Below, piece after piece: positions 1 to 53,371 of a DNA stretch of 53,371 nt; position 1 is the first letter of the stretch; every line of letters begins with the position of its first letter. The stretch is from contig CAITIX010000450.1 of NCBI GenBank assembly GCA_903892565.1, positions 1 to 53,371 on the forward strand. The letters are read 5' to 3'. The notes below the pieces were generated by a model. The model did not search any database and was not told the DNA's origin. It saw nothing but the letters and a program-made list of their open reading frames with translations. The position numbers and the translations under genes were made by a program. The DNA comes from an uncultured Acidobacteriia bacterium (GTDB lineage: Bacteria > Acidobacteriota > Terriglobia > Bryobacterales > Bryobacteraceae).

Positions 1-2
1 AC

Positions 3-43
3 ATCGGACCCGAGCCGCGACCAGAGGGAGCGGTCCAGCGCCG
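3..43. repeat. Dispersed repeat module A, left copy
   Basis: This 41-nt module starts ATCGGACCCGAGCC and ends CAGCGCCG. It recurs at 51463-51503 in the same orientation with about three mismatches. In both places it is followed after some tens of bases by the GTCATCC module, so the two form a composite repeat. Confidence 0.75.
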
Positions 44-71
44 CTGTCTGCCCCTGCCTCCTCTCTCCCCC

Positions 72-110
72 GTCATCCCGAGCGAGCGAAGCGACCAGGG
101 ATCTGCTGTT
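72..110. repeat. Dispersed GTCATCC repeat (module B), copy 1
   Basis: The core runs from GTCATCCCGAGCGAGCGAAG to GGGATCTGCTGTT. Three further copies lie at 47850-47888, 51546-51620 (interrupted) and 51796-51829. This copy ends 2 bp before the stop codon of the TPR gene, so it lies in that gene's immediate 3' flank. Its conservation outside genes suggests a mobile or REP-like intergenic element. I recall this motif as widespread in acidobacterial genomes. Confidence 0.8.
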
Positions 111-112
111 AA

Positions 113-2533
113 TCACTTTGTTCCAGTTGGGGTCGTTCGAACCGCTTTTTTGCGTACTTCAACGGCCTCCGCTCTCCGCCCCAGCGCTTCGAGCATGTCC
201 GCCCATCTGTCGTAGGCATCTGCTTTGTCCGCCGCATTGGTGGCCAGAGAGGCGGCCTTCTGGAAGAGCTCAATTGCCTCGGAATACTTTCCTTGACTGG
301 CTAGAGAAAGTGCCCAATTGTAGTAAGTCTCGAAGTGAGCCTGCCCGGATTCGGCGGCCTTCTGGTAGAGTTGGATCACTTCAGTACGTTTTCCCTGTCG
401 CGCCAGGATTAGTCCCCAGTTTGTGTAGGCGTCCGCTCGGTGCGGATCAATCGACGTCGCCACTTTGTAACGCTCGATAGCTTCGGTGTTCCTTCCCAGG
501 CGCTCTAAGGCTAGGCCCCAGGAATAGTAGCCATCCGTCAATTTGGGGTCGAGCATGGTCGCTTTCTGGAACAGAGCGATCGACTCCTCGTTCCTCCCCA
601 ACCCCTGCAAGGCGATTCCCCAATCCAGATAAGCGTTGACCGAATTTGGATCCAGCGCGACCGCCTTCTGATATTTGGCTATGGCCGAATCCCATTGCCG
701 CAGCCTTGCCAGCGCGAGCCCCCAGTTAACGTACGCGTCGGCATTTTTCGGATCAAGGATCACAGCCTTTTCCAGGAGCGGAATCGCCTCCGCGCTCTTT
801 CCCGTGTTGACTAGGGCGAGCCCGAGATTGACGTACGCTGCCGCATGCTTTGGGTCGAGCGTTACGGCCTTCCGCAAGATAGTGATGGCCTCTGCGTTTC
901 TCCCCAATTTGGACAGTGCGGCAGCCCAATTGCTGTACGCCTCCGGAAGTTTGGGGTTGAGCGAGATCGCTTCCTGTGAGATAGAGATCGACTCCTCGTT
1001 TCTCCCCAGTCCACTCAAGGCGACTCCCCAACCCTGAAAAGCGAGGCTCGAATTTGGATCTAAAGCGATCGCCTTCTGAAACTTGCTTATTGCCAAGTCC
1101 CATCGCCGCAGTTTTACCAGCGCTTGCCCCCACGCGACGTACGCGTCGGGATCTTTCGGATCAAGGCCCATAGCCTTTTCTAGGAGAGGAATGGCCTCCG
1201 CGCTCCTTCCTGCGTTCACTAATGCTACCCCGCAATCGACGTAGGCCGCAGCGAGTTTCTGGTCAAGGCTTATAGCTCTCCTGAAGGCAGGGATGGCTTG
1301 ATCGTACTTCTTAAGGCCGAGGAGCGAGGATCCCCAGCCAAAATACTTATCAGCGGATTCTGGCTCTAGAACAGTCTCATTTTGGAAGAGACGGCCTGCC
1401 GTCTGGAAAAGCGGAATGGCTTCATCGCGCCTCCCCAGGTTATAGAGTGCATTGCCGATTTGTAGATATACATCCGCCGATTCAGGATCAAGAGCGGCTG
1501 CCTTCTTGAGCAGAGGGAGTGCTTCTTCGTCCTTATGTAGTCTTTGAAGCGAGCCTCCCCAGCCAAGATACGCGTCCGCATAGTCTGGTTCGAGGGCTGC
1601 GGCTTTCTGGAAGAGTGGGATTGCCTCCTTGTCTCGATGCAGTGCCTGGAGCGAAGACCCCAAGCCAACGTATGGAATCGCCGATTTGGGAGCGAACGCT
1701 GCTGCCTTCTGGAGGAGAGGTATCGCCTCGGCGTTCTCGTGCTGCCGCATAAGTGCGACGCCCCACAAGACGTATGAATGAACGGCGTCTTTCGTGCTTC
1801 TATTGGGCTTTTCGGATATTTCTTTTGCGATAGCGATCGCTCCGTCGTAGTCCTTCGCCTCATAACGATGAACGCCGAGCGGATATGGGTTAATGACACC
1901 CAGTATTGCCTCTGCGGTTACTTGCGCGACGCGCTTCGGGTCGTCAAAAGCCCCTTTCGCCGTGAGCGGTTTGCCGCTGTCAGCACCATTTACGATTCGG
2001 ATCGTCACCTCGGCTTCAGTACCTGTTTTCAGCGGCAGGGCGATGATTCCCCGGACACGCTTCGTATCCCTACGCAATAGTTCCCTTGCGAATTCGACAA
2101 GTGTTTGCATGCTTAGCTTCGTTCCAGGGACTTCGATGTCGAGTGCGGCAGGACGGTCGGTAGCTAGCACCAGTCGGTCTAAGGTCTGCGTCGTCTCAGT
2201 TTGGCGTTCCATATCCACGAGATCGTCGGCGATCAGGCGGCTTAAGTTTTCAGGGGTGTACCCCGCCTCCTCCCAACGCTTAGGAATTCCGAACGGTTCG
2301 ACAATTATCGGGTTGCTAAAGAACGTTTCCTGGATGAGATAGATAGCCGCCGCAATGACCACAATCGACCATAGAGTCACTTTAATGGACGAGAGGAGCA
2401 CTTTCGCACCGCGCAACAGGCCACCCGCTGTGATTCCGCCCGTACGCGCTTTGATGATTCGAGAAATCTTTGCAGCGACGCTTAACTTCGCGGCGGGCAA
2501 ATCCGGGCGCCAGATCGGGTATCTTTTTCTCAT
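113..2533 (-). CDS. Membrane-anchored tetratricopeptide repeat protein
   Basis: The protein has 806 residues. A basic N-terminus is followed by one hydrophobic segment (TLWSIVVIAAAIYLI, about residues 54-68), then a roughly 170-residue region of unknown fold, then about 16 consecutive TPR units of 34 residues up to the C-terminus. TPR arrays are protein-protein interaction scaffolds, and the single N-terminal helix suggests anchoring in the inner membrane with the array on one face; partners cannot be told. The start at 2533 is chosen over the upstream ATG at 2578 because it has a GAGGTGG Shine-Dalgarno. TPR units 6-9 and 10-13 form a four-unit super-repeat with a 408-bp period that is also clear at DNA level. 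The gene is monocistronic as far as seen, and its stop codon abuts a dispersed repeat. Confidence 0.88.
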   Translation of the reverse strand: MRKRYPIWRPDLPAAKLSVAAKISRIIKARTGGITAGGLLRGAKVLLSSIKVTLWSIVVIAAAIYLIQETFFSNPIIVEPFGIPKRWEEAGYTPENLSRLIADDLVDMERQTETTQTLDRLVLATDRPAALDIEVPGTKLSMQTLVEFARELLRRDTKRVRGIIALPLKTGTEAEVTIRIVNGADSGKPLTAKGAFDDPKRVAQVTAEAILGVINPYPLGVHRYEAKDYDGAIAIAKEISEKPNRSTKDAVHSYVLWGVALMRQHENAEAIPLLQKAAAFAPKSAIPYVGLGSSLQALHRDKEAIPLFQKAAALEPDYADAYLGWGGSLQRLHKDEEALPLLKKAAALDPESADVYLQIGNALYNLGRRDEAIPLFQTAGRLFQNETVLEPESADKYFGWGSSLLGLKKYDQAIPAFRRAISLDQKLAAAYVDCGVALVNAGRSAEAIPLLEKAMGLDPKDPDAYVAWGQALVKLRRWDLAISKFQKAIALDPNSSLAFQGWGVALSGLGRNEESISISQEAISLNPKLPEAYSNWAAALSKLGRNAEAITILRKAVTLDPKHAAAYVNLGLALVNTGKSAEAIPLLEKAVILDPKNADAYVNWGLALARLRQWDSAIAKYQKAVALDPNSVNAYLDWGIALQGLGRNEESIALFQKATMLDPKLTDGYYSWGLALERLGRNTEAIERYKVATSIDPHRADAYTNWGLILARQGKRTEVIQLYQKAAESGQAHFETYYNWALSLASQGKYSEAIELFQKAASLATNAADKADAYDRWADMLEALGRRAEAVEVRKKAVRTTPTGTK
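439..1255 (-). repeat. Tandem 408-bp super-repeat inside the TPR gene
   Basis: Two blocks of four TPR units each lie head to tail. Matching DNA stretches, such as the one starting GTACGCGTCGG at about 730 and 1138 and GCCTTTTC at 765 and 1173, are exactly 408 bp apart (4 x 34 codons). Block edges are approximate. High DNA identity implies a fairly recent in-frame duplication. Confidence 0.75.
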
Positions 2534-2672
2534 AACGATAAAGCCACCTCGAAATTCTGCCTCTCCGCGCCGGCGCATCCAGGATAAACGGACACAATAA
2601 GCCTTTCCCTGGCGTAATTCATTCTAACTTCTAAATTCAAATTGCCGATTCACCGTTGATCGGCCTTCACAG

Positions 2673-2701
2673 CCCTCCCCCACCCTCCATCCTCCACCCC
2701 C
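2673..2701 (-). promoter_or_regulatory. Potential G-quadruplex motif upstream of the TPR gene
   Basis: On the plus strand C runs lie at 2673-2675, 2677-2681, 2683-2685 and 2697-2701. On the minus strand, the sense strand of the TPR gene, this reads as four G runs with loops of 11, 1 and 1 nt. It lies about 140-170 nt upstream of the TPR start codon. A structural or regulatory role is only a possibility. Confidence 0.3.
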
Positions 2702-3039
2702 TCAACCACTTCCCACTTCCATTCACCACGCACCGCACAACGCACCCCCTACCTTCTATGCAAGGAGTTCGCGTGCTCATCCATCGGAGGACCGAATTGA
2801 CCAAGACTGGTTTTCTAGATAAATCAGGGCGGGTTTGCGAGTGATGGAAGTTCTGTTGGTCCTAAACCAACCCTAGCCACGAAAAGGTCAACGTGCGCGG
2901 CGCGGTGTTCGCTTGAAACGACATCCTCTCAACCGAGAGAGTCAAAAACGGCCGGAAGAGCTCTTCTGTAAGCTTTTTGCATGTTCTTTGAAAACCCGTA
3001 GTGTGTCTCAGCGCACCGCGATGCACCACGTTGGCGTTA

Positions 3040-3084
3040 GTGGGGCGGGGCTTCCGCCCCGCACACCCAGCTTCCGCTGGGTGT
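3040..3084. repeat. GTGGGGC double-hairpin repeat, copy 1
   Basis: GTGGGGC at 3040 overlaps a 7-bp stem (GCGGGGC-TTCC-GCCCCGC, 3045-3062), followed directly by a 9-bp stem (ACACCCAGC-TTCC-GCTGGGTGT, 3063-3084). The same architecture with different but compensating stem bases occurs at 38169-38259 and 51666-51710. It may serve as a transcription end for the methyltransferase gene, whose stop is 24 bp away. Confidence 0.8.
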
Positions 3085-3108
3085 CTCCGGGCATCGTCGG
3101 CACCGCCG

Positions 3109-3735
3109 TCAGGCAGCCTTCCGCATCACCCACGTCGTCATCGCGCGCTGATTCTGCACAATCGTAGTCTTGATCGGATCCGCGAGCTCTGCTCCCAATC
3201 GCGCCGTGTGCTCCGCAAGCACCGCGTCATCCACCAGATAGCGCTCGGATCCGTCCAATGATTTATATCTACGAGATTTGTAGCGACGACCTTCGATCAG
3301 TTCCACCTGATGCTCAATGCCGATCTTCGATGCCAGGCGGCTGAAGAAAAGCCCGCCCGGTTTCAGGACTCTCCACAATCCATCGAGCATCGCCTTGAAG
3401 TGCGCATCATCCTTCGCAAAATGCAGCACCGTGTTGCTGATCACAACATCCGCGCTCGCATCCGCAAACGACATGTTCTCGCACACTTCCACGCGAAAAT
3501 TCGTCGCAGGAAGCCCCGGCGCCAACTTCGCGGCCAGCGCCTTCACCTTCTCCACCTCTTGAGGATTCGGATCCGCCGCAAACACGTTGTAGCCTTCGCG
3601 CAGCAGATAAACAATATTCCGACCGGGCCCGCACCCCGCATCGACAATCGTCATTCCCGGCGTAATGCGCCCTTTTAAGAGCTGATCGAAAAGATAAATA
3701 TCAATTTGGCCGAATTGTTCCTGCAGCGTTGGCAT
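3109..3735 (-). CDS. Class I SAM-dependent methyltransferase
   Basis: The protein has 208 residues. Motif I of class I methyltransferases is visible as IVDAGCGPGRN (about residues 30-40), followed by an acidic end of the second strand (FAADPNP) and VVISNTVLHFAKDD, typical of the Methyltransf_11/25 group. A later LWRVLKPGGLFF segment fits the usual post-motif region. The substrate cannot be predicted; small molecules are common for this group. A GAGGAA site lies 7 nt before the ATG. The gene starts 27 bp after the peroxiredoxin gene on the same strand, so it may be the last gene of the carH-like operon. Confidence 0.85.
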   Translation of the reverse strand: MPTLQEQFGQIDIYLFDQLLKGRITPGMTIVDAGCGPGRNIVYLLREGYNVFAADPNPQEVEKVKALAAKLAPGLPATNFRVEVCENMSFADASADVVISNTVLHFAKDDAHFKAMLDGLWRVLKPGGLFFSRLASKIGIEHQVELIEGRRYKSRRYKSLDGSERYLVDDAVLAEHTARLGAELADPIKTTIVQNQRAMTTWVMRKAA

Positions 3736-3762
3736 GGCGATTCCTCAAACTACCACACGCAT

Positions 3763-4278
3763 TTATCGTGCGAGCTGCGTCAGTGCCGCCAGCACTTCTC
3801 CGCTATGGCGTGACGGCGAGACGCCCGTCCACGCCTTCGCGATCTTGCCTGTGGGATCCACCAAAAACGTATTCCGCGATGCGATCTTGTAGCCCAAAAT
3901 ATTGGTGATCGATCCGTATTGCGCGGACACCGTCTTCTCCGTATCCGCCAGCAGCTTGAACGTAAGCCCCTGCTTGGCGCAGAACTCCTTGTGGCTGTCT
4001 GTGGAATCCACGCTCACGCCGACGATCACCGCTTTGCGCTGTTCGTACTGCGCGATGTCGCGCTGGAAGTTGTGCGCTTCAATCGTGCATCCCGCAGTGC
4101 CATCCTTGGGATAGAAATACAGCACCACCCACTTTCCCTTGAAATCGTGCAGGCTGATCTTGCTCCCATCCTGCGAGGGCAGCGTGAAGTCGGCAGCCGC
4201 TTGGCCGACTTGCGGCACGCCTTCTGCCGCATACAGCCCCACTGCAAAGACGAACATCATCCATAGGCCGGTTTTCAT
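3763..4278 (-). CDS. Exported peroxiredoxin of the AhpC/TSA (BCP-like) family
   Basis: The protein has 171 residues. It starts with a signal peptide (MKTGLWMMFVFAVGLYA), then a thioredoxin-fold peroxiredoxin domain: DFTLPSQDG, LYFYPKDGTAGCTIEAH with the peroxidatic Cys, and the Arg-containing SRNTFLVDPTGKI segment. The second Cys usual five residues later in BCP is His here (GCTIEAH), so resolution would need another thiol, perhaps the one in KEFCAKQ. Members reduce H2O2 and organic or lipid hydroperoxides; the signal peptide points to the periplasm. The start overlaps the stop of the preceding SRPBCC gene as ATGA and has AAGGA 5 nt upstream. Its place in the light/lipid operon suggests protection of membranes from photo-oxidation. 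Confidence 0.9.
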   Translation of the reverse strand: MKTGLWMMFVFAVGLYAAEGVPQVGQAAADFTLPSQDGSKISLHDFKGKWVVLYFYPKDGTAGCTIEAHNFQRDIAQYEQRKAVIVGVSVDSTDSHKEFCAKQGLTFKLLADTEKTVSAQYGSITNILGYKIASRNTFLVDPTGKIAKAWTGVSPSRHSGEVLAALTQLAR

Positions 4279-4718
4279 AAAGATCCTTTCTCGCAATACA
4301 TTTTCGTGACGCGATGCCGTTGGCGAAACATGTCCCGCAGGCCGAGTTGCACGGCCCAACCGAAGATGCGGTTGATCCACACGCCTCCGGGTAGTTGAAA
4401 CTCCACCCGATCTGTTAGACGCGTGCCTTGGTCCACGGATTCGAATTCATGACGATGGACCCACTTCGCGAATGGCCCCTGGATTTGCTCATCCACAAAA
4501 AGTCGATTCTTCTCGTACTCCGTGTGCAGCGCGGTCCACAAGAACGGGCCGATTTTGAGTTCGACGCGGGAACCGCGTTCGATGCCACCTGTTGTGCGAA
4601 TCAATTGCAAGGGCGGAAACTTCGGACTCAACAATTGCAAGGCATCCGGCCGTTCGTGAAAACCGAAGACGGCTTCGATCGGCGCGTTCACGAGGACACT
4701 TTTCACAAAAGTGGGCAT
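4275..4718 (-). CDS. SRPBCC (START-like) family protein
   Basis: The protein has 147 residues. The opening KSVLVNAPIEAVFGFHERPDALQLLSPKF is the typical N-terminus of coenzyme Q-binding/polyketide cyclase-like SRPBCC proteins, which form a helix-grip fold around a hydrophobic ligand. No catalytic residues can be assigned. It lies 2 bp after another SRPBCC gene and overlaps the peroxiredoxin start by 4 nt, so the genes are co-translated. In this lipid-modifying operon a role in binding a fatty or isoprenoid ligand is an inference. Confidence 0.8.
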   Translation of the reverse strand: MPTFVKSVLVNAPIEAVFGFHERPDALQLLSPKFPPLQLIRTTGGIERGSRVELKIGPFLWTALHTEYEKNRLFVDEQIQGPFAKWVHRHEFESVDQGTRLTDRVEFQLPGGVWINRIFGWAVQLGLRDMFRQRHRVTKMYCEKGSL

Positions 4719-4720
4719 GG

Positions 4721-5203
4721 CTACGTATTTGCCGCCACGGTTTGTCGTTGATCTGAAAAGAGCTGATCGATGCGTTGGCGGCGATAGTCGAAAATCTTCA
4801 GTACATCGTTGCGCACCTTGATCGCGTGAACGAATCTGCCGAGGATACCGAAGGGCAGCGCATAGCGCACGATGTCGATCATCTTCGTGCGATCGCCATG
4901 TGCTTCAAAGCGATGCGTGTGATGCCAGAGCCGGTAGGGGCCCGATCGCTGCACGTCCACGAAACGATACGGCGGATTCCATTGACGAATTTCGGTGCGC
5001 CAGTAAATCGGCAGGCCGTGCAGACGCAGGCGATAGCGGATTTCCGTGCCCTCGCGAACTTCGTCCGAGTCCACTCGCAGAATGCGGAAGCCGAGCCAGG
5101 GAGGCGTGATCGTCTCCAGATTGTGGGCATCGGCAAAGAACGCAAAAACGGTTTCGATCGGCAGATCGATCCATTGCTCTCGTCGCAAGGTGTGGAACTT
5201 CAC
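4721..5203 (-). CDS. SRPBCC (START-like) family protein, second copy
   Basis: The protein has 160 residues. It starts EQWIDLPIETVFAFFADAHN and continues ETITPPWLGFRIL, hallmarks of the SRPBCC superfamily; RYRLRLHGLPIYWRTEI and WHHTHRFE complete the grip fold. It is clearly related to, but only partly similar to, the adjacent 4275-4718 gene, so the two may be an old duplication. The start overlaps the SDR gene stop by 4 nt. Ligand binding is the family property; the ligand is unknown. Confidence 0.83.
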   Translation of the reverse strand: MKFHTLRREQWIDLPIETVFAFFADAHNLETITPPWLGFRILRVDSDEVREGTEIRYRLRLHGLPIYWRTEIRQWNPPYRFVDVQRSGPYRLWHHTHRFEAHGDRTKMIDIVRYALPFGILGRFVHAIKVRNDVLKIFDYRRQRIDQLFSDQRQTVAANT

Positions 5204-6006
5204 GTCGGCCGCCCGTCTGCGTGGACCGCTAATCCAAGAGCCGCGGGCACGCCCACGCGATAAGAAGGATATTGCAACGTGATTCCCAGCAGCTTGCGAA
5301 TGGCCGAGCCATCCACGCGGCGATTGTTCGCGAAGCGCGGCATGCGGTCCGCCTGTTCGTGTCCGCTGCCCGTGACGGGAATATTCAGCAACTGCGCGCA
5401 GAACTCGGCAATTTCACGCGACGTGCAAGGCTCTTCGTCCGCGACGGGATAAGCGCCGGTAACATCCGAAAGCAATGCTGCTTGCACGTGCGCCGCAAGA
5501 TCGTCCACATGAATGCGGCTGACGAAGCGATTGCTCAGGCTGTGTTCTCCACGCTGAATGGATTCCTGCACGCCGCGTCCGGGTCCATAAATTGCGGCAG
5601 GCCGCAGGATCAGCGAAGACCATGGCCCGTCGGTGATCTCGCGTTCGGCGTCTAGACGGGCTCGCGCTTTTTCAGTGCTGTCATCTACGGGAGTATCTTC
5701 ATTTACGACGCTTGCCGGACCGTATACAGCAGTTGATGAAATGTAGACGATTCGCCGCGCGTTGCCTTGTAAGGGTGCGAGCAAGTCGGTCGGTCCATCG
5801 GGAGGAATGGAATGGACCACGAGCAGTTCCGGGCAAACGTGTTGCGCGAGGGTGCTGGCGTCGATGATTTTGGCGCCGAGATCCGACAAACGCTGCGGGT
5901 GTCTCGTCGTCGCGACTACGCGCGCGCCTCGGGCAAGGAAGTGCCGCGCCACGCGCTGACCTGTGTAGCCGCAACCGAGAATCAGAATGTTTAACGGTTC
6001 GCTCAT
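5200..6006 (-). CDS. NAD(P)-dependent epimerase/SDR family protein (YeeZ-like)
   Basis: The protein has 268 residues. The Rossmann motif [15 protein letters not shown] lies at about residues 9-23, followed by [22 protein letters not shown] and [13 protein letters not shown], the pattern of atypical extended SDRs of the YeeZ/YbjT type. The catalytic YxxxK pair is not clean: the Tyr of AVYGP is present but the Lys four residues later is not, so dehydrogenase activity is uncertain. It overlaps genes on both sides by 4 nt, which ties its expression to the CFA-type methyltransferase and the SRPBCC proteins. Confidence 0.85.
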
Positions 6007-7112
6007 TTGCTGTTGGCGGTTTGCGTCCGTTCAAAGAGATAGTGCGACACGATCCATTCTTTGCCTTGGCGATAGCCCCACAGTTCCGCGCACGCCATGA
6101 AGAAGATGCGCCAGCGGACGAACCACTGCAGAGAGTTCTTTTCTCCATACACCTGCGAGAACAGTTGCAGGATTTCGTCGCGCTTATGATCCATTTTGAC
6201 GAGCCATGCCTCGGCTGTCTCTTGGTAATGGCGGCCATCCACGGCCCAGTGGTCGCGAATCTTGACGTCGTCCTGAAAATACAGAAGCAGATCGTGGCTG
6301 GGCATTTGCCCGCCGGTGAAGAAGTGCTGGGCCATCCAATCGCTGGCGTCGCGCACCTCAAAAAGATACGCGAAGCGATGATGCGTAAAGATGTGGACGA
6401 AGAACAAGGCTTCAGGGTTCATCCAGGAAGCCACTTTGTGCAGAAGGCGCTGGTAGTTGCGCACGTGCTCCATCATCTCTACCGAGACGATGCGATCAAA
6501 GCTGCGACCGCAGGTGAACTCCAGCGCGTCGAAGTCGTTGATATCGGCGGTGACGATCCGCAGATTGGTGAGGCCGCGCGTGGCGGCTTGGCGTTCGATG
6601 TATTCGCGCTGCGATTGCGAATTGGAGACGCCCAGGATATTGCTCTGCGGAAAATGCTGCGCGGCATAGAGTGAGAACGCGCCCCAGCCACAGCCGAGAT
6701 CGAGGATGGAATGCCCATCTTCGATCTGCGCGCGCTGCGCCGTGAGATCGAGCATGCGGAGCTCTGCTTGATCGAGCGAGTCTTCTGTTTGCCAGTAACC
6801 GCAGCTGTACTTGCGATGGCTTCCGAGCACCTGCGCAAAGAATTCCGCGGGGACTTCGTAGTGCTGCTGGTTTGCTGCTGGCGTATGTATCGCAATCGGG
6901 CTGGCTTTCAACTGCGCCACGTATCGCATGAGATGAGCCTGCTGCGTTTCCGGATCGCCCTTGTCTTCCTCGCGCAGGCGCTCCGAAAGCAGGCGTCGAA
7001 TACCCGCGCGAAGGACGCTGTCGGGAACGAGATCGCGCTCCACGAGAGGCTCGTACCAGGCGGCCTTTGTGGGTGCCGGATGTCCGGCGGTGGAAAGACT
7101 AGAAGCTTGCAT
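6003..7112 (-). CDS. CFA-synthase-like SAM-dependent methyltransferase (CNMT-like)
   Basis: The protein has 369 residues. It belongs to the cyclopropane-fatty-acid-synthase superfamily: [16 protein letters not shown] substrate-side segment, YSCGYW, then the SAM motif [27 protein letters not shown] and [12 protein letters not shown]. The shape and length resemble the branch that includes plant coclaurine N-methyltransferases rather than classical Cfa. It differs from the second CFA-type enzyme at 11365-12648, so the locus encodes two SAM enzymes of this superfamily. The likely reaction is methyl transfer to a lipid double bond or a small acceptor; which one is not visible. The stop overlaps the SDR start by 4 nt. 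Confidence 0.88.
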
Positions 7113-7124
7113 GGATTGCTCCTC

Positions 7125-7463
7125 TCATTGGGTTTCATTGCGGTGTAGCAGCGTTTCCAGTGAGTCCTCCGGTTTCAGGCGGTGGAGCTGCAGCAGCATA
7201 TAGAAAGACATGGCGATGTTGCCGAGACACAGAATCAGAACCAGCCAGAGGATGCGCAGCCACATGCTTCGTTCCTTATAAGCAACCCATACCCAAAACG
7301 TGATGAATCCGAAATAGGCGTCGTACAAAGTGGCGACGGCCCATGGGTTGCCGGAGAATGCGTTCCACGAACTCCACAGGCTGACCTGCATGCTGGTGCG
7401 AACGGTCATCACGACCATCCAAATGAAAATCGCCGCGAAAAGAATCTTCAGCGCCGTTTTCAT
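7125..7463 (-). CDS. Small membrane protein, DUF1475-like
   Basis: The protein has 112 residues with three hydrophobic segments: LKILFAAIFIWMVVMTV, DAYFGFITFWVWVAY and ILWLVLILCLGNIAMSFYML. The pattern NPWAVATLYDAYFGFITF followed by GNIAMSFYML matches my recollection of the DUF1475 family, often found beside CFA-like methyltransferases. It starts inside the carH-like stop codon (4-nt overlap) and ends 12 bp before the CFA-like gene. Function unknown; it probably sits in the inner membrane and supports the lipid modification. Confidence 0.75.
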   Translation of the reverse strand: MKTALKILFAAIFIWMVVMTVRTSMQVSLWSSWNAFSGNPWAVATLYDAYFGFITFWVWVAYKERSMWLRILWLVLILCLGNIAMSFYMLLQLHRLKPEDSLETLLHRNETQ

Positions 7464-8368
7464 GGCTCATGCCTCAACATCTGACACTGGTTTTCGAACG
7501 CCTGCAGATCCGGCAAGAGCACGGCTTGGGGCCCGAGGGAGGAAACGTTGAGATCCGCGCTGCTCGCGCCGCCGATCCATAACTGTGCATGTTCCGGCAA
7601 GTGATGGGCAAGCTCCCGCACTTCCGCCTCCGTTGTTTCGTTCGCGACTGTGATGCCGAGAACAATAGCGCGCGCAGAAACACGTTTCGCTGCCTCCGCG
7701 ATTTCGTGCGCCGGAAGATCCGGTCCCAGATAGACCAGCCGGATGCCGCCCATCGCTGCCAGCATCGCGGAGCTCAGGATGCCGAATTCGTGCGATTCGC
7801 CTGAGGGCGTCGCGAAAATGACCTTGGGGACGCCATTCGCATTGGCGGTTGTCGATTGAAACAGGCGGATCATGCTCCCGAGTAGATTACGGAGCGCCTG
7901 CGTAACCAGATGTTCCTGCGCAATCGATATTTCGCCGGCGTGCCAGCGCTCGCCTACGGTCCGCATCAGGGGCACAACGACTTTGTAGACGAATTCGCGA
8001 GGCGCCAGAGTTGCTGCCAGCCGGTTCAATTCATCTCCCGCCGTGCTGGCATCGAACGCATCGATTGCGGTCAGTACGCGCGATACGAGATCGATTTCAG
8101 TGGCTTTCGGAAGACGGCGGTTCCCCGGTTCCAGCAGCAAGCTGCCGAGCTCCGCGTCGGTGAGCGACGCAATCCCACCGATGGCGTGGCCCTTCTGGAC
8201 GAGCTGGCTCAGGACGCGCAGCCGTTCGATATCCGCCGTGCCGTATTGGCGGCCCCGGTTCGACCGCTCAGGGACTACGGCTTTATAGCGGCGCTCCCAG
8301 GCGCGCAAGGTATCGAGGCTAATGCCCGTAATTTTTGCGACGGCTCGAATCGGATAACGGGTCTCCAT
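7460..8368 (-). CDS. CarH/LitR-like MerR regulator with cobalamin-binding light-sensor domain
   Basis: The protein has 302 residues. Residues 4-27 form the MerR winged helix (YPIRAVAKITGISLDTLRAW). A four-helix bundle and a B12-binding Rossmann domain follow. The adenosylcobalamin photoreceptor residues known from Thermus CarH are all present: Trp142 (ERWHAGE), Glu152-His153 (QEH) and the lower-ligand His193 in ESHEFG. CarH proteins bind DNA as tetramers in the dark and release it when light cleaves the Co-C bond; this is family knowledge, and its function here is inferred. The gene is first in a leftward operon and faces a desaturase operon across a 33-bp palindrome. The start codon is fixed by the MerR domain and lies only about 2 nt after the predicted transcription start, so the mRNA may be nearly leaderless. 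Confidence 0.92.
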   Translation of the reverse strand: METRYPIRAVAKITGISLDTLRAWERRYKAVVPERSNRGRQYGTADIERLRVLSQLVQKGHAIGGIASLTDAELGSLLLEPGNRRLPKATEIDLVSRVLTAIDAFDASTAGDELNRLAATLAPREFVYKVVVPLMRTVGERWHAGEISIAQEHLVTQALRNLLGSMIRLFQSTTANANGVPKVIFATPSGESHEFGILSSAMLAAMGGIRLVYLGPDLPAHEIAEAAKRVSARAIVLGITVANETTEAEVRELAHHLPEHAQLWIGGASSADLNVSSLGPQAVLLPDLQAFENQCQMLRHEP

Positions 8369-8376
8369 CCGTATCC

Positions 8377-8406
8377 ACTATATCCGGGCTTGGAAATAGA
8401 TGTCAA
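8377..8406 (-). promoter_or_regulatory. Promoter of the carH-like operon
   Basis: Reading leftward, TTGACA (8406-8401), an 18-nt spacer and TATAGT (8382-8377) make a near-consensus sigma-70 promoter. Its -35 box is the left arm of the palindrome, so occupancy of that site would block it. The predicted start of transcription, about 8370, is next to the ATG at 8368. Confidence 0.65.
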
Positions 8407-8433
8407 CGATTTGTATTAGACAAAGGATTGACA
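8401..8433. promoter_or_regulatory. 33-bp palindromic operator between divergent lipid operons
   Basis: The layout is TGTCAA-N3-TTTGT-N5-ACAAA-N3-TTGACA, centred on base 8417, with 12 of 16 base pairs symmetric. The outer arms are -35 boxes (TTGACA) pointing in both directions; the inner arms form a TTTGT/ACAAA operator. Position and symmetry make it the likely binding site of the CarH-like regulator encoded next to it, for autoregulation and control of the desaturase operon. Confidence 0.7.
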
Positions 8434-8456
8434 ATAGCTCGCGAATCGCTAAGAAT
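8428..8456 (+). promoter_or_regulatory. Weak promoter candidate for the desaturase operon
   Basis: TTGACA (8428-8433), a 17-nt spacer and AAGAAT (8451-8456). The -10 box is poor and would place the transcription start after the GAGG site at 8457-8460, so another -10 may be used or an activator may be needed. The TTGACA is the right arm of the palindrome. Confidence 0.35.
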
Positions 8457-8468
8457 GAGGATGTGAAC

Positions 8469-9308
8469 ATGCCCAAGACGAAATACCGGTTCGGGGCGGT
8501 TTTCTTTTTCGTGCTGCTGCACCTGGGCGTAATCGCGGTGTGGTGGACGCCGCCGACGTGGCCGCTGGTGCTGCTGCTGGTGGCGACGTATTCGATCCGC
8601 ATGTTTGGAGTGACGGCGGGCTATCACCGCTATTTCGGGCACCGGAGCTACAAGCTCAGCCGAACGGCCCAATTTGCGATGGCGTTTCTGGCGCAGAGCT
8701 CGGCGCAAAAAGGAGCGTTGTGGTGGGCGGCGCATCATCGGCGGCATCACCGGGAATCCGACCGTGAGTTGGATGTCCACTCTCCGGCGCGTCGCGGATT
8801 TTGGTGGGCGCATATGGGCTGGGTCATCTCGAACGATTTTGACGACTACGACCCGCGCGCGGTGGGCGAATTTCTAGCGTTCCCGGAACTGCGTTTTCTG
8901 GATCAGCACCACTGGATTCCCACCGTGGTGTTGGCGGTGGCGATGGCGCTGATCGGCGGATGGCCGGCGTTTCTGTGGGGCTATGTTGTATCGACCGTGG
9001 TGCTGTACCACTGCACGTTCGCTATTAATTCGCTCGCGCATATATGGGGCACGCGGCGTTTCGATACTCCCGACGAAAGCCGCAATAACTTCTTGCTCGC
9101 GCTTGTCACCTTCGGCGAAGGATGGCACAACAATCACCACTTTTCTCCCGGCAGTTGCCGCCAGGGAGAGCGTTGGTGGGAAATCGACATCACATACATG
9201 GTTCTGAAAGCGCTCAGCTGGTTGGGGATTGTCCGCGATCTGCGCCCCTTCCGTGGGACTGCGCACATCCACGTTGTTCCGGTGTCCGGCAGGAAAGTCA
9301 CAGCTTAA
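8469..9308 (+). CDS. Membrane fatty-acid (acyl-CoA/phospholipid) desaturase
   Basis: The protein has 279 residues. The three histidine boxes of the di-iron delta-9 type desaturases are HRYFGH (start of HRYFGHRSYK), HHRRHH and WHNNHH, and hydrophobic segments lie around them (FGAVFFFVLLHLGVIAVWW near the N-terminus). The ATG at 8469 has GAGG 8 nt upstream and is preferred to a start at 8400 that would overlap the palindrome. Its product would be a cis double bond in a fatty acyl chain, which is the substrate of the CFA-type enzymes encoded downstream. It heads a rightward cluster. Confidence 0.93.
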   Translation: MPKTKYRFGAVFFFVLLHLGVIAVWWTPPTWPLVLLLVATYSIRMFGVTAGYHRYFGHRSYKLSRTAQFAMAFLAQSSAQKGALWWAAHHRRHHRESDRELDVHSPARRGFWWAHMGWVISNDFDDYDPRAVGEFLAFPELRFLDQHHWIPTVVLAVAMALIGGWPAFLWGYVVSTVVLYHCTFAINSLAHIWGTRRFDTPDESRNNFLLALVTFGEGWHNNHHFSPGSCRQGERWWEIDITYMVLKALSWLGIVRDLRPFRGTAHIHVVPVSGRKVTA

Positions 9309-9317
9309 GGTCGACCA

Positions 9318-10565
9318 GTGAAGCGAATTGCAGTGATTGGTTCCGGCATCTCGGGGTTGTCCGCCGCTTATTATTTAAGCCGGCGGCACGAAGTGTCTGT
9401 GTTCGAGCTGGACAATCGCGTCGGCGGGCATACGCATACGGTGATGGTGGATTCCGAACAAGGACCCATTCCGGTGGACACTGGCTTCATCGTTCACAAC
9501 GACCGCACGTATCCAAACTTTTGCCGCTTGATGAAAGAGCTGGGTGTGGAGACGCAGCCGAGTGACATGTCTTTTGCCGTTACGGGCCACGATGGAGGAT
9601 TCGAGTACTCCAGTCGCGGCCTCAGCGGCTTTTTTGCGCAGAAACGGAACTGCTTTTCGCCGAATCACTACACGTTGCTGCTCGAGATTCTGCGGTTTAA
9701 TCGCGAAGCTCCGAAGTTGCTGGAGCGTCCTTCGGCCGAAACGCTGACGCTCGCGCAGTTTCTGGATGAGGGGCGGTATTCGCACCTATTTGTTGATCGA
9801 TATTTGATTCCGATGGCTGGCGCCGTGTGGTCCATGGCTCCGGAATTGATGCCGAAGTTTCCGGCGCTGACGCTGATTCGCTTCATGCAGAACCACGGGA
9901 TGCTCGGAATCAATACGCATCCGAAATGGAAGGTGCTACGCGGCGGCAGCCATTCTTATCTCCCACCCTTGACGGCGCCGTTCCGAGAGCGTATTACAAC
10001 GGACGTGAAAATCACGGCGGTGAAGCGCGACGAACACTGCATCACGCTCGAATTCGCAGGGCGCCCCGCACAGCAGTTCGACGAAGTGGTCTTCGCCTGC
10101 CATGGCGATCAAATTCTGCCAATGCTCGCGGCGCCGACGGATGCGGAGAGAAACGTCCTCGGCAGTTTTACGACGAGCCGCAATGAAACATGCCTGCACA
10201 CGGATTCGGCGATGCTCCCAAGACGCCAAGCGGCAAGGGCTTCGTGGAACTATTTGCTGGGCGATTCGGGCAAGGTCACGCTTACCTATGACATGAATCG
10301 CCTGCAGTCGCTCGATACCGTGGAAACTCTTTGCGTGACGTTGAATGCGAACGCGAGGATCGCTCCAGGCCGCGTGTTGCGGCGGATGATGTACGAACAT
10401 CCTTTATATACGAGCGCTGCGATTCGTGCGCAAGCACAATGGCCTGAAATTAGCGGCAAGCATCACACGCACTTTTGCGGAGCCTATTGGTTTTACGGTT
10501 TCCACGAAGACGGCGTGCGCAGCGGCATCCGCGTGGCGGAAGCGCTGGGGGTGGCTTGCGCATGA
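9318..10565 (+). CDS. FAD-dependent amine-oxidase-like oxidoreductase (COG2907 type)
   Basis: The protein has 415 residues with a GTG start 7 nt after AAGG. The N-terminal FAD-binding motif is IAVIGSGISGLSAAYYLSRR, followed by VFELDNRVGGHTHTV, typical of flavin-containing amine oxidase/phytoene-desaturase-like proteins. The C-terminus (HFCGAYWFYGFHEDGVRSG) carries the usual second flavin contact. It belongs to the trio COG2907-DUF1365-CFA synthase that recurs in light- and singlet-oxygen-controlled lipid clusters. A role in desaturating or oxidising a methylated acyl chain is plausible by analogy with furan-fatty-acid synthesis. It overlaps the next gene as ATGA. Confidence 0.9.
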   Translation: MKRIAVIGSGISGLSAAYYLSRRHEVSVFELDNRVGGHTHTVMVDSEQGPIPVDTGFIVHNDRTYPNFCRLMKELGVETQPSDMSFAVTGHDGGFEYSSRGLSGFFAQKRNCFSPNHYTLLLEILRFNREAPKLLERPSAETLTLAQFLDEGRYSHLFVDRYLIPMAGAVWSMAPELMPKFPALTLIRFMQNHGMLGINTHPKWKVLRGGSHSYLPPLTAPFRERITTDVKITAVKRDEHCITLEFAGRPAQQFDEVVFACHGDQILPMLAAPTDAERNVLGSFTTSRNETCLHTDSAMLPRRQAARASWNYLLGDSGKVTLTYDMNRLQSLDTVETLCVTLNANARIAPGRVLRRMMYEHPLYTSAAIRAQAQWPEISGKHHTHFCGAYWFYGFHEDGVRSGIRVAEALGVACA

Positions 10566-11368
10566 CGCCGACAATTCCCGAGCCTGGGCTCTATGCCGGC
10601 AGTTTACGGCATCGCCGCTTTTCGCCGCGCAAACACGAGTTCACGTATTCGCTCTTCATGGCCTGGCTGGATATTGACCGCATCCCGGAGCTGATGGCCC
10701 GGTCGCCATGGACCAGCTACAACCGCTTCAATTGGGCGAGCTTCGATGATCGAGACCATTTCGGCGATCCACAGCTCTCGTTGCGCGAACGCGTCGAACA
10801 GGACGCGCGGTTACATGGCATCGATTTGCCGGATGGTCCGATCTATTTGCTGACGCATCTTCGCTATTTGGGGTATTGCTTTAATCCGATTTCGTTCTAT
10901 TTCTGCTATGACCGCGCGGGCGGACTGGAAACGGTGCTGGCCGAGGTCCACAGCACGTTTGGAGAACGCCGTAATTACTGGCTGTCGTCGCACAATCGGC
11001 AGGCCTCGCGTGCGACGCTCCATTATCGTTGTCCCAAGGACATGCACGTATCGCCGTTCATGGGCATGAAGCTGGATTACGAATTCGTCCTGACGAAGCC
11101 GGCCGACAAATTGATCGCGCATATGAATACGATGCAGCGCGACGAAACACTTGTATCTCGAACCTTCTTTGATGCGACGCTCGCGCTGGAACGCGAGCCC
11201 TGGACAGCGCGAAACCTTGGCCGCATACTGCTGCTGCATCCGTGGATGACGGCCAAGGTTATCGGCGCAATTCATTGGGAAGCCTTGCGGCTGTTCCTGA
11301 AAGGCGTTCCCGTCTTTACTCATCCCGCCCGCGTGCGGCCACCTGTTCCGGAGGTAAGCAAACCATGA
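10562..11368 (+). CDS. DUF1365 (COG3496) family protein
   Basis: The protein has 268 residues. The opening PGLYAGSLRHRRFSPRKHEF and the central LTHLRYLGYCFNPISFYFCY are diagnostic for DUF1365, as is the later FHVSPFMGM-like segment (MHVSPFMGMKLDYEF). No membrane segment stands out. It overlaps the FAD gene and the CFA gene by 4 nt on either side, so the three proteins are made together. In alphaproteobacteria proteins of this gene group take part in furan fatty acid formation; the exact reaction of this family member is not shown here. Confidence 0.9.
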   Translation: MTPTIPEPGLYAGSLRHRRFSPRKHEFTYSLFMAWLDIDRIPELMARSPWTSYNRFNWASFDDRDHFGDPQLSLRERVEQDARLHGIDLPDGPIYLLTHLRYLGYCFNPISFYFCYDRAGGLETVLAEVHSTFGERRNYWLSSHNRQASRATLHYRCPKDMHVSPFMGMKLDYEFVLTKPADKLIAHMNTMQRDETLVSRTFFDATLALEREPWTARNLGRILLLHPWMTAKVIGAIHWEALRLFLKGVPVFTHPARVRPPVPEVSKP

Positions 11369-12648
11369 GCTCGAGCTTTGCGCGAAAGGCTGTATTTCGG
11401 ATGCTGGAAAACATCCGCCACGGCACGTTGGACCTGCACTGTTCCGACGGCACGTCTCACTTCGGTGAAGAAGGAACGGATTTGCGCGCCATTATCGCCG
11501 TACATGACGAGCGATTCTTCGCGCGCGTTTTGTTTGGCGGAGACGACGCGGCAGGCGATGCTTACGTCGATGGAGACTGGACGTCGCCCGATCCTGTGGC
11601 CGTGATCCGGCTCATCGCGCGCAATCTGGGGACGATGGAATCGGGCAACGCGCTGTTGACTTCGGCCAGCCGCATGTTTCACAAGGCGCGGCATTGGATG
11701 AATCGCAACACGGAGCAGGGAAGCCGGCGCAATATTCAGGCGCACTACGATTTGAGCAACGATTTCTTTCGCCTGTTTCTGGATCGCAACATGGTGTATT
11801 CGAGCGCGGTCTATCTGCAAGCCAACGATTCTCTGGAAGCGGCGCAAGTGGAGAAGCTCGATCGCATTTGCCGTAAGCTGCGTTTGGGGCCCGAGGATCA
11901 CGTCCTCGAAATCGGCACCGGGTGGGGAGCGTTCGCGCTGCATGCGTCCCGCAACTATGGTTGCAAGGTGACGACCACGACGATCAGCCGCGAGCAACAC
12001 GATCAAGCGAAGCAATCCTTCGCGGACGCGGGCGAGGCCGGCGAGCGCATCACGCTGCTGTTGGAGGATTATCGCAAGCTGAAGGGCTCCTTCAACAAGC
12101 TCGTGAGTATTGAGATGTTCGAGGCCGTGGGTTTGGAATTCTACGACGCGTTTTTCTCGGCGTGCGACCGTCTGTTGACGCCCGATGGCTCCATGGTGAT
12201 GCAGGCGATTACGATGAACGAACACCGTTTTGACGCGTATCGCAAGCAGAGCGATTGGATACAACGGCGCATTTTCCCGGGCGCGCAATTGGCTTCGGTG
12301 CGAGAGATCCTAAGCTCGCTGGTGCGGTCCACGCGCTTGTCGATGTATCACGTGGAAGACATCGGGATGCATTATGCGTATACGTTGGCCGAGTGGCGTC
12401 AGCGGTTTCACGAATCCATCGAGGAGGTACGCGCGCTGGGTTTTGATGAGCGCTTCTGCCGCATGTGGGATTACTATCTGGTCTATTGCGAAGGTGCGTT
12501 TCGTGAGCGCCACATTGGCGACGTCCAGCTCATGCTGACGAAGAACGCGAATCCAGCGTCGCTGCTCGGCGAGCCGTGGCGGCAAGTCGAGGAGGCCGAA
12601 GTCGTAGCTGGTCCGCTGGCGGCCCAACGCTGGAGGGTTGGCGCTTGA
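11365..12648 (+). CDS. Cyclopropane-fatty-acyl-phospholipid synthase family protein
   Basis: The protein has 427 residues, the usual length of the family. Features in order: N-terminal lipid-facing domain with LFGGDDAAGDAYVDGDW, then IQAHYDLSNDFFRLFLD, MVYSSAVYL, the SAM motif VLEIGTGWGAFALHA, TTISREQHD and VSIEMFEAVG, and a C-terminal WDYYLVYCEGAFRERHIGD. These match Cfa/UfaM-type enzymes that transfer a methyl or methylene from SAM to a cis double bond of membrane phospholipid acyl chains. ATGA overlap with DUF1365. Whether it makes a cyclopropane or a methyl-branched alkene cannot be told from sequence. Confidence 0.93.
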   Translation: MSSSFARKAVFRMLENIRHGTLDLHCSDGTSHFGEEGTDLRAIIAVHDERFFARVLFGGDDAAGDAYVDGDWTSPDPVAVIRLIARNLGTMESGNALLTSASRMFHKARHWMNRNTEQGSRRNIQAHYDLSNDFFRLFLDRNMVYSSAVYLQANDSLEAAQVEKLDRICRKLRLGPEDHVLEIGTGWGAFALHASRNYGCKVTTTTISREQHDQAKQSFADAGEAGERITLLLEDYRKLKGSFNKLVSIEMFEAVGLEFYDAFFSACDRLLTPDGSMVMQAITMNEHRFDAYRKQSDWIQRRIFPGAQLASVREILSSLVRSTRLSMYHVEDIGMHYAYTLAEWRQRFHESIEEVRALGFDERFCRMWDYYLVYCEGAFRERHIGDVQLMLTKNANPASLLGEPWRQVEEAEVVAGPLAAQRWRVGA

Positions 12649-12765
12649 TACCCCTCATCTCCGATTCTTCTTGCGGAGGAACTGTTCGGTTGTTCGCGGA
12701 GAGCCACTAGTCGCCCAACTTTTGAACGCCTATACTGGGCAAAACAGTTCCAGGGAGGAGTTCGC

Positions 12766-13779
12766 ATGGCACGCATCACGCGCAGACGTTTCGGGAAGCA
12801 TTTGGCAACGGCTGGGGGATTCATCTTGACGATCCCGCGCGCATCCGCAGCGGAGTTCCGCATGCGGCAATTTCACAACCAGCCGGTGGAAAGCGCACTG
12901 CATCAACGCCTGACGCAGATGTGGGACGCGGTGAAGGCCGAGACGCGAGGGCGTGTCCAGGTCGATATATTTCCGCTGAACAATCATTTCAAGGATGGCG
13001 ATCCTGATCCGCTGGATCTGCTGGTTCGTGGAGAGCTCGAGTTTTACACGTTGGCGGGAAACGGTTTGGCTGCGATTGTGCCGGCGGCGAATGTGCAGGC
13101 TACTCCATTTGCGTTTCGCACGCAGTCGCAAGTGTATCGCGCGATTGATGGCGATATCGGCGATTACCTGCGCGAAGAGTTGCAGGCCAAGGGCATCCAC
13201 ATGTTTCCGCGCGGAGGCTTCCAAAACGGCTTTCATCAGATCACGTGTGCCACGCGTCCTATCCGCGGCGCCGCGGATCTGCAGGGCCTGAAGATTCGTG
13301 CGCCAGGCAATGCGGCATACCTGGAATTTTGGAAAGCGTTCGGTGCGCAACCGGTGGGCATGAACATCAACAAGATGTACGATGCGCTGAAGGCGGGCAC
13401 GGTGGAGGCGCAGGAAGATCCGCTAGATGTGGCCGAGCTGTTTCACTTGTACGAAGTGCAGAAGTATATGAGCATGACCAATCACGGCTGGTCCGGGTAT
13501 AACGCGCTCGCCAATCTGAAAGTTTGGCAGGGGCTGCCGGATGATGTTCGGAAATCGATTGAGCGGAATGTCGTGAAGTTCGTGAGGCTGCAACGCGCCG
13601 ATACGGCAGCGTTGAATAAAGAACTGCGCACAAAGCTAACGCAACAAGGTATGGTCTTCAACGATGTGGACGTCGCTTCCTTCCGCGCAAAGCTCGGGCC
13701 GTTTTACGCGCGGTGGAAGGATGCGATCGGCAGCAAGGCTTGGTCGTTGTTGGAAGGACACGTCGGGACGCTGGCGTGA
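12766..13779 (+). CDS. TRAP transporter substrate-binding protein (DctP family), orphan
   Basis: The protein has 337 residues. It begins with a twin-arginine-like export signal (RRRFGKHLATAGGFIL). The body shows DctP features: IFPLN, DLLVRGELEFYTLAGNG, a RAIDGDIGDYLREEL segment, GLKIRAPGNAAYLEFWKAFGAQPVGM and the DALKAGTVEAQEDP hinge. DctP proteins deliver acids to TRAP permeases from the periplasm. No DctQ or DctM membrane subunits are in the window, so it may serve a distant permease or have been recruited as a lipid or ligand carrier. It lies 117 bp behind the CFA synthase gene on the same strand and may belong to the same transcript. Confidence 0.85.
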   Translation: MARITRRRFGKHLATAGGFILTIPRASAAEFRMRQFHNQPVESALHQRLTQMWDAVKAETRGRVQVDIFPLNNHFKDGDPDPLDLLVRGELEFYTLAGNGLAAIVPAANVQATPFAFRTQSQVYRAIDGDIGDYLREELQAKGIHMFPRGGFQNGFHQITCATRPIRGAADLQGLKIRAPGNAAYLEFWKAFGAQPVGMNINKMYDALKAGTVEAQEDPLDVAELFHLYEVQKYMSMTNHGWSGYNALANLKVWQGLPDDVRKSIERNVVKFVRLQRADTAALNKELRTKLTQQGMVFNDVDVASFRAKLGPFYARWKDAIGSKAWSLLEGHVGTLA

Positions 13780-13960
13780 GGCGGGGAGTGGACCGAGGCG
13801 CGATGCGTGGCGCCCCATGTGCCGAATCACCGTGTTCCCTTAACTCCGCCAGGTAAAGATCGAGAATCTTCATCACTTCTTCAGGGCTTCTCGATGACTT
13901 CTTCAGGCCTTTGCGAATATGCTCAGCGTGTGGATCAATGAGGTCAATTCAAATTATCTA

Positions 13961-13990
13961 TTGGCAATGCTTTCAGGCGCTGGTTAAGAT
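13961..13990 (+). promoter_or_regulatory. Promoter candidate for the beta-barrel protein gene
   Basis: TTGGCA (13961-13966), an 18-nt spacer and TAAGAT (13985-13990). Five of six and four of six consensus bases match. It would give a leader of about 73 nt ending in a strong AGGAGG site. Confidence 0.4.
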
Positions 13991-14069
13991 CAGATGAAAC
14001 GCACGCTTTGCGAGTACAAGCCACGCCGCTTGTTGCGATCCAAATCCCAGAAAACTTTAGGAGGTTCTT

Positions 14070-15281
14070 TTGAAAAGAACACATACCCTTCGTGTATTTG
14101 CAGGCACGTGTCTGCTGACTATGGCGTCTCTAACCTATGGACAAGCACCCGCGCCTGCTGCGGACGCACCCGCTGCTCCGGCAGCGCCGATGCCCCCTTC
14201 CTCGCCTTCGATGAGCGGTCCGCTTGCGGACCAGCCGTCTGCCATGTTCGAAGCGGGGCCGTTCGGCAAGCTTGCCGTAAACGGATTTCTCAGCGGCTTC
14301 GGAATGGTGCAGAGCAACCACATTTCGGGCGACGACAACAAGCAAGCGGCGCTGAGCAATGGCCAGATCGTCATTCAAAAGACGGATGGCACGTTCCAGT
14401 TCTACTTGCAGGCGGGTGGCTATAACCTTCCGTCTCTCGGCGTGCCCTTCTTCACGACCAACGACACTGTGTCCGGCTTGTTCGGACCGTTGCCGGTGGC
14501 ATACGCGAAGATCCAGATGGGCAAGAACACGTCCTTCCAGATTGGCGAACTGCCGACCTTGATCGGCGCTGAATATACGTTCACCTTCCAGAACATGAAC
14601 GTGGAACGTGGCCTGTTGTGGAATCTGGAGCCGGCGGTGAGCCGCGGCATGCAGATCAATCAAACGATGGGCAAGGTAACGGCCTCGCTGAGCTGGAATG
14701 ACGGCTTCTATTCGAGCCGCTATTCCTGGTTGAGCGGGTCGCTCGGCTATTCGAACGGAACGCACGCCTTGGCGTTCGTCGGTGCCGGTAACGCCGGACA
14801 GACGGCGTACACGACGTTCGCGTCCTCCGTTCTCAACAACAGCAAGATTTACAACGTGATCTATACCTACACCAAGGGTCCCTGGATCATCCAGCCTTAC
14901 TTCCAATACACCGATACACCGACCAATAAGTCGATCGGCGTGGTGGATGGCGCGAGCACCAAGGGTTTCGCGATCCTGGCGAGCTATGCGACCAAGAAGG
15001 GCTTCTCTCTTCCGGTGCGCTTTGAGTATCTAACGAGCTCGGGCAGCGTGAAGAACGGCTCGGTCAACGTCCTGTTCGGTCAGGGCAGCGGCGCGACGTC
15101 CTTCACCTTCACTCCCACGTACCAGAACGGTGGATTCTTCGTTCGCGGCGACATCTCGTTCACGCACGCGATGGATCTTGTTCCGGGATTCGGATTCGGT
15201 CCCGCGGGTAACGATGCAAGCCAGTTCCGTGCCGTGGCGGAAGTGGGCTTCATCTTCGGCGACAACATCGTGAAGAAGTAG
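14070..15281 (+). CDS. Outer-membrane beta-barrel (porin-like) protein
   Basis: The protein has 403 residues with a TTG start placed 5 nt after a perfect AGGAGG (14059-14064); this decides the start. A signal peptide (TCLLTMASLTYGQA) is followed by an Ala/Pro-rich linker (about residues 24-50) and then alternating amphipathic strands rich in Gly and aromatic residues (FLSGFGMVQSNH, FQFYLQAGGY, PWIIQPYFQYTD) ending in AVAEVGFIFGDNIVKK, typical of a barrel closing strand. It resembles Gram-negative porins of the BBP2 group; solute unknown. The linker could span the periplasm or contact peptidoglycan. A GC-rich hairpin follows the stop. Confidence 0.82.
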   Translation: MKRTHTLRVFAGTCLLTMASLTYGQAPAPAADAPAAPAAPMPPSSPSMSGPLADQPSAMFEAGPFGKLAVNGFLSGFGMVQSNHISGDDNKQAALSNGQIVIQKTDGTFQFYLQAGGYNLPSLGVPFFTTNDTVSGLFGPLPVAYAKIQMGKNTSFQIGELPTLIGAEYTFTFQNMNVERGLLWNLEPAVSRGMQINQTMGKVTASLSWNDGFYSSRYSWLSGSLGYSNGTHALAFVGAGNAGQTAYTTFASSVLNNSKIYNVIYTYTKGPWIIQPYFQYTDTPTNKSIGVVDGASTKGFAILASYATKKGFSLPVRFEYLTSSGSVKNGSVNVLFGQGSGATSFTFTPTYQNGGFFVRGDISFTHAMDLVPGFGFGPAGNDASQFRAVAEVGFIFGDNIVKK

Positions 15282-15296
15282 TCACAAGCAGTGTGA

Positions 15297-15337
15297 GGGC
15301 GCGCCCCCAGTGGCGGAGGACCACCGAGGGCGCGCCC
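15297..15337 (+). terminator. GC-rich hairpin after the beta-barrel gene
   Basis: The self-complementary 10-mer GGGCGCGCCC occurs at 15297-15306 and 15328-15337, allowing a 10-bp stem with a 21-nt loop. A short T stretch follows (CATTTCG), so it is a weak intrinsic terminator candidate. Confidence 0.45.
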
Positions 15338-15433
15338 ATTTCGATCGCAGTATTTTGAGAGGGTTCTGCTGTGGCCCTCTTTAACGCTTCTAAACTCGAA
15401 TGTGGCTAAACTCGTTTTACGACCGAGGTTCCT

Positions 15434-15694
15434 ATGCCAGCAGCAAAGCATCATTGGACAGTCGTTTGTTTCTTCTGGACCGGCGTAGTCATGAGCGCAG
15501 CGTCTGTTCTGGTTGTCTTGGCTCGTGAGACGAAGCTGATCTGGCGCTTCGAGCAGGCCGATTTCCCGTTGTCCGGAGTCTTCGCGGCGCTTGCCTTCCT
15601 GGCGTTTCTGGCCACGGAGCTTTGTGATTCTTTGCGCCACCCTACCCCAGAACGTTCAAGATCCATCGGCGCTGGCTCTCGAGCGCGAGACTAG
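15434..15694 (+). CDS. Small two-helix membrane protein
   Basis: The protein has 86 residues and I do not recognise it. Two hydrophobic stretches (VVCFFWTGVVMSAASVLVVLA and the segment FPLSGVFAALAFLAFLA) are separated by a short charged loop, followed by a basic tail. A GAGG site lies 5 nt before the ATG. No partner gene is evident: it sits between the beta-barrel gene and the ABC operon. It could also be a chance open frame, but the membrane pattern and ribosome site speak for a gene. Confidence 0.45.
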   Translation: MPAAKHHWTVVCFFWTGVVMSAASVLVVLARETKLIWRFEQADFPLSGVFAALAFLAFLATELCDSLRHPTPERSRSIGAGSRARD

Positions 15695-16036
15695 CACCAA
15701 CGCCGGTTCTGACCCGCGTGACGATGCAGGCAATGCTGCAATGCACCGCGTCTCAACTCAAAAAAGTCCTCCCTGCCGGAAGTCGATCCTAAACTATATA
15801 GCCTAAAGCAGTTTTCCTAGAGTGCGCTTTGCCGCGAATACGCGGTTTGCGGGTTAAAGTGCTGATGAAATAGGGATGATAGCTCTATAGCGGTACATGA
15901 GTTTCGTCATCCCCATGAAAACGCTTAGGCCCGACCGCGACACCCCTGCTCCTTTGTGCGCGGACGCATCTGCGGGGTTGCAAAGCCAGGATCAAAAAAG
16001 CAATTGGGGGAATCCTGCACCGCTTCCAGCGCGCCG
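15695..16036. other. Spacer before the ABC operon
   Basis: No gene or clear repeat is seen. The frame of the ABC ATPase stays open back to a GTG at 15956, so part of this stretch may be coding if that start is used. I could not identify a convincing promoter. Confidence 0.4.
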
Positions 16037-16984
16037 ATGCCAGCGCTCGCGGGACAAGCCGCTGTGGCTGCCGATGAGATCGTCGACGTGAGGCGCAGTT
16101 TCGGCAAACGGACCGCCATCGATGGCCTTACGTTGACCATACAAACGGGAAGCGTCGTGGGAATCGTCGGACCGAATGGCGCGGGGAAGACCACGTTGAT
16201 CGATATGATCTGCGGTCTGACTCGTCCGTCGAGCGGCACGGTGAAGGTGTTGGGCGAAGACGTCGTCCGCGGCGGCGCGGCTTTGCGTGCGCGGATTGGC
16301 GTGCTTCCACAGGAAACGGCACTCTACGAAGAAGTGACGGCGCAGCAAAATCTCGATTTCGCGGCATCGCTCTATGGGGTACCCAACGCAGTCGCTCGAA
16401 CTGCCGAGGTGTTGGATTTGGTGGGCCTGCGGCAGAGGGCACACGACGTCGTGCGTGGATTTTCCGGCGGCATGCAACGCCGGCTGGCGATTGCGCGCGC
16501 GCTGCTGCATAATCCGTCCTTGCTGATTCTGGACGAACCAACGGTGGGCGTGGACATTGAAGCGCGCCACCAGATTTGGGCGCACATTCGATCGCTCAAG
16601 GCGATGGGCCGCACCGTTGTATTGACCACGAACTATTTGGATGAGGCGGAGGCGCTTTGCGATCGCGTGGCGATCCTTCGCGCCGGAAAGCTTTTGGCGG
16701 AAGACACGCCTGTGGCACTCACCACTCGAACGGGGCGATGCCTGGAGCTAGAATGCGCCGCAGCAGGCGTTGCCGTGATTGGCGATGCGTTACGCGGCCA
16801 TGCGGATGTCCTGCGCGTGGAGTCCGCCGATTTCGGTTTGCGGACCTATCTCAAAGCGGGCGTTTATCCGGAAGAAGTCGTGCATTTTGCGCGAGGCATT
16901 TATCCGGTCAATGGCTTTCGCGCTCGCTCGCCCGATTTGGCGGAAGTATTCCGATCTTTAACCGCCGAGGGCGTGACCCCATGA
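16037..16984 (+). CDS. ABC transporter ATP-binding protein (ABC-2 export type)
   Basis: The protein has 315 residues from this start. Walker A GPNGAGKTT, Q-loop LPQETALYEEVT, signature FSGGMQRRL, Walker B LLILDEPTVGVD and the H-loop region are all intact, except that the usual switch His is Asn in VLTTNYLDEAEALCD, where many drug-export ATPases also have T/H-H variation. The C-terminal extension resembles DrrA/CcmA-type export ATPases. Start choice is uncertain: neither this ATG nor the in-frame GTG at 15956 has a good ribosome site. It overlaps the first permease as ATGA and powers the exporter formed with it. Confidence 0.9.
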   Translation: MPALAGQAAVAADEIVDVRRSFGKRTAIDGLTLTIQTGSVVGIVGPNGAGKTTLIDMICGLTRPSSGTVKVLGEDVVRGGAALRARIGVLPQETALYEEVTAQQNLDFAASLYGVPNAVARTAEVLDLVGLRQRAHDVVRGFSGGMQRRLAIARALLHNPSLLILDEPTVGVDIEARHQIWAHIRSLKAMGRTVVLTTNYLDEAEALCDRVAILRAGKLLAEDTPVALTTRTGRCLELECAAAGVAVIGDALRGHADVLRVESADFGLRTYLKAGVYPEEVVHFARGIYPVNGFRARSPDLAEVFRSLTAEGVTP

Positions 16985-18081
16985 TCTGGACGCGCGCGTT
17001 CTTTGCGAGTGCGACGCTTGAGCTAGCGCATCTGAAAAGCAATCGTGCATTCGTGGCATTGACGGCGTTGGCGGCGGTGAGTTTTCTCGTGATGGTCCGC
17101 CTGTTCGGGCTTACGGGATCCCGCGCGCCCATGGCGCTGATTAACGATGACCGCGGGACGTATTCTCAAGGTTTGATCGACGCGCTGCTCGCCGCACATC
17201 ACTCTTTTGCGCTGAAAAACATGAGCGAGGAAGACGCCGCAAAGGCGCTGGGTGCGGGACGCCTGGTCGGCATCATCAAAATTCCGGCAGGATTCAGCAA
17301 GAATGTGGAACGCGGCAAGACGATTCCGATCGACGTGCAGATCGATAATGTGAACGTCGATCTTACGAACGACGTGCAACGTGCGCTGCCCGCCGCGATT
17401 CTGGCGTTCGGACACCGCTACAATTTTCCCGGGGCTCGCGTGCAAGTGGCGGAGCACGATGTTCTGTCGCACGACACAAACTATATTCCATATCTGGTCG
17501 TCAGTGCATTGGCGCTCGATGCGATGGTGATCGCCGGGATCCTGGGCGCGTTGGCGACAGCGCGTGAATTCGAGCGTAAGACGATCAAACTGTTGCGCCT
17601 TTCGCCTGCCTCAACGGGTGCTGTGCTGGCGGGCAAGCTCATTGTCGCGGCTGCGGTGGCCGGAACGGCCTTAGCAATCACGGTGCTGGCCATAGTGCTG
17701 ATTTACGGCGTGGTGCCCGTCGCTCCCTGGATGGCCTTGCTCACGCTCGGCGGCTGCGTGGCGATCTTCACGTGTTTCGGAGCCTGGCTGGGCGTGCAGC
17801 TCCAGCGCACGTTGGCTGCCGTGCCACTGTTGTTCGGTCTGGTGATGCCTTTGTACGTGGATAGCGGAGCGCTGGAGCCGACAAGATTTGATGGTGAGTG
17901 GATCTGGAGAATCGCTCACTTATCGCCCATCTATTACGCGGTGGGTGTCTTGGAGTGGGCGTATCACGGCATTCGCGTGACTCCAGAGCCCGTATATGTG
18001 GATCTGCTCGCGTTGGCGGCGATGGCGCTGGTCTCCGTCGCGCTCACTTTAGGCAGACTGCGAAAGAGAGGCGCGCAGTGA
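16981..18081 (+). CDS. ABC-2 type permease with large extracytoplasmic domain (first)
   Basis: The protein has 366 residues. One N-terminal membrane helix (FVALTALAAVSFLVMV) is followed by a soluble domain of about 150 residues that starts MALINDDRGTYSQGLIDALL, and then a cluster of five membrane segments from about residue 175 (YLVVSALALDAMVIAGILGA onward). This is the ABC2_membrane_3/YhgE-like layout. The motif AREFERKTIKLLRLSPAS is the conserved coupling region. It overlaps ATPase and second permease by 4 nt and pairs with the latter as a heterodimer, by inference. Cargo unknown. Confidence 0.9.
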   Translation: MIWTRAFFASATLELAHLKSNRAFVALTALAAVSFLVMVRLFGLTGSRAPMALINDDRGTYSQGLIDALLAAHHSFALKNMSEEDAAKALGAGRLVGIIKIPAGFSKNVERGKTIPIDVQIDNVNVDLTNDVQRALPAAILAFGHRYNFPGARVQVAEHDVLSHDTNYIPYLVVSALALDAMVIAGILGALATAREFERKTIKLLRLSPASTGAVLAGKLIVAAAVAGTALAITVLAIVLIYGVVPVAPWMALLTLGGCVAIFTCFGAWLGVQLQRTLAAVPLLFGLVMPLYVDSGALEPTRFDGEWIWRIAHLSPIYYAVGVLEWAYHGIRVTPEPVYVDLLALAAMALVSVALTLGRLRKRGAQ

Positions 18082-19295
18082 TCGCATCCGTGTGGGGTAT
18101 GGCGCGTAACGATCTTGCGGTCTGGCTGCGATCTCCCGCGGCGATTGCGGCCGCGCTGTTGCCGGCGCTCGGCATGGGGATTCTGGTGGCGGTCCTCACC
18201 AACTCCGTCGGCCAGCAGCCGGTGGCTCTGGTCACGCAGAGCAAGGGCAGGCTCGGCGCGCGCATGGGCAAGATTTTAGAGGCCGACGCAGAGGCGTATC
18301 TGATCGAAGAGATGACGGCATCCGAGGCCGAGCGCGCGATTGGCGATCAACGCGTCGCCGCGATCATCGTGGTTCCCGAAAATTTTGACGAAGCGGTCGC
18401 CGGCCGAAAAGCCGTCGTCGATCTCTATCTCAACAACGTCGATATCGATCTTGCCGACGACATCCGCCGCAGCGTTGCGCGCTCCATCGCGGAGTTCGAC
18501 GCCCCGCAGCTGGGATTGCTCGGCGAACTCCACGGTCCCTCGGAAGGTATCCTGCTGCCGAATCCGTACCGCGTCGCCGTCGCGGAACACAACATGCGTG
18601 CGACGAACGTCTCGTTTCTCCAATATCAGGTGATCCCCATTGTCGTGCTTGTGATCGTTAGCATCGGCCTGCTGGGAACGGCCTTGCTGACAGCTCGCGA
18701 TTTCGAACGCGGGACCGCCAAGCTGATGATCCTCAGTCCAGCAGGTCGCCTTCCGTTGGTCGTGGGAAGATCGCTGGGCGGATCGCTGATCACGATTGCG
18801 CTTGTTGCGCCGTTGGTAGGGCTTGGCTTTGTGACGCATTACATCCCCTATTGCGCGGATACGTCGGGTGCGCCCCGATGGGTGACGATCCTCTTTAGCG
18901 CGCCGTGCGCCTGGACGCTATCCGTCCCGTTCTGGTCCCACGCTGTTGCGCTGATCGCACTGCTGGCCGCGGTCACTCTAACGACAGTAGGGATGGGAAT
19001 TCTGTTAGGGATCGCCGTACGCGATGAGAAGCTCGTCACGATGATCGGGCTCAATGCCGCTGTCTACTTGTTTTTCCTGGGAGGTGGATTTACCACGGTG
19101 GCCTTCCTGCCCGAATGGATTCAAACCGCGAGCCGCTTCGTCCCCACCAGCTATGCGATTGAGGGATTGCGCCAGGCGTTGTTCTATCCCGATCTGGTGG
19201 GTTTCGGAACAGATTTGGCGGTCTTATCCGCATGCGCGGTGCTATCACTCGCGCTGGCTTCTGGAATGCTGGCGCGTGCATGGAGAAAGGGATGA
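18078..19295 (+). CDS. ABC-2 type permease (second)
   Basis: The protein has 405 residues with a GTG start in a GTGA overlap. It is laid out like its neighbour: N-terminal helix (AAIAAALLPALGMGILVAVL), an extracytoplasmic domain (VALVTQSKGRLGARMG to about residue 170), then a membrane block beginning YQVIPIVVLVIVSIGLLGTA, and the coupling motif ARDFERGTAKLMILSPAG. A late ASRFVPTSYAIEGLRQALFY segment is typical of the family. The two permeases are paralogous and translationally coupled, so a heterodimeric exporter is the simplest reading. Confidence 0.9.
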   Translation: MIASVWGMARNDLAVWLRSPAAIAAALLPALGMGILVAVLTNSVGQQPVALVTQSKGRLGARMGKILEADAEAYLIEEMTASEAERAIGDQRVAAIIVVPENFDEAVAGRKAVVDLYLNNVDIDLADDIRRSVARSIAEFDAPQLGLLGELHGPSEGILLPNPYRVAVAEHNMRATNVSFLQYQVIPIVVLVIVSIGLLGTALLTARDFERGTAKLMILSPAGRLPLVVGRSLGGSLITIALVAPLVGLGFVTHYIPYCADTSGAPRWVTILFSAPCAWTLSVPFWSHAVALIALLAAVTLTTVGMGILLGIAVRDEKLVTMIGLNAAVYLFFLGGGFTTVAFLPEWIQTASRFVPTSYAIEGLRQALFYPDLVGFGTDLAVLSACAVLSLALASGMLARAWRKG

Positions 19296-19969
19296 AAGGA
19301 TTTAAGCTTCTCGCAACTGCGGTTTCTCTGTTTGCGGTTTGTGTTTTTATGGTCGCCTGTGAGGAAGACCCGGCGCGCAAAGTGAAGGTGGAGAGCCGTC
19401 CGGCTGTGGTGCCTCCGCCCATAGTGACGTCCGTTGTTACAAATCCGCCGGACGATCCCTCGCTTGCCGATCCCAAGAAGCTGCTGGAGTTTTGTCCTTC
19501 CATCGACGCAAAGGCCTTGGAGCCGGACGTGTTCACGGCGAGTGGTCCGTGCGCCCTGCAGCAACAGGAGCCGGTGCTTTGCAATTCGCTGCAGGACGAT
19601 TTCCTGGTTGCGTTCACGCGCAAGATGGAGCACGATGCCACTCTCGTGGCTTACATGAACGTGGAGTTCTATCACGGCCCCGGCAGTTACAATCATGTCG
19701 AGATGTTCGAAACCTTACAGCATGGCGAGAATATTTATCGTTGGTCCAACGATGTCGGGCAAGCCACGGTTGGTCCGCATGAAGCCTATATCACGCTCCC
19801 AAAGGTGGAGCTTGAGGCGGAGCCCATGCTGTTCAATTGCACGAATACGCTAGGACCCGCGACGAACTATCAATTCCAGTGTGGCCGCAGAGGGCCGACG
19901 ATGCTGGCCTCGGTGGTCTATTCCGGGAAGCTGCAATGTTTGGCGCCATCGAAGCGCGTCAAGAATTGA
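19292..19969 (+). CDS. Predicted lipoprotein of the ABC operon
   Basis: The protein has 225 residues. A type II signal peptide (LLATAVSLFAVCVFMVACEED) carries a lipobox with the lipidated Cys about 23 residues in. A Pro-rich linker (VVPPPIVTSVVTNPP) follows, then a domain with six Cys (EFCPS, GPCAL, VLCNS, FNCTN, FQCGR, LQCLA), enough for three disulfides. I do not recognise the domain. ATGA overlap with the second permease makes it part of the export system, perhaps as periplasmic partner or cargo acceptor. Confidence 0.82.
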   Translation: MKGFKLLATAVSLFAVCVFMVACEEDPARKVKVESRPAVVPPPIVTSVVTNPPDDPSLADPKKLLEFCPSIDAKALEPDVFTASGPCALQQQEPVLCNSLQDDFLVAFTRKMEHDATLVAYMNVEFYHGPGSYNHVEMFETLQHGENIYRWSNDVGQATVGPHEAYITLPKVELEAEPMLFNCTNTLGPATNYQFQCGRRGPTMLASVVYSGKLQCLAPSKRVKN

Positions 19970-20107
19970 GCTCGGACAAGCGCTGTGACCTGCTGTGCAT
20001 TGCCACAATTAACCCGCGCCCTAAAGTGACGCTTTTCTGGAGAATTCACACGAAAACGCCGATCACTGCAGTACGGGATAGCCTACGGGAAAAACCCGGA
20101 AAATCCG

Positions 20108-20929
20108 ATGTGTATTGACGTTTTAACGGGCCTGAAAAGATCGTTCGCCGTGGGGATGGTTGTGCTAACCACGCAAGGAATTGCGTTCAGCGTGGAGCAG
20201 CCCTTAAGCCTGCCTGCGTGGTTGACTAACGATCCGCAAGCGAAGATTCAGGCAGAAAAGCGTTTGCCCTGGTCCGCGAGCGTCGAATACGCGGCGGCCT
20301 CGGTCACCTCGACCGTGGTCACCCACTATAAAGAGCAATTGCAGAAGGCCTCCGTCACGTACTCCGCGAAATTCGATGGAGTCGGCACCACGATTTCCGC
20401 GAACGCAGATGGTACGTCGTGCGTCGTCCGCATTTCGGAAGCCGACGCGGGATCCGCTGTGCGCGTGAACTGCGCGCCGGAAGCGCCGGTCCCTGGAGCA
20501 CCCAATTTTCACCCGATGCTTCCGCCGCCACCGGCCGTTACTGCGCCGGTCGAAGCCGCACCGTCTGCGCTCGCGAAACCCGCTCCGAATCTTCATAAAG
20601 TCGAATACTCAGTTACGGGGAGCGTCTACAAAGTTGTGATGTATGGGCGCGATTCCAAGGGCGCGCTGGAGAAAGAAGTAGACGTTCGTCTCCCCTACTA
20701 CCGGACCTTCGACGCAGTGCCGGGGACGCCGCTCTTCCTCAGCGCGGAGAAGTCTACCGTCCGCACTGCTCCCTTCCAGGTTCCGTACAGCGCGTTCGGC
20801 GGGATGGCGCTGGTCCCACCCATCTGCCAATCGCCCGAATTATCGTTCAGGTTGTTCGTGATGTCCGTAATGAACAGCGCTGGCCAAATGGGCCTGCCAG
20901 AGGTGTTCCAGGAATACGACGCGCTGTAA
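20108..20929 (+). CDS. Signal-peptide protein, 3' part probably not genuine
   Basis: The open frame has 273 codons. A signal sequence (SFAVGMVVLTTQGIAFS) precedes a first domain (about 35-122), a Pro/Ala linker (PMLPPPPAVTAPVEAAP) and a second domain starting HKVEYSVTGSVYKVVMYGRD and ending GTPLFLSAEKS. The second part resembles MmpS-like beta domains that end with strands of the type LYLSAQ. After residue 216 (about 20755) the frame runs antisense to a plausible TadG-like C-terminus, so the last 57 residues are probably not real. The gene seems truncated at a junction near 20750. Function unknown. Confidence 0.6.
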   Translation: MCIDVLTGLKRSFAVGMVVLTTQGIAFSVEQPLSLPAWLTNDPQAKIQAEKRLPWSASVEYAAASVTSTVVTHYKEQLQKASVTYSAKFDGVGTTISANADGTSCVVRISEADAGSAVRVNCAPEAPVPGAPNFHPMLPPPPAVTAPVEAAPSALAKPAPNLHKVEYSVTGSVYKVVMYGRDSKGALEKEVDVRLPYYRTFDAVPGTPLFLSAEKSTVRTAPFQVPYSAFGGMALVPPICQSPELSFRLFVMSVMNSAGQMGLPEVFQEYDAL

Positions 20930-21674
20930 AGCCCGGTGTCCGTGCCATTCTGGTCGCCCGTGAGAGCCGTGGTGCCGACGGCCAGGGGAGCGGTGGCGTT
21001 GACGGCGAACATGCCGGCAGGCTGGGTCGTGATCGCATAGTTCGTGGTCGTGCTGTTCGCACTCGTTTTGACAATGACTTGTCGAACGCCTAAGGTCATG
21101 GCACGCTCGTCACTGTACCAGGCGCTGAGCGTTCCATGCGGAAGAATGAAATTCGGCCCGAACGCAGCGAGCGTAATGCTCTCATTGATGGGGCGCTGGT
21201 TTTCGCAGGCGCCGTTCCAGAGGGATATCCAAGGACGCAAGGGGCCAAGTTGTACGCGGTTTCCGTGCTGAACGCTCCCACTTTCGTGGCGCCGTAGCCC
21301 AGGAGCCGCCCCAGGAACAAGGGCACAGTCGACGTGGCGGAAACGTTGATCGTCTCCGTAGTGGACGTCGTCGAAAGAGTGATGGTCGGGGTAATGGCAG
21401 TATTGAACCAAAAGCCAGCGGGCATGTTTGCCGCCATGTACTCCGTGGCAATTTCGGTGGCATTCGCTCCGGTGCCCAGCAGACGCATCGCGCCTCGTGC
21501 CGCGCCGTCGGTGGCGAGTTGCAGCTGCGCTTGCACGATGTACTGAATCGTCAAATCGACCGCGAGTCCCACGATCAGTGTGATGGCCGGCAGCAACACC
21601 GAAAAGAGCATCAATGCTGATCCGCGCTGGGCTGGCCCGCGCTGGCCCCTCTTCATCCGATTGAATTTAGGCAT
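20698..21674 (-). pseudogene. TadG-like pilus assembly protein, frameshifted and 3' truncated
   Basis: The 5' part (21674 to about 21245) begins at an ATG preceded by AAGGAG and encodes the TadE/G-type N-terminus: QRGSALMLFSVLLPAITLIV, then VQAQLQLATDGAARGAMRLL. After about residue 143 the frame goes wrong; sense continues in the other frame as PWISLWNGACENQRPINES, GRPIWPALFITDIT and DWQMGGTSAIPPNALYGTWK. Adding one C to the C4 run opposite 21241-21244 joins both parts without a stop. The 3' end (past GAVRTVD, near 20755) is antisense to another gene and looks cut off. TadG-like proteins are minor pseudopilins or cell-surface proteins. A sequencing error is possible. Confidence 0.7.
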
Positions 21675-21693
21675 AGGTTCTCCTTTTGATCGG

Positions 21694-22374
21694 TCAGAAC
21701 AATCCATATGAGTAAGTCGAGGAGGCCGTATACGGGTACATCGCATACGTCGTTGCCGCCGCCTCGGTGATATAGAGAAATTGTTTGGACGGCAGACCTG
21801 TAACCACCCCGTCGACCAGAGAGTATGGATTCACAAGGCTGAAATTTGCTACGGCACCCGAGGCCGTCACATATTGCGAGGCGGGAATGATGCCCGTGAC
21901 AGAGTCGGGGATCACCCCGGTCGGCGTGTTTGTCAGTGGGCTGCCTGTAGTGCTGGATCGTATCGATGAATTTCCGACAATCAGGCGTTGGGCAAAGACC
22001 CACTTGTTGTAATTCGTGCAGGCAGACGTCGGGACACCGTTGGAATCTAAAAATCCCTGGGATCCACATTCGTTGTCGTCCACGTAGATCAAGGCCGTGA
22101 AAATGATTTCGGAGTTGCCTTGCCCAGCGGTTGCGCTCAATCCGATCGGGGCTCCAGTTCTGGTCAGAATGGTCTGGTTGCCGGGCAATGAGAAATCGAA
22201 GCCGCGCGCGTACAAATATCCCGCTTCGCGGGCCAACTGGATGGTCTGCTGCTGGCGGATCATGTTGATTCCCATCACGCCTGTGCCCACCAGGATGGGC
22301 ACCAGGAACGTGAGGATCAGGCCGAATTCCATCACCGACCCGCCGCGTTGTCTTCTGCGGTTTCTCCTACGCAT
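21694..22374 (-). CDS. TadE-like minor pseudopilin
   Basis: The protein has 226 residues. A basic start (MRRRNRRRQRGGSVMEFGLI) leads into one hydrophobic helix (LTFLVPILVGTGVMGI) with the conserved Glu of prepilin-like proteins in MEFGL, then RQQQTIQLAREAGYLYARGF. The rest is a Ser/Thr/Asn-rich exported domain with two Cys in NECGSQGFLDSNGVPTSAC. The middle of three consecutive TadE/TadG-type genes, 7 bp behind the first and 19 bp before the TadG-like gene. No TadA ATPase or secretin is in the window, so the machinery must be elsewhere. Confidence 0.82.
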   Translation of the reverse strand: MRRRNRRRQRGGSVMEFGLILTFLVPILVGTGVMGINMIRQQQTIQLAREAGYLYARGFDFSLPGNQTILTRTGAPIGLSATAGQGNSEIIFTALIYVDDNECGSQGFLDSNGVPTSACTNYNKWVFAQRLIVGNSSIRSSTTGSPLTNTPTGVIPDSVTGIIPASQYVTASGAVANFSLVNPYSLVDGVVTGLPSKQFLYITEAAATTYAMYPYTASSTYSYGLF

Positions 22375-22381
22375 ATCTCCG

Positions 22382-22858
22382 TTAAGGGGCTGTTCCGATG
22401 CAAGGCGAACTGGAATTGGGCTCCATCATCCCGGCTGAGTACACCGCAACGGTTTGGGTGGCCGTGTCTGGGGCGCTATAACCGTTCACAATCCGCGGTA
22501 TCAACTTCGTGAGCGAATAGGGCGGCACAGACACCTCGATGACATTGCCGGGTGAATTGCCGGTAGACTGCGCCGAAACATCGACCAGCGCGGCCGTGGA
22601 ATTGGGGTTCGGCGGTTGAAAATAGTGGACTTTAATCTGAGCTAGCCCAGTACTGCCTGCAAGAAACCCCAGGGCATTGTTCTGGACCTGAGTTTTGACG
22701 TTGTCTGTAAGGCACCCACTGGCGATTTGGCTTGATGTGACTGTTTTGCCGTACGTCACACCGACGCGAACGGCTCGCTGAAGCGTGGCGTTGGCGAAAA
22801 TCTCCCAGCCTACGCCCATCAACGCGGTGATTCCCGCCATGAGAGGGCCGAAGACCAA
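22382..22858 (-). CDS. TadE-like minor pseudopilin, 5' end disturbed
   Basis: From the TTG at 22858 the protein has 158 residues: VFGPLMAGITALMGVGWEIF, then LQRAVRVGVTYGKTV and an exported domain with Cys in ASGCLTDN and SSPCIG. However, the same frame upstream of the TTG encodes NRRRRGNEILEFTL, the TadE signature that should be part of the protein, back to a stop at 22924-22922 with no usual start codon. Removing one A from the A5 run opposite 22896-22900 would join this to an upstream frame with GTG at 22925 or 22946. So the true start is probably further up and a one-base indel hides it. Confidence 0.7.
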   Translation of the reverse strand: MVFGPLMAGITALMGVGWEIFANATLQRAVRVGVTYGKTVTSSQIASGCLTDNVKTQVQNNALGFLAGSTGLAQIKVHYFQPPNPNSTAALVDVSAQSTGNSPGNVIEVSVPPYSLTKLIPRIVNGYSAPDTATQTVAVYSAGMMEPNSSSPCIGTAP

Positions 22859-23176
22859 TGTAAATTCCAGGATCTCGTTCCCTCGCCGACGTCGATTTTT
22901 GGGAGCTGAGCCTAAGAGATGTCACCGGATATTCCCTGTCTTTCACGGATCATGTTAGGATACGGAGCCTTCTGCGTATCTCGAACAATTACCTTAACGT
23001 CCCCGAGAACATACCCGACTTGCGTAAGGCGAATTCACTAGCAGCACTAGATCTCATAGACCATCTATTACATTTCCGTGCTTGGAACGTTTTTGTACCA
23101 ATATGGCCATAGTACGCATCGTGTCTATTCCGTAAATTGAATCCATCGGAAAGAAACATCCAAGGAGATTCAAGAC

Positions 23177-24077
23177 ATGAACCGCTTATCCACCAGCGCC
23201 GACCAAAAGGCAAAACGATATTTCAATGGGCGTGCGTATTCGTCGCTTGCGATCCTTGCGATGGCGGCATGCTTCCCCGTCGCTCAGGCAGATACCTTAA
23301 GTTTTGGCACCAGCTTTCTTACGGACGCCAATCAGCCGGCGAGCGCAACCGCCGATTTCACATACGTAGGGCCGAATACCCTTTCCATCACCCTCACGGA
23401 CACCACCAAGAATCCCATCTCGGACGCTCCGAATCTGGCGGAAATCGGGTTTGCCTTCAGTGGGCTGACTAGCCTCAATGGCAGTTCGGCCACGGGAGCA
23501 AGCGGCCAAGTGGTTTCGGGACTGGCAGATAACACGGCACTGACGCTGAATCCATACGCCAGCGGTTCCCCCTCGGGCGCTTACGTATCAGAGCTCCGGC
23601 TGGTGGGGCACTTCTGGTTTTGAGCTCAGTTCGGTGACGCCTGCGGGTCCGGTGGCCAGCGGTTGCGTGGCGAAGACGGCCCCCTACAGCATTGTCGGCG
23701 CACCCAGTAACAACGGCACGTATACCGGTGCTGGAAGAACGTCGATTGGTTCGGCCAACGAAATCGGCAGCGGCTGCGACGAAACCATGTTTTACGAGTC
23801 CGCCACCTTCCTGCTGACCATTAACGGACTGACGGCTACCAATTTCGATAGTTTGTCCACAGTAGCTTTCGGCTTCGGCCCGGACGCTCCCGGCAGCCCG
23901 GATCGCGACGACTGGTCAATCGGCACGCCGATCAGCACCACGACCTCGACCACTCCGGAACCCGCATCCATGGCGCTGATGGGTACCGGTCTCGTTGCCA
24001 TCGCTCTAGCGCGCCGAGCGAAAAAACTCACGTGCGCGTGCCTTAACGACAGCGGCTGGCTGGTCTTCCGAACATAG
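23177..24077 (+). pseudogene. PEP-CTERM sorting-domain protein with a frameshift
   Basis: The first frame (23177-23623) gives a signal peptide (AILAMAACFPVAQAD) and a Ser/Thr/Gly-rich secreted domain. The C-terminal part lies in the next frame: YQSSGWWGTSGFELSSVTP onward to the sorting signal TPEPASMALMGTGLVAIAL plus RRAKK near 24030. Dropping one C from the C5 run at 23568-23572 fuses both frames smoothly. PEP-CTERM proteins are exported and processed by an exosortase; none is seen here. A good AAGGAG precedes the ATG by about 11 nt. Either a pseudogene, a phase-variable gene or a sequencing error. Confidence 0.75.
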
Positions 24078-24109
24078 ATTCTAGTGCGCCACTTGCTTCC
24101 GGCGGTATT

Positions 24110-24148
24110 ATCGAAGGACAGGATCGAAGGACAGGATCGAAGGACAGG
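24110..24148 (+). repeat. Three perfect 13-bp tandem repeats at a ribosome binding site
   Basis: The unit ATCGAAGGACAGG is repeated three times without mismatch. Each unit contains the Shine-Dalgarno-like AAGGA; the last copy ends 1 bp before the ATG at 24150. Copy-number change would alter the number or spacing of ribosome sites. Confidence 0.85.
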
Positions 24149-24149
24149 A

Positions 24150-24656
24150 ATGATGAGCTGTGGTCGCGGCCGATTATGGTTTGCTTTTGCCTTCGGAGCG
24201 TTTGTTATCGCTCCGATTGCCCCGGCGCAATCCACCATCTGTCTGCACGTTCGGATGTACGAACGAACGGGCTCGGAGAAGAACCTCGATCATGACGAAG
24301 CGTATCCCAAAGACGGCCCGGTGATCAACCGCTGGACGGAACTGGGCTACCACGTTGTGCGTCCTTGTGCCGGTGCGCAATACCAAGTGGATTTGGAAAT
24401 CCGATTCAATGGTGCTTCCAGAGATCCGCAAAGCAAATTGAAACTGGCCGTAGTCGGGAAATCCTTCGGGCGCGTGGAAAGAGCTGAAATTCCGTACAAC
24501 GGTGGATTTCGCGATGCGGCGGAACGAGCGAAGGCCGGGGGCGTGATTGGTCCGGCGGCAGCCGACATTTTGCTAAACCTGGATCCTACGTACAAGGCAA
24601 GAGCCGTGGAGTACAGGCGGAGACATCCAGAGAGTCAGCCGATGATCACCCGGTAA
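24150..24656 (+). CDS. Secreted protein of unknown function
   Basis: The protein has 168 residues and is not recognised. The signal peptide (WFAFAFGAFVIAPIAPAQS) is followed by a compact domain with two Cys (TICLHV, VRPCAGA) and HDEAYPKDGPVINRWTELGYHVV, and a basic C-terminus (YRRRHPESQP). Start is taken at the first of two adjacent ATGs, right after the 13-bp repeats that contain AAGGA. The gene converges with the cytochrome P450 gene (18 bp between ends). Confidence 0.65.
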   Translation: MMSCGRGRLWFAFAFGAFVIAPIAPAQSTICLHVRMYERTGSEKNLDHDEAYPKDGPVINRWTELGYHVVRPCAGAQYQVDLEIRFNGASRDPQSKLKLAVVGKSFGRVERAEIPYNGGFRDAAERAKAGGVIGPAAADILLNLDPTYKARAVEYRRRHPESQPMITR

Positions 24657-24674
24657 AGAGTGGCGTAATTCGCG

Positions 24675-26057
24675 CTAGGGCAAACAGTCGGTGAGTTTGC
24701 CTGCGTCGTGCGCGCTACTTTCCGTAAAGCTCATACGGATTCCGTTCTTCGGCCGCAGGATGACCATCGGGCGCGGTTCAATCGTCTGTCCCGGTGTCAG
24801 TTGTAGATCGTATTTCTTCAGCAGCGCACCCAAAATCATCAGGATCTGCAGCATCGCATAGTTGCCCCCGATGCAGCCTCTCGGTCCTCCTCCGAAGGGC
24901 AGGTACGTGAAGGGCGCGTGCAGCTTTTCGTTCGCTTTCGTGAAGCGCTCCTCATCGAAAGCCTCGGGATTCTGCCAGTAACGCGACGCATGGTGCGCGC
25001 CGTACACAAAAACAATCACCGTGGATCCTGCGGGTATGGCGACGTCCCCTGCCTGATCGTCCGCCACGGCCATCCGGTCGACCATCCAAAACGGCGGGTA
25101 GAGGCGCAGCGTCTCCTGAATGACCTGCGTCGCATACTCGAACTTCGGCACGTCACTGAACGTGAGAGGCGCTCCGCCCAATACGGAATCGAACTCCTGC
25201 CGCAGCTTTTCGACGCACTCGGGACGCGAACTCAAAATATAAAAAAGCCACGAGAGGCCATTCGACGATGTTTCGTGGCCCGCGACTAGCAGTTGCATGC
25301 TCTCGCTGAGGATGAGTTCATCGCTCATGCCTTCGCCATCGCTGTAACGGGCGTCCATCAGGATCTGCAAGAGATCGTTGCCCGGCGCTTCCTGGCGGCG
25401 GCGTTTGATGTATCCCATCAATATGGCATCGGCGCGGGCGCGCATCTCTTCGTGCTTGCGGAGTTCGCCGGAGGCGGCGAACCAGGGATTCAGGTAGGGC
25501 TGAATGGTTTGCCGCACCATGAACTCCTGGACGGTCGAAATCGTATGGCTGATGAGCTCGATGTCGTCGTCCTTCAGGCGGGCGCCGAATAGCGAGCGCG
25601 CCACCATCGAGAACGTAATCTTCATCAGTTGCGGATAAATGTCGACGGGGCCGATGCGCGCTTGTTTGTCGAACCCCTTCAGCGAATCCTGAAGAGAGTC
25701 CTGCATGATCGACGACAAAACTTCCAGCTGTTTTCGATCGAAACCCTTCTGGATTAGCCGCCGCTGTGTCTTCCAGGGTTCCCCGTGCGTTGTCAGCAGA
25801 CCTTTGCCCAGGAAATGGCCCATCCGCTTCACTTGAATGTGGGACTTTTGATAATTCTCCGCGTTCGTCTTCAAGACGTGCTGAATCACGGCTGGATTCG
25901 TGGTGACAATGGCCTCTTTCAAGCCGCCCAGGTAGAACTTGAACGTGTCGCCATACTGTGCGAGGTACTTGGACAACACCTGCACCGGATTGGCGGCCAT
26001 GGCGCGCGAATCGGCGAAGGACTCAAATCGGGAGACAGCGGGTATGGGTTGCGGCAA
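24675..26057 (-). CDS. Cytochrome P450 monooxygenase
   Basis: The protein has 460 residues, no membrane anchor. The I-helix oxygen-binding motif is VAGHETSSNG, the K-helix ExxR is ETLRLYP, the PERF region reads EAFDEERFT, and the heme-binding loop is FGGGPRGCIGG with the ligand Cys at residue 395. The closest general type is the CYP4/CYP102-like fatty-acid hydroxylase group, by overall feel. It needs a ferredoxin/reductase pair, not seen here. GAGG lies 7 nt before the ATG. It follows the membrane desaturase gene by 50 bp on the same strand, so the two probably act on one fatty-acyl substrate. Confidence 0.95.
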   Translation of the reverse strand: MPQPIPAVSRFESFADSRAMAANPVQVLSKYLAQYGDTFKFYLGGLKEAIVTTNPAVIQHVLKTNAENYQKSHIQVKRMGHFLGKGLLTTHGEPWKTQRRLIQKGFDRKQLEVLSSIMQDSLQDSLKGFDKQARIGPVDIYPQLMKITFSMVARSLFGARLKDDDIELISHTISTVQEFMVRQTIQPYLNPWFAASGELRKHEEMRARADAILMGYIKRRRQEAPGNDLLQILMDARYSDGEGMSDELILSESMQLLVAGHETSSNGLSWLFYILSSRPECVEKLRQEFDSVLGGAPLTFSDVPKFEYATQVIQETLRLYPPFWMVDRMAVADDQAGDVAIPAGSTVIVFVYGAHHASRYWQNPEAFDEERFTKANEKLHAPFTYLPFGGGPRGCIGGNYAMLQILMILGALLKKYDLQLTPGQTIEPRPMVILRPKNGIRMSFTESSAHDAGKLTDCLP

Positions 26058-26070
26058 CGTCAGACCTCAA

Positions 26071-26113
26071 ATAAAGTATGGCAGTTCAAAAGATAAAGTA
26101 TGGCAGCTCAAAG
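26071..26113. repeat. Tandem duplication of about 22 bp at the desaturase 3' end
   Basis: ATAAAGTATGGCAG followed by TTCAAAAG (26071-26092) or CTCAAAG (26093-26113). The second copy contains the stop codon of the desaturase gene. The duplication lies between the desaturase and P450 genes and probably arose by slippage. Confidence 0.75.
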
Positions 26114-27253
26114 CGAATCTTGATTCCCCAACTGCTTCAGCAGCAAGAGATGATGCCGGATGGCCTTGGTCATCGTAGGATGCTGCCGGTAGGGAACTCC
26201 AAACTCTGCGGCGGTCTCTTTCACAATCCGGGTGAGCGGCGCATAGTGCGTGTGACAAACGAACGGGCACAGATGATGCGCGATGTGATGGTTCAGTCCT
26301 CCGGTGAGCCAACCGACCAGCGGATTTTCCGTCGCGTAATCCGCCGTGGTCGCGAAGATGTGATACACGCCGTTGTCAAACTCGCTGCGGTCCGAGGGAA
26401 AGTAAGTGCTGTCGATCGTGTGCGTGGTTTGGAATACCAGTGAGACCGTCAAACCGACGATCAAATGAACCAATAAGAACGACACGCCCACCAGGAGCGG
26501 CGATCTACCCAGCACCATGACGGGCAGAATCAGCATGTAGCTAATGTAAAACGCCTTGCTCGCAAACAGGATGGCGTATTCCTTCGCCGGATGCTTGGTG
26601 CGTCTCAGATATTCGTGGGATGGCCGGAAGAAAGACTCGAAGTCCCTCACAAAAACATAGTCGAGCGAGAACAGCGCGTAAAAGAATAGTCCATAAATGT
26701 GCTGGAATCGCTGCCAGGGCATGCGCGGTTCATGCGGCGTAAAACGAAAGATGCCGCGTCCCGTAAGCGCATCGTCTTCGCCGTGCAGATTGATGCAGGA
26801 ATGGTGGCCGCGATGATGCAGGATGCGCCACATGTACGAGTTGATTCCGCAAAGATCGAAGACATAGTTCAGCGTTTTGTTGATCGTCGGCACGGATGAG
26901 ATGGCATTGTGGTTGCTGTCGTGCGCAATGTTCAGCAACAGGAATGTTTGCGCCAAGCCGCCTAAAAGGTACAGGATCGTAAATCGCCAGGAATCCGGCC
27001 TGAGCGCGTATATCGCAATCCAACTGCCCAGGAGCACGGCCAGACCCACTGCGATCTTGGTCCACATCGCAGGGTCGGCTTTGGGAGAAATGTTGCTGTC
27101 GGCGAAGAATTTTTCGAGGCGCCGGCGTAAAACTTTGGGGAAGGAAGCCGCACCGGCGGCATCGCCCGCGACCTGACGTGGCGAGGCCTCATGCGGCACA
27201 AGATCATCAATGTCCGGTTTCAGATGGGTTAATACTTGGGTCTCGGACGTCAC
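26108..27253 (-). CDS. Membrane fatty acid desaturase
   Basis: The protein has 381 residues from a GTG that is preceded by GGAGGGG; an ATG 39 nt upstream lacks a ribosome site. The three histidine boxes are HDSNH, HHRGHH and NHHIAHH, with an extra HTH downstream (CHTHYAPL), the pattern of di-iron acyl lipid/delta-5/6-type desaturases. Membrane segments include AVLLGSWIAIYAL, ILYLLGGLAQTFLLLN and LLVGVSFLLVHLIVGLTVSL. It introduces a double bond into a fatty acyl chain. It is transcribed away from the FAAL-ACP-reductase gene and ahead of the P450 gene, which suggests one pathway. Confidence 0.92.
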   Translation of the reverse strand: MTSETQVLTHLKPDIDDLVPHEASPRQVAGDAAGAASFPKVLRRRLEKFFADSNISPKADPAMWTKIAVGLAVLLGSWIAIYALRPDSWRFTILYLLGGLAQTFLLLNIAHDSNHNAISSVPTINKTLNYVFDLCGINSYMWRILHHRGHHSCINLHGEDDALTGRGIFRFTPHEPRMPWQRFQHIYGLFFYALFSLDYVFVRDFESFFRPSHEYLRRTKHPAKEYAILFASKAFYISYMLILPVMVLGRSPLLVGVSFLLVHLIVGLTVSLVFQTTHTIDSTYFPSDRSEFDNGVYHIFATTADYATENPLVGWLTGGLNHHIAHHLCPFVCHTHYAPLTRIVKETAAEFGVPYRQHPTMTKAIRHHLLLLKQLGNQDSL

Positions 27254-27760
27254 CGGCCCCTCCGTAATCCTTGTCACGCCAGCTCGGCGCATACCGGTGG
27301 GTAGCTGCGGGAGCTTGGGCCAGCAGCGGACTTTCGCCCCGCCGCGGGCAGCGTCAAACCTCGATGTTAGCGCGAAAACTTAAAGAGAATCAAGGGAATT
27401 CGGATCCCTCGGAGCCTTGAAAAAGCCCGCTGAGGCGAGCCCGGTACGTCGCATTGTGATTCGGCTCTGCTAAACTGGACCGATGGATCGTTACGGAACC
27501 ATGGCGTTTTGCATGGGGCGATTGAGCGGCCTGTGGGGCTGTGAAAAATTTGTCCGCGCGGCCGCACCGAGCGACGCATCGTTACAGATAAGTTATGCCT
27601 CTGTTGTTAAAGTCGGTTTGCAATCTTAATTCCGCCGTCCGAAGATCCGAACTCCGCGATGCAATCGTTTTTCGCAGCACCAGGGTACGAGGAGTAGCAA
27701 GGCGTTGCATATTTTCAGTAGTTGCGAGTTTTCTCATATGACCTTGGAGGTTAGCGCTGA
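27254..27760. promoter_or_regulatory. 507-bp divergent control region of the lipid locus
   Basis: This region separates the leftward desaturase-P450 pair from the rightward FAAL-reductase gene, so it must hold both promoters. A GGAGG at 27747-27751 serves the FAAL start. I found no clear -35/-10 pair or palindrome. Short open frames in it look like noise. Confidence 0.4.
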
Positions 27761-30700
27761 ATGACGGCGTCGATTTTGGACAAGCTGGATAGACTGGGCG
27801 ATGAGCACCCGCACAAACTTCTCTATTCGTTTCTCGATCTGAACGGCAATCAGATCGAAAGCTACACTTACGCATCGTTCCTTCGCCGGACGAAGGCCAT
27901 CGCTGAATATTTACGCAAAGAACGGCATTTTGCGGCCGAAGACCGCGTTCTGCTCGCCTATCCTCCGGGTCTCGAAATGATCTGCGCGTTTTTCGGCTGC
28001 GTGCGCGCCGGCTTGATCCCCGTGCCTGTTTATCCGCCCAGTTCCCATGGATTTCAGAGTGCGTTGTTCAAGATGATCCACATCGCCAAGGATTGCCAGG
28101 CGAGTGGTATCTTGACCAGCCGGGAATATCAAAGCTCTCTCAAAACCAACCTTGCCAGAAGCGGCGTTGCGGCATCGGGAGTCGATGTCGATTACATCTC
28201 GGCGCTGCCCTGGATCGTTACGGAAGATCTCATCGAGCCGACTTCGGATGAGACGTACCCCACGACCTCGAAGCTCCTGTTCCTGCAGTACACCTCGGGA
28301 TCCACCAGAGAGCCCAAGGGCGTGATGGTTACGCACGAAAACATTTTGCACAACGGCCCGCTCGTGATCGATCATCCGGATCCGGTGGTAGTGTCCTGGC
28401 TTCCGCAATATCACGACATGGGGCTGATTGGCTGCTACATCTATCCCGCACTGCAAGGCGGCACCACGTACGGCTTCGCTCCCACCGATTTCATTCAGCG
28501 TCCCATCCTGTGGTTTGACGCGATCAAACAATATCGCGCGACCGCCTCTGCTGCGCCCAACTTTGCCTACGACTATTGCCTGCGCGCCGGGCGTCTATCG
28601 GCGGAGGCTCTGGAAGGGTGCGACCTCAGCTCCATCAAAGTGTTGCTGTGCGCCGCCGAGCCCGTTAAGCCTGTTACGTTCCGCCGCTTTCTCGAAGCGT
28701 TTCAACCCTACGGCCTCAAGGCCGAGAGCTTTTTTGTCGCGTATGGTCTCGCGGAAAATACGTTGGCCGTGTCGCTTCATGGCCGCAAGATTACTTCGTT
28801 GAACAAGAACGCCGTCACGCTGGGGAAGGCTCGCAAGACGACCGAGGCGTCCGAAGTGGGCGTCGCGACGCAGATTGTCAGTTGCGGTACGCCGCTCCCC
28901 GGTTTGGATGTGAAGATCGTCGATCCCGAGAGGCACAATTCTCTGGAGCCCGGCCACATTGGCGAAATTTGGGTTGCCGGAGCCAGTAAGTGCCAGGGCT
29001 ATTGGAACAATCCCGAACTCACGCTCAAGATGTTCCGCGCGCGTCTCGTGGACGATAGCCCTTATGATGATGGCTACCTGCGAACGGGCGACATGGGATT
29101 CTTCCATGATGGCGAACTCTTTGTCTGCGGCCGTTTGAAGGACATGATCATCGTCCGCGGACAGAATTATTATCCGCAGGATATCGAAGAAGTGGTGGAG
29201 AAGGCTTCAGGGCTCATCCGCACCCATTGCGTCGCCGCATTCCAAATTAACGAAGACAGTGAGCCGGCACTGGCGGTTGTTGCCGAAGTGAAGAATCCCA
29301 AGGCGCTTCCGGATCCGCTGGCCATCGCCGTCGCGGTGCGAAATTATCTCAACGTGGAAGTGGCGCTGATCGCTTTCATTGCCCCGCGTGCCATCCCGCG
29401 CACGAGTTCCGGAAAAATCATGCGCCACAAAGCCAAGCGCATGTGGCTCGAAGGCGAGTTCACGGTTCTCACCGAGTTTTCGCGCGAGAAAGACGCGGAC
29501 GCCGTAGCGGCCGCGTGCGAGGGCCAATCGTCATTCGATGCGCTGAAAGCCCGCTACAATCTGACCGGCACGGAAACGTATAACTTGATCGAGGCTGGGC
29601 TGGATTCCATGGATCTGGTCGTATTCATGCATGAGATCAAGGAGCTCTTAAAGAATAAAGGCGCCGAGATGCTGGCGCGGCAGGTCGATATCAGCCTCAT
29701 CCAGCGCGTGAGCGTCGCCGAGCTATTTCAGATGGCAGCGCAATTGGAGACGGCTCCCGAAGAGGCATTGACGCTTCTGCGGCATTCGCTCGCAGCCTTC
29801 CGCGAAGAGCAGCGCGCCGCGGAACGGGAGATGATGAGCCAGGACCGCAAGCTCGTTTTCGAGCCTCACGCGCCTGCGCCATTGCCTGAGATTCCCGTCA
29901 TGGATCAAGTGCTGCTCACCGGCGGCACCGGATTTATTGGGCCGTTTTTGGTGAAGAGCCTGCTGGAGCAGACGCACGCGAAGATCCACGTTGTGGTCCG
30001 CGCGTCCGACGAGAAACAAGCAGGGCAGCGCTTGCGGGCGGCGATGGAATCCATGGGGCCTTGCCCCGCTGGATTAATGCAGATGTTCGAGGAACGCGTG
30101 GTTCCCATTTGCGGCGACCTCGGGCAGCCGAGCCTCGGCATATCGCCCAAAACGTGGGAATTCCTGGCGGGCGAAATCGATACGATCTTCCACAACGGCG
30201 CGACCGTCAACTACCTGTTCAATTACGATCGCATGCGCGACGCGAATGTGATGGGGACGAACGAAATTCTCCGCCTTGCGTTCGAAGGACGGCCGAAAGC
30301 GTTCAACTACGTTTCGACGACCTTCGTGTTCGGATGGGCCGTGAAGAGCGTCCTCAACGAGACCGACTTCAACGAAGATTTAGCGCTGCTCGATTTCGGC
30401 TACAGTCAGTCGAAATGGGTTGCCGAGCAAGTGGTGGCGGACGCGCGCAGCAAAGGCCTGGAGACGCGGATTTTCCGGCCTGCTCTGGTGAGTCCCTCGG
30501 TGACGGGCGGAGGCAACAACTTCGATATCGCGGTTCGCTTGGTCGCGTTCATGGTGAATCACGGCATCGGAGTCGATGCCATGAATCAGGTCAGTTTCGT
30601 TCCTGCGGACGTCGTGGCGAACAATATCGTCGCGATTTCCAACACCCCCGGCACGGCGAACAAAACCTATCATGTGGTGCGGGACGATTACGCCAACATG

Positions 30701-31036
30701 ATGGACATCACGAACCTGATCACGAAATCTACCGGTCGTCAGTTCGACATTTTCAATGTTCCCAACTTTGTGCCCGAGCTGATTCGCAGATGCCGGAAAG
30801 AAGATCTGCTCTTCCCGCTCTTGGACTTCCTGGTAGGCTCCGTGGATAACATCTCGGGGATGGAGTTCAAGCGTTACGACAACAGCGAGTATCAGGCGGC
30901 GCGCAATGCATCGAAGTGGGGCGTGCCGGATCCGCCCCTGGAAGACGTCGTCAACGGGATCCTGAAATTTATGCACCGCAAGGGCATTATTTCCGTGGCT
31001 CCGCGTGAGATGAATACGGTTGTATCCGTCCGCTAA
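27761..31036 (+). CDS. Fatty acyl-AMP ligase - ACP - thioester reductase fusion
   Basis: The protein has 1091 residues in three domains. Residues 1-590: FAAL-type adenylation domain with YTSGSTREPKG (Tyr177), WLPQYHDMGLIG (the FAAL signature) and YLRTGDMGF. Residues about 590-670: acyl carrier domain with GLDSMDL, phosphopantetheine Ser616. Residues about 715-1091: thioester-reductase/SDR domain with LLTGGTGFIG (from 717) and Tyr881-Lys885 in YSQSK. The enzyme would activate a free fatty acid, load it on its own carrier and release it reductively as aldehyde or alcohol with NAD(P)H. No ketosynthase is present, so there is no chain extension. Beside a desaturase, a P450 and an MMPL exporter it defines a small lipid pathway. 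Carboxylic acid reductases share the A-T-R order but have a different adenylation type. Confidence 0.93.
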   Translation: MTASILDKLDRLGDEHPHKLLYSFLDLNGNQIESYTYASFLRRTKAIAEYLRKERHFAAEDRVLLAYPPGLEMICAFFGCVRAGLIPVPVYPPSSHGFQSALFKMIHIAKDCQASGILTSREYQSSLKTNLARSGVAASGVDVDYISALPWIVTEDLIEPTSDETYPTTSKLLFLQYTSGSTREPKGVMVTHENILHNGPLVIDHPDPVVVSWLPQYHDMGLIGCYIYPALQGGTTYGFAPTDFIQRPILWFDAIKQYRATASAAPNFAYDYCLRAGRLSAEALEGCDLSSIKVLLCAAEPVKPVTFRRFLEAFQPYGLKAESFFVAYGLAENTLAVSLHGRKITSLNKNAVTLGKARKTTEASEVGVATQIVSCGTPLPGLDVKIVDPERHNSLEPGHIGEIWVAGASKCQGYWNNPELTLKMFRARLVDDSPYDDGYLRTGDMGFFHDGELFVCGRLKDMIIVRGQNYYPQDIEEVVEKASGLIRTHCVAAFQINEDSEPALAVVAEVKNPKALPDPLAIAVAVRNYLNVEVALIAFIAPRAIPRTSSGKIMRHKAKRMWLEGEFTVLTEFSREKDADAVAAACEGQSSFDALKARYNLTGTETYNLIEAGLDSMDLVVFMHEIKELLKNKGAEMLARQVDISLIQRVSVAELFQMAAQLETAPEEALTLLRHSLAAFREEQRAAEREMMSQDRKLVFEPHAPAPLPEIPVMDQVLLTGGTGFIGPFLVKSLLEQTHAKIHVVVRASDEKQAGQRLRAAMESMGPCPAGLMQMFEERVVPICGDLGQPSLGISPKTWEFLAGEIDTIFHNGATVNYLFNYDRMRDANVMGTNEILRLAFEGRPKAFNYVSTTFVFGWAVKSVLNETDFNEDLALLDFGYSQSKWVAEQVVADARSKGLETRIFRPALVSPSVTGGGNNFDIAVRLVAFMVNHGIGVDAMNQVSFVPADVVANNIVAISNTPGTANKTYHVVRDDYANMMDITNLITKSTGRQFDIFNVPNFVPELIRRCRKEDLLFPLLDFLVGSVDNISGMEFKRYDNSEYQAARNASKWGVPDPPLEDVVNGILKFMHRKGIISVAPREMNTVVSVR

Positions 31037-31048
31037 GTGAGCGGACGG
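31026..31048. terminator. Perfect 9-bp hairpin spanning the FAAL stop codon
   Basis: CCGTCCGCT-AAGTG-AGCGGACGG. The TAA of the FAAL gene is at the base of the loop. It lies between two convergent genes and could end transcription from both sides, though no clear T run follows on either strand. Confidence 0.4.
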
Positions 31049-31054
31049 CCGGGA

Positions 31055-31849
31055 CTACGGCTGTTTCCGAAAGATAATGGTTTCGGTCACGCGCTGGCCG
31101 GTTTCGAGCGAACCCGTTGACGTGAGCGTCATCTGCTGTCCATCGGCGGATACCACCCATCTGTCTTTTTGCGCCACTTTGTCGTCGCGTTTGTAAATGG
31201 CGTCCACCGTGTGGGCGTCCACAAGTTCCAGCGTCACGGTATCGTTGACGGAATCTTTCAAGTCGTATGCCTTGCCGTCAAAGCGCGCGGTGTAGCTGAA
31301 CTCGCCGGTGAAGCGGACCGCGTCGTTTCCGCCTGCCTCGATCTTCAGCACCAAGCCTTGCCGCAGACGCGTTTTGCTGAGATCCTGCGTCCACTCGCCG
31401 GCGAATCGATTGTCGGCAACTTTTGCGCCTCCCGTCCGGGTCCACACGGTGACCTTCGTGGCGCGGCCTTTTACGGTAGTTGTGGTGGTGAGTTCCTCAC
31501 CATCGGTCGAAAGCTTATCGCGCACGGTCGCCACCAACGCTCCATCCTTCTTCTCTTTTACCTCGGCCTGGTTCTTGTCGATGTGTCGCAGCTCGATTTG
31601 GTTGAATGCCGGGTTGCTGGGCACGGCCGTTTCATGCCCATCCCACTTCGCCGTGAAATCCATGCGGGTCTCTCCGGACATCACCACATGAACTCCATTT
31701 TGCAGTGCCGTGATGGTGAGCTTGTTCGGCGGATCCAGTGTCGATACTGCGGAGAGCGGCGTCCAGGAGCCAAGGCGGGGGTCCGCGGCACTCGCGGGAA
31801 CCAGCAGTGGAATGGCGGCGATCAGCGCCAGCAACCAGAAGTTACGCAT
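31055..31849 (-). CDS. Secreted beta-rich protein of unknown function
   Basis: The protein has 264 residues. A signal peptide (LLALIAAIPLLVPASAAD) is followed by two related halves, each beginning with a segment like LGSWTPLSAVSTLDPP and FAGEWTQDLSKTRLRQG and then many short strands (KLTITALQNGVHVVMSG; RFTGEFSYTARFDGKAYDL). This is the look of lipocalin-like/DUF-type barrels common in acidobacteria. A lipid-binding role beside the lipid locus would fit but is not shown. It is divergent from the MMPL gene and convergent with the FAAL gene. Confidence 0.75.
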   Translation of the reverse strand: MRNFWLLALIAAIPLLVPASAADPRLGSWTPLSAVSTLDPPNKLTITALQNGVHVVMSGETRMDFTAKWDGHETAVPSNPAFNQIELRHIDKNQAEVKEKKDGALVATVRDKLSTDGEELTTTTTVKGRATKVTVWTRTGGAKVADNRFAGEWTQDLSKTRLRQGLVLKIEAGGNDAVRFTGEFSYTARFDGKAYDLKDSVNDTVTLELVDAHTVDAIYKRDDKVAQKDRWVVSADGQQMTLTSTGSLETGQRVTETIIFRKQP

Positions 31850-31931
31850 CGATTCTCCTCACTGTCATGAGATAGCAGCCTTCATCAATTTTCGCAGATT
31901 CATATGGATGCTCGAATGCACGCGGAGGTCC

Positions 31932-31965
31932 AATGCAGGCGAAGATTCAATACAGGCGAAGAATG
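31932..31965. repeat. Imperfect 17-bp tandem repeat
   Basis: CAATGCAGGCGAAGATT (31932-31948) is followed directly by CAATACAGGCGAAGAAT (31949-31965) in the divergent spacer between the secreted protein gene and the MMPL gene. It may be a binding site or simple slippage product. Confidence 0.5.
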
Positions 31966-32091
31966 GTCAAGTGACGGCCGTGCGGTGTATCCTTAGCACT
32001 AGCAGTACCGCATCATCGCCTCTTGTATGTTGCGAGCTCGGGCGGAGCGCGGCACGGTAGTACCTGACTCGCATGCATCACACTTGACACT

Positions 32092-34353
32092 ATGAATCTT
32101 GTGCATCTGCGCCGATTTTGGTTGGCCGGGGTCGTCCTTGTTGCTGTCCTCGCCGTTCTCCCCTTTTCGTTTCACGCCGAACGCCATCTGGAGACGGCAA
32201 CCCGCGTCGAAGGCAGCGAAGCGGAAGTTGTCACCGAGGCGTTGACCACCCGTTTTCATTCGCCATTCGTGGATCGTGTTGTTCTGGTCGCTCAGGGACT
32301 TCCCCCCGCGGATTCAGAGGACGGCGAGCAGGCACTCGCCATCATCGTGGCGGGCCTCAGAGAAGAGCCCGGCGTGTCCGGCGTCGTTTCCCATCTTGAG
32401 TTGCGCGACCCCATCTTCGTGGGAAAGGGCGGGTTGGGAAAAGGCGGAGGAACGTTTGTGCTCGTGGGCCTCGCGTCAACCGAGGGTCCCGTGGAGTCGC
32501 TCGTTCCGAAGCTCCATGATCGGGCCAACGCTTTGCAAAAACAATTGCAGGGCCGTTATCCGGCGGTGAAGCTCGAACTCACCGGCGAGCTTCCTCTGAA
32601 TTTCGATATTCGGAAAGTCAGTGCCGATGATGTGCAACGCGGCGAAAGCCTCGTGATTCCAGCGACGCTCATACTTCTACTGGTGGCTTTCGGAAGCCTT
32701 GTCGCCGCGCTGATTCCGTTAGCCGTTGGCCAGCTTGCCATCGCGACCACTCTCGCGATTGCTGGATTCTTGGCCGCGCGCTTGCATCTGTCGATCCTGG
32801 TTCAGAACCTGGCCACCATGCTTGGCCTAGGCTTGGGAATCGACTACGCGCTGCTCATGGTCAGCCGTTTCCGCGAAGCGATTTCCGCTGGATTAGACGG
32901 ACCCGCAGCCTCGATCATTGCGGCCCGTCAAGCCGGCCGCACTCTGATGATTTCAGCGTCCACCGTGGCCATTGGATTTCTCGCTCTTTTAACCGTTCCG
33001 ATTAGCGAAATCCGCTCCATCGGCATCGCGGGATTTCTCGTCGCCGGAATTAGTGTGTTGCTTGCCAACACACTTGTTCCGGCCGTGATGGGATTGCTCG
33101 GCCCGCGCATCGATGCCGGTCGTTTGCCCTTTGTTCCTCGGTCGGATGCGCAAGGGGCCGAGCGCACGGGCAATCGCTGGAGGAAGTGGGGCAGAGTCAT
33201 CGTCGCGCATCCTTGGCTAGCGATCGTTCTGGCCGGCTCTCCCTTGCTGTTGCTCGCCTGGCAGGCCACGCGGCTCGATACCAGCCTCCCCAAGGGCGAT
33301 TGGCTTCCCGCAGCAGCGGAATCGGTCCACGCGCTGCACGATCTCGAACGAATGGATCGAGCCGGCATCGTGCAATCGTTGCGTGTGATTGTCGAACTCC
33401 CCACGGATTCCATCACGCAAACCGACGCAGGTTGGGCCGCACTGGATCGTCTCAGTAAACGTTTTGCGAGCGACCCTCGCTGTGACCGCGTCATTTCGAT
33501 GACGACGATTGCCGATGGCGACCGCTCCTTCCTGACAAGCATTACGCGTGAGACCCGTCGATCGTTCCTGAGTAGCGATGGACGCGCTGCTCTGCTGGAG
33601 GTGTTGCCAGCCACTTCCGTTTCCCTGCGCGAGCAAGTCAATTGGGTGCGGGAGCTTCGCAAGACCGGAGCCGAGGCGCTCACGGGAGTGCCCGGCGCTA
33701 CGCTGCGCATCGGCGGCATCCCGGCGCTCAACGCCGATTACGAGTCGATTATCGACCAGCGCTTTCTCTCGGTGATGGAGTTGGTGGTGGGTGGGACTCT
33801 CATCGCGTTGCTGGCTGGATTCCGCTCGCTCTTTGCCGCAGTGAAGGCGATCCTGCTGAATCTGGTTTCCGTCGCCGCCTCCTTCGGAGCGTTGGTGTTA
33901 GTGTTCCAAGACGGCCACGGGAGTCGCTTCCTCGGCGTTCCTGTGGGGACGGGCAGCGTCTTCCCACTGGTTCCGATCGTCGCCTTCGCCATCGTCTTCG
34001 GACTCAGTATGGATTACGAAGTGTTCCTGGTCGCGCGCGTCCTCGAAGCCCGAAGAGCCGGGCTGATTGAAACCGAAGCGATCCCCGAGGGCTTGGCCAG
34101 AACCGCAGGCCTTATTACGAGCGCTGCGGCCATCATGATTGTGGTGTTCGCCGCGTTCACCTTCGGAAACTTCCTCGTCGTCAAGATGATCGGCTTTACA
34201 CTGGCCGTGGCCGTGCTCATTGACGCGACGCTGGTTCGCATTGTGATCGGCCCCGCGCTGCTGCGCATCGCAGGCGATTGGAACTGGTGGCCTGGCGGCC
34301 TGGCCACCTCTGGTAAGGCACCCGCCATGGCTAGCGAAGCCGATGATGACTAG
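32092..34353 (+). CDS. MMPL family lipid exporter (RND superfamily)
   Basis: The protein has 753 residues. It is laid out as two six-helix repeats, each with one large periplasmic loop (about residues 40-180 and 420-560). The proton-relay Asp-Tyr pairs of MmpL3-type transporters are present in GLGIDYALLMVSRFREA and GLSMDYEVFLVARVLEA. These transporters move lipids or lipid-like products across the inner membrane using the proton gradient. The location just beyond the FAAL-ACP-reductase gene recalls the FadD-MmpL pairing of mycobacterial lipid loci. It lacks a long C-terminal tail and is likely a trimer by family analogy. Confidence 0.93.
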   Translation: MNLVHLRRFWLAGVVLVAVLAVLPFSFHAERHLETATRVEGSEAEVVTEALTTRFHSPFVDRVVLVAQGLPPADSEDGEQALAIIVAGLREEPGVSGVVSHLELRDPIFVGKGGLGKGGGTFVLVGLASTEGPVESLVPKLHDRANALQKQLQGRYPAVKLELTGELPLNFDIRKVSADDVQRGESLVIPATLILLLVAFGSLVAALIPLAVGQLAIATTLAIAGFLAARLHLSILVQNLATMLGLGLGIDYALLMVSRFREAISAGLDGPAASIIAARQAGRTLMISASTVAIGFLALLTVPISEIRSIGIAGFLVAGISVLLANTLVPAVMGLLGPRIDAGRLPFVPRSDAQGAERTGNRWRKWGRVIVAHPWLAIVLAGSPLLLLAWQATRLDTSLPKGDWLPAAAESVHALHDLERMDRAGIVQSLRVIVELPTDSITQTDAGWAALDRLSKRFASDPRCDRVISMTTIADGDRSFLTSITRETRRSFLSSDGRAALLEVLPATSVSLREQVNWVRELRKTGAEALTGVPGATLRIGGIPALNADYESIIDQRFLSVMELVVGGTLIALLAGFRSLFAAVKAILLNLVSVAASFGALVLVFQDGHGSRFLGVPVGTGSVFPLVPIVAFAIVFGLSMDYEVFLVARVLEARRAGLIETEAIPEGLARTAGLITSAAAIMIVVFAAFTFGNFLVVKMIGFTLAVAVLIDATLVRIVIGPALLRIAGDWNWWPGGLATSGKAPAMASEADDD

Positions 34354-34382
34354 CGAAGCCCGCGAAGACCAGTGAGAGCAAG

Positions 34383-34415
34383 TGAAGCCCGCAGGGCCGG
34401 ACGCTGCGGACTTCA
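34383..34415. terminator. Hairpin between convergent MMPL and amidohydrolase genes
   Basis: TGAAG-C-CCGCAG pairs with CTGCGG-A-CTTCA around a 9-nt loop, giving an 11-bp stem with one mismatch. It is placed where two genes end head to head. No T run. Confidence 0.3.
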
Positions 34416-34435
34416 GGCCTACGGCTGGTTGAAAG

Positions 34436-35776
34436 TCACTTAGCCTTCTTGGTGACGTTGCGCTTGTCGACGACGATCTTGCCGCCCTTCAACACGACTT
34501 TCGTCTGCAACATGTACTGGATCCCATCCAGTGGATTCCCGTCGAGCAGAATGATATCCGCCAACTTCCCTTGCTCCAGCGTTCCAATCTGATCCGACAT
34601 GTGCAGATATTCCGCCGTATTCGGCCCGATGATGCGGAAAATGTCTGCCATGGAGAACATCACGCTGTACGACTTCAGTTCGTGTTCCAGAACCAGCTTG
34701 TCGTCGTAGTTCTGATCCGTGCACCAGCCAAGCGCCCGGCCGTTGCTCGCGTCCCAGATCGTGCGCGCGTTGACGATCGTGTATCCGGCTTCGGTGCCCG
34801 TCGCCCGGCCGGCGGCGTCGCGGTTCGCTCCGGCGATCGATTCGGGCCACGGCTTTCCGTCGCGGAAACGGGGCGAATCGTCCTTGGGAAATTGCACCTG
34901 CGCGGGCGGCCCGGAGAAACGATCGACGACCGGCGCTCCAAACGCGAGCAGTCCCAGCACGATGGTGCGCGTGGCGTTGATTTGCTTGGCGTCGTCGATG
35001 CCCATGAAGTCCTTGTTCGGCATGTGAACCTGGTGGTTGACGCCTGCATTGACAGCGCCCATCATGGCCGGCGTGGAGACGGCATGCACATTGATCTGCA
35101 CGCCCCTCTCCTTCCCTTCTTCCACGATGGCTTTCATGGTGGCAACATCCTCGGGGCTCAGACCGCCCGGAGCCATCACGATCTCGCCTGTGTGCTTGAT
35201 GCCCTTCGCCGCTATGTCACGGATCGCCGCGCGCCCTGTTTCCGGAGTGAACCCCGTAAGGGCTCCCCTTGCCAATGCGGTCTCGAAACTGCGCGCCATC
35301 ACGGGCAGCGATGCAGCGGGGATGATACGAGGTCCGTTGAACGCGCCGGATTCGATGTTTTCGACAAGCTTCAGGTTATTCTCGGCGGTGCCGCCGGCCG
35401 AAAGGATGGTGGTGTAGCCGGCTTCGAGCAGCGATTGCACCTGCTCCTTATTGAACCGATCGACATGCTTGTGCGCGTCGATGTAGCCGGGCATGGCGCT
35501 CATGCCCTTGCCGTCGATCACCTTTAATCCTTTCGTATCGGCGGAGCCTGCGCTTCCCGATGCAACCACCGACGCGATTTTCCCACCGCGAACAACAATC
35601 GTCCCGGACGGAATCACCGCGCCGCTGCCAACGATGATGCGGACGTTGGTGATCGCGACATTCTGCGCGTTCGCGGTTTGAACAAGCACGCTCGCCATCG
35701 ACAACAACGCCAGACTCGCAACCGCGTCTCGTACAATAAACTTCGTCAAGAAACGACCGGTGAACCGCTCACTCAT
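34436..35776 (-). CDS. Secreted amidohydrolase family protein
   Basis: The protein has 446 residues from an ATG with GAGGAG about 8 nt upstream; the longer frame to 35836 lacks one. A signal peptide (ALLSMASVLVQTANAQ) is followed by the composite beta-sandwich/TIM-barrel of imidazolonepropionase-like amidohydrolases: IIVGSGAVIPSGTIVVRGGK, the metal-binding MPGYIDAHKHVD (HxH), HTGEIV, INVHAVS and HQVHMPN, and the C-terminal ADIILLDGNPLDGI. These hydrolyse cyclic or acyclic amides or esters. In the catabolic island it may process a substrate in the periplasm; the substrate is unknown. Confidence 0.9.
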   Translation of the reverse strand: MSERFTGRFLTKFIVRDAVASLALLSMASVLVQTANAQNVAITNVRIIVGSGAVIPSGTIVVRGGKIASVVASGSAGSADTKGLKVIDGKGMSAMPGYIDAHKHVDRFNKEQVQSLLEAGYTTILSAGGTAENNLKLVENIESGAFNGPRIIPAASLPVMARSFETALARGALTGFTPETGRAAIRDIAAKGIKHTGEIVMAPGGLSPEDVATMKAIVEEGKERGVQINVHAVSTPAMMGAVNAGVNHQVHMPNKDFMGIDDAKQINATRTIVLGLLAFGAPVVDRFSGPPAQVQFPKDDSPRFRDGKPWPESIAGANRDAAGRATGTEAGYTIVNARTIWDASNGRALGWCTDQNYDDKLVLEHELKSYSVMFSMADIFRIIGPNTAEYLHMSDQIGTLEQGKLADIILLDGNPLDGIQYMLQTKVVLKGGKIVVDKRNVTKKAK

Positions 35777-35935
35777 GTGAGGTCTCCTCTCCTGAAAATC
35801 GACAACCATACTAGGCCCTATCGCCCACGGGCGCACGCAAAAAATCGCACTTCAAAAAAAAGTGCGTCTCGGGCAACGAATTATTGTCCCTCACGCGCCA
35901 TCCGCTGATATTCTAGATTCCGGTACAGGAGAACC

Positions 35936-37009
35936 ATGAAACTGACACGAACTCTCGCCCTGACTATGGGCATTTTGCTTGCGAATACGGGATGGGCACA
36001 GATCATACCCCCTAATGGCCAAACTACCGGACCCGGCGTACAAGCCGCGCAGGATTCCAAAGAGCCCGAAGTGCTCAAAGCCTGCAAAGTTCCTCCTCCG
36101 GCCGGACGTGGTGGACGCGGACCCGCACCAGCCGGACGCGGCCCCGCTCCCGCACCCGTTGCCGGACCACGCGAATACTCCGTTGCCGCCATGAACGGCG
36201 TGATTGCCGCTGGGCAAAAGTGGACCGATGTTCTACAAGTGGACGGCAACAACGCCGACGGTATCGTCGCCACCAAAGACGGTGGACTGCTCACGGCTCA
36301 GAACGATAAGAGCGACATTTTGAAGATCGACCGCAAAGGGAAAACGTCGGTCGTCTACAGCGGATTGAATACCAGCGGCTCGCTCGCTCTCAATTCCAAA
36401 GGCGTCCTCTTCGTCGCCAATCGCGGCTTGAACGCCTCCATCGACGAGCTCGCGCCCCAGCGCAAGGCTTTCGCCAATAAGATTGATGGCGATCCTCTGG
36501 ATTGCATCGGCGGCGTGCTGAACGATATTTCCGCCGATAGCAAGGGCGGCGTTTATTTCACGCAAGGCGGACTCTTCTATGCCGATCCCAAAGGCAACGT
36601 GAAACGCTACGGCCAGAACCTGGGCACCAACGGCATCATCCTGACCGCGGACGAAAAGCACGTCTACGTAACGAACGGCCCCACAGTCGCCGCGTTCGAC
36701 GTCCAGACCGATGGATCTCTCACCAATCAGCGCGAGTTCGCCAAGCTCGAAGCCGGAGGCAATGGCGACGGCAGCACGTTCGACGCCGCCGGACGCATCT
36801 ACGTCAGCTCCAATCCCGGTGTGCAGGTCTTCTCTCCCGATGGAAAATATCTGGGACTGATCCCCACGCCGCGCGGCATTATCAGCCTGGCCTTCAGCGG
36901 TCCCGGCCGCAAAACGCTCTACGCCGTGGTTCGCGAAGGCGCCACGAACAAGGACTGGATCATCTCGATCCCCATGATCGCGCAAGGCGCCAAGGGCCGC
37001 GGCAAATAA
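35936..37009 (+). CDS. Secreted SMP-30/gluconolactonase-like beta-propeller protein
   Basis: The protein has 357 residues. The signal peptide (ALTMGILLANTGWAQ) precedes a low-complexity Gly/Pro/Ala/Arg linker (about residues 50-80, GRGGRGPAPAGRGPAPAP) and a propeller of short repeated strands with NADGIVATKDGGLLTAQ, LALNSKGVLFVANRG, DISADSKGGVYFTQGG and STFDAAGRIYVSSNPG. This is the SMP-30/LRE pattern; these bind Ca2+ and hydrolyse lactones, but the exact active-site residues are not certain here. Divergent from the amidohydrolase gene, 159 bp apart, so they may share control. Confidence 0.82.
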   Translation: MKLTRTLALTMGILLANTGWAQIIPPNGQTTGPGVQAAQDSKEPEVLKACKVPPPAGRGGRGPAPAGRGPAPAPVAGPREYSVAAMNGVIAAGQKWTDVLQVDGNNADGIVATKDGGLLTAQNDKSDILKIDRKGKTSVVYSGLNTSGSLALNSKGVLFVANRGLNASIDELAPQRKAFANKIDGDPLDCIGGVLNDISADSKGGVYFTQGGLFYADPKGNVKRYGQNLGTNGIILTADEKHVYVTNGPTVAAFDVQTDGSLTNQREFAKLEAGGNGDGSTFDAAGRIYVSSNPGVQVFSPDGKYLGLIPTPRGIISLAFSGPGRKTLYAVVREGATNKDWIISIPMIAQGAKGRGK

Positions 37010-37087
37010 AGTTTGAACGGGCGGTCTGACAAGCTACAAAACTGCAAAAGCAGTCCGAAAACTGATAGCGACGGATCGCCCGGCCCT

Positions 37088-37096
37088 TGATACAAT
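37088..37096 (+). promoter_or_regulatory. Extended -10 promoter of the dioxygenase gene
   Basis: TGATACAAT matches the extended -10 element TGnTATAAT at eight of nine positions. No good -35 is visible. Transcription would start near 37103, followed by GGGAGG at 37107-37112 and the ATG at 37118. Confidence 0.5.
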
Positions 37097-37117
37097 ATCG
37101 AAGCTCGGGAGGCATTT

Positions 37118-38149
37118 ATGGAATATCCGGTAAGCGGCATTCATCACATCACGCTGTGCGCGGGCGGCGCCCAGGAAGATATCGATTTTCTGACGCAGGT
37201 GTTAGGACAGCGGCTGATTAAGCAGACCATCTTGTTCGATGGCCGCTATGCTCACTATCATTTGTACTATTCAAATGCGAACGCCGAGCCTGGGTCTGTC
37301 ACCACGACATTCCCCTACAGCCGCGTTCCCGGACGCCATGGATCCGGACAGATTTCCTCGACCTGTTACACCATCCCGAAAGGCACCGCGAAGTTTTGGG
37401 CGGATCACTTAAAGCACCACAAGGTGGAGAACTCCGGGATGTTGGAACGCTTCGGGCAATCCTTCGTGCGCTTCAAGCATCCCTCCGGCCTGCAGTTCGA
37501 AGTGATCGAAGAGGAAGACAAGCGCGTGGGCTGGACCACCGACGAAATCACGAAAGACGTCGCAACGCGGGGCTTTCAAGGGGCCGTGCTCTCGGTCCGC
37601 GAAGTCGGCGAAACCGAGCGCTTTTTCGTGGACGCCCTGGGCTTTCGCAAGTCCGGCGTCGACCGGAACTATCATCGCTTCGAGGTCGGCAAGGGCGGCG
37701 CGGCGCGCACCGTTACGCTCATCCATGAGCCGGATCTTCCGCAGGGAACCTGGATCTTCGGAGCCGGCACGCCGCATCACATCGCCCTCGAAGTCGCCGA
37801 CGACACAGAGCTCCAGAAGCAGAAGGATATCTACGACGAACTCGGCTACACCGATTGCTCCGAGATCAAGGACCGCAACTACTTCCACTCCATCTATTGC
37901 CGCTGTCCCGGTGGAATTTTGGTGGAATGCGCGGCCAACGCGCCCGGCGGATTCGCGCGCGATGAGCCTTTCATGCAGCTTGGTTCCAGCCTCTTGCTGC
38001 CGCCCTGGTTCGAACACCGCCGCGCGGAAATCGTCAAGATGTTGGAGCCCATCCAGTTGCCGGAATATCACGCAGCAACCGCTACCGAGCCCGGCCGTAC
38101 CGTTTCGCGCCGCACCTCGGCCGAATTTATCCCCGCCGCCAAGAATTAG
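37118..38149 (+). CDS. Ring-cleaving dioxygenase of the VOC superfamily (MhqO/LinE-like)
   Basis: The protein has 343 residues with two tandem VOC modules. Module one starts GIHHITLCAGGAQEDIDF; module two holds GAVLSVREVGETERFFVDAL, TPHHIALEVAD and GGILVECAANAPGG. The metal ligands of this family (His of HHIT, His of HHIA, Glu of VECAA) are present. Such Fe(II) enzymes cleave hydroquinone or catechol rings, or act as glyoxalase-like proteins. Together with the HpaB/HpaC genes 8 kb downstream it suggests aromatic breakdown: hydroxylation followed by ring opening. It has an own promoter and GGGAGG site. Confidence 0.88.
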   Translation: MEYPVSGIHHITLCAGGAQEDIDFLTQVLGQRLIKQTILFDGRYAHYHLYYSNANAEPGSVTTTFPYSRVPGRHGSGQISSTCYTIPKGTAKFWADHLKHHKVENSGMLERFGQSFVRFKHPSGLQFEVIEEEDKRVGWTTDEITKDVATRGFQGAVLSVREVGETERFFVDALGFRKSGVDRNYHRFEVGKGGAARTVTLIHEPDLPQGTWIFGAGTPHHIALEVADDTELQKQKDIYDELGYTDCSEIKDRNYFHSIYCRCPGGILVECAANAPGGFARDEPFMQLGSSLLLPPWFEHRRAEIVKMLEPIQLPEYHAATATEPGRTVSRRTSAEFIPAAKN

Positions 38150-38168
38150 ACCTTTTCTGCATTCATGG

Positions 38169-38259
38169 GTGGGGCGGAGCTTCTGCTCCGCATGCCAGGC
38201 TTCTGCCTGGCATCGGCCCGAGCGGAAGCTCGGGCTGCGGGTCGGAAGACCCGCCCCAC
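38169..38259. repeat. GTGGGGC hairpin repeat, copy 2 (inverted double form)
   Basis: Four adjacent perfect hairpins: stems at 38174-38191 (7 bp, loop TTCT), 38192-38213 (9 bp, TTCT), 38216-38235 (8 bp, GGAA) and 38237-38254 (7 bp, GGAA), flanked by GTGGGGC (38169) and GCCCCAC (38253-38259). It is two copies of the repeat in opposite orientation. It lies between convergent genes and may end transcription of both. Confidence 0.85.
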
Positions 38260-38293
38260 ATCGAATGCTGCGCCAAATTTCTGACGCAGGGCG

Positions 38294-39454
38294 CTAGCGA
38301 GCCGCCCCACTGCCCCACAATTTCTCCGACGCGATTTTCGCCCCATCCGCCATCGCCCGCAGCTTCATCCAGCAGAACGCCGGAAATACGGCGCCGAAGC
38401 CCGCAAACGTCCCGAAGCCGCAGTCCGATCCGGCCATCACGCGTTCCCGCCCCAGCACGTTCGCGTAGCGTTCGATGCGTTGCGCCACAACCTCGGGATG
38501 CTCCACGTAATTCGTATTCGCGCCGATCACGCCAGGGATCAGGACTTTATCATCCGGCAGCTTTATCGTCTTCCACGCTTCCCATTCGTGCTCATGCCGC
38601 GGATTCGCGCCTTCCACCAATAGCGCGCGAGGCTTCACCTTTACCGCGATGGGGAAAATCTTCCGGCAATCCATATCATGCACGTGCGAGCCTTCGTAAT
38701 TTCCCCAGCACACGTGCAGCCGTACGCGATCCGCCGGGACGTTGGCCAGCGCATGATTCAGCGCCTCCACCTGCAATTCCGCGTAGCGCAGGAATTGTTC
38801 GTCACTCAAATTCTTGAACCGCGTGTGACGTCCCATCGCCAGATCCGGGCAATCGAGTTGCACCAGCAAGCCCGACTTTACGATCAACTCGTACTCCTCG
38901 CGCATCGCATCGGCCAGCGCCGCAAGATACGTTTCATGCGAAGGATAATGTTCGTTCGGCTGGAACACTGCGATCGTCCCCGGCGATACCGAATTCAGAA
39001 ATCCTTCGGCGATGCCAGCCTTCGCCATGGCCGCTTTCATGCGCGCGATGTCGCGCTCCACCGGCTTCAAATCCTTCACCTTCACCGGACCCCTGCACAC
39101 CGGACGCTTGTACGTCGCCGAATGCCCGGCCTTCACCAACCGGTCGCGATACTCCGGGAAATCGTCCAGATCCTGCGGCGTGGGCCGCGCGGAATCGCCT
39201 TCGAAGCCCGTCAAGCGATGCCGGATATAAGTCGCATAGCTGATCTTGCTCATCTCGCCGTCGCTTGCGATATCCACGCCCGCTTGCGCCTGCCGCAACA
39301 CCACGTCGTCCACCGCGCGCGTCATCACGGCCTCGAACTGCGCCGCGTCCACTTCCTCGCCGCGATCTTGCGCGAACAGTAAATCGACAACGTCCTGAGG
39401 GCGGGGAAGGCTACCGACGTGCGTCGTCAAAATGCGGTCTGTGCTGGTTCTCAT
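38294..39454 (-). CDS. Cobalamin-independent methionine synthase (MetE C-domain)-like protein
   Basis: The protein has 386 residues, half the size of MetE, matching the catalytic C-terminal UROD/MetE-like barrel. TTHVGSLPRP opens the domain; zinc ligands are likely His and Cys in LHVCWGNYEG, Glu in LVEGAN and Cys in AGSDCGFG. Short MetE-like proteins include core methionine synthases and also enzymes of catabolism such as epoxyalkane:coenzyme M transferase and possible demethylases. The position among aromatic-degradation genes favours a catabolic methyl- or thiol-transfer, but housekeeping methionine synthesis is possible. Confidence 0.85.
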   Translation of the reverse strand: MRTSTDRILTTHVGSLPRPQDVVDLLFAQDRGEEVDAAQFEAVMTRAVDDVVLRQAQAGVDIASDGEMSKISYATYIRHRLTGFEGDSARPTPQDLDDFPEYRDRLVKAGHSATYKRPVCRGPVKVKDLKPVERDIARMKAAMAKAGIAEGFLNSVSPGTIAVFQPNEHYPSHETYLAALADAMREEYELIVKSGLLVQLDCPDLAMGRHTRFKNLSDEQFLRYAELQVEALNHALANVPADRVRLHVCWGNYEGSHVHDMDCRKIFPIAVKVKPRALLVEGANPRHEHEWEAWKTIKLPDDKVLIPGVIGANTNYVEHPEVVAQRIERYANVLGRERVMAGSDCGFGTFAGFGAVFPAFCWMKLRAMADGAKIASEKLWGSGAAR

Positions 39455-39477
39455 GTTCGAACTCTTTCCTGTTTCGA

Positions 39478-39510
39478 TAAAAAAAGCGGCTGCCCCGAAG
39501 GACAGCCGCT
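39478..39510 (-). terminator. Intrinsic terminator of the TonB receptor gene
   Basis: On the minus strand the hairpin AGCGGCTGTCC-TTC-GGGGCAGCCGCT is followed by a run of seven or eight T (plus-strand A run 39478-39485). It lies 60 bp past the receptor stop codon. It is the clearest intrinsic terminator in the window. Confidence 0.85.
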
Positions 39511-39527
39511 GATTCTAGATCTTCCCA

Positions 39528-39558
39528 TCCGGCACAGGCGTCAGTCCGTTGTGCCGGA
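39528..39558. repeat. Perfect 9-bp inverted repeat after the receptor gene
   Basis: TCCGGCACA (39528-39536) and TGTGCCGGA (39550-39558) with a 13-nt loop. It lies between the receptor stop and its terminator, and may protect the 3' end of the mRNA. Confidence 0.5.
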
Positions 39559-39568
39559 GGTTTCAAAT

Positions 39569-42500
39569 TTAGAACACGACCTTCAATCCGAGCTGTACCT
39601 GCCTCGGTGTGCTGTTGGTCGCCGTAATACGGCCCGCACTGGCGTTGAATCCGGTGCCCGCGAAAACCGTGTTGTTCGGATTTTGGAACGTCGGGTGATT
39701 CAGCGTGTTGAACGCTTCCGCGCGGAACTGAATGCGGAATTGTTCGGAGATCTTGGGAACGGACCAGCTCTTGCTCAGCGAATTATCCATCCCCCACAGA
39801 TTCGGTCCAATAATAATGTCGCGCCCTGCGTTGCCATACGTTCCCGCTGCCTGCAGAGTGAAGCAGTTCGGGTTATACCATTGCGTCAGCGTTTTGTATC
39901 CGGTATACAGATCGCAACCGGCCACTTCGTTCGGCCGGCCTGTGCCGCCCGTACCCGCATACACGCGATTCGTCGCCGAAAGTGGCGTGGTCGGGGCTCC
40001 GGACAAGTATGTGTACACGCCCGTCACCTGCCACCCGTTCACCAACTGGCCCACGAAACCTTTCGCTACGTTGGGCACCGAGTAAATTCCGCTGATGCGG
40101 AGGTTGTTCGTCCGGTTGAAATTCGAAAGTCCCGTATCGCAGGAAAGGCACGTGGAATTGGTTCCGGCCACGGCCAGACCACCGCCGTCGATACCGTACG
40201 TGCCGGAGCTATCGTCGATCGACTTCGAGAACGTGTACGATGCCTGCATCTGCCAGTTGTGCGAGAAGCGCCGGTTCAAGCTAGTTTGCAAGCCATGATA
40301 GTGAGAGGAGGCAATCGAATTGGCGAAGATCAGGCCGCCCCATTCGGGATTCAGCCGGTTCGTGGATCCAGCGAACGTCTGCACGCCATTGACAATGGTC
40401 TGCACCGGCGGATTGAAATCCAGCTGCATGAACAGGTGATAGGCGTGCGCGCCGATATAAGCCACGCTCGCCACCGTCTCCGGGGCGATTTCGCGCTGAA
40501 TGTTGACGTTCCATTGAATCAGGTTCGGCGTGTTGCTGACGTAATAGTCGTTGGAGTTCGGCGGGCTCACCAGACCGTTGGTGGGAATTACGCCTGGGGC
40601 GATCGGCGCGCTGACCGGCGAACAGCTGCTGGCGCACGTACCCAAATATTGCACGCCCTGCGCCGCCGTCTGCGTCGCGATGAGGAAAGGAGGCTGTAGC
40701 CAGTTGTTCAAATCGCGCGAGTAGATCACGCTGTGGAACGTTCCAAACCCCGCGCGGATGGACGTCTTGTGATCGGAGAAGGGGTCGAACGCAACGCCGA
40801 TGCGCGGATCAAAATTCTTAAGCGAAGGATTGGTCTCCGTGCTGCTGGTTTCCGGCGTCCAAGTATGTCCGTACGGGGCATTTAACAACTGTAATTCCAC
40901 GTGGTTCACCTCACCGATTTTTGTGGTCGGCGAATAGCGCAGGCCCAGATTGACGGTCAGCTTCTTCGATACCTTCCATTGATCTTCCGCGTACATGTTG
41001 AAAGCCCAATAGCGGTAATCCTTGGTGGCGTCCGACTGCGGATACTGTTGGTCGGAGAGCTGGGTGACCACCTGCGCCGGTGTCCCGGCCAGAAAAGTAG
41101 AGAGCGAAGCGAACGTCCATACGCCGCCCACGTCGAACGGTGCCCAAGTATTCTCTTGCAGCCTTGTCGCCGCGCCGCCGAACTTCATGCTGTGTGCGCC
41201 GGAGGTCCAAATGAGGTCGTCACCGGCAGCATACTTGTTCGGCACCAGGTAGAACGGCAGCGTCGTGATGCCGCCCATCGCCGTGATGCCTGAGAACGTC
41301 GCGATATTTCCGTCTTCGCGCGCCGCCGTGCTACCGAAGAACTGCAGCGGATGGAGCCCGGCGCTGCCGACGGTTCCTTGCGAAACCACGCCGTTGGCCA
41401 CGGTGGGCGAATTCGGAATGTTGGCCGCTTCATACGTGCGGGAGAAACTCGCGTGCGCGGAGTTCACCAACGTTGGCGAAATCACACGACGCTCTTCGAG
41501 GGAAATAAAGTGATCGCGCGTGGTATCGTTTTCCGCCCAATAAGGAATGTTCGTCGCGGCGACGCGGGTGGCGTAATCCGCAATGTAGCGCACGAACACC
41601 GAATCCTTGTCCGTCACGTTATAGTCCACGCGTCCCAAAAGATAATTTTCGTGGCCGGTCAGCGGATCGAGCACCGCCGCCTGTCCCGTTCCGCTGGGAC
41701 TTCCGGCCGAGAGCAATTCCGCATTGTAGTTCGGCAGCGGATAGAGCGCCATTGTGTTCTGAATCGCCGCCGCGATGACGGGATTCGTGTTCTGCGCCAC
41801 GGGAGCTCCACAGCCGCCGGCCGCCGTCGCCGTCGACAAAAACTGATGCGCGCACGCGTCCGGCACCGTCACGATCGAAGTCGTGCTCTGCGATTTCCGG
41901 AAGCCCTCGTAATTGGCGAAGAAGAAAATTTTATCTTTTTTGATCGGTCCGCCGATGCTCGCGCCAAACTGATTCTGGTGATACGGCGGAGCGCCGCTTT
42001 GTACGTCGAAGAAATTACGATCTTCCAATTTGTCGTTGCGCAGGAATTCGTACACTGTACCGTGATAGGCGTTTGTGCCGGATTTCGAAGAGGCGTTGAT
42101 CACCGCGCCCGCTCCGCCGTATTGCGCGGTATAGGTGTTGGTCAGCGTCTGGAATTCGGCGATGGCCTCCACGCCCAGCGATTTACCCAAGCCGCCCGCG
42201 CCCGGTCCGTTGTTCCAGAAATTCACCATGTCCTGGTCGTCCATCAGGTACGCTTGCCCCGACGGCCGTCCGCCAGAGATCGAGTAGCGCTGCCCGTTGC
42301 CGTAGAACGTGCTCGCGCCACCCGCCGCTCCCGTGGGAATCTGCGTCACGCCCGGCGCCAGCACCAACAATTGCGTGAAGTCGCGTCCGTTCAGCGGGAT
42401 TTCGCTGATCTGCTTATTCTCAACCAGTGTGCCGACCGCGGTCGATTGAGTTTCCACCTGTGAAACTTCGCCCGAGACTGTCACCGTTTGCGTTTGCTGA

Positions 42501-42850
42501 CCAATGGGCATAGAGAAATCCACTACTGGTTGGGCCCCGACCGTCAGTGTGACGCCTGGGCGATTCACCGTGGAGAATCCCATCTTCGACGCCGATACGT
42601 CGTACGTTCCAATGATCAGCTCGGGGACGATGTAGCGCCCCTGCGTGTCGGACGTCGCCGTCTGCGTGGCCCCCGTGCCGCTGTTCTTCACTTGCACCGC
42701 CGCGCCGGGAACCGCGGCACCGGACGAATCCGTCACCGTGCCCACGATCGTTGCTGTGGCTTGCGCATTCAGCCGATTCACGCCCGCGAGCGCGACCAAG
42801 AGCGCGAATCCTGCGAGTGCACGTGCACACATTAGAAATTGTTTCTTCAT
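39569..42850 (-). CDS. TonB-dependent receptor with carboxypeptidase-regulatory-like domain (Oar-like)
   Basis: The protein has 1093 residues from the ATG with GGGAGG 9 nt upstream. A signal peptide (FALLVALAGVNRLNAQA) is followed by a CarboxypepD_reg domain (ATIVGTVTDSSGAAVPGAAV, about 30-110), a plug domain (EIPLNGRDFTQLLVLAPGV; GVEAIAEFQTLTNTYTAQYG) and a long beta-barrel ending in RQVQLGLKVVF with the terminal Phe needed for barrel insertion. This type is expanded in acidobacteria and imports or binds large or sugar-like molecules, driven by TonB. Here it probably brings in the substrate of the surrounding catabolic genes. The alpha/beta hydrolase gene lies 118 bp upstream on the same strand. 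Confidence 0.93.
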   Translation of the reverse strand: MKKQFLMCARALAGFALLVALAGVNRLNAQATATIVGTVTDSSGAAVPGAAVQVKNSGTGATQTATSDTQGRYIVPELIIGTYDVSASKMGFSTVNRPGVTLTVGAQPVVDFSMPIGQQTQTVTVSGEVSQVETQSTAVGTLVENKQISEIPLNGRDFTQLLVLAPGVTQIPTGAAGGASTFYGNGQRYSISGGRPSGQAYLMDDQDMVNFWNNGPGAGGLGKSLGVEAIAEFQTLTNTYTAQYGGAGAVINASSKSGTNAYHGTVYEFLRNDKLEDRNFFDVQSGAPPYHQNQFGASIGGPIKKDKIFFFANYEGFRKSQSTTSIVTVPDACAHQFLSTATAAGGCGAPVAQNTNPVIAAAIQNTMALYPLPNYNAELLSAGSPSGTGQAAVLDPLTGHENYLLGRVDYNVTDKDSVFVRYIADYATRVAATNIPYWAENDTTRDHFISLEERRVISPTLVNSAHASFSRTYEAANIPNSPTVANGVVSQGTVGSAGLHPLQFFGSTAAREDGNIATFSGITAMGGITTLPFYLVPNKYAAGDDLIWTSGAHSMKFGGAATRLQENTWAPFDVGGVWTFASLSTFLAGTPAQVVTQLSDQQYPQSDATKDYRYWAFNMYAEDQWKVSKKLTVNLGLRYSPTTKIGEVNHVELQLLNAPYGHTWTPETSSTETNPSLKNFDPRIGVAFDPFSDHKTSIRAGFGTFHSVIYSRDLNNWLQPPFLIATQTAAQGVQYLGTCASSCSPVSAPIAPGVIPTNGLVSPPNSNDYYVSNTPNLIQWNVNIQREIAPETVASVAYIGAHAYHLFMQLDFNPPVQTIVNGVQTFAGSTNRLNPEWGGLIFANSIASSHYHGLQTSLNRRFSHNWQMQASYTFSKSIDDSSGTYGIDGGGLAVAGTNSTCLSCDTGLSNFNRTNNLRISGIYSVPNVAKGFVGQLVNGWQVTGVYTYLSGAPTTPLSATNRVYAGTGGTGRPNEVAGCDLYTGYKTLTQWYNPNCFTLQAAGTYGNAGRDIIIGPNLWGMDNSLSKSWSVPKISEQFRIQFRAEAFNTLNHPTFQNPNNTVFAGTGFNASAGRITATNSTPRQVQLGLKVVF

Positions 42851-42968
42851 GCGGACTAACCTCCCTAACCCCATCTTGGGGGCATTCTGACCTTCTCGGT
42901 GCACCGGCAGACCACACCGGCGCAAAATTCCACCAATCCCGTTACTACCCCTTACTGCTACCCGTCAC

Positions 42969-45185
42969 TTACGAAACTTTGCTCTCGACCCAACCGCGAA
43001 TCGCATCGAAAACTTCTTTGCGATTGCTCTCGAGCATCATGAAATGGCCGTTGCCCATAATACCCCGGTCTTTCAACTGCATCTCTTCCGCATCGCACCC
43101 GGCCTGCTTCAAAAACGCCACCACCTGCGGACCTTGCGTGCGTCCCGATCTTTCGGCGGTCACGAACACAATCGGAATGCCCGCCAGATTTTTCAACTTG
43201 CGGACTTTTCCCTCGGCCTGCAACTTGTACGCCGGAGCGCCGTTATTGGCCCCGATCTCCACCGTCACAAAGTCCTCTGGCTTTGCCACCGCCGGTTCGT
43301 ACGCCAGCGGCACATCCGTCAATCCCCACGGCGTCTGCACGGTAAACGGAGCTCCCGCGCCTTCCACGTTTACGATGGCCTTCACCAGCTTCGGCCTTTC
43401 GTTCGCGACGATCCAGCTAAACGGGCCACCCGCCGAATGCACTTGCACGATTGCGGGACCGATGCGATCCAGCAACTCTGCGCCGCCGCTCGCCCACAGT
43501 TTGTGCGCCATCAAATTGTCTTGCGGGGCTGCGTTCAGGCTCGCCATAAATTGATCCACGCCCGGATCGCCGATTTCTCCCGTGCCCATCCACTTTCCCC
43601 CGGGGCGCCGGTTCGGGCCATTTGCCGAGCGCCGGAAATCCTGCGCACTCGTTTCATAAGTCGGCTGCGGTCCGATCGGCCCCAGCGCATCCGGATGATA
43701 CGGAGCACGTCCATGACCCGGACGATCCACCATGTATACGCGATATCCCGCCTGCAAATAATAGTGCGCCCAGCCCGCCTGCCCGCCGCCGTTGCCCATG
43801 TAATGCAGCATCTGACCGCTGCCGCCATGCACCAGAACCACGGGATACGGATGCTTCACATCCGCCGGCGTCCAATGCTCCACGTACATCTGCCCGGCGA
43901 CGATGGTCCCGTAGGCGAGCTTGCGACGTTCCACGCCAACCCAGAAATGTCCGTGGCCCGCCGTCTTGATTGCGGTTTCCAAAGTGTTCGCGGTTTCCGA
44001 TGTGCGAGCCGCCGCGGCCTTCGCGCCTTGATTCGCGTTCTTCTCGATCCAATCGAAAATAGGCTGCAGCACTTCGCGATTGTTTTTCTCCATCATCATG
44101 AAGTGCGCGTTGCCGTGGATCCCCAGCGCCGGGAGCTTTACGTGATCCACTTTCACGCCCGCTTGCTTCAAATACGCGACGCTGCCGTCGTCGTACGCCG
44201 TGTGATAGGAGGCTTCCGACGTAAAAACCGCCGCCGGAATATTCTTCAGATTCACCAGCTGCCGCGCCGGTTCCGCTTGGATCAAGTAAGGATCCACACC
44301 CGGCGTCGTGGGCGTAACTTTCACCGTTTTGATTTCGCTCGCATCATTTGCCGGAGGATCGTACGTCAGCTTGCATGCCGCCAGTCCCCACTTCAGCGCC
44401 CCAAACGGAGGACCAGCCGGCTCCACGCCGATCATGCCTTTCACTAATTGCGGCCGCACCTCGCCCGCGATCCATGCATTCGGACCGCCCATCGAGTGGC
44501 TCATCACAATCGCCGGACCGGTCTTGTCCAGCAACTCCCCGAGCCTTTGCCGCCAAATGTTGTGCGTGGCTTCCAGGTCCGCGATGAACGATCCGCCTTG
44601 TCCCGCGGCTACTTGATCCACCGATGGATCGCCGATCGCTCCCGTGCCCGGCCATTGCGTGTGGAGCTTTGCCTGCTCTCCGTATGGCTTCGCCACTTTT
44701 TCGGGAGCCGTGAACTGCCGCATGACCACTTCATACGTTGTCGCGCGCTCCGGAAACGGACCCTGCAGGTCGGGATGGTACGGCGATCTTCCGTGCCCAG
44801 GGCGATCCACCACGTACACGCGATATCCCTCTTGCACGAAATAATCCGCCCAACCGGGGCGCCCGTCCGGCGTGGACATCCAATCCAGCCCTTGCCCTCC
44901 GCCGCCATGCACCATCACGATCGCGTTAGGATGCCGCACCTCGCGCGGCACCATGTACTCCACGTACATTTGTTTGCCGTTGACGACGGTTCCCTTGGCG
45001 AGCGATGCGCGCTCCACGCCGAGCCAGAAGTAACTCCATTCGGCCAGGTCCAGAGGAAACGCGGATGCGGTCGATGGACTCTCCGCTACTTTCGTTGATT
45101 GCGCGCGCGCCTGCCGGGGTCGTAAAGCCGCACTCGCGATGCCAGTCGCAACAGCAGTTCCCGCGACAAAATCGCGGCGCGACAT
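42969..45185 (-). CDS. Exported double alpha/beta-hydrolase (two catalytic domains in one chain)
   Basis: The protein has 738 residues from ATG 45185; a TTG at 45209 with GGGG upstream is also possible. A twin-arginine signal (SRRDFVAGTAVATG) is followed by two complete alpha/beta-hydrolase domains. Domain one: oxyanion VMVHGGGGQGLDW, YRVYVVDRPGHGRSPYHPD, nucleophile SHSMGG, catalytic His in HGNAHFMMME. Domain two: VLVHGGSGQMLHY, YRVYMVDRPGHGRAPYHPD, nucleophile HSAGG, and GNGHFMMLE. Both keep Ser and His, so both may be active. The duplication is intragenic and old. Folded export by Tat fits a cofactor-free periplasmic esterase or lactonase; substrate unknown. Confidence 0.9.
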   Translation of the reverse strand: MSRRDFVAGTAVATGIASAALRPRQARAQSTKVAESPSTASAFPLDLAEWSYFWLGVERASLAKGTVVNGKQMYVEYMVPREVRHPNAIVMVHGGGGQGLDWMSTPDGRPGWADYFVQEGYRVYVVDRPGHGRSPYHPDLQGPFPERATTYEVVMRQFTAPEKVAKPYGEQAKLHTQWPGTGAIGDPSVDQVAAGQGGSFIADLEATHNIWRQRLGELLDKTGPAIVMSHSMGGPNAWIAGEVRPQLVKGMIGVEPAGPPFGALKWGLAACKLTYDPPANDASEIKTVKVTPTTPGVDPYLIQAEPARQLVNLKNIPAAVFTSEASYHTAYDDGSVAYLKQAGVKVDHVKLPALGIHGNAHFMMMEKNNREVLQPIFDWIEKNANQGAKAAAARTSETANTLETAIKTAGHGHFWVGVERRKLAYGTIVAGQMYVEHWTPADVKHPYPVVLVHGGSGQMLHYMGNGGGQAGWAHYYLQAGYRVYMVDRPGHGRAPYHPDALGPIGPQPTYETSAQDFRRSANGPNRRPGGKWMGTGEIGDPGVDQFMASLNAAPQDNLMAHKLWASGGAELLDRIGPAIVQVHSAGGPFSWIVANERPKLVKAIVNVEGAGAPFTVQTPWGLTDVPLAYEPAVAKPEDFVTVEIGANNGAPAYKLQAEGKVRKLKNLAGIPIVFVTAERSGRTQGPQVVAFLKQAGCDAEEMQLKDRGIMGNGHFMMLESNRKEVFDAIRGWVESKVS

Positions 45186-45584
45186 CGGCTTGTTTCTGAA
45201 TTTACGCAAATCTCCCCACCCCTGCCCAATGCAGGTAACCGCCGTAACATAACTTAATACCGATAGCGGGAGATTGCAGAATCGCGCGTCGCTGAACAGA
45301 TTTGTGACTTGTTCGAAACCTGGGGAACAAAAATGCGTTTAAGTCATGATCCTGCTCACGCAGCGGAAATTCTGCAAGCCTTCCTGTGGAAGAATCGCAT
45401 AGCGTCAAAGTATATACGGCGGACCCATAGCGTCATCCCGGCGGTCGGAACGTCTCCGGTGCCGGAAATTTCGCCCCGGAGATTCAACCGTGGTTCCGCA
45501 AGGTAACGCGCGGGCCGCAAGACGCGCGATAATAATTCGGTTCGTCACGACACGCAATATTAGGAAATACGTTTAGGAGATTCC
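45186..45584. other. Divergent spacer before the hpaB-like gene
   Basis: It holds the 5' flanks of the leftward hydrolase and rightward monooxygenase genes. Only an AGGAG site at 45573-45577 for the monooxygenase is clear. An open frame around 45309-45506 is not recognisable. No convincing promoter or operator was found. Confidence 0.4.
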
Positions 45585-47168
45585 ATGGCCACCAACGAAA
45601 GCGCCCTCCCGACCGAGCAGCTTCCGGTCTTCCGCTCCAAGCCCTACACCGGCGCGGAGTACCTCGAAAGCCTGCGCGACGGCCGCGAGATCTGGATTTA
45701 CGGAGAACGCGTCAAGGACGTCACCACGCACCCCGCGTTCCGCAATACGGCTCGCATGCTGGCGCGCTTGTACGACGGGCTGCACGATCCCAAGCATCAC
45801 GATAAGCTCTGCGCGCCTACCGAAACCGGTAACGGCAGCTATACGCAGAAGTTCTTTAAGGCTCCTCGCAACGTGGAAGAAATGGTCGGCTCGCGCGATG
45901 CCATCGCCGAATGGGCTCGCATGACCTATGGATTCATGGGCCGCAGTCCCGATTACAAGGCCGCGTTTCTCGCTACGCTCGGCGCCAATCCTGATTTCTA
46001 CCATCCCTTCGACGCCAACGCCCGCCGTTGGTACAAGAAAGTCGTCGAAGAGGTCACCTTCGTCAATCACGCCATCGTCAACCCTCCCGTCGATCGCAAC
46101 AAGCAACTGGAAGAGGTCCGCGATGTGTACATGCACGTCGAAAAGGAAACCGACGCCGGGTTGATCATCAGCGGCGCGAAAGTCGTCGCCACCACATCCA
46201 CTCTCACGCATTACAACTTCATCGCGAATAACGGACTCTTACCGATCAAGACGAAAGATTTCGCCTTCGTCTGCATCGTACCCAACGATTCGCCCGGCTT
46301 GAAGCTCTATTGCCGCCCGTCCTACGAATACATGGCAACCGCCATGGGTAGCCCCTACGATTACCCACTTTCCAGCCGCCTGGACGAAAACGATTCGATC
46401 ATCGTTTTCGACAAAGTCTTCGTGCCTTACGAAAACGTGTTCGCTTATGGCGACATCGATAAGGTCAATAACTTCTTCCCGCGCTCCGGATTTCTGCCGC
46501 GCTTCATGTTCCACGGCTGCACGCGCCTTGCCGTGAAGCTCGACTTCATCGGCGGCCTCCTGCTCAAGGGCATCGAATCGACGGGCTCCAAGGATTTCCG
46601 TGGCGTCCAAGCCGCCGTCGGCGAAGTGCTTTCGTATCGCAACATGATTTGGGCGCTCTCGGAAGCCATGGCCCGCAAGGTGTCGCCCTGGACTCCCGGC
46701 TACGTCTCGCCCGACATCGAAGCCGGCCTCGCCTACCGCGTCGCTTCGAACAATCTGTATAGCAAGTTGCGCGAAATCGTCGAAAACGTCCTCGCCAGCG
46801 CGCTGATCTATCTCCCCTCGCACTCCAATGACATGCGCAATCCCGAAGTGCGCAAGTATCTCGATCCCTACGCCCGCGGTTCCAATGGTTACGACGCGGA
46901 AGAGCGCATTAAGTTGATGAAGCTCATCTGGGACGCCCTCGGCTCTGAATTCGGCGGACGCCATTCGCTCTACGAACGCAATTATTTCGGTAATAATGAA
47001 AACATCCGTACCGAAGTCATCCACGTGGCGGAGATGATGGGCGAAGCGCAGAAGATGAAAGGTTTTGCCGAGCAGTGCATGTCCGAATACAATCTGGATG
47101 GCTGGACGGTGCCCGATCTCATCAATCCCGACGACATCAGTTTGGTGATGCGTAAGTTCGCAAAATAG
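45585..47168 (+). CDS. HpaB-family flavin-dependent monooxygenase (large component)
   Basis: The protein has 527 residues, normal for 4-hydroxyphenylacetate 3-monooxygenase-type enzymes. Recognised parts: [24 protein letters not shown], a TPTETG-like SAPTETG segment ([10 protein letters not shown]), [26 protein letters not shown], and [21 protein letters not shown]. The enzyme uses FADH2 from a partner reductase and O2 to hydroxylate a phenol ortho to its OH. The flavin reductase gene follows after 23 bp. PvcC-type members act on other phenols, so the substrate is open. Confidence 0.92.
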
Positions 47169-47191
47169 GGAGAATCGTCATCGATAGCACG

Positions 47192-47701
47192 ATGGACAGC
47201 ACCGAAGCATCCAAGCGGCCGGTGGAAGCACCGGCCTTCGACAAGCGCCAGTTTCGCAATGCGTTGGGACGTTTCGCCAGCGGCGTCACGATCGTCACCA
47301 CGCGCGATTCTGTCCGTACTCACGGCATGACCGCGAATTCGTTCGTCTCGGTTTCGCTTGACCCGCCGCTCATTCTCATCTCGGTGGATAACCGCGCCAA
47401 CATGCACACGCTGCTTCCCACGACGCGCTATTTCGGCGTCAGCGTGCTCGCCGAAGAACAGGAGCTGCTCAGCAATCACTTCGCGGGACGCGAAGTGGAA
47501 GGCATTCAGATTCCTTTCGTCGACAAAAACGACGTCCCTGTAATCGATGGGGCCGTCGCGCATTTCGTCGCCCGCGTGGTGGATGTCCACCCGGCCGGAG
47601 ATCACACGCTCTACATCGGCCACGTCGAACACTTCGAAGCTCGCGACGGCCGTCCGCTGCTCTTCCACGCGGGAAACTATCGTAAACTCCACGCGGATTA
47701 A
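47192..47701 (+). CDS. Flavin reductase (HpaC-like small component)
   Basis: The protein has 169 residues. FRNALGRFASGVTIVTTRD, HGMTANSFVSVSLDPPLILI and YFGVSVLAEEQELLSNHFAG are the standard motifs of the NAD(P)H:flavin oxidoreductase family that serves two-component monooxygenases; GPHTLYIGHV-like GDHTLYIGHVEHF closes it. It makes free FADH2 or FMNH2 for the HpaB-like enzyme encoded just upstream. No good ribosome site precedes the ATG, so translation may be coupled to hpaB. Confidence 0.92.
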   Translation: MDSTEASKRPVEAPAFDKRQFRNALGRFASGVTIVTTRDSVRTHGMTANSFVSVSLDPPLILISVDNRANMHTLLPTTRYFGVSVLAEEQELLSNHFAGREVEGIQIPFVDKNDVPVIDGAVAHFVARVVDVHPAGDHTLYIGHVEHFEARDGRPLLFHAGNYRKLHAD

Positions 47702-48063
47702 CGTGGGCTGCCATCCAAGCGAGCGAAACAACGAGGGACGTGCCGTCTGCGCGCCGGTGAACGGAGGGGGGATTCGGGATCACCGGGCTTTTGTGGGAAG
47801 AGTCAGCGGGATGACGTCCTCAGCCCTTTTTCGCGTACTCAACAGCCTGGTCATCCCGAGCGAGCGCAGCGACGAGGGATCTGTTGTTCGGTCCGCCGTA
47901 CCTCATGATTCCGGGTCTGACTCCTCTTTCCTGTGTACGGTTCTCTCCCGGTTGCCGTCCTGTCCCAGTGGCGATACAGTAGATCCTGGAGAGCCCTCGC
48001 AGGGATCCCCCTGTTCGGGAGCTTCAGAAGTCGGTTGTTGGGTGCAGTAAGGGGTCCAGTAAT
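47702..48063. other. Spacer with GTCATCC repeat before the AraC gene
   Basis: No gene. It contains module B copy 2 (47850-47888) and the AAGGGG ribosome site of the AraC gene near 48048. Nothing else stands out. Confidence 0.5.
47850..47888. repeat. Dispersed GTCATCC repeat (module B), copy 2
   Basis: GTCATCCCGAGCGAGCGCAG continuing to GAGGGATCTGTTGTT. Differs from copy 1 at a few bases only. See copies at 72, 51546 and 51796. Confidence 0.8.
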
Positions 48064-48972
48064 ATGATGCTTGCCAAGAGTCCAATATTTCGGATTCGTG
48101 AAACGCACGGGCGCGCTGGACGCACTGCCAATCGTGTCGTCTCTCACTCCGAGGAGCTTGGTTGGACTTCCCTTTACGCGGCCATTCTCGAAGAGAGTCC
48201 CTTGGATGCCGAAGAAGCGCCCATCCAGCATCCGTCGTTCATTTACCACCTCAGCCGCCCCACCGACGTCATGCGCCAAGTGGAAGGGGCGCGCAAGGAA
48301 CAAGCTCTGATCGGTCCGCGCCGCATGTGCGTCACGCCCGGCGAAGCCTCCACGCATTGGAAGCATTCCGGGACTCCCGAAATCCTGCAGGTGTATCTGC
48401 GCCAATCCGTGTACGAAGCCGCCGTCAATGAGATGTATGGCGCCGAGGCCTCCAGCACCTTGATCGTCCCTCGTTTCGCCATCCTCGATCCATTCCTGGA
48501 GCAGATGGCTATCGCTACCGCCACCGCACTGCGGGAGCGCCGCGAAGACGGCTTGTATATCGAATCGCTCGCGCAGATGATCGCCGTGCATTTGGCGGCC
48601 ACGCATTCTTCGCGATCCAAGCGAGGCACGATCCCGCAAACCGCCGCCAGCCTGCCGAGCTGGAAGATGCGCCGCCTCATGGAATTCATCGAAGTGAATC
48701 TCGATGGCGACCTCAGCTTGGAGCGCATGGCCGCCGAGGTCGATATCAGCCCGCTCTACTTGCCGCGCGCATTCAAGACGGCGTTCGGCCAGTCGCCGCA
48801 TCAGTACGTGCTCTCGCGCCGCATCGAACGCGCCAAGGATCTGCTCCGCAGCACGGCCGATCCCGTCGTCGAGATCGCGCTCGCCTGCGGTTTCTCCTCG
48901 CAAAGCCACCTGTCGAATTGGTTTGTGCGTCAGGTCGGCCTTTCGCCCGCCGTGTATCGCAAGCAGGGCTGA
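48064..48972 (+). CDS. AraC family transcriptional regulator
   Basis: The protein has 302 residues. An N-terminal ligand/dimer region (about 1-190, with FIYHLSRPTDVMRQVEG and ARRMCVTPGEASTHW-like cupin features) is followed by the C-terminal pair of helix-turn-helix motifs: LSLERMAAEVDISPLYLPRAFKTAFGQSPHQYV and DPVVEIALACGFSSQSHLSNWF. AraC proteins usually activate catabolic operons when a small inducer is bound. It lies 363 bp after the HpaC-like gene on the same strand, so control of the monooxygenase genes is likely. Confidence 0.9.
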   Translation: MMLAKSPIFRIRETHGRAGRTANRVVSHSEELGWTSLYAAILEESPLDAEEAPIQHPSFIYHLSRPTDVMRQVEGARKEQALIGPRRMCVTPGEASTHWKHSGTPEILQVYLRQSVYEAAVNEMYGAEASSTLIVPRFAILDPFLEQMAIATATALRERREDGLYIESLAQMIAVHLAATHSSRSKRGTIPQTAASLPSWKMRRLMEFIEVNLDGDLSLERMAAEVDISPLYLPRAFKTAFGQSPHQYVLSRRIERAKDLLRSTADPVVEIALACGFSSQSHLSNWFVRQVGLSPAVYRKQG

Positions 48973-49049
48973 GGGACTACATCCGGCCCCTTCCATTTTT
49001 TGGGAAATTGGCGCACAATCGTCCCAGCAATTGGTTTCTAGGAGGGGCG

Positions 49050-49430
49050 ATGCCATCGACCGAAATCCTGCAAGCCGTTGATCGAGCCTCGCGCCGCGCC
49101 GCGGCGACCGCCTATGAGGACATGCGACGCAGACTGAACCATCTCGCGACCATCGCTGTCCTCGCGCCATTCGCAGGATTTTTAGGGACTGCCGCGGGAA
49201 TAGCGAATTCTTTCGTGGGCTTAGGCGGCAGCAAGGGCGCAATTCTCGGGGCAGTGTCAGAATGTCTTTCACAAGCGATGCTGCCGACTGCCCTCGGCCT
49301 TCTCTTCGGCCTCACGTCTCTCGTGTTTTACCGGTACCTGACCCACATACTAGAGCGCGTCGATCTTGAGATGAACAGCGCCCGCCTTGATCTACTCAAC
49401 ACCTTGAGCCGCATCCGTCTGGGCGCGTAA
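49050..49430 (+). CDS. Short MotA/TolQ/ExbB-like membrane protein
   Basis: The protein has 126 residues. Two membrane segments (LATIAVLAPFAGFLGTAAGIANSF and AMLPTALGLLFGLTSLVFYRYL) flank a loop, and the GFLGTAAGIANSFVGLG motif is that of the proton channel subunits TolQ/ExbB/MotA (GLLGTVxGI). It lacks the first helix and the cytoplasmic domain of full ExbB and no ExbD/TolR partner is near. A GGAGGGG site 3 nt upstream fixes the start. It might energise the TonB receptor in this island, but an orphan role is equally possible. Confidence 0.75.
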   Translation: MPSTEILQAVDRASRRAAATAYEDMRRRLNHLATIAVLAPFAGFLGTAAGIANSFVGLGGSKGAILGAVSECLSQAMLPTALGLLFGLTSLVFYRYLTHILERVDLEMNSARLDLLNTLSRIRLGA

Positions 49431-49571
49431 ACGCTCTCGATCTGCCCCCCGCCGAGTCACAATTCTGTTCACCCGTAACCCTTTTCTGCAATCCCCACCC
49501 CATTGGATTTCAGTACCGTAGGCATGATGCGGCAGTCGCATTGCGCTAGCTTGTAAGTGGAGAGTTTGCAC

Positions 49572-50417
49572 ATGAACAGAAAAATGATCCTGAGCGCCCC
49601 GCTCGCTCTTACTTTGGTTTTCTCTGCCGCTCCCCTGTGGGCGCAGTACGAACCCGTGGGCGAATGGGCTCCGCGCTTCCACGAAGATCAGCCCGAGCGC
49701 ATCCCCGGCCCCGATATCGGCGATTACCTCGGCCTCCCCATCACCGACGCTGCCCGTCTTCGTGGCGATAGCTGGGACGCGTCGCTGCTGACGTTGCCGG
49801 AGCATCAGTGCAAGCCGCATCCTTCCGATTACGGCGTGCGCGGCCCCGCGAACCTGCGTATCTGGAAAGAAGTGGATACCGATTCGCAGAAGGTCATCGC
49901 CTATCACACGCACATTTCCTGGCAAGCGCCCGAGCGCACCATTTGGATGGATGGCCGTCCGCATCCGCCCGAGTATGCCGCGCACACCTGGCAAGGATTC
50001 TCCACCGGCAAGTGGGAAGGCGACATGCTGACGGTCACGACGACGCATTTGAAAATCGGCTGGATCCGCCGCAACGGCATTCCGCGCAGCGATCGCGCCA
50101 CGGTAACCGAACACTTCATTCGTCACGGCGAATTTCTGACCGACGCGGTGATCATCACCGATCCCGTCTATCTCACCGAGCCGTTCATCCGCACCACCGA
50201 TTGGCAGGCCGACCCGCGCCAAGCGATCGCCCCGTATCCGTGCGAAGCGGTCGTGGAAATTGATCGGCCTCTCGGCGCCGTGCCGCATCACCTGCCTGGT
50301 ACAAATGCGTTCTTGAAAGAATTTCCGGAACGGTACGGCGTGCCGGAGCAAGCGGCGCGCGGCGGCGCGGAAACCATGTATCCGGAATACCGGCTGAAGA
50401 TGGCGACACAGAAGTAG
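49572..50417 (+). CDS. Secreted protein of unknown function (acidobacterial type)
   Basis: The protein has 281 residues. The start is the ATG at 49572, 7 nt after GGAGAG. A signal peptide (APLALTLVFSAAPLWAQ) precedes a domain with TWQGFSTGKWEGDMLTVTTT, KIGWIRRNGIPRSDRATV and TEHFIRHGEFL, a pattern I recall from many secreted acidobacterial hypothetical proteins. Here EPVGEWAPRFHEDQPERIPG opens it. Its stop is 8 bp before the MBL gene, so the two are co-transcribed. Function unknown. Confidence 0.78.
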   Translation: MNRKMILSAPLALTLVFSAAPLWAQYEPVGEWAPRFHEDQPERIPGPDIGDYLGLPITDAARLRGDSWDASLLTLPEHQCKPHPSDYGVRGPANLRIWKEVDTDSQKVIAYHTHISWQAPERTIWMDGRPHPPEYAAHTWQGFSTGKWEGDMLTVTTTHLKIGWIRRNGIPRSDRATVTEHFIRHGEFLTDAVIITDPVYLTEPFIRTTDWQADPRQAIAPYPCEAVVEIDRPLGAVPHHLPGTNAFLKEFPERYGVPEQAARGGAETMYPEYRLKMATQK

Positions 50418-50425
50418 TGGGGACC

Positions 50426-51391
50426 ATGCAGATGAAATTGTTTTTCGGATCGATCGCGACGCTGGCGCTGGGTGTGGGCATAGTATGTGCGCAGCAGAAT
50501 CAGAACTTCGATAACGTCGAGGTGCATGTGCTGCCCGTGCAAGGCAACGTCTACATGCTGGTGGGCGCGGGCGGCAACATTACCGTGCAGGCCGGCAAAG
50601 AAGGCGTCCTGCTGGTGGATACGTCCTTTGCGCCGATGGCTGCCAAAGTATCGGCGGCCATTAAAACGATCAGCGACCGCCCCTTGCGCTACATCATCAA
50701 CACGCACGCGCACGGCGATCACACCGGCGGCAATGAAGCGCTCGCGAAAACCGGATCCATCATCGCTGGCGGCAATTTCGCGGGCACCACGACCGACATC
50801 GGCAACAGCGCGTCGATCATCGCGCATGAGCGCGTGCAACAGCGCATGTCCGACCAAAAGCCGGCGCTCGCGTTCGGCATGCTGCCCACCGACACATACT
50901 TTACTGCGAAGAAAGAATTATTCTTCAACGGCGAGGCCATTCAGATTCTGCACCAGCCCGCCGCGCACACCGATGGCGACAGCATCGTGTTTTTCCGCCG
51001 CTCGGATGTGATCAGCACCGGCGATATCTTCACCCCCGGCGGCTATCCCGTGGTGGATCTGGAGCGCGGCGGCAGCATCAACGGGTTGCTGGATTCCTTG
51101 AATCGGATCATCGATATGACGGTGCCTGCCGACAAACAAGAAGGCGGAACCTACGTGATCCCCGGCCACGGACGCCTGTGCGACGAAGCCGACGTGGTGG
51201 AATATCGCGACATGGCCACCATCATCCGCGACCGCATCCGCGATATGGTCTTCAAGGGCATGACGCTCGAACAAGTCCGCGCCGCCAAGCCCACGCGCGA
51301 TTACGATCCTCTCTACGGCGCCACCACCGGCTTCTGGACCACCGACAAATTCGTGGAAGCGGTCTACAAAAGTCTCAGCCCGAAAAAGTAA
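50426..51391 (+). CDS. Exported MBL-fold metallo-hydrolase
   Basis: The protein has 321 residues. A signal peptide (FGSIATLALGVGIVCAQ) is followed by the metallo-beta-lactamase fold with the zinc motif NTHAHGDHTGG, a downstream QPAAHTDGDSIV His and VISTGDIFTPG Asp, and IPGHGRL; all metal ligands are in place. SoxH/QuiP-like periplasmic hydrolases have this form; the substrate could be a lactone or ester. ATG at 50426 follows GGGG by 3 nt; ATG at 50432 is an alternative. It overlaps no gene but is tightly linked to the preceding secreted protein gene. Confidence 0.9.
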   Translation: MQMKLFFGSIATLALGVGIVCAQQNQNFDNVEVHVLPVQGNVYMLVGAGGNITVQAGKEGVLLVDTSFAPMAAKVSAAIKTISDRPLRYIINTHAHGDHTGGNEALAKTGSIIAGGNFAGTTTDIGNSASIIAHERVQQRMSDQKPALAFGMLPTDTYFTAKKELFFNGEAIQILHQPAAHTDGDSIVFFRRSDVISTGDIFTPGGYPVVDLERGGSINGLLDSLNRIIDMTVPADKQEGGTYVIPGHGRLCDEADVVEYRDMATIIRDRIRDMVFKGMTLEQVRAAKPTRDYDPLYGATTGFWTTDKFVEAVYKSLSPKK

Positions 51392-51462
51392 GGCAAGTAG
51401 ACAGAAGTCAGGAGTCAGCAGTCAGAATCAAGAGCGCGAACCGAAGCCGCAAAACCATCTCT

Positions 51463-51503
51463 ATCGGACCCGAGCCGCGACCAGAGGAAGCGGATCAGCG
51501 CCG
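51463..51503. repeat. Dispersed repeat module A, right copy
   Basis: Matches 3-43 with about three mismatches, same orientation. It is followed by module B after 42 bp, as on the left. Confidence 0.75.
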
Positions 51504-51545
51504 ACATCCCACCCGGCCCCCGTTTTCCGTTCTATCCCCTACATT

Positions 51546-51620
51546 GTCATCCGGAGCGACCGCCAGCGCACAGCGAATGCGTTGTGCGTTTTTCAATCAA
51601 GCGACGAGGGATCTGCTGTT
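51546..51620. repeat. Dispersed GTCATCC repeat (module B), copy 3, interrupted
   Basis: GTCATCCGGAGCGA at the start and GCGACGAGGGATCTGCTGTT at the end are split by about 40 bp of extra sequence, so the repeat seems to have received a small insertion. Confidence 0.65.
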
Positions 51621-51665
51621 TCTTATGTGGCAAGCTTCAGCTTGCTGCGCGCTTCAGCCCGCCTT

Positions 51666-51710
51666 GTGGGGCAGGGCTTCTGCCCTGCGGACCGAGCTTC
51701 TGCTCGGTCC
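51666..51710. repeat. GTGGGGC double-hairpin repeat, copy 3
   Basis: GTGGGGC overlaps GCAGGGC-TTCT-GCCCTGC (51671-51688) and is followed by GGACCGAGC-TTCT-GCTCGGTCC (51689-51710). Stem lengths of 7 and 9 bp and 4-nt loops equal those of copy 1 although the stem bases differ. Confidence 0.85.
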
Positions 51711-51795
51711 CGTTCCGACAAACCCCGTAGCCCCTTTACTGTGGCTCTCGCCGACATCCCACATAACTCATGCGTCTCACAAATCCCCACCCTTG

Positions 51796-51829
51796 TCATC
51801 CCGAGCGATAGTCGAGGGATCTGCTGTTC
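51796..51829. repeat. Dispersed GTCATCC repeat (module B), copy 4, short
   Basis: GTCATCCCGAGCGATAGTCG followed by AGGGATCTGCTGTT. It is a shortened form of the module. Confidence 0.7.
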
Positions 51830-51900
51830 ATCAATCAAAATCCCCCGCACCAACGGCCCTGCCGGGTCACCACGGGCTTCAACATCGCGCGTCCTACCCG

Positions 51901-51906
51901 TACAAT
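51901..51906 (+). promoter_or_regulatory. -10 element directly before the nuclease gene
   Basis: TACAAT lies 7 nt before the TTG at 51913, where transcription would start. The -35 region (TTCAAC, 17 nt upstream) is weak. No ribosome site precedes the start, in keeping with a leaderless mRNA. Confidence 0.4.
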
Positions 51907-51912
51907 AGTCTC

Positions 51913-52836
51913 TTGGCTGACATAAAACTCTTCCGAATAGACAGCGGCTCAGTTGCCGAGCTACCTGCCGAATCCGTCGCAGTGGAGAAATCCCTCCAAT
52001 CAATGCTTGAAAAGCATCTTGAGGCCTTCCTCGACGTTCGATTCCTCGCCACGGAATACGTGACGGGGAAGACACACGGAGGTCGCATAGACACGCTTGG
52101 ACTCGACGACAACAATTGTCCCGTCATCATCGAATACAAGCGAACTCTGAACGAGAATGTGATCAATCAGGGGCTGTACTATCTGGACTGGCTGATGGAC
52201 CACAAAAGTGAATTCACCCTACTTGCGATGAAGAAGCTGGGCTCGACCGTCGCCGATCGGATCGAATGGAGCAGCCCACGTCTCCTTTGCATCGCTGGAG
52301 ATTTCACCAAGTTCGATGAGCACGCTGTTCAGCAGATCAATCGCAACATCGAGCTCCTTCGCTACCGACGTTATGGGGACGGGCTCTTGCTCCTAGAACT
52401 AGTAAACGCCAGTTCTGCTGCTACGACCCAGTCGGAGCCAGGCGTCACGGTCTCCGACATTGGCAAGGCGAAGACCCAGTACAAAGGCTTCGGCGACCTA
52501 CTCCCGCTCTGCTCTACCGAGCTCCAAGATCTCTGGGAGTCTCTGCGATCCTACCTCCTCGCGCTAGGCGATGACGTTCAGGAAAAACACCTCAAATACT
52601 ACGTAGCTTTCCGCAGAATCAAGAACTTTGCCTGCGTCGAAGTGCATCCCCAGTCCGGCGACATGCTCATCTACACTAAAGTCGATCCGTCCATGGTCCG
52701 TTTGGAAGAAGGATTCACGAGAGACGTTAGCGAAACCGGACACTACGGCACTGGAGATCTGGAAATCCGCGTGCGCAATGCGCCTGAATTGGAACGTGCC
52801 AAGGACTTTCTGATCCAGGCCTACCGAGGCAATTAG
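51913..52836 (+). CDS. Nuclease-like protein with C-terminal DUF5655 domain
   Basis: The protein has 307 residues from a TTG start (ADIKLFRIDSGSV after the initiator); the open frame extends upstream through repeats, which is not credible. The N-terminal part has a PD-(D/E)xK-like arrangement: GGRIDTLGLDD with Asp, then VIIEYKRTLNENVINQ with Glu-x-Lys, then LYYLDWLMDHKSEF, as in DUF91/NucS-type endonucleases. The C-terminal 100 residues (HLKYYVAFRRIKNFACVEVH, MLIYTKVDPSMV) fit DUF5655. Such proteins are scattered singletons thought to act on DNA. It stands alone behind a repeat-rich spacer. Confidence 0.75.
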   Translation: MADIKLFRIDSGSVAELPAESVAVEKSLQSMLEKHLEAFLDVRFLATEYVTGKTHGGRIDTLGLDDNNCPVIIEYKRTLNENVINQGLYYLDWLMDHKSEFTLLAMKKLGSTVADRIEWSSPRLLCIAGDFTKFDEHAVQQINRNIELLRYRRYGDGLLLLELVNASSAATTQSEPGVTVSDIGKAKTQYKGFGDLLPLCSTELQDLWESLRSYLLALGDDVQEKHLKYYVAFRRIKNFACVEVHPQSGDMLIYTKVDPSMVRLEEGFTRDVSETGHYGTGDLEIRVRNAPELERAKDFLIQAYRGN

Positions 52837-53371
52837 CCGAGTAGGAGTTTGGCCGTTTCGCACCTAACGCGGACGCCGTGTTTAGGTTCATCGTTCGGAA
52901 GTGCGCCCGGGCGCATTCGGAGGGGACATTTAGTCAGCTGCGGAAAGTTGAGTTTGTGAATAGCAATGCCCGACTCTGGCCGAAGCCTCAAAACGCTGCT
53001 TCTGGTGCACCACGTAGCTCGCGTGGCGTGCCGGCCTGCCGGAAGACTTCACTTAACCCCCGAAGATATTATCTCCCCGCCCGTCAATAACTTCCAATTT
53101 CGAACTCTACTCAAACCATCACGCCTCTGCTACCCTCCCGGCGTAACAAGTTTTCTTGCTGGCCAGCAAGCGTTGCAAACTTTAATGATGCTGATCTCTC
53201 GGAGGCCCTTGAAGCCTTGCGTGCGGTGACTATACGGACATTGGCGACGAGAGACCTCGAAATCGATTTCGTAACGTTAATCGGAGTCTGGGTGACACCA
53301 GGCAGCTGTGGCGAAAGCTCTTAATGGAATCATTAGGCGCAATCGTCGCAGCCAAAAAGCGACGCAGCGCG
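52837..53371 (+). other. Tail of the window without a recognised gene
   Basis: Several short frames exist, among them one of 87 codons at 52966-53229, but none shows a recognisable domain or a good ribosome site. A frame with SEALEALRAVTIRTLATRD near 53200 could be a remnant. I can support no feature here. Confidence 0.4.

Follow-up and report, generated by a model that had tools for sequence, protein, structure and literature searches.

A probable dimethyl furan fatty acid locus with a gene for a putative CarH-type B12 photoreceptor in a soil acidobacterium

Gene content and arrangement

The locus described here originates from a soil acidobacterium and lies on a stretch of 53,371 nucleotides, the whole of which is referred to as the window. 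A CarH-type MerR-B12 regulator gene (7460-8368, minus strand) is situated between two divergent operons, a minus arm and a plus arm starting with a desaturase. On the minus strand, the regulator is followed by genes for a small DUF1475 protein (7125-7463; PF07343, E 1.1e-9), a FufM-like methylase of the CFA superfamily (6003-7112), an SDR/epimerase-like protein (5200-6006; PF01370 and PF13460, both weak), the SRPBCC proteins 1 (4721-5203) and 2 (4275-4718; both PF03364), a PrxQ-like peroxiredoxin (3763-4278; PF00578, E 2.3e-38) with an N-terminal leader visible in the translation, and a small SAM methyltransferase (3109-3735; PF08241), which is probably outside the unit. The plus strand carries a DesA-like fatty acid desaturase (8463-9308; PF00487), the translation of which features the histidine boxes HRYFGH, HRRHH, and HNNHH and the start codon of which is GTG at 8463 or ATG at 8469, not at 8400. 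It precedes a UfaD-like FAD oxidoreductase (9318-10565; PF01593), a UfaO-like DUF1365 protein (10562-11368, ATG start; PF07103, E 9.8e-81) and a UfaM-like methylase, again of the CFA superfamily (11365-12648, ATG start), these three with overlapping reading frames. A DctP-type (TRAP) binding protein (12766-13779, plus strand; PF03480) comes last and probably does not belong to the unit either. All genes listed in an earlier note on this DNA were recovered by Pfam profiles and reading frames; the small methyltransferase was unnamed in its text, yet lay inside the region it covered (from 3109).

Enzymes of the plus arm

Candidate genes from two Rhodopseudomonas-like genomes, each with two reaction-centre genes, served as references for UfaD, UfaO, UfaM, and FufM; for these four proteins, PMC10940516 gives the accessions Q3IYV7, Q3IYV8, Q3J4I7, and Q6NBA4, respectively. 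Judged by relative position on the chromosome, both genomes have CFA-family genes close to where RPA0924 and RPA2569 lie, and one of them also has such a gene close to the place of RPA3082. Compared with the candidates of both genomes, the UfaD-like protein shows 38-39% identity over 420 columns, the UfaO-like protein 36-38% over 239-247 columns and the UfaM-like protein 38%; homology of the UfaD- and UfaO-like proteins is full-length and their genes adjoin that of UfaM. The plus-arm CFA gene falls into the UfaM clade with a support of 91/99, which falls short of the bar of the tree tool (95 and 80). It also fits the residue pattern E-A/Q/I/Y, present in all 67 readable UfaM-type rows (68 in total), at positions where Escherichia coli Cfa has E-H/H/I/Y. 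None of 13 other acidobacterial CFA rows displays the pattern; these are CFA-family genes of relatives, assumed to be ordinary Cfa, and do not form one clade. The use of E-A/Q/I/Y as a UfaM marker is an observation of this analysis itself. Judged by these identities, the clade and the pattern, the plus arm corresponds to the furan fatty acid pathway described in the literature, and the Ufa-type assignment made previously is largely borne out.

FufM-like methylase of the minus arm

The minus-arm CFA gene was assigned by PDB matches, identity, and clade. Its product is 50-51% identical to the FufM candidates of the Rhodopseudomonas-like genomes, the sequence of RPA0924 itself not being part of this comparison, and 27% identical to their UfaM candidates. 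It belongs to the FufM-type clade with a support of 100/100 and fits the pattern E-H/H/F/Y, which occurs in 96 of 96 FufM-type rows. Thus, a dimethyl furan acid is predicted. The best PDB matches are plant N-methyltransferases (6gkv, E 2.7e-77), with CFA synthases far behind (1.1e-25); since the solved relatives are N-methyltransferases, the substrate could differ. The earlier note had correctly pointed to two CFA-superfamily genes, the FufM type of the second being unrecognized there. Cyclopropane synthesis by either CFA gene was rejected on the basis of residue patterns and clades.

Regulator and proposed operator

The regulator combines a MerR DNA-binding domain with B12-binding domains (PF13411 and PF02607 above the cut-off, PF02310 below) and has CarH-type regulators, 5c8d among them, as top PDB matches. 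All four elements of the AdoCbl-photoreceptor signature, given as GxxW, EH, GxxH, and GxxxP in the available text of PMC11796333, were found in the forms GxxW-x9-EH, GxxHxxG, and GxxxP. As the cut-off of the NCBIfam CarH equivalog NF052513 was missed by far (122 vs. 400 bits), the protein is filed as CarH-type and not as a CarH orthologue. CarH is described to bind DNA in the dark and to be released by light (PMC4557120, in the part available), and by analogy with such published homologues the window regulator would bind B12 and respond to light. The former claim of a regulator of the B12 light-sensor type between two operons is supported. CarH photoreceptors (PDB 5c8d and others) have the same order of domains and the same AdoCbl signature; the sequence of the window regulator is divergent and the predicted targets are furan-lipid genes instead of the carotenoid genes for which CarH is known.

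Between the arms, at 8401-8433 (no strand assigned), lies a 33-bp nested palindrome, TGTCAANNATTTGTCATNGACAAANNATTGACA, which is proposed to be the CarH operator on the basis of an alignment of five loci of the genus; the window copy has two mismatches. Its outer repeats form two outward-facing TTGACA -35-like boxes. The palindrome accompanies carH in the window and the four further genus loci as well as in L057, L058, and L248, i.e., two other Acidobacteriota and a genus member with a photolyase. No match arose in 100 shuffles of the window, and 8401-8433 is the only place in its own genome where the palindrome was found. A 24-base pattern of the operator gave 11 matches in 5 of 23 genomes, compared with 4 matches in 4 genomes when read backwards as a control; it missed the genus member G001 (L040), which deviates from the 33-base consensus at five positions. 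With up to nine mismatches allowed, the palindrome was not found in L061, L046, L049, L052, and L165, all of which have a CarH-type gene near FufM, and the best stretch in L124, 62 bases before carH, has nine mismatches. In L061, the CarH-type gene is divergent from a desaturase. Three weak pattern matches were obtained in G043, where neither a CarH nor a Ufa gene was called in the stretches examined.

Linkage across genomes

Gene neighborhoods were surveyed in 16 relatives and in the best 80 of at least 519 other FufM-type loci. One scoring step covered at most five candidates per genome. As L042 and L071 represent one locus, the 96 loci comprise 95 distinct ones. The source of the models was not Pfam but seeds from the window together with the surveyed loci themselves (DUF1295 from L038), and the counts are lower bounds because many contigs are short. 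UfaD, DUF1365, and UfaM were all encoded no more than 10 kb from FufM in 15 of the 16 relatives and in 46 of these best 80 other loci, with FufM and ufaD-O-M being linked across phyla and often consecutive on one strand. The neighborhood survey suggested beforehand thus brought no refutation of the co-conservation of both arms; since the two-arm core is seen again in relatives and distant phyla, the arrangement is more than a matter of chance. A desaturase was near FufM in 12/16 relatives and 35/80 other loci (best 80 of at least 519), DUF1475 in 7/16 and 24/80 (same selection). A CarH-type gene was near FufM in just 14 of the 96 loci (16 relatives and the best 80 of at least 519).

The SDR, SRPBCC proteins, and peroxiredoxin are locally shared accessories: SRPBCC proteins 1 and 2 were present in five and four of the 16 relatives, respectively, and the peroxiredoxin in three. 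Using a single-sequence seed, the window SDR was found in none of the 96 loci (best 80 of at least 519 plus relatives); a 69% homologue follows carH in the same order in L248, which is outside the 96. The TRAP-type binding protein, previously counted as part of the system, and the small methyltransferase were rejected as system parts, given their occurrence in 1 and 0 of the 96 loci (16 relatives and the best 80 of at least 519), respectively.

A neighbor of FufM whose absence from the locus had gone unnoticed is DUF1295. It was found within 10 kb of FufM in all 16 relatives and in 64/80 other loci (best 80 of at least 519) and is absent from the locus of the window, so that the unit may be incomplete. 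The only DUF1295 copy found in its own genome is a paralogue on another contig with 33% identity to the L038 locus gene; given the 68-77% identity of the locus genes of L039-L041 to that of L038, the idea of a moved orthologue was rejected. In Pfam, the family also shows likeness to steroid reductases and ICMT. With regard to DUF1295, PMC7380195 includes an RPA0923 deletion strain of R. palustris, no phenotype of which was found in the available main text. According to the available text of PMC4067076, a Chlamydomonas DUF1295 gene is co-induced by singlet oxygen with CFA, DUF1365, and DUF2177 genes. Tentatively, DUF1295 might, together with DUF1475, contribute in an unrecognized way to the synthesis of dimethyl furan fatty acids as a partner of FufM in many bacterial phyla and have been lost from the locus in the lineage of the window; 11 of 32 Pseudomonadota FufM loci (within the best 80 of at least 519) without DUF1295 nearby argue against such a partnership.

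Proposed function and alternative explanations

Furan fatty acids are membrane lipids thought to quench reactive oxygen generated by light. The locus probably comprises genes for a dimethyl furan fatty acid under the control of a B12 photoreceptor, a reading built on what the genes are and the clades they fall into, on residue patterns, on the conserved operator, and on linkage. In the dark, the AdoCbl-loaded repressor would sit on the shared operator, covering both -35 boxes and silencing its own operon as well as the divergent one, until the Co-C bond is cleaved by light, upon which the repressor would leave the DNA and both arms would be transcribed. By analogy with published homologues (PMC7380195 and PMC9758184, in the parts available), the desaturase would supply a monounsaturated chain, UfaM would add a methyl group to the double bond on the membrane lipid, UfaD would introduce a second double bond, UfaO would insert O2-derived oxygen and close the furan ring, and FufM would add the second methyl group. 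The dimethyl furan product could then scavenge singlet oxygen, with the removal or transport of oxidized lipid as a possible task of the peroxiredoxin and the SRPBCC proteins.

An alternative is that the plus arm generates a monomethyl furan acid and the FufM-like enzyme methylates another lipid or an amine. The relationship to plant N-methyltransferases, the missing DUF1295 and 18 of 32 Pseudomonadota FufM loci without the full UfaD, DUF1365, and UfaM set nearby (within the best 80 of at least 519) speak for it; nevertheless, the 50-51% identity to FufM candidates, the clade support of 100/100 and the frequent ufaD-O-M linkage in other phyla render it unlikely. Synthesis might also end at a mono- or diunsaturated acid with a methyl branch, or yield another oxygenated product, since chain length and double-bond place would differ from cis-vaccenate. 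This fits the DesA-like desaturase heading the plus arm, a gene near FufM in 35/80 other loci (best 80 of at least 519) and not named for the alphaproteobacterial sets in the available descriptions, and the only 36-39% identity to the UfaD and UfaO candidates. However, 65 of 68 UfaM loci also carry DUF1365, an indication that the oxygen step is in use, and a non-furan product is rated a slim possibility. Highly improbable is a chance sharing of one regulator by two unrelated functions, i.e., cyclopropane synthesis and an unrelated stress operon. In G011 (L248), a homologous regulator with its operator indeed lies between SDR-SRPBCC-SRPBCC and a photolyase, with zero Ufa genes in that 20 kb, but the residue pattern of cyclopropane synthase is missing from the UfaM-type gene, and linkage of FufM with ufaD-O-M across phyla, often in one-strand rows, disfavors this explanation.

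Relation to known systems and significance

The enzymes are already known from other bacteria, so that the former notion of an undescribed pathway is not supported: they match the UfaM-UfaD-UfaO-FufM pathway (PMC7380195, in the part available), which is known from Rhodobacter sphaeroides and Rhodopseudomonas palustris. Homologues of all four enzymes occur in the window, with 36-51% identity to candidates of that type; differing from these bacteria, all four are united in one predicted light-sensor locus, accompanied by desaturase, DUF1475, SDR, SRPBCC, and peroxiredoxin genes, and at the locus a CarH-type regulator stands in place of sigma-E/ChrR control. Likewise, the LitR (PplR/PmlR) of Pseudomonas belongs to the LitR/CarH family and governs an operon induced by light that carries ufaM along with genes for an FAD oxidoreductase, an SDR, and a photolyase (PMC9758184). 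In the available text of that source, it is a class II protein acting with a LOV protein and FufM is not named, whereas the window regulator has the AdoCbl signature and its locus a FufM-like gene. The Chlamydomonas genes CFA1, CFA2, DUF1365, DUF1295, and DUF2177, which need SAK1 for induction in the singlet-oxygen response, form a eukaryotic set that resembles the locus by gene listing; furan acids are not named in the part of PMC4067076 available.

What is not well described are the proposed light switch, the gene arrangement, and some of the conserved partner genes. If the proposed function is true, a membrane shield against singlet oxygen would be tied to a direct light sensor and not to damage sensing, and furan fatty acids are predicted in, among other groups, the Acidobacteriota, Bacteroidota, and Verrucomicrobiota. 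For annotation, the residue patterns separate UfaM, FufM, and Cfa. The newest lead is DUF1295, a neglected family that can now be named as a testable partner of FufM.

Gene Content and Methylase Types

The window, contig C450 of a 4.6 Mb genome in 454 contigs, contains the ORFs and domains named in the earlier note, as revealed by ORF calls and a domain scan. Its genes stand, with start codons corrected on the plus strand to ATG 10562 for the DUF1365 gene and ATG 11365 for the plus-arm CFA gene, both overlapping the preceding gene, and to GTG 8463 or ATG 8469 for the desaturase. The plus arm (8463-12648) comprises the desaturase and UfaD-, UfaO- (DUF1365) and UfaM-like genes, the minus arm carH (7460-8368), DUF1475 (7125-7463), a FufM-like gene (6003-7112), an SDR, two SRPBCC genes and a PrxQ-like peroxiredoxin. 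A large protein with tandem TPR repeats (113-2578) lies past the minus-arm end, and at 12766-15281 the gene for a DctP-type binding protein has that of a BBP2-type porin behind it; a TRAP membrane gene was not found among the subset of ORFs scanned up to 18081.

For the published furan pathway (Lemke et al., 2020; PMC7380195), UfaM is reported to methylate phospholipid-bound cis-vaccenate. The same work attributes the methyl diene to UfaD, which resembles phytoene desaturases and is an FAD protein; it finds that the furan oxygen comes from O2 and depends on UfaO (DUF1365), and that the second methyl is added by FufM. Candidates for all four were taken from two Rhodopseudomonas-like genomes, G623 and G652, which possess two reaction-centre genes apiece. 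In both, CFA-family genes lie at chromosome fractions of 0.19-0.20 and 0.51-0.55; by the CGA009 gene total, RPA0924, RPA2569 and RPA3082 would lie at about 0.19, 0.53 and 0.64. A third, stop-interrupted CFA-family gene (G652:C1:3395681-3396492) occupies the relative place of RPA3082 at 0.64, and G623 yielded no third gene of this kind. The UfaD-, UfaO- and UfaM-like genes adjoin one another in both genomes and share 38-39, 36-38 and 38% identity, respectively, with the window genes. The FufM-like gene of the window is 50-51% identical to their FufM candidates and 27% to their UfaM.

Among PDB entries, the plus-arm CFA gene matched CFA synthases best (E 1.4e-51), whereas the minus-arm gene was closer to plant coclaurine and pavine N-methyltransferases (E 2.7e-77) than to CFA synthases (1.1e-25). 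An identity of 37.9% between Arabidopsis AT4G33110 and FufM is given in part of an earlier report (PMC10940516). FufM-type genes (E <1e-100) occurred in 17 of 61 genomes including that of the window, the next match being 6e-25. Within 398 Pseudomonadota genomes, 33 reached at least 389 bits for the FufM family and the next match 153 (up to five candidates per genome scored); judged by this score gap, the family is set apart in the phylum.

Methylase sequences were further aligned on the E. coli Cfa active-site residues C139, E239, H240, H266, I268 and Y317. After position 139, which varies in both types, 67 of 68 UfaM-type rows read E-A/Q/I/Y (the remaining row has a gap) and all 96 FufM-type rows E-H/H/F/Y. 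The comparison set, 13 further CFA-family sequences of related acidobacteria, showed neither the A nor the Q-with-A pattern in any row. The two methylases of the window match the UfaM (plus arm) and FufM (minus arm) patterns, and a tree of 54 selected rows supported the FufM clade with 100/100 and the UfaM clade with 91/99.

Linkage of the Two Arms and DUF1295

Gene linkage within 10 kb of FufM was surveyed in 16 relatives (17 FufM genes minus that of the window) and in the best 80 of at least 519 genome_contigs loci; the same-genus locus L042 (genome G008) and L071 are identical. UfaD, DUF1365 and UfaM occurred together in 15/16 relatives and 46/80 loci, DUF1295 in 16/16 and 64/80, the desaturase in 12/16 and 35/80, DUF1475 in 7/16 and 24/80, and a CarH-type gene in 10/16 and 4/80. 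Among the 43 of these 80 loci longer than 15 kb, the trio was present in 31 and DUF1295 in 37. The 32 Pseudomonadota loci featured the trio in 14 cases, DUF1295 in 21, DUF2177 in 12 and a CarH-type gene in one; five of them, presumed alphaproteobacterial (L192-L196), had no such gene labelled beside FufM. A frequent one-strand order is desaturase-UfaD-UfaO-UfaM-(DUF1475)-(DUF2062)-DUF1295-FufM. The core of the two arms is therefore co-conserved, with exceptions among genomes.

In G623 and G652, a DUF1295 gene (Pfam run on the G623 copy) directly precedes and overlaps FufM, corresponding in place to RPA0923, whose deletion was constructed according to the strain and plasmid tables of the main text (PMC7380195). 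DUF1295 is absent between DUF1475 and FufM in the window; the one copy found in the same genome, on contig C64, is 33% identical to that of the same-genus locus L038. On this contig (L197, 4670-7149), DUF2177, DUF1295 and DUF2062 genes stand together. Singlet-oxygen induction of Chlamydomonas CFA1, CFA2, DUF1365, DUF1295 and DUF2177 genes requires SAK1, as stated in an excerpt of PMC4067076; likened by family name, DUF2177 and DUF1295 are common to this list and the bacterial FufM loci. DUF1295 is a widely linked, unstudied candidate partner family of FufM.

Regulator, Candidate Operator and Accessory Genes

The translated regulator contains GxxW-x9-EH, GxxHxxG and GxxxP, elements noted in part of PMC11796333 as the signature of light-responsive AdoCbl proteins, and scored 122 bits against NCBIfam CarH, well below the cut-off of 400. 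Between carH and the desaturase, a nested palindrome (8401-8433; outer TGTCAA/TTGACA, inner TTTGTC/GACAAA) represents a candidate operator. It is kept in five loci of the genus, with 2 mismatches to the consensus in the window and 0, 0, 5 and 1 in L038 to L041, within a stretch of 66% mean column identity. The pattern had a single place in the window's genome, no match in 100 shuffles of the window and, with up to 9 mismatches, none in 20 shuffles of L038. It further occurs at carH in L057 (3 mismatches) and L058 (4). Five more loci that carry a CarH-type gene close to FufM gave no match; one of these is L061, in which the CarH-type gene is divergent from a desaturase. Each outer TTGACA faces outward, followed by TATAGT after 18 bases on the carH side and AAGAAT after 17 on the desaturase side, an arrangement in which one bound repressor could cover the promoters of both arms. 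The closeness of the start codons to the implied transcription starts suggests leaderless messages.

In another genus member (L248, G011:C1:91001-111000), the operator with 4 mismatches separates carH-SDR-SRPBCC-SRPBCC, ordered as in the window and with a 69% identical SDR, from a DNA photolyase. This arrangement spans 7498-11561 of a 20 kb stretch that is free of called Ufa genes. Near FufM in the 16 relatives, SRPBCC 1 was found in 5, SRPBCC 2 in 4, the peroxiredoxin in 3 and photolyase in 5; a light-stress role of these genes and the SDR is likely. An NmrA-type SDR joined to DUF2867 lies between two SRPBCC genes in L038 (6039-7445, Pfam) and, by sequence likeness to it, in L040 (16305-17666), which also holds a GTP cyclohydrolase I gene (15687-16292); folE belongs to the Pseudomonas light regulon according to PMC9758184.

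Relation to Known Systems

Described systems include a light-induced Pseudomonas operon that is controlled by class II LitR and encodes an FAD oxidoreductase and an SDR alongside ufaM and phrB (PMC9758184), sigma-E/ChrR control of furan genes within a core regulon (PMC6852236), and the MerR/ChrR blue-light response of Vibrio cholerae, which induces a CFA gene (PMC5241685). In one open-licence literature collection, no paper was found combining "furan fatty acid" with "acidobacteri", and a furan term with CarH or LitR gave PMC9758184 only, among the matches listed. Titles and abstract openings of the matches listed tied no AdoCbl CarH to furan acids, which is weak evidence of absence as subscription papers fall mostly outside this literature.

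The locus is real and coherent, and its predicted function is most likely the light-regulated formation of dimethyl furan fatty acids. The furan reading of the earlier note is largely borne out by the UfaD, UfaO, UfaM and FufM homologies and their linkage, and its suggestion of an undescribed pathway is not supported: the chemistry is already known, the arrangement and the regulator are new, and the partner family is widely linked and unstudied.
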